Source of the DNA: Hyphomicrobiales bacterium
GTDB lineage: Bacteria; Pseudomonadota; Alphaproteobacteria; Rhizobiales; Aestuariivirgaceae
Direction of reading: 5' to 3'
Assembly: GCA_026987255.1 (NCBI GenBank)
Contig: JALSNA010000177.1
Location: 1 to 14,375, forward strand
DNA length: 14,375 nucleotides
Made by a program: the position numbers and the translations under genes
Notes under the pieces: generated by a model
Seen by the model: only the letters and a program-made list of their open reading frames with translations
What the model was told of the DNA's origin: nothing
Database searches by the model: none
Part shown: positions 1 to 14,375 of the stretch, piece after piece
How the letters are laid out: every line of letters starts with the position of its first letter
Position numbering within the stretch: position 1 is the first letter of the stretch

Positions 1-988
1 CTTCTTCCACGTCGGCCTCGGAGACGCGCTTGACCTTGTGGCCGAATTCCTCGGCGATGAGCTCGGCGGTATCGGCGTCGATGACATCGTTGATCTTGTG
101 CATCTGGCCCTGTTTCATCAGGTACTTGATGACATCGACGGCGCGCTCGGCCATGCGGTTGGCCAGCTCCTGGATGGTGATGGCCTCGGGGATGACCACC
201 TCGCGGGCGATCTTCTCCTTGGGGGCGGAAAAGCCCGAGGCCTGCTTCTTCTGGCGCTCCATGCGGCGGCGGAAGGCGGCCAGCGAGCGCTTGCGGCCCT
301 CCTCGGTTTCGCCGGAGAGGGCGCGGGTGATGGTCAGCTTGCCGCGGCGGCGGCCGCCGTCGTTGCGCTGCGGGCGGGAGGGCGCGGGGCGGTTTTCGCG
401 CTTCTTGCGCGGCTCGGCGGGGGCGGCCTGTTTCTGGGCCGGGGCGGCGGGCCGGGGCGCCGGTTTCGCCTTGGCCTTGGGCTTGACGCCCTGCTCCTCG
501 GCCTTGCGCGCGGCGGCGGCCTCGGCCTCGCGGGCGGCGGCTTCTTCGGCCAGCTTGCGGGCCTTTTCCTCTTCCTCGGCCTTGCGGCGGGCTTCTTCCT
601 CGGCGCGGCGGGCGGCTTCCTCGGCCTTTTTCCTTTCTTCCTCGATGCTGCGCTTGCGGGCCAGCTCCAGGGCGCGCTCGCGGGCGGCGCGCTCCTCCGG
701 GGTGAGCTTGTCCAGGGCGGAGGGCTTGCGCGGCGCTGCCGCCCTGGGCTTTTCAGGCGCGGCCTTGGGGCTCTCCTGCGCGGGCCTGGGCGCTTGCGGC
801 GCGGCGGGCTTGGCCGTGGCGCGCGGCTTGGCGCCGGGCGCGGTGATGATGCGCTTGCGCCGGGTTTCGACGACAACCGTCTTGGAGCGGCCATGCGCGA
901 TGTTCTGGCGCACGTGTCCGGTCTCGGAGGCCGGGCGGCGCAGGCTCAGGGTCGGTTTGCCGCTTTTCTTGTTGTCTGAATCGCTCAT
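1..988 (-). CDS. infB: Translation initiation factor IF-2, N-terminal part (C-terminus beyond window)
   Basis: IF-2 is the cytoplasmic GTPase that brings initiator fMet-tRNA to the 30S subunit and promotes subunit joining. Only about the first 329 residues are present; the GTPase domain lies beyond the left edge. The protein starts [18 protein letters not shown], the usual alphaproteobacterial IF-2 opening. A long low-complexity linker rich in Ala, Pro, Lys and Arg follows, with a charged [18 protein letters not shown] helical stretch at roughly residues 110-165. A conserved block from about residue 265 ([18 protein letters not shown], then [14 protein letters not shown]) is the IF2_N domain. 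The ATG overlaps the stop of the upstream YlxR gene in an ATGA arrangement, so translation is probably coupled. It is the last visible gene of the rimP-nusA-ylxR-infB operon. Family identification is very safe; the missing C-terminus is due only to the window edge. Confidence 0.96.
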
Positions 989-1638
989 TGCTTACTCTGC
1001 TCAAGTGTTCTGGCGGCGGATTCGGCCTTTTCATTCCCGGCATCGAGGGCCTTGGCCCAGCGCGCGAGTTTGAGAAACCTGTCAGCCAATCCGCCACCGG
1101 TCATGGCTGCATGTATCACATTTGGCCGGGAAAAGGCCAAACTCAATTGCGCGGAAGTGAAAGAATCGGCGATTTTTTCTCCCAATCCGGCCTTTTTCAT
1201 CTTTGCGGCCAGCTTGCGGCGGCCATCGGGCGCGCCATCGGAGGCGGAAATCAACACGCTCACTTCGCCCTTGTCCAATGCTGCGGACACCTTGTCGAAA
1301 CCGCTGATGGCCTGCCCGGCCTTGCGCGCCATGGACAGGGCCGAGAGGGCAGCTTGCGAGATCTGCTCATGCACCTTCTCCGGCAGATCCGGTGCGGCTG
1401 CGGCATTGGCCCTGAAGGCGCGGGAGAAGGCCTTGCGGGCCATGGCCTGCTCAAGGGCTGCGCGCTCGGGCACGAGCCAGGCGCCGCGCCCGGGCAGGCT
1501 TGCCTTCAGATCGAAAACCACCTGGCCATCGGGGGCGAGCACAAAGCGCAAGAGCTCATCGCGCGGGCGGGTTTCGCCGCTGACGATACAGGTGCGTTGC
1601 GCGGCATGCTTGCCGCCTTGTTGCCTGGCCCGGGTCAT
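985..1638 (-). CDS. ylxR: YlxR-family RNA-binding protein fused to an L7Ae-like domain
   Basis: A protein of 217 residues with two parts. Residues about 15-95 are a YlxR (DUF448) domain: [18 protein letters not shown], then [10 protein letters not shown], with the conserved Cys17 and GRGAW loop. Residues about 95-205 look like an L7Ae/L30e-type RNA-binding fold ([46 protein letters not shown]). Firmicutes encode the two halves as separate genes (ylxR, ylxQ) between nusA and infB; the fused form is common in alphaproteobacteria. The role is probably RNA or ribosome-related; YlxR in Bacillus is reported to modulate RNase P, but carrying this over is inference. The ATG follows an AAGAGGA-like Shine-Dalgarno, lies 34 nt after nusA, and the stop overlaps the infB start. 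Confidence 0.92.
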
Positions 1639-1672
1639 GTGGTGTTGCGATCCTCTTGCGGTTTGCTCGGGC

Positions 1673-3301
1673 TCAGGCCTGTGGCGCAGCTTGCGCCGGG
1701 CTGTCCTCGCCGTCCTCGCCGGGCTGGGTTGCGTCTTGCGCCTCCTCCTGTGGCTCGATGAGCCCGGCCTTGACGCGCGCTTCCATGATCATGGCCTCGG
1801 CCTCCTGCGGGGAGAGGTCTTCGGGCGAGAGAATGCCCTCATGGAAGATGGTCTCGCCGTCCTTGCGCTCCTTCCAGCCGATGAGATCGTCAGTAGAGCA
1901 ATAGGCGAGATCCTCCAGGGTCTTGACGCCTTCCTCGCCGAACTTGACCAGGAAGGCCGGGGTCATGCCGGTGATGTCCAGCAGGTCGTCGGAGACGCCC
2001 AGCTCGCGGCGCCTTTCGTCCAGTTCGGCGGCCTCGCGCTCCAGATATTCGCGGGCGCGGGCCTGGATTTCGGCGGCGAACTCCTCGTCGAGGCCCTCGA
2101 TGGAGGCGATTTCGGAAAGATCCACATAGGCCAGCTCCTCGATCGTGGCGAAGCCTTCCGAAGCCAGAAGCTGGGCCAGCATCTCGTCCATGTCGAGGCT
2201 GTCCATGAACAGCCGGGTGCGCTCGGCGAACTCCTTCTGGCGGCGCTCGGTCTCCTGCTCCTCGGTCATGATGTCGATGTCCCAGCCGGAGAGCTGCGAG
2301 GCCAGGCGGACGTTCTGGCCGCGCCGGCCGATGGCCAGGGAGAGCTGATCTTCGGGCACCACCACGTCGATGCGCCTGGCGTCCTCGTCGAGCACCACCT
2401 TGGAGACCTCGGCCGGGGCCAGGGCATTGACGATGAAGGAGGCGGCATCCGGCGTCCAGGGGATGATGTCGATCTTCTCGCCCTGCAGCTCGTTGACCAC
2501 CGCCTGCACGCGCGAGCCGCGCATGCCGACGCAGGCGCCCACCGGGTCGATGGCCGAATCATTGGTGCGCACGGCGATCTTGGCGCGCGAGCCGGGATCG
2601 CGGGCGACGGCGACGATCTCGACGATGCCGTCGTAGATCTCCGGCACCTCCTGGGCAAAAAGCTTGGCCATGAATTCCGGACGGGCGCGGGAGAGGAAGA
2701 TCTGCGGCCCGCGCTGCTCGCGGCGCACGTCGAAGATATAGGCGCGGATGCGGTCGCCGGGGTGGAAATTCTCGCGCGGCAGGCTCTCCTCGCGGCGCAC
2801 GATGCCCTCGGCGCGGCCCATGTCGACGATGGTGTGGCCGAACTCGGAGCGCTTGACGACGCCGGAGATGATCTCGCCGATGCGGTCCTTGTATTCCTCA
2901 TACTGGCGCTCGCGCTCGGCCTCGCGGACCTTCTGCACGATGACCTGCTTGGCGCTCTGGGCGGCGATGCGGCCAAAGGCGATGGGCGGGAGCTCCTCGG
3001 AGAACTCGTCGCCTATCTGGGCATCGGCCTTGAGCTTGCGGGCCTCCTCGAGGGACATCTGGGTGTGATCGTCCTCCACCTCGTCGACCACGGTGACGAC
3101 GCGGCGCAAGGAGGTCTCGCCGGTCCTGGGATCGATTTTGGCGCGGATGTCATACTCGGCCCCGTAGCGGGAGCGGGCGGCGCGCTGGATGGCCTCTTCC
3201 ATGGCCTCGAGAACGATGGCCTTGTCGATGGACTTTTCGCGCGCCACGGCCTCGGCGATCTGCAACAGCTCCAGCTTGTTGGCGCTTATGGCATTGGTCA
3301 T
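1673..3301 (-). CDS. nusA: Transcription termination/antitermination factor NusA
   Basis: NusA binds RNA polymerase and nascent RNA and controls pausing, termination and antitermination. The 542-residue protein has the full set of domains: an N-terminal polymerase-binding domain (ANKLELLQIAEAVAREKSID, EAMEEAIQRAARSRYG; about 1-125), an S1 domain (about 135-200, IISGVVKRSEFGHTIVDMG), two KH domains (about 205-350, with DPVGACVGMRGSRVQAV and LAIGRRGQNVRLASQLSGW), and two helix-hairpin acidic repeats (about 365-515), ending in an acidic, Pro/Ala-rich tail. I chose ATG 3301 (MTNAISANKLE) because a GGAG lies 9 nt upstream. Longer in-frame starts would overlap the end of rimP and lack a usable ribosome site. 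It lies 43 nt after rimP and 34 nt before ylxR in the same operon. Confidence 0.97.
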   Translation of the reverse strand: MTNAISANKLELLQIAEAVAREKSIDKAIVLEAMEEAIQRAARSRYGAEYDIRAKIDPRTGETSLRRVVTVVDEVEDDHTQMSLEEARKLKADAQIGDEFSEELPPIAFGRIAAQSAKQVIVQKVREAERERQYEEYKDRIGEIISGVVKRSEFGHTIVDMGRAEGIVRREESLPRENFHPGDRIRAYIFDVRREQRGPQIFLSRARPEFMAKLFAQEVPEIYDGIVEIVAVARDPGSRAKIAVRTNDSAIDPVGACVGMRGSRVQAVVNELQGEKIDIIPWTPDAASFIVNALAPAEVSKVVLDEDARRIDVVVPEDQLSLAIGRRGQNVRLASQLSGWDIDIMTEEQETERRQKEFAERTRLFMDSLDMDEMLAQLLASEGFATIEELAYVDLSEIASIEGLDEEFAAEIQARAREYLEREAAELDERRRELGVSDDLLDITGMTPAFLVKFGEEGVKTLEDLAYCSTDDLIGWKERKDGETIFHEGILSPEDLSPQEAEAMIMEARVKAGLIEPQEEAQDATQPGEDGEDSPAQAAPQA

Positions 3302-3344
3302 TGTCTTCATCTCCACTTGATCGGCGGTTCCGTTCCCCGGTTCG

Positions 3345-3956
3345 TCAGGATTTTTCCGGGGCCTTGCCTGCATGAGCGGCGGGCTCCAATGGCGCGCCTT
3401 CGGTTATCTTTCCGGGCCTGGCCCTGTTTGCGGCGATGTTCACAAGATCGTCGCTCATGACCAGGCGGGCGGATTGGATGTCATCGAAATCCAGCCCGAT
3501 AAGCACATCCGGCGCGCCCTTTTCGCCATCGGCCTTTTCGGCGGGCAGGAAGAGGCGCACCTCGTTCGTTTCTTCGTCATAGCCCTCAAGCACGCCGCGG
3601 AAACGGCGGCGGCCATCGATGGGGGTGTGCATCTCCAGCTTGGCCTCATGGCCGGCCCATGTCTCGAAGTCGCCAGGGCGCACCAGGGGGCGGGCAATGC
3701 CGGGCGAGGAAATCTCCAGGTTGTATGAGCCCGGAACGGGATCGTCCACGTCCAGCACCGGGGAGAGGGCGCGCGAAATGGCCGCACAATCATCGATGCT
3801 CAAGGTGCCGTCGGGGCGCTCGGCCATGACCTGCAAATCCCTGCCGGCCATGCGCACCCGCACGAGGCGGAATCCCATGTCCTCGAGCAGGGGCTCGGCC
3901 AGACGCGCCACGCGCAGGGCGGGGCCGGTTTCTCTGGCGATGCGTTTGTCCGTCAT
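3345..3956 (-). CDS. rimP: Ribosome maturation factor RimP
   Basis: RimP assists late assembly of the 30S subunit. The 203-residue protein shows the N-terminal domain (RVARLAEPLLEDMGFRLVRVRM, LSIDDCAAISRALSPVLD) followed by the hallmark YNLEISSPGIARPLVRPGDFE segment and a C-terminal Sm-like beta domain (FRGVLEGYDEETNEVRL). A charged, Ala/Pro-rich tail of about 30 residues is less typical. The start ATG at 3956 has AAGGA 5 nt upstream. An upstream in-frame extension to 4031 exists but runs through the leader terminator hairpin and gives non-family sequence, so I rejected it. It is the first gene of the rimP-nusA-ylxR-infB operon, and its expression is probably set by the leader attenuator at 3999-4025. 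Confidence 0.95.
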   Translation of the reverse strand: MTDKRIARETGPALRVARLAEPLLEDMGFRLVRVRMAGRDLQVMAERPDGTLSIDDCAAISRALSPVLDVDDPVPGSYNLEISSPGIARPLVRPGDFETWAGHEAKLEMHTPIDGRRRFRGVLEGYDEETNEVRLFLPAEKADGEKGAPDVLIGLDFDDIQSARLVMSDDLVNIAANRARPGKITEGAPLEPAAHAGKAPEKS

Positions 3957-3998
3957 GGTGTCCTTGCATGCTGGCGGCGCTCTTTGGCCGCGGATAAC

Positions 3999-4025
3999 AA
4001 AAAAAGCGGGCCCCGCGGGACCCAC
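3999..4025 (-). terminator. Intrinsic terminator in the rimP leader (probable attenuator)
   Basis: Read on the minus strand, GTGGGTCC and GGGCCCGC form an 8-bp stem (two G-U pairs) around a CGCG loop, followed directly by seven T. It stands between a good promoter (4090-4118) and the rimP start at 3956, so it lies inside the untranslated leader rather than after a gene. There is no minus-strand gene just upstream whose transcript it could end. A conditional terminator (attenuator) controlling the operon is therefore the likeliest role. Attenuators ahead of rimP-nusA operons are known in other proteobacteria; the signal sensed here cannot be read from the sequence. Confidence 0.85.
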
Positions 4026-4089
4026 TCTCAACCTTGTCCTCCATGGCGCCGATGACGCCGGAAGGCTATGAGAATGTTTCTTGGCTCTC

Positions 4090-4118
4090 TATATAAGGGC
4101 TGGTGAAAAATTTCGCAA
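4090..4118 (-). promoter_or_regulatory. Promoter of the rimP-nusA-ylxR-infB operon
   Basis: Minus-strand TTGCGA (-35, 4113-4118), a 17-nt spacer, and TATATA (-10, 4090-4095). The region is AT-rich compared with its surroundings. Transcription would start near 4083, giving a leader of about 125 nt that contains the terminator at 3999-4025. The irr promoter at 10706-10734 has the same -35 hexamer and spacing. Confidence 0.65.
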
Positions 4119-4180
4119 GTCCTGATGGCAAGGCAGCGGGAAGGCCCGCGGCGTGTTTTCCACATGGCCATCGAGGGGGC

Positions 4181-4209
4181 TTGCAAAGCGCTGCCTTTGG
4201 GGGCAAAGT
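4181..4209 (+). promoter_or_regulatory. Weak candidate promoter for dnaN
   Basis: TTGCAA (4181-4186), 17-nt spacer, CAAAGT (4204-4209). This is the best sigma-70-like pair I can see in the gap between the divergent rimP and dnaN genes, but it matches only 4/6 and 3/6 of consensus. Apart from this, the rimP promoter and leader, and a single DnaA-box-like 9-mer at 4156-4164, the 3957-4327 gap shows no other clear features. Confidence 0.25.
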
Positions 4210-4327
4210 TTCCGCCCCGGCCTTGCGTCCTGGCGGGCCGCGGGAGCCTTGGCGCGCGGCTGGGCGGCTGGATGGCTGGAACAAGGGCCGGTTGCGCGCA
4301 TCACACAGAAGCGGAATGGACGGGGAC

Positions 4328-5443
4328 ATGCGGGTAACCATCGAGAGGAACGATCTGCTCAAGGCGCTGGGGCACGTGCAAAGCGTGGTGGAGCGTCGCA
4401 ACACCATTCCCATTCTCTCCAATGTGCTGGTGCAGGCGCGTGATGGCCTGGTGCATCTGACGGCCACCGACCTGGACATGGAGGTGGTGGAAAAGGCCGC
4501 CGCGAGCATTGCCGAAGAGGGCGCGGCCACGGCGCCGGCACATTTGCTCTATGACATCGTGCGCAAGCTGCCCGACGGGGCGCAATTGCAGATCGAACAG
4601 CCCGACGAGGGGCGCCTGGCCATTCTCGCCGGGCGCTCGCGGTTCATGCTGCCGGCGCTGCCGGCGCAGGAGTTCCCGGATCTGGCGGCTGGCGAGATGA
4701 GCCACGAGTTCGTCATTGCGCCGGGGGATCTGAAATTCCTCATCGAGCGCACCCGTTTCGCCATCTCGACGGAAGAGACGCGCTATTATCTCAACGGCAT
4801 CTATTTCCACCACGTTGAGGGTGAAGGCGCGGGCATGCTGCGCGGGGTGGCCACCGATGGCCACCGGCTGGCGCGGGCGGAGGTGGGCGCGCCGGAAGCG
4901 GCGGCGGGCATGCCGGGCATCATCGTGCCGCGCAAGACGGTGCTGGAGCTGGTCAAGCTGCTGGACGTGGCCGATGGGGATATCAAGGTCTCGCTCAGCG
5001 ACACCAAGATTCGTTTCGCCATTGACGGCGTGACCCTGACCTCGAAGCTCATCGACGGCAATTTTCCCGATTACGAAAGGGTCATTCCCACCGCCAACGA
5101 CAAGGTGCTGGAGGTGGACACGAAACTTTTCGCCCAGGCGGTGGACCGGGTGTCCACGGTCTCCTCGGAGAAGGGGCGGGCGGTCAAGCTGGCCATCAGC
5201 GCGGACAAGGTGATCCTGTCGGTGAACAATCCGGAGGCCGGATCGGCGGAGGAAGAGGTGGCGGCCTCCTATGAGCGCGAGCCCATGGAGATCGGTTTCA
5301 ATTCGCGCTATCTGATGGACATCACCGGGCAGTTCGAGGGCGACACGGCACTGTTCTTGCTCAACGACGGGGGCTCGCCAACGATCATGCGCGACAAGGC
5401 CGACGAGCGGGCCATCTATGTGCTCATGCCCATGCGGGTGTGA
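4328..5443 (+). CDS. dnaN: DNA polymerase III beta subunit (sliding clamp)
   Basis: The beta clamp encircles DNA as a dimer and tethers polymerase III and other partners. The 371-residue protein has the usual length and three clamp folds. Its opening is MRVTIERNDLLKALGHVQSVVERRNTIPILSNV and its end is MPMRV, both diagnostic. RYYLNGIYFH, GVATDGHRLA and IVPRKTVLEL are recognisable in the middle domain, and NFPDYERVIP in the third. I took ATG 4328, preceded by a GGGG-type site, because relatives start with M(K/R)VTIER. An ATG 12 nt upstream and a long open frame back to 4103 are not supported by family sequence. No dnaA or recF neighbour is visible; dapB follows on the same strand after 112 nt in which I see no clear promoter or terminator. 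Confidence 0.97.
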   Translation: MRVTIERNDLLKALGHVQSVVERRNTIPILSNVLVQARDGLVHLTATDLDMEVVEKAAASIAEEGAATAPAHLLYDIVRKLPDGAQLQIEQPDEGRLAILAGRSRFMLPALPAQEFPDLAAGEMSHEFVIAPGDLKFLIERTRFAISTEETRYYLNGIYFHHVEGEGAGMLRGVATDGHRLARAEVGAPEAAAGMPGIIVPRKTVLELVKLLDVADGDIKVSLSDTKIRFAIDGVTLTSKLIDGNFPDYERVIPTANDKVLEVDTKLFAQAVDRVSTVSSEKGRAVKLAISADKVILSVNNPEAGSAEEEVAASYEREPMEIGFNSRYLMDITGQFEGDTALFLLNDGGSPTIMRDKADERAIYVLMPMRV

Positions 5444-5555
5444 GAAGACGGCCGCGGGGCGGCGAATATTGGTGCATGAGTCTTTTCTCCATGGCGCGCG
5501 CCTGCTATGACGCTGGCGAGCTTGATTATCTGATCCTTGTGGCGGAAAGACGGAC

Positions 5556-6374
5556 ATGCTGAAACTGGCGGTAGCGGGCGCGGCGGGGCGCATGGGGCGG
5601 GCCATCACCCGCGTCATCATGGATACCGAAGGCGTGGATGTGGCCGGCGGGCTGGAGCCGAAGGGCTCGTCCTTCATCGGTCAGGACATGGGGGTGCTGG
5701 CCGGCGGCGGCGAGATCGGGGTGAGTGTTTCCGATGATCCCCTGCATCTGCTGACGCGCATCGACGGCATCATAGACTTCACCACCCCGGAAACCTCCGT
5801 ATTCCTTTCCGAACTTGCGGCCCAGGCGCGCATCATTCACGTGGTGGGCACCACCGGGTTTTCGCCGGATCAGGAGGCGGCCTTCGCGGCGGCGGCGCGC
5901 CATGCGCGCATCGTCAAGGCCGGCAACATGAGCCTGGGGGTCAATCTTCTGGTGGCGCTGACGCGACGGGTGGCGGCATTGCTGGGGGAGGATTTCGACA
6001 TCGAGATCGTCGAGATGCATCACCGTCACAAGGTGGATGCGCCCTCGGGCACCGCCAAAATGCTCGGCGAGGCGGCGGCATCGGGGCGCGGCATTGCGCT
6101 TGCCCCGAACGCCATAACCTGCCGCGAGGGGCATACCGGCCCAAGGCCGGAGGGCAAGATCGGGTTTGCCAGCTTGCGCGGCGGCTCGGTGGTGGGCGAT
6201 CACACGGTGATGTTCGCCGGGCCCGATGAGCGCATCGAGCTGACGCACCGGGCCCAGTCCCGGGAGATTTTTGCCCGCGGGGCGGTGCGCGCCGCCATCT
6301 GGGCGCAGGACAAGGACGCCGGGCTCTATTCCATGATGGACGTGCTCGGCATCGAGGACATGCAGGGGAGCTGA
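5556..6374 (+). CDS. dapB: 4-hydroxy-tetrahydrodipicolinate reductase
   Basis: DapB reduces 4-hydroxy-tetrahydrodipicolinate to tetrahydrodipicolinate with NAD(P)H in the diaminopimelate/lysine pathway, which supplies peptidoglycan precursors. The 272-residue length is normal. The N-terminal Rossmann domain has GAAGRMG at residues 8-14, followed by IDFTTPE (about 73-79) and VVGTTGFS (about 96-103). The catalytic/substrate loop [15 protein letters not shown] (153-167) holds the conserved His155/His156, Lys159 and the substrate-binding SGTA. The ATG at 5556 has a GGAAAG-type site upstream. The stop is separated by a single base from the gpmA start, so dapB-gpmA-dut form a compact transcription unit. 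Confidence 0.97.
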
Positions 6375-6375
6375 C

Positions 6376-7044
6376 ATGACAGGCACGCTGGTTCTGGTGC
6401 GGCACGGCCAGAGCGAATGGAACAGGAAGAACCTCTTCACCGGCTGGAAGGACGTGGACCTGACGGACCAGGGGGTGGCGGAGGCGCACAAGGCGGGGCA
6501 TCTGCTGGCCAGGGCGGGGATTGCCTTCGACGAGGCCTTCACCTCCGGCCTGAAGCGGGCCCAGAGGACTCTCGACATCATTCTTGCCGACATGGGCCAG
6601 ACGGGCATTCCAATCACCCGCGACGAGGCCATCAACGAGCGCGATTATGGCGATCTGGTGGGTCTGAACAAGGACGATGCGCGGCGCAAGTGGGGCGATG
6701 AGCAGGTGCACATCTGGCGGCGCTCCTATGACGTGCCGCCGCCGGGCGGCGAGAGCCTGAAGGATACCGCGGCGCGCGCCGTGCCCTATTTCCGGGACAG
6801 GATTCTGCCCAGGGTGGAGGCGGGCGAGAACGTGCTGGTCTCGGCGCATGGCAATTCGCTGCGCGCCATCATCATGTGGCTGGAGAAGCTCAAGCCGGAA
6901 GAGGTGCTGAAACTGGAGCTGGCCACCGGCGTGCCCATCGTCTACGAGATCGACGCGCAAGGCCACGTGGTCTCCAAGAAGGTGCTGCGCCCGCCGCAAG
7001 GCGAGGGGAGCGATTGGAACACCACCTTCCCGGACAAGGCATGA
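6376..7044 (+). CDS. gpmA: 2,3-bisphosphoglycerate-dependent phosphoglycerate mutase
   Basis: GpmA interconverts 3- and 2-phosphoglycerate in glycolysis and gluconeogenesis through a phosphohistidine intermediate. The 222-residue protein has VRHGQSEWN at 8-16 with catalytic His10, [14 protein letters not shown] at 20-33, Arg61 in the SGLKRAQRT segment, NERDYGDL at 87-94 with the acid Glu88, and SAHGNS at 156-161 with the second catalytic His158. The size fits the short alphaproteobacterial form (E. coli GpmA is longer). A strong AGGGGAG site overlaps the end of dapB. The stop overlaps the dut start (ATGA), so translation of the two is likely coupled. Confidence 0.96.
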
Positions 7045-7499
7045 GGGGTGTCGAAGTCGCCATAAGCGTGACGGATAACGGCCGCGGTTTGCCGCTGCCC
7101 GCCCATGAGAGCGCTCAGGCGGCGGGGATGGACTTGCGCGCCGCCATAGCACAGGAGGCGCCGGTCACGCTGGCGCCGGGGGCGCGGGCGCTGATTCCGG
7201 CGGGGTTTCGCATGGCGCTGCCGGAGGGCTTCGAGGCGCAGGTGCGGCCGCGCTCCGGGCTGGCGCTCAAGCATGGCGTGACCTGCCTGAACGCCCCGGG
7301 CACCATAGATGCCGATTATCGCGGCGAGGTGGGGGTCATCGTGATCAACCACGGGGCGGAGCCTTTCACCATTACCCGCGGCATGCGCATTGCCCAGTTG
7401 GTCATAGCGCCCGTCACGCGGGCCAGATGGCGGCAGGTGGAGGCGCTGGAGGACTCACGGCGCGGAACGGGCGGTTTCGGCTCCTCCGGGCTGGATTGA
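7041..7499 (+). CDS. dut: Deoxyuridine 5'-triphosphate nucleotidohydrolase (dUTPase)
   Basis: Dut hydrolyses dUTP to dUMP and pyrophosphate, keeping uracil out of DNA and feeding dTMP synthesis. All five motifs of trimeric dUTPases are present in the 152 residues: I AGMDLRAA (28-35), II RPRSGLA (69-75), [14 protein letters not shown] (87-97) with catalytic Asp90, [15 protein letters not shown] (113-125), and [11 protein letters not shown] (141-150) at the flexible C-terminus. The ATG overlaps the gpmA stop; an open frame running further upstream inside gpmA is only its shadow. It ends the dapB-gpmA-dut unit. In many proteobacteria dut sits beside coaBC, so its place after gpmA is a local arrangement. 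Confidence 0.97.
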
Positions 7500-7605
7500 T
7501 GCTTTCTCTGCCCAAGCCGTGCCCAAATCAGGAATCAAGCCCCTTGCAAAAGGAAGCGGGGATGCCGATCTGTGGGCGCAGTGAGAATCCTGCGGAGCAA
7601 ATGCG

Positions 7606-8547
7606 ATGACGGAAAAGACTTCACAGCGCCTGGCGCGGGCGCAGATGGGCGATGACATCGTCGTGCCCTTCACGGTGGAGGCCCTGGATGTGCGCGGGCG
7701 GGTGGTGCGGCTTGGCCCGGCGGTGGACGAGGCCATCCGCCAGCACGCCTATCCGGAGCCTGTCTCCCGCCTGCTGGGCGAGATCATGGCGCTGGCGGCA
7801 TTGCTGGGCACGGCCCTGAAGTTCGATGGCAAGCTCATCGTCCAGGTGCAGGGCGATGGGCCCGTTTCCATGCTGGTGGCCGATTTTTCCACGCCGAAAT
7901 ACATTCGCGGGCTGGCGCGCTTCGATGAAGAGGCCGTGGCCCGGCTGAGCGCGGAAGAGGCCCGCGACGCCGGGGCGTTGCTGGGGCATGGCCACATGGC
8001 CTTCACCATCGACCAGGGCCCGGACACGGAGCGCTATCAGGGGGTGGTGGAGTTCACCGGCTCCCTGGCCGATGCCGCCAAGCGTTATTTTGGCCAATCA
8101 GAGCAGATCCTGACCCATGTGAGCCTGGCCGCCGGGCCGGTCTCCGGCGGGGAGGGGACGCAGTGGCGGGCCGGAGCCCTGATGATCCAGCATCTGCCAC
8201 CGGCATCGGGCGGCGGGGCATCGCAAAAGGCCCTCGATGGCTGGCCCCACGCGCTGGCGCTGGTGGAGACGGTGGAGGATCACGAGCTGCTCGATCCCAA
8301 TGTCTCTCCGGAGCGGCTGCTGTTCCGGCTTTTCCATGAAGAGGGCGTGCGGGTCTTCGATCCGCAGCCGGTGGAATGGCGCTGCAACTGCTCGCGCGAG
8401 AGCCTGCGCGAGACCCTGCGGCGGTTTTCCGCCGATGAGCGCGCCTCCATGGTGGAGAACGGCAAGATCACCGCCAGATGCCAGTTCTGCTCGCGCCAGT
8501 ATGTCTTCGATCCGGCGGAGCTGGAGGGGGCGGGGAAGGCTAAATGA
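7606..8547 (+). CDS. hslO: Hsp33 family redox-regulated chaperonin
   Basis: Hsp33 is a cytoplasmic holdase chaperone activated by oxidative unfolding when its zinc site is oxidised. In the 313-residue protein the N-terminal substrate-binding domain carries the family segments LLGEIMALAALLGTALKFDG, GPVSMLVADF and YQGVVEFTG. The C-terminal redox switch has Cys260-x-Cys262 (RCNCS) and Cys292-x-x-Cys295 (CQFC), the four zinc ligands, so it should be functional. The ATG at 7606 is supported by GGAG 8 nt upstream; another ATG 5 nt earlier is out of frame. The 106-nt gap after dut shows no convincing heat-shock promoter, so I cannot say whether it shares the dut transcript. Confidence 0.96.
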   Translation: MTEKTSQRLARAQMGDDIVVPFTVEALDVRGRVVRLGPAVDEAIRQHAYPEPVSRLLGEIMALAALLGTALKFDGKLIVQVQGDGPVSMLVADFSTPKYIRGLARFDEEAVARLSAEEARDAGALLGHGHMAFTIDQGPDTERYQGVVEFTGSLADAAKRYFGQSEQILTHVSLAAGPVSGGEGTQWRAGALMIQHLPPASGGGASQKALDGWPHALALVETVEDHELLDPNVSPERLLFRLFHEEGVRVFDPQPVEWRCNCSRESLRETLRRFSADERASMVENGKITARCQFCSRQYVFDPAELEGAGKAK

Positions 8548-8556
8548 TGCCTTTGG

Positions 8557-8576
8557 GCCATCTCCATTGACTGTCT
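8557..8576 (+). repeat. R1 repeat remnant (left end only)
   Basis: GCCATCTCCATTGACTGTCT matches the first 20 bases of the R1 copy at 9646-9772 with one mismatch (CATCTCCATTGACTGTCT is identical). It begins 9 bases after the hslO stop and is cut off at a TA that leads into an R3-like end. A nearly complete R1 copy starts again about 60 bp downstream. Confidence 0.7.
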
Positions 8577-8595
8577 TAGGGCGTAGACCCATAAA
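8577..8595 (+). repeat. Degenerate single end of an R3-type palindrome
   Basis: TAGGGCGTAGACCCATAAA matches 15 of 19 bases of the TA-flanked left end of the R3 element at 10981-10999. No matching inverted right end is visible before the next R1 copy begins near 8634, so this is a partial or decayed element. The bases between (8596-8633) contain a small GATAT/ATATC hairpin and nothing else I recognise. Confidence 0.5.
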
Positions 8596-8633
8596 CCCCG
8601 CGCCGCCAGCGTGGATATCGCGAAATATCAGTG

Positions 8634-8749
8634 GGGCATCTCCATCAACAGTCTGAAGACCGTCCTCACCCTCTGCCAACCGTCCGTCATGTCCGATGAT
8701 TGGGGTGGAGGGGGCGGGGATGGACGCGCAGGCGTTTTTACAGAGCCCC
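8634..8749 (+). repeat. R1 interspersed repeat, copy A
   Basis: About 116 bp shared with 9646-9772. Blocks include GGCATCTCCAT, GTCTGAAGACC, TCCTCACC, ATGATyGGGGTGG and GGATGGACGCGCA, then GC-TTTTT and a final CCCC. The unit is an imperfect inverted repeat: the CCGTCCTCACC arm at 8660-8670 faces a diverged GC-rich arm ending GGGGATGG near 8723. It contains no open reading frame of its own that I believe. It lies between hslO and the yebC promoter. Confidence 0.75.
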
Positions 8750-8751
8750 TT

Positions 8752-8780
8752 TTGACTTGCGTGGCGTTTCGGGCCATATG
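8752..8780 (+). promoter_or_regulatory. Candidate yebC promoter
   Basis: TTGACT (8752-8757), 17-nt spacer, CATATG (8775-8780), 44 nt before the yebC start. The -35 box begins only 2 nt after the last base of R1 copy A, so the repeat abuts the promoter. The rest of the 8548-8823 gap is occupied by the repeats listed. Confidence 0.5.
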
Positions 8781-8823
8781 AGGGACCATCGCTATTCCAT
8801 CTCATTCAAGAGCTCAAGGACTC

Positions 8824-9570
8824 ATGGCTGGACATTCGCAATTCAAGAACATCATGCACCGCAAGGGCCGCCAGGACGCGGCCCGCTCGAAGATTTTCGC
8901 CAAGCTGTCGCGCGAGATCACCGTGGCCGCCAAGCTGGGCGGGCCCGATCCCGATTCCAACCCGCGCCTGCGGCTGGCGGTGCAGAATGCGCGCGCCCAG
9001 TCGATGCCCAAGGACAACATCCAGCGGGCCATCAACCGCTCGCAAGGGGGCGATGCGGAAAACTACGACGAAATCCGCTATGAGGGCTATGGCCCCGGCG
9101 GGGTGGCGGTCATTGTCGAGGCGCTGACCGACAACCGCAACCGCACGGCCGCCTCGGTGCGTTCCACCTTCTCCAAGTTCGGCGGCAACATGGGCGAGAC
9201 CGGCTCGGTGTCCTTCATGTTCGACCGGGTGGGCGAGATCGTCTACAAGCCGGAAGCGGGCGATGCCGACACGGTCATGGAGGCGGCCATAGAGGCCGGC
9301 GCCGATGACGTGATCTCCGACGAGACCGGCCACACCATCATCTGCGCCTTCGAGGACATCGGGGCGGTCTCGGCGGCCCTGACGGAGGCCCTGGGCGAGG
9401 CGGAATCCACCAAGGCCATCTGGAAACCGCAGACCATGACCGAGCTGGACGAGGACAAGGCCTCCACCATGCTCAAGCTCATCTCCGCCCTGGAGGATGA
9501 CGATGACGTGCAGAACGTCTATTCCAATTTCGAGGTCTCCGACGAGGTGCTGGCCAGGCTGACCAGTTGA
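8824..9570 (+). CDS. yebC: YebC/PmpR family DNA-binding regulator / TACO1-like translation factor
   Basis: A full-length (248 residues) YebC protein: [80 protein letters not shown], and the [18 protein letters not shown] block are the family signatures. YebC homologues have been described as transcription regulators and, more recently, as ribosome-associated factors that relieve stalling, like mitochondrial TACO1. The sequence alone does not decide between these roles. AAGGA lies close before the ATG. It is monocistronic in this window, with a candidate promoter at 8752-8780 and an intrinsic terminator at 9606-9638. It converges with the arsC gene. Confidence 0.95.
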
Positions 9571-9605
9571 TGCGGAGCATCTTCGTTCTCTCCTGAAACA
9601 AGGCA

Positions 9606-9638
9606 AGGCTTCCGTTCATGACTGGCGGAGGCCTTTTT
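9606..9638 (+). terminator. Intrinsic terminator of yebC
   Basis: AGGCTTCCG-type arm at 9606-9614 pairs with CGGAGGCCT at 9626-9634 (one G-U pair), 11-nt loop, then TTTTT to 9638. It lies 36 nt after the yebC stop and just before R1 copy B. Confidence 0.85.
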
Positions 9639-9645
9639 GCCGGTG

Positions 9646-9772
9646 CGGCATCTCCATTGACTGTCTGAAGACCATCCTCACCTCTCTTTCCAGCCACCCA
9701 CAGTGTCCCATGATCGGGGTGGTTGGTTGGCAGAAGGTGAGGATGGACGCGCAAGCATTTTTGGAGTTCCCC
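9646..9772 (+). repeat. R1 interspersed repeat, copy B
   Basis: About 127 bp, the best-preserved R1 copy. The inner arms CCATCCTCACC (9672-9682) and GGTGAGGATGG (9736-9746) are perfect 11-bp inverted repeats. Inside them CCACCC (9694-9699) can pair with GGGTGG (9717-9722). Outside the stem are the left tail GGCATCTCCATTGACTGTCT and the right tail ACGCGCAAGCATTTTT ending in CCCC. It fills the gap between the convergent yebC and arsC genes. Confidence 0.8.
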
Positions 9773-9802
9773 GGTATCCTAACGGGAGAGACGGGTTTTG
9801 GC

Positions 9803-10252
9803 TCAGCGCTGCTTGCGCAGGAAGTTGCGGATGCGATCTTCCAGCATGGCATAGGCATTCTCGAAGGCCGCCTGCCTGACATCCCGCGGGCCTGTGGCGG
9901 CGGCCGGGTCGGGAATATCCCAATGATCCGTGGCCGGTCTGCCGGGCCAGACGGGGCAGGTTTCTCCGGCGGCGTTGTTGCATACGGTGATGATGGCATC
10001 CATCACCGGCGCACCGGGGCGGGCATAGAGCTGCCAGTTCTTCGAGCTCAGGTGAGTGGTGTCATGGCCGTTCTGGCGCAAAAGCTCCAGGGCCAGGGGG
10101 TGCACCTCTCCGGCCGGATGGCTGCCGGCCGAGAAGGCCCGCCAATGGCCCCGTCCCAGCCTGTTCATCAGGCATTCGGCCATGATGGAGCGGGCGGAGT
10201 TCCCGGTGCACAGAAAGAGAATATTGCGCGTTCTGGCGGGGAGCGCGGACAA
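9803..10252 (-). CDS. arsC: Arsenate reductase ArsC, low-molecular-weight phosphatase type
   Basis: The protein (149 residues from this start) has the P-loop CTGNSARS at 15-22 near the N-terminus, ITVCNNAAGETCPVWPG with Cys91 and Cys99, and HWDIPDPA. This three-cysteine pattern is that of thioredoxin-coupled arsenate reductases, which reduce arsenate to arsenite, rather than of plain protein tyrosine phosphatases. There is no ATG before the P-loop. TTG at 10252 has GAGGA 9 nt upstream and is my choice. TTG at 10261 would overlap the irr stop (TTGA) but has GAGGA directly against it. It follows irr by at most a few bases and is surely cotranscribed. No arsR, arsB or acr3 gene is seen nearby. 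Function by family is good; the true start is uncertain. Confidence 0.88.
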   Translation of the reverse strand: MSALPARTRNILFLCTGNSARSIMAECLMNRLGRGHWRAFSAGSHPAGEVHPLALELLRQNGHDTTHLSSKNWQLYARPGAPVMDAIITVCNNAAGETCPVWPGRPATDHWDIPDPAAATGPRDVRQAAFENAYAMLEDRIRNFLRKQR

Positions 10253-10257
10253 GGCGC

Positions 10258-10677
10258 TCAATCCTCGGCGAGGCGGATGATGACATCGATGCTGCCGACG
10301 CGCGCGCCATCTGGCAGTGGCGGCAGGTGGCTGATGGTGAGCTGGTCACCGGGGATGTCGATCAGGCTGTCGTTCCTGGGCGAATAGAAATGATAGTGCT
10401 CGGAGGTGTTGGTGTCATAGAAGGCCTTGGCGCCATCGGCTATGACCTCGCGCAGCAGACCGGCGCGGGTGAACTGGTTGAGCGTGTTGTAGATGGTGGC
10501 CAGGGAGATGGACAGATCCTGACGCGCCGCCTCGCGGTGCATCTGCTCGGCGGTGACGTGCCTGTGGCCCTTGCCGAAAAGCATGCCCGCCAGGGCGATG
10601 CGCTGGCGCGTGGGGCGCAGGCCGGCGGCCCGCAGCTTTTCGATGATCTGCTCTTCGTTCAATTTCAGCATGTCCAT
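10258..10677 (-). CDS. irr: Iron response regulator Irr (Fur family)
   Basis: A Fur-family winged-helix repressor of 139 residues, closest in pattern to alphaproteobacterial Irr, which represses or activates iron and haem genes under iron limitation. GLRPTRQRIALAGML (19-33), HVTAEQMHREA (40-50), the recognition helix SLATIYNTLNQFTRAGLLREV (58-78) and AFYDTNTSEHYHFYSPRN followed by SLIDIP are visible. It lacks the CxxC zinc motifs of classical Fur and any N-terminal Cys-Pro haem motif. The Irr histidine cluster reads His94-Tyr95-His96 instead of the usual three histidines. ATG 10677 has AGGTG 7 nt upstream; ATG 10671, with AGGA 7 nt upstream, is nearly as good. The stop lies beside the arsC start. 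It probably autoregulates (see the dyad at 10723-10740). Confidence 0.9.
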   Translation of the reverse strand: MDMLKLNEEQIIEKLRAAGLRPTRQRIALAGMLFGKGHRHVTAEQMHREAARQDLSISLATIYNTLNQFTRAGLLREVIADGAKAFYDTNTSEHYHFYSPRNDSLIDIPGDQLTISHLPPLPDGARVGSIDVIIRLAED

Positions 10678-10705
10678 ATCCTGACACCTGTTGCATATAT
10701 ACAAC

Positions 10706-10734
10706 CATATAGACGGAACGATAATAATTCGCAA
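10706..10734 (-). promoter_or_regulatory. irr-arsC promoter
   Basis: Minus-strand TTGCGA (10729-10734), 17-nt spacer, TATATG (10706-10711). Start of transcription would be near 10699, giving a leader of about 20 nt. Same -35 hexamer and spacing as the rimP operon promoter. Confidence 0.6.
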
Positions 10735-10740
10735 ATCATT
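10723..10740. promoter_or_regulatory. Candidate operator: AT-rich dyad over the irr -35 box
   Basis: AATAATTCGCAAATCATT reads nearly the same on both strands (14 of 18 positions symmetrical) and is centred on the -35 hexamer of the irr promoter. The position fits repression by a dimeric Fur-family protein, possibly Irr itself. It is not a clear match to a published Irr or Fur box that I can recall, so the identity of the binder is inference. Confidence 0.4.
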
Positions 10741-10809
10741 TCCCGGTGATTTCGTTCCGGCCCGCGGGAATGGCGCGCCTTGTGCGGCCTCTTTCCGGTG
10801 GCGGGTTCA

Positions 10810-10848
10810 GGTGGCTGGCAGGGGGTGAGGATGGTCTTCAGAGAGTTA
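10810..10848 (-). repeat. R1 repeat, interrupted inverted half-copy, first part
   Basis: GGTGGCTGG, GGTGAGGATGG and TCTTCAGA in this order are the reverse complement of the left half of R1. The copy breaks off at TA (10847-10848), where the R2 palindrome begins, and continues at 11146. The distal arm of R1 is absent; 10741-10809 shows nothing else I recognise. Confidence 0.75.
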
Positions 10849-10980
10849 GGGTCTGGACTCAACAAAAACGTGGCGCCAGTCTGGTGGCCAGCAACAGGAG
10901 ACCATGAAAAAATGTGCAATTACAAGCGTAAGCGCTTCTCTCCTGTTGCTGGCATCCACGCCTTTATTGAGTCCAGACCC
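10849..10980. mobile_element. R2 palindromic element, long form (MITE-like)
   Basis: A 132-bp element with perfect 14-bp ends GGGTCTGGACTCAA (10849-10862) and TTGAGTCCAGACCC (10967-10980), bounded by TA on both sides. The next arms CGTGG/CCACG pair as well. Inside sits a second perfect 15-bp inverted repeat, GCCAGCAACAGGAGA (10887-10901) with TCTCCTGTTGCTGGC (10939-10953). Compared with the copy at 12804-12867 it has exactly 68 bp more, all in the centre. It encodes no transposase, so if mobile it is non-autonomous. It is more AT-rich than the neighbouring genes. Confidence 0.65.
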
Positions 10981-10982
10981 TA

Positions 10983-11143
10983 GGGTCAGGACCCATAAAT
11001 TTGCACGGCATATGCAGGATTTATGCTGCATATCAGCGTCCTTTCGCCCTCGACAATACCTTCAGGTATTGCCCGCGGACGAAAGAAAGCTGATATTTTG
11101 CCTAAATCCTGCATATGTCATCCCTCTTTATGAGTCCTGACCC
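10983..11143. mobile_element. R3 palindromic element (MITE-like)
   Basis: A 161-bp element in tandem with R2, bounded by TA (10981-10982 and 11144-11145). The outer arms GGGTCAGGACCCATAAA (10983-10999) and TTTATGAGTCCTGACCC (11127-11143) match at all but one position. Further arms are nested inside: CATATGCAGGATTTA (11009-11023) with TAAATCCTGCATATG (11103-11117), ATATCAGC with GCTGATAT, CTTTCG with CGAAAG, and a central CAATACC-TTCA-GGTATTG hairpin (11054-11071). The whole unit can fold into one long hairpin. The ends resemble those of R2. No protein gene of its own. Confidence 0.65.
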
Positions 11144-11145
11144 TA

Positions 11146-11158
11146 ATGGAGATGCCCG
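11146..11158 (-). repeat. R1 repeat, interrupted inverted half-copy, second part
   Basis: ATGGAGATGCCCGC-like bases are the reverse complement of the R1 left end (GGCATCTCCAT). They resume exactly after the TA that closes R3, completing the half-copy begun at 10810-10848. Confidence 0.7.
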
Positions 11159-11227
11159 CATGATGCACCCATGACCATTTGTTGCTTCATTGCTTTTTTG
11201 ATGTATTGGCCAACAGAAGCCCCAAGC

Positions 11228-11257
11228 AAAAACCACGCCGGGCATTTCCGGCGTGGT
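11228..11257 (-). terminator. Intrinsic terminator of rpmB
   Basis: Minus strand ACCACGCCGG (11248-11257) pairs perfectly over 10 bp with CCGGCGTGGT (11232-11241), with a 6-nt loop, followed by a run of T. It lies about 33 nt after the rpmB stop. Confidence 0.92.
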
Positions 11258-11290
11258 CTGAATTTCATGCGGCGTAGCTGCTTGCGCGCT

Positions 11291-11587
11291 TCAGGCTTCG
11301 GCCTGGGCGGCGATGCGCTTCTTGATGTGCTTTTTCAGCTTCAGCGCCTTGTCCGAAAGCTGCGAATCGCGGGCCTTGAGCAAGAAGGCATCCAGGCCGC
11401 CGCGATGCTCCACGGATTTCAGGGCGCTGGTGGAGATGCGGAAACGGTAGCTTTCGCCCATGATGTCGCTCATCAGGTGCACGTTCACCAGGTTGGGCAG
11501 AAAGCGGCGGCGGGTCTTGTTGTGGGCGTGGCTGACGTTGTTGCCGGTCATCACGCCCTTGCCGGTCAGTTCGCAGCGGCGGGCCAT
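11291..11587 (-). CDS. rpmB: 50S ribosomal protein L28
   Basis: A basic 98-residue protein beginning [29 protein letters not shown], the characteristic L28 opening, with [10 protein letters not shown] and the C-terminal [12 protein letters not shown] helix. L28 is a component of the large subunit. The alphaproteobacterial form is longer than the roughly 78-residue E. coli protein. It stands alone, not with rpmG, between its own candidate promoter (11700-11728) and a strong terminator (11228-11257). A long leader with inverted repeats precedes it. It is divergent from the DUF3108 gene. Confidence 0.97.
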
Positions 11588-11621
11588 GGGTTCAACTCCA
11601 AATTCTGTTCATCGGGTCTGG

Positions 11622-11679
11622 CGAAAACAGCGCACCGCCGCCATCTTGCAATCATGGCGCAAGGAGGCATCTGTTTTCG
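11622..11679 (-). promoter_or_regulatory. Structured leader of rpmB
   Basis: In the rpmB leader, 9-bp arms CGAAAACAG/CTGTTTTCG (11622-11630 and 11671-11679) enclose a second hairpin, CGCCAT/ATGGCG with a 9-nt loop (11639-11659). It is not followed by a T run, so it is not an ordinary terminator. Feedback control by a ribosomal protein is a possible role, but this is inference. Confidence 0.4.
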
Positions 11680-11699
11680 TGGATGTGCTCAGGGCGCAT

Positions 11700-11728
11700 G
11701 CTTTAGCGCCAAAGGGGCGGGGCGTCAA
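11700..11728 (-). promoter_or_regulatory. Candidate rpmB promoter
   Basis: Minus-strand TTGACG (11723-11728), 17-nt spacer, TAAAGC (11700-11705). The -35 is strong, the -10 moderate. Transcription from near 11693 would give a leader of about 105 nt holding the hairpin at 11622-11679. Confidence 0.5.
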
Positions 11729-11869
11729 GGCCCGCTGCGCGGCATATCCAAGTTCAGCCGCATTTGCATCCAATAAGGAAAGCGCGGGAGGCTTTCTTGC
11801 CATTCCGGCCGGGACTTGGCAAAAGGGACGTGGCGGCATTTCAACATTGGATCAGGGCAATTGACAGAC

Positions 11870-12697
11870 ATGACACGGACAGGACTAGTTTCTTTCAGGC
11901 CGCGCGCAGGCTCCGCGGTGCTGGGCTTGGGGGTGCTGCTTGCGGCCGCCATGACGGCGCCGGCGGCGGCGGATCCCATCAGCCTGAGTTATTCGATCGC
12001 CGTCTCCGGAACCCGGGCCATGAAAATGACCTTCGATGGCAATGTGGGCAAGAGCGCCTACAAGGCCCATGTGCGCATCAAGCCCGCCGGGTTCATGGGG
12101 CTTTTCATCAAGAAATCCTTCGATCTGTCCGGCTCCGGGCGGATCTCGGCCAAGGGCGCCATTCCGGCCCGTTTTTCCATGACGGTGAAAAAAAAGAAGA
12201 AGGCCCGGACGGGCACGATCACATGGAATGGTGGCAAGATGCACTGGCGGCGCACGCCAGCTTACGATCAGCAGACGGTGGCCAGCGTTTGGCGCGCCAT
12301 GGGAAAAGGCGCGCCCGACCCGCTGAGCCTGCTCATCGGCATGGCCGGGCGGGCCCCGGCGCAAAGCTGCAAGGGCACGCGGCGGGTTTTCGATGGCCAT
12401 TATGTCTATGACCTGAAACTCTCCCTGCGCGGCAAGACGGCGGTCAAGTCGGCGTTCTATCGCGGCCCGGCCACGATCTGCCGCATGCTCTATGTGCCGG
12501 TGGCGGGCATGTCCGAGAAGAAAAAACGCAAGATCCTGGCCGATCCATGGATCTTCAACCTGGTGCTGATCCCCCTGACCAGCAAGGAGGCGGGCCGGCT
12601 CATGGCCCCGGTGCGCGCCTATGGCCGCGTCAAGGGGCGCAATTTCACCGCCAGCCTCAGTGCCGCCAGCATCGGCGGGCGGCCGCTGCGGCCCTGA
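11870..12697 (+). CDS. Secreted DUF3108-type protein of unknown function
   Basis: A 275-residue protein with an N-terminal signal peptide: Arg-containing n-region (MTRTGLVSFRPRAG), hydrophobic core VLGLGVLLAAAM, and a likely cleavage after APAAA near residue 34, so the mature protein should be periplasmic. The rest resembles DUF3108: beta-rich, with SYSIAVSGTRAMKMTF after the signal, a basic KKKKKART stretch, a repeated VYDLKL/FDG-type segment, and two cysteines (SCKGT and TICRM) about 50 residues apart that could form a disulphide. No catalytic motif is visible and I assign no function. DUF3108 genes next to rpmB occur in other alphaproteobacteria, from memory. The start is uncertain: a good-looking -35 box lies just upstream and its -10 would fall inside the coding frame. 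A terminator follows at 12761. Confidence 0.8.
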   Translation: MTRTGLVSFRPRAGSAVLGLGVLLAAAMTAPAAADPISLSYSIAVSGTRAMKMTFDGNVGKSAYKAHVRIKPAGFMGLFIKKSFDLSGSGRISAKGAIPARFSMTVKKKKKARTGTITWNGGKMHWRRTPAYDQQTVASVWRAMGKGAPDPLSLLIGMAGRAPAQSCKGTRRVFDGHYVYDLKLSLRGKTAVKSAFYRGPATICRMLYVPVAGMSEKKKRKILADPWIFNLVLIPLTSKEAGRLMAPVRAYGRVKGRNFTASLSAASIGGRPLRP

Positions 12698-12760
12698 GAG
12701 CGCAGGGCGCGCAAGGCTTGCCTTGCGGCCCTTTGGGGCTTATGAAGCAGACATCATTTT

Positions 12761-12794
12761 CCGCCGGAGCGCGTCCCCCGTGTCCGGCGGTTTT
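12761..12794 (+). terminator. Intrinsic terminator after the DUF3108 gene
   Basis: CCGCCGGA (12761-12768) and TCCGGCGG (12783-12790) form a perfect 8-bp stem with a 14-nt loop, followed by TTTT. A smaller perfect hairpin CGCAAGG-CTTG-CCTTGCG (12710-12727) precedes it, without a T run. Confidence 0.7.
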
Positions 12795-12803
12795 CATTGC
12801 CCA

Positions 12804-12867
12804 GGGTCTGGACTCAACAAAAACGTGGCGCCAGTCTGGCGGCCACGCCTTTATTGAGACCAGCCCC
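12804..12867. mobile_element. R2 palindromic element, short form, upstream of typA
   Basis: A 64-bp element. Its left 42 bases match the R2 copy at 10849 with one mismatch and its right end matches with two. The 26-base arms (12804-12829 and 12842-12867) pair at 21 positions around a small GCCA/TGGC hairpin. There are no flanking TA pairs here, so it has either decayed or arrived otherwise. It ends 18 bases before the typA start codon and so lies in the typA leader or promoter region. Confidence 0.65.
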
Positions 12868-12885
12868 CAAAAGAGACAAACCGAC

Positions 12886-14375
12886 ATGAACCTGCGCAAC
12901 ATCGCCATCATCGCCCACGTGGATCATGGCAAGACCACCCTCATCGACCGGCTGCTGGCGGCCTCCGGGGCCTTTCGCGACAACCAGCAGGTGGCCGAGC
13001 GGGCCATGGATTCCAACGATCTGGAGCGCGAGCGCGGCATCACCATCCTGGCCAAGGTCACCTCGCTGGAATGGAAGGGGGTGCGCATCAATATCGTCGA
13101 TACGCCGGGGCATGCGGATTTCGGCGGCGAGGTGGAGCGCATCCTGAGCATGGTGGATGGCGTCATCCTGCTGGTGGATGCCGCCGAGGGCGTGATGCCG
13201 CAGACCAAGTTCGTGCTCACCAAGGCGCTGGCCCAGGGGCTGCGGCCCATCGTCGCCGTCAACAAGATCGACAAGCCCGAAGAGCGCCACGAGGAGGTCA
13301 TCACCGAGGCCTTCGATCTGTTCATCGCCCTGGGGGCGGAGGATGAGCAGCTGGATTTCTCCATCCTCTATGGCTCGGCCAAGGAGGGCTGGATGTCGCT
13401 CGATCCCCATGCCGGGCCCGATGCCGGGATGGATGCGCTATTCGATCTGGTGATCGATCACGTGCCCGCGCCGAAGGTGGAGGAGGGGCCCTTTCGCATG
13501 CTGGCGACGCTGATCGAGGCCGATCCCTTCTTAGGGCGCATTCTCACCGGGCGCATCGCGTCGGGCTCGGTGAAGCCCAATGACGCGGTCAAGGTGCTGG
13601 ACCGGGAGGGCAAGGTGGTGGAGACGGGGCGGGTATCCAGGATCTTGGCCTTTCGCGGCCTGTCGCGCCAGCCCATCGAGGAGGGGCAGGCGGGCGACAT
13701 CGTGGCCATCGCCGGGCTGAAGGAGGCCACGGTGGCCCATACCCTGTGCGATCCGTCCGTCGATGCGCCGATCGCCGCCCAGCCCATCGACCCGCCGACC
13801 CTGTCCATGACCTTCCGCATCAATGACGGGCCGCTGGCGGGGCGGGAGGGCGACAAGGTGCAAAGCCGGGTGATCCGCGAGCGGCTGATGAAGGAGGCGG
13901 AGGGCAACGTGGCCCTGCGGGTGGAGGACGTGCCCGGCGAGGCGGAGGCCTTCAAGGTCTCCGGCCGCGGCGAGCTGCAGCTGGCGGTGCTCATCGAGAC
14001 CATGCGCCGGGAGGGCTTCGAGATGACGGTGGGCCGCCCCCGGGTGGTCATGCGCGAGGAAAACGGGGTGAAGCTGGAGCCCGTCGAGGAGGTGATCATC
14101 GACGTGGACGAGGAATATTCCGGCGCGGTGGTGCAGAAGATTTCGGAGCGCAAGGGGGTGCTGGTGGACATGACCTCCTCCGGCACGGGCCGCCAGCGGC
14201 TGGTCTTTCACGCCCCGACGCGCGGTCTGATCGGCTACCATTCGGAGCTGATGAGCGATACCCGCGGCTCGGCGGTGCTCAACCGCCTGTTCCATGCCTG
14301 GGAGCCCTACAAGGGGGCCATTGCGAAGCGCTCCACCGGGGCCATCATCTCCAACGCCAACGGCAAGGCTGTGGC
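12886..14375 (+). CDS. typA: Ribosome-associated GTPase TypA/BipA, N-terminal ~80% (C-terminus beyond window)
   Basis: TypA/BipA is a ribosome-binding translational GTPase needed for stress and low-temperature adaptation and 50S assembly. About 496 of roughly 605 residues are present. The G domain has G1 AHVDHGKTT (10-18), G2 RGITI (49-53), G3 DTPGHADF (71-78), G4 NKID (124-127) and G5 GSAKEG. Then follow domain II (ATLIEADPFLGRILTGRI), the EF-G III-like domain (GPLAGREGDKVQSR, VSGRGELQLAVLIETMRREGFEM) and the start of the BipA-specific C-terminal part (RGLIGYHSEL, TRGSAVLNRLFHAWEPYKG). ATG 12886 gives the family start MNLRNIAIIAHVDHGKT, though the ribosome site (AAAGAGA) is weak. The palindrome at 12804-12867 is immediately upstream. 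Confidence 0.97.
   Translation, partial: MNLRNIAIIAHVDHGKTTLIDRLLAASGAFRDNQQVAERAMDSNDLERERGITILAKVTSLEWKGVRINIVDTPGHADFGGEVERILSMVDGVILLVDAAEGVMPQTKFVLTKALAQGLRPIVAVNKIDKPEERHEEVITEAFDLFIALGAEDEQLDFSILYGSAKEGWMSLDPHAGPDAGMDALFDLVIDHVPAPKVEEGPFRMLATLIEADPFLGRILTGRIASGSVKPNDAVKVLDREGKVVETGRVSRILAFRGLSRQPIEEGQAGDIVAIAGLKEATVAHTLCDPSVDAPIAAQPIDPPTLSMTFRINDGPLAGREGDKVQSRVIRERLMKEAEGNVALRVEDVPGEAEAFKVSGRGELQLAVLIETMRREGFEMTVGRPRVVMREENGVKLEPVEEVIIDVDEEYSGAVVQKISERKGVLVDMTSSGTGRQRLVFHAPTRGLIGYHSELMSDTRGSAVLNRLFHAWEPYKGAIAKRSTGAIISNANGKAV

Follow-up and report, generated by a model that had tools for sequence, protein, structure and literature searches.

Among bacterial miniature inverted-repeat elements (MITEs) that duplicate a TA on insertion are the Correia elements of Neisseria and the Nezha elements of cyanobacteria, linked to IS630. 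The autonomous parent of a MITE may be lost or unassembled, and its presence in the same genome is not required. Among insertion sequences (IS), IS711 belongs to the IS427 group. In the excerpted description of PMC3281130, IS427-group elements of Paracoccus measure 832-865 bp, generate 2-bp duplications (4 bp in ISPha1) and carry two overlapping transposase open reading frames (ORFs) with a frameshift motif. The part of PMC2266754 that concerns IS711 gives a length of 842 bp, two ORFs and duplication of the TA of YTAR, and reports a preference for the palindromic Bru-RS repeats. YTAR duplication is also reported for E. coli IS5 in an extract of PMC10359306.

We analysed a window of 14,375 nucleotides, the whole of contig C177 from a 2.5-Mb genome assembled in 529 contigs, in which two palindromes, R2 and R3, stand in tandem in intergenic DNA between rpmB and a Fur-family gene. 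Like the Correia and Nezha elements, R2 and R3 are short, palindromic, multi-copy and TA-bounded; their ends are instead of IS5/IS427 type. From sequence comparison we conclude that R2 and R3 are, very probably, gene-less miniature element families moved in trans by an IS427-group IS5-family transposase and landing at YTAR. They are a new example of a kind already known, the mini-transposon with IS5/IS427-type ends. As far as the excerpted account of IS711 (IS6501) of Brucella and its Bru-RS1 and Bru-RS2 repeats extends, the locus resembles it in the use of the TA of YTAR and in insertion into palindromic repeats (here R1); the inserted units here are miniature elements, and the likeness is one of description rather than of aligned sequences. 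The features of the window that bear on this reading are as follows.

8577..8632, plus strand: R4 fragment with end TAGGGCGTAGACCC, from a third element bounded by TA; adjoins R1
8634..8749, plus strand: R1 copy, uninterrupted at the insertion site (joined-site match)
9647..9772, plus strand: R1 copy, uninterrupted; empty-site reference (joined-site match)
10258..10701, minus strand: Fur-family regulator gene (PF01475), downstream of the insertion
10810..10848, minus strand: R1 remnant left of the insertion, from a truncated R1 copy (joined-site match)
10847..10848, no strand: left TA of the target duplication; the joined empty site has one TA
10849..10980, plus strand: R2, 132-bp palindromic miniature element with ends GGGTCTGGACTCA on both sides
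10981..10982, no strand: TA common to R2 and R3, junction GACCC-TA-GGGTC
10983..11143, plus strand: R3, 161-bp TA-bounded palindromic miniature element; left end GGGTCAGGACCCA of IS left type, right end GGGTCAGGACTCA of IS right type
11144..11145, no strand: right TA of the target duplication (joined empty site)
11146..11157, minus strand: R1 remnant right of the insertion, the R1 terminus (joined-site match)
11291..11587, minus strand: rpmB (ribosomal protein L28; PF00830), upstream of the insertion, same strand
12802..12867, plus strand: shortened R2-type relic, first end CAGGGTCTGGACTCA, second end decayed

An EF-Tu-type GTPase gene (PF00009; 12886 onward) has the R2-type relic a short way upstream. 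A scan of the window against Rfam at gathering scores gave zero matches.

The empty site in R1

The original prediction held that R2 and R3 are TA-bounded, non-autonomous mobile elements, that they had entered an older repeat, R1, with duplication of a TA, and that one of them had inserted at the TA edge of the other. TA dinucleotides do bound both palindromes (10847-10848, 10981-10982 and 11144-11145), the middle one being common to R2 and R3. When 10829-10848 is spliced to 11146-11156, 29 of the resulting 31 bases agree, without a gap, with the reverse complement of 9647-9677, as had been claimed, and the match proved longer than first stated. By BLAST the joined sequence aligns with 8634-8681 over 48 bp (87.5%, E 1.8e-12) and with 9647-9698 over 52 columns (86.5%, E 1.8e-12). 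Insertion into an R1 repeat is further borne out by the R1 consensus, built from 22 other copies in the same genome and the two window copies, whose positions 1-51 are 94.1% identical to the joined sequence over 51 ungapped bases. The interrupted R1 is therefore a truncated copy, made up of 10810-10848 and 11146-11157 on the minus strand. The R1 target that carries the insertion reads GTTAAT; in place of the TA of the joined site the uninterrupted window copies, read in one orientation, have CA or TG, a one-base difference.

A tandem of this kind might also arise by repeat misassembly in a fragmented genome, the assembly comprising 529 contigs, several of which end inside R3, ~110-127 bp from the contig edge. 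The outer flanks nevertheless rejoin without a gap to one R1 copy, unlike those of a random misjoin, and TA-sharing neighbours recur in other contigs and in the same-genus genome G007. We regard misassembly as highly unlikely.

Copies, ends and further empty sites of the R2 and R3 families

The inverted-repeat arms of R2 are 27 nt long (89% identity) and those of R3 72 nt (79%). The end 13-mer GGGTCNGGACNCA occurs five times in the window with one mismatch allowed, against 0.36 expected by shuffling. A genome search for the termini, proposed with the original prediction, found TAGGGTCWGGACYCA exactly 75 times in the own genome (reversed control, 0) and 126 times with up to two mismatches (control, 5). 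In 86 own-genome loci plus the window we delimited 37 complete elements, 27 of R3 type and 10 of R2 type, a partial census in that the DNA search scored 40 of 117 candidates. Including both TAs, R3-type elements measure 165-166 bp and R2-type elements 68, 136-137 or 254-255 bp, the R2 ends being common to R2 and the 254/255-bp type. Contigs C515, C198 and C179 contain copies that agree with R3, TAs included, at all 165 bp; for R2 the nearest full-length relative in the set of loci compared lies in contig C322 and shows 94% identity over 136 bp. R2 and R3 are thus short, bear terminal inverted repeats, contain no transposase gene and exist in many copies, and the comparison of copies within this genome confirms them as two families of miniature inverted-repeat elements.

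The two families differ in the symmetry of their ends. Exactly one ACCCA and one ACTCA end are present in 22 of the 27 R3-type copies, the remainder comprising two with ACTCA at both ends and three with a further change. In all 10 R2-type copies each end reads ACTCA or TCTCA. Judged by these motifs, R3 keeps the left/right end identity of an insertion sequence, and R2 looks like a right-right palindrome.

Contigs C11, C78, C89 and C197, in which the element interior is seen, and C186 and C190, represented by an end match only, terminate ~110-127 bp inside R3. Part of the fragmentation of the assembly would seem to stem from the R3 family.

For each of the 37 elements we excised the element and joined its flanks with one TA; a junction-spanning match was available for 12. 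Four of the 12 are clean empty sites, ungapped at the junction: L042, an R2-type element in R1 (84.6% over 78 columns), the R3 copies L003 (88%) and L018 (89%) in R1, and L013, an R3 at the TA edge of R4, which after excision is identical to the uninterrupted L060 at 121 of 122 positions (99.2%). Where the joined sites of L003 and L018 have TA, their best references read GA and CA, respectively. L012 gave a weak junction match (75%, E 0.002), and in the other seven an adjoining element with a similar end caused the joined sequence to hit only its own flank. L042 occupies the same R1 position as the window insertion, and a copy in contig C89 (L016), which ends at the contig edge, shares this flank. 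With the window site and four others, duplication of TA on insertion is well supported by the joined sites, and these empty sites together with the multi-copy TA-bounded ends bear out the non-autonomous mobility that had been predicted.

The same observations bear on whether R2 and R3 could be structural REP/BIME- or ERIC-like repeats spread by recombination or gene conversion, with the empty site a coincidence. Strong hairpins are predicted for both, and the window copies are intergenic, as such repeats would be; yet five empty-site matches, sharp TA boundaries, flanks that differ among element copies and ends common to an IS family (see below) all speak against this explanation, which we consider extremely improbable.

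IS5-family elements with the same ends and target

Autonomous elements with these ends are found in other genomes. In G007, of the same genus, the end TAGGCTCAGGACCCATAAA, one base off the R3 end, precedes an IS5-type ORF; the right end of this element lies beyond the contig. The two ORFs of this element match DUF4096 (PF13340) and DDE_Tnp_1 (PF01609), and score 118.9 and 129.6 bits against the NCBIfam model NF033580 'IS5 family transposase' (cut-off 110). For the two ORFs of a second genome, G041, one passes (143.6) and the other falls just below the cut-off (106.4). In both closely read IS loci (L150 in G007, L151 in G041) the transposase ORFs lie in two frames.

Scanning with the first G007 ORF gave 215 confirmed stretches, of which we kept the best 80; several come from the same genomes, and the loci are not all independent. 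More than 120 bp of upstream sequence was available for 73 of these and more than 900 bp of downstream sequence for 67. Allowing up to three mismatches per end, the left end was found at 69 of the 80 loci, the right end at 62 and both at 55. Ten shuffled end patterns produced no pairs at the 80 loci, one of them giving 11 right-end matches. All 55 pairs are 832-860 bp apart, and in 13 both ends have at most one mismatch. CCC stands at positions 12-14 in 56 of 69 left ends, and CTC in 61 of 62 right ends. Two decayed IS copies in the relatives G022 and G052, 826 and 829 bp long, are also bounded by these ends. Among 30 DUF4096 loci from relatives, some cut by contig ends, just two had a pair, indicating that the ends mark an IS5 subgroup and not the whole family. 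An unbiased inverted-repeat search around the same 30 loci gave no uniform picture, DUF4096 being common to several kinds of IS5 element.

The miniature elements and these insertion sequences have a common target. YTAR surrounds the TA at 34 of the 37 miniature elements (15 of them CTAG), compared with 6 of 128 TA dinucleotides (one CTAG) in the window background with the insertion removed and 185 of 2053 TA across 171,150 unique contexts drawn more widely from the own genome, with element edges included. In 12 of the 37 an edge is made by a neighbouring element; the other 25 have YTAR in 23 cases (nine CTAG). Of the 54 IS copies for which both ends and their flanks were available, 52 lie at YTAR (33 CTAG). 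Miniature elements and IS copies alike thus duplicate TA within YTAR.

These results bear on the proposed parent. The original prediction derived the palindromes from an IS630/Tc1-mariner element, for which TA duplication, here supported, is the expected signature; no IS5 parent, moreover, was found in the own assembly either. A DDE_3 search for an IS630-family transposase nevertheless returned zero matches in the own genome (the same search gave matches in 3 of 14 control genomes), the ends are paired on IS5-family elements at 55 of 80 loci among the IS5-family loci surveyed, and the YTAR preference is common to R2/R3 and the end-bearing IS5-family copies. Ends, end asymmetry and YTAR target are of an IS5-family subgroup type. 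The proposed parent is probably wrong, and we hold descent from IS630/Tc1-mariner to be very improbable. TA duplication alone does not point to IS630/mariner, given that IS5-family elements of this kind also duplicate TA; YTAR context and left/right end asymmetry can separate the two.

The comparison of ends and target fits the IS427 group within the IS5 family, an assignment based on size, two ORFs, a 2-bp duplication and the description excerpted from PMC3281130, not on the sequences of named members. In that partial account the group, including IS1248 and ISPpa2 of Paracoccus, resembles the 55 IS loci in size (832-860 bp here) and L150 and L151 in their two-frame ORFs. R2 and R3 differ from it in being gene-less and 132 and 161 bp long, with only the ~20-bp end matching the G007 IS. 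R2 and R3 were compared with 201 bp of this one IS, and their interiors gave almost no match to it beyond the ~20-bp end.

Within the own genome, an incomplete assembly of 529 contigs in which absence is weak evidence, neither the DUF4096 profile nor the G007 ORFA protein used as a query found a match, and for the 201 bp from the 5' part of the G007 IS nearly all matches were confined to the common ~20-bp end. An autonomous IS with these ends was thus not found in this assembly; it was found elsewhere, at 55 of 80 loci, with a same-genus copy in G007. A multi-copy 840-bp IS would be likely to break an assembly of this kind and could be missing from it.

Under the IS427-group reading, the parent would be an IS5/IS427-group element of ~840 bp with ends TAGGGTCAGGACCCA and TAGGGTCAGGACTCA. 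Its transposase would recognise ends of ~15-19 bp, TAGGGTCWGGACYCA(TAAA), and insert at YTAR, best at CTAG, duplicating the central TA. We infer that such a transposase acted in this genome; what comparison of the sequences displays directly is single-TA empty sites, common ends, a common target and nesting in R1.

Order of insertion, tandem junctions and neighbouring repeats

The two uninterrupted window R1 copies are 84% identical to the R1 consensus. The gradient of identity, from R3 (100% to three other copies) through R2 (94% to its nearest relative) to R1 (84% to its consensus), suggests insertion in the order R1, then R2, then R3. R2 would have inserted at a YTAR site in a truncated copy of R1, the older intergenic repeat; the edges of R2, reading Y-TA-GGG and CCC-TA-R, would each again be YTAR, and R3, from a recently amplified family, would then have inserted at one of them. 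The locus would in this way preserve stacked insertions, R1 and then R2 and R3, alongside several internal empty sites in one genome.

The R2-TA-R3 pair might alternatively have entered R1 as one composite unit by way of its outer ends. In contig C194 (L002) an R2-type end does stand beside the same R3 end with a different outer flank, as a mobile composite would, although C194 breaks off at the contig end. Other junctions differ: R3 adjoins R3 in C377, an R2-type end adjoins the other R3 end in C165, and R4 adjoins R3 in C88 and C465, a variety that fits independent insertions. We therefore judge a composite unit unlikely and favour two successive insertions.

Direct contact between elements is frequent, 12 of the 37 abutting another element's end at nine junctions. 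Since the ends start with GGG and finish with CCC, inserted edges themselves read YTAR, and this may explain the tandems without any special mechanism, giving a simple, testable account of why R2 and R3 stand side by side. A broader proposal, tentative and on balance doubtful, is that the elements build their own landing sites, each YTAR target becoming two YTAR edges, with chains and accumulation on palindromic repeats as the outcome. If true, it would describe a self-propagating nested-repeat system in a GC-rich genome where YTAR is rare, common in principle to IS711 and Bru-RS.

R1 is a hairpin repeat of ~120 bp, represented in the own genome by 44 match rows from the 40 of 159 candidates that were scored. 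Its consensus matched (E <= 0.001) in 4 of 35 genomes: the own genome and the same-genus G010, with weaker matches in G018 and G041. The longest word common to the two flanks of R1 averages 5.68 bases over 22 copies, compared with 4.24 for shuffled pairs (maximum 4.91 in 500 shuffles); 7 to 10 bases are common in 6 of the 22 copies and fewer in the other 16. Words longer than chance suggest that R1 is itself probably mobile, with duplications of ~7-9 bp, and it has the look of a mobile palindromic element of a second, unrelated kind. If so, the locus is a three-layer nest. An R1 flank occurs at 6 of the 37 insertions and in 15 of 1120 random 60-mers, a comparison in which insertions have two flanks and the control also spans non-intergenic DNA. 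The excess at R1 is inseparable from intergenic bias.

Turning to relatives, a search of 35 genomes matched R2/R3-like DNA in 16, among them 10 of the 11 of the genus with the own genome counted, part of it representing common ends only; the exact end pattern is present in 23 of 60 genomes. All 11 genus genomes, the own included, have a Fur-family match. In the ten sister Fur loci tested, the flanking sequence covered contained no rpmB, LMWPc or YebC gene, and these loci offered no orthologous site for comparison. A literature search with four end 13-mers listed two papers, each containing one of the four and both unrelated by title.

Genomes of the same family in other genera (G011, G018, G023 and G027) have a different, 268-269-bp miniature element whose 20-bp ends are the same, its copies (L087 in G027, L110 in G023, L091 in G011 and L092 in G018) being 72-91% alike over their whole length. 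The R4 fragment at 8577-8632 is 98% identical over 56 bp to copies in C81, C89 and C469, in which a matching inverted end is present. A comparison of R4 with the ~269-bp element of the other genera gave no match, which speaks against their being the same element. The inverted ends of R4 lie ~270 bp apart in C89 and C469, and R4 copies (L058, L060, L066 and L068) adjoin copies of R1, R2 and R3.
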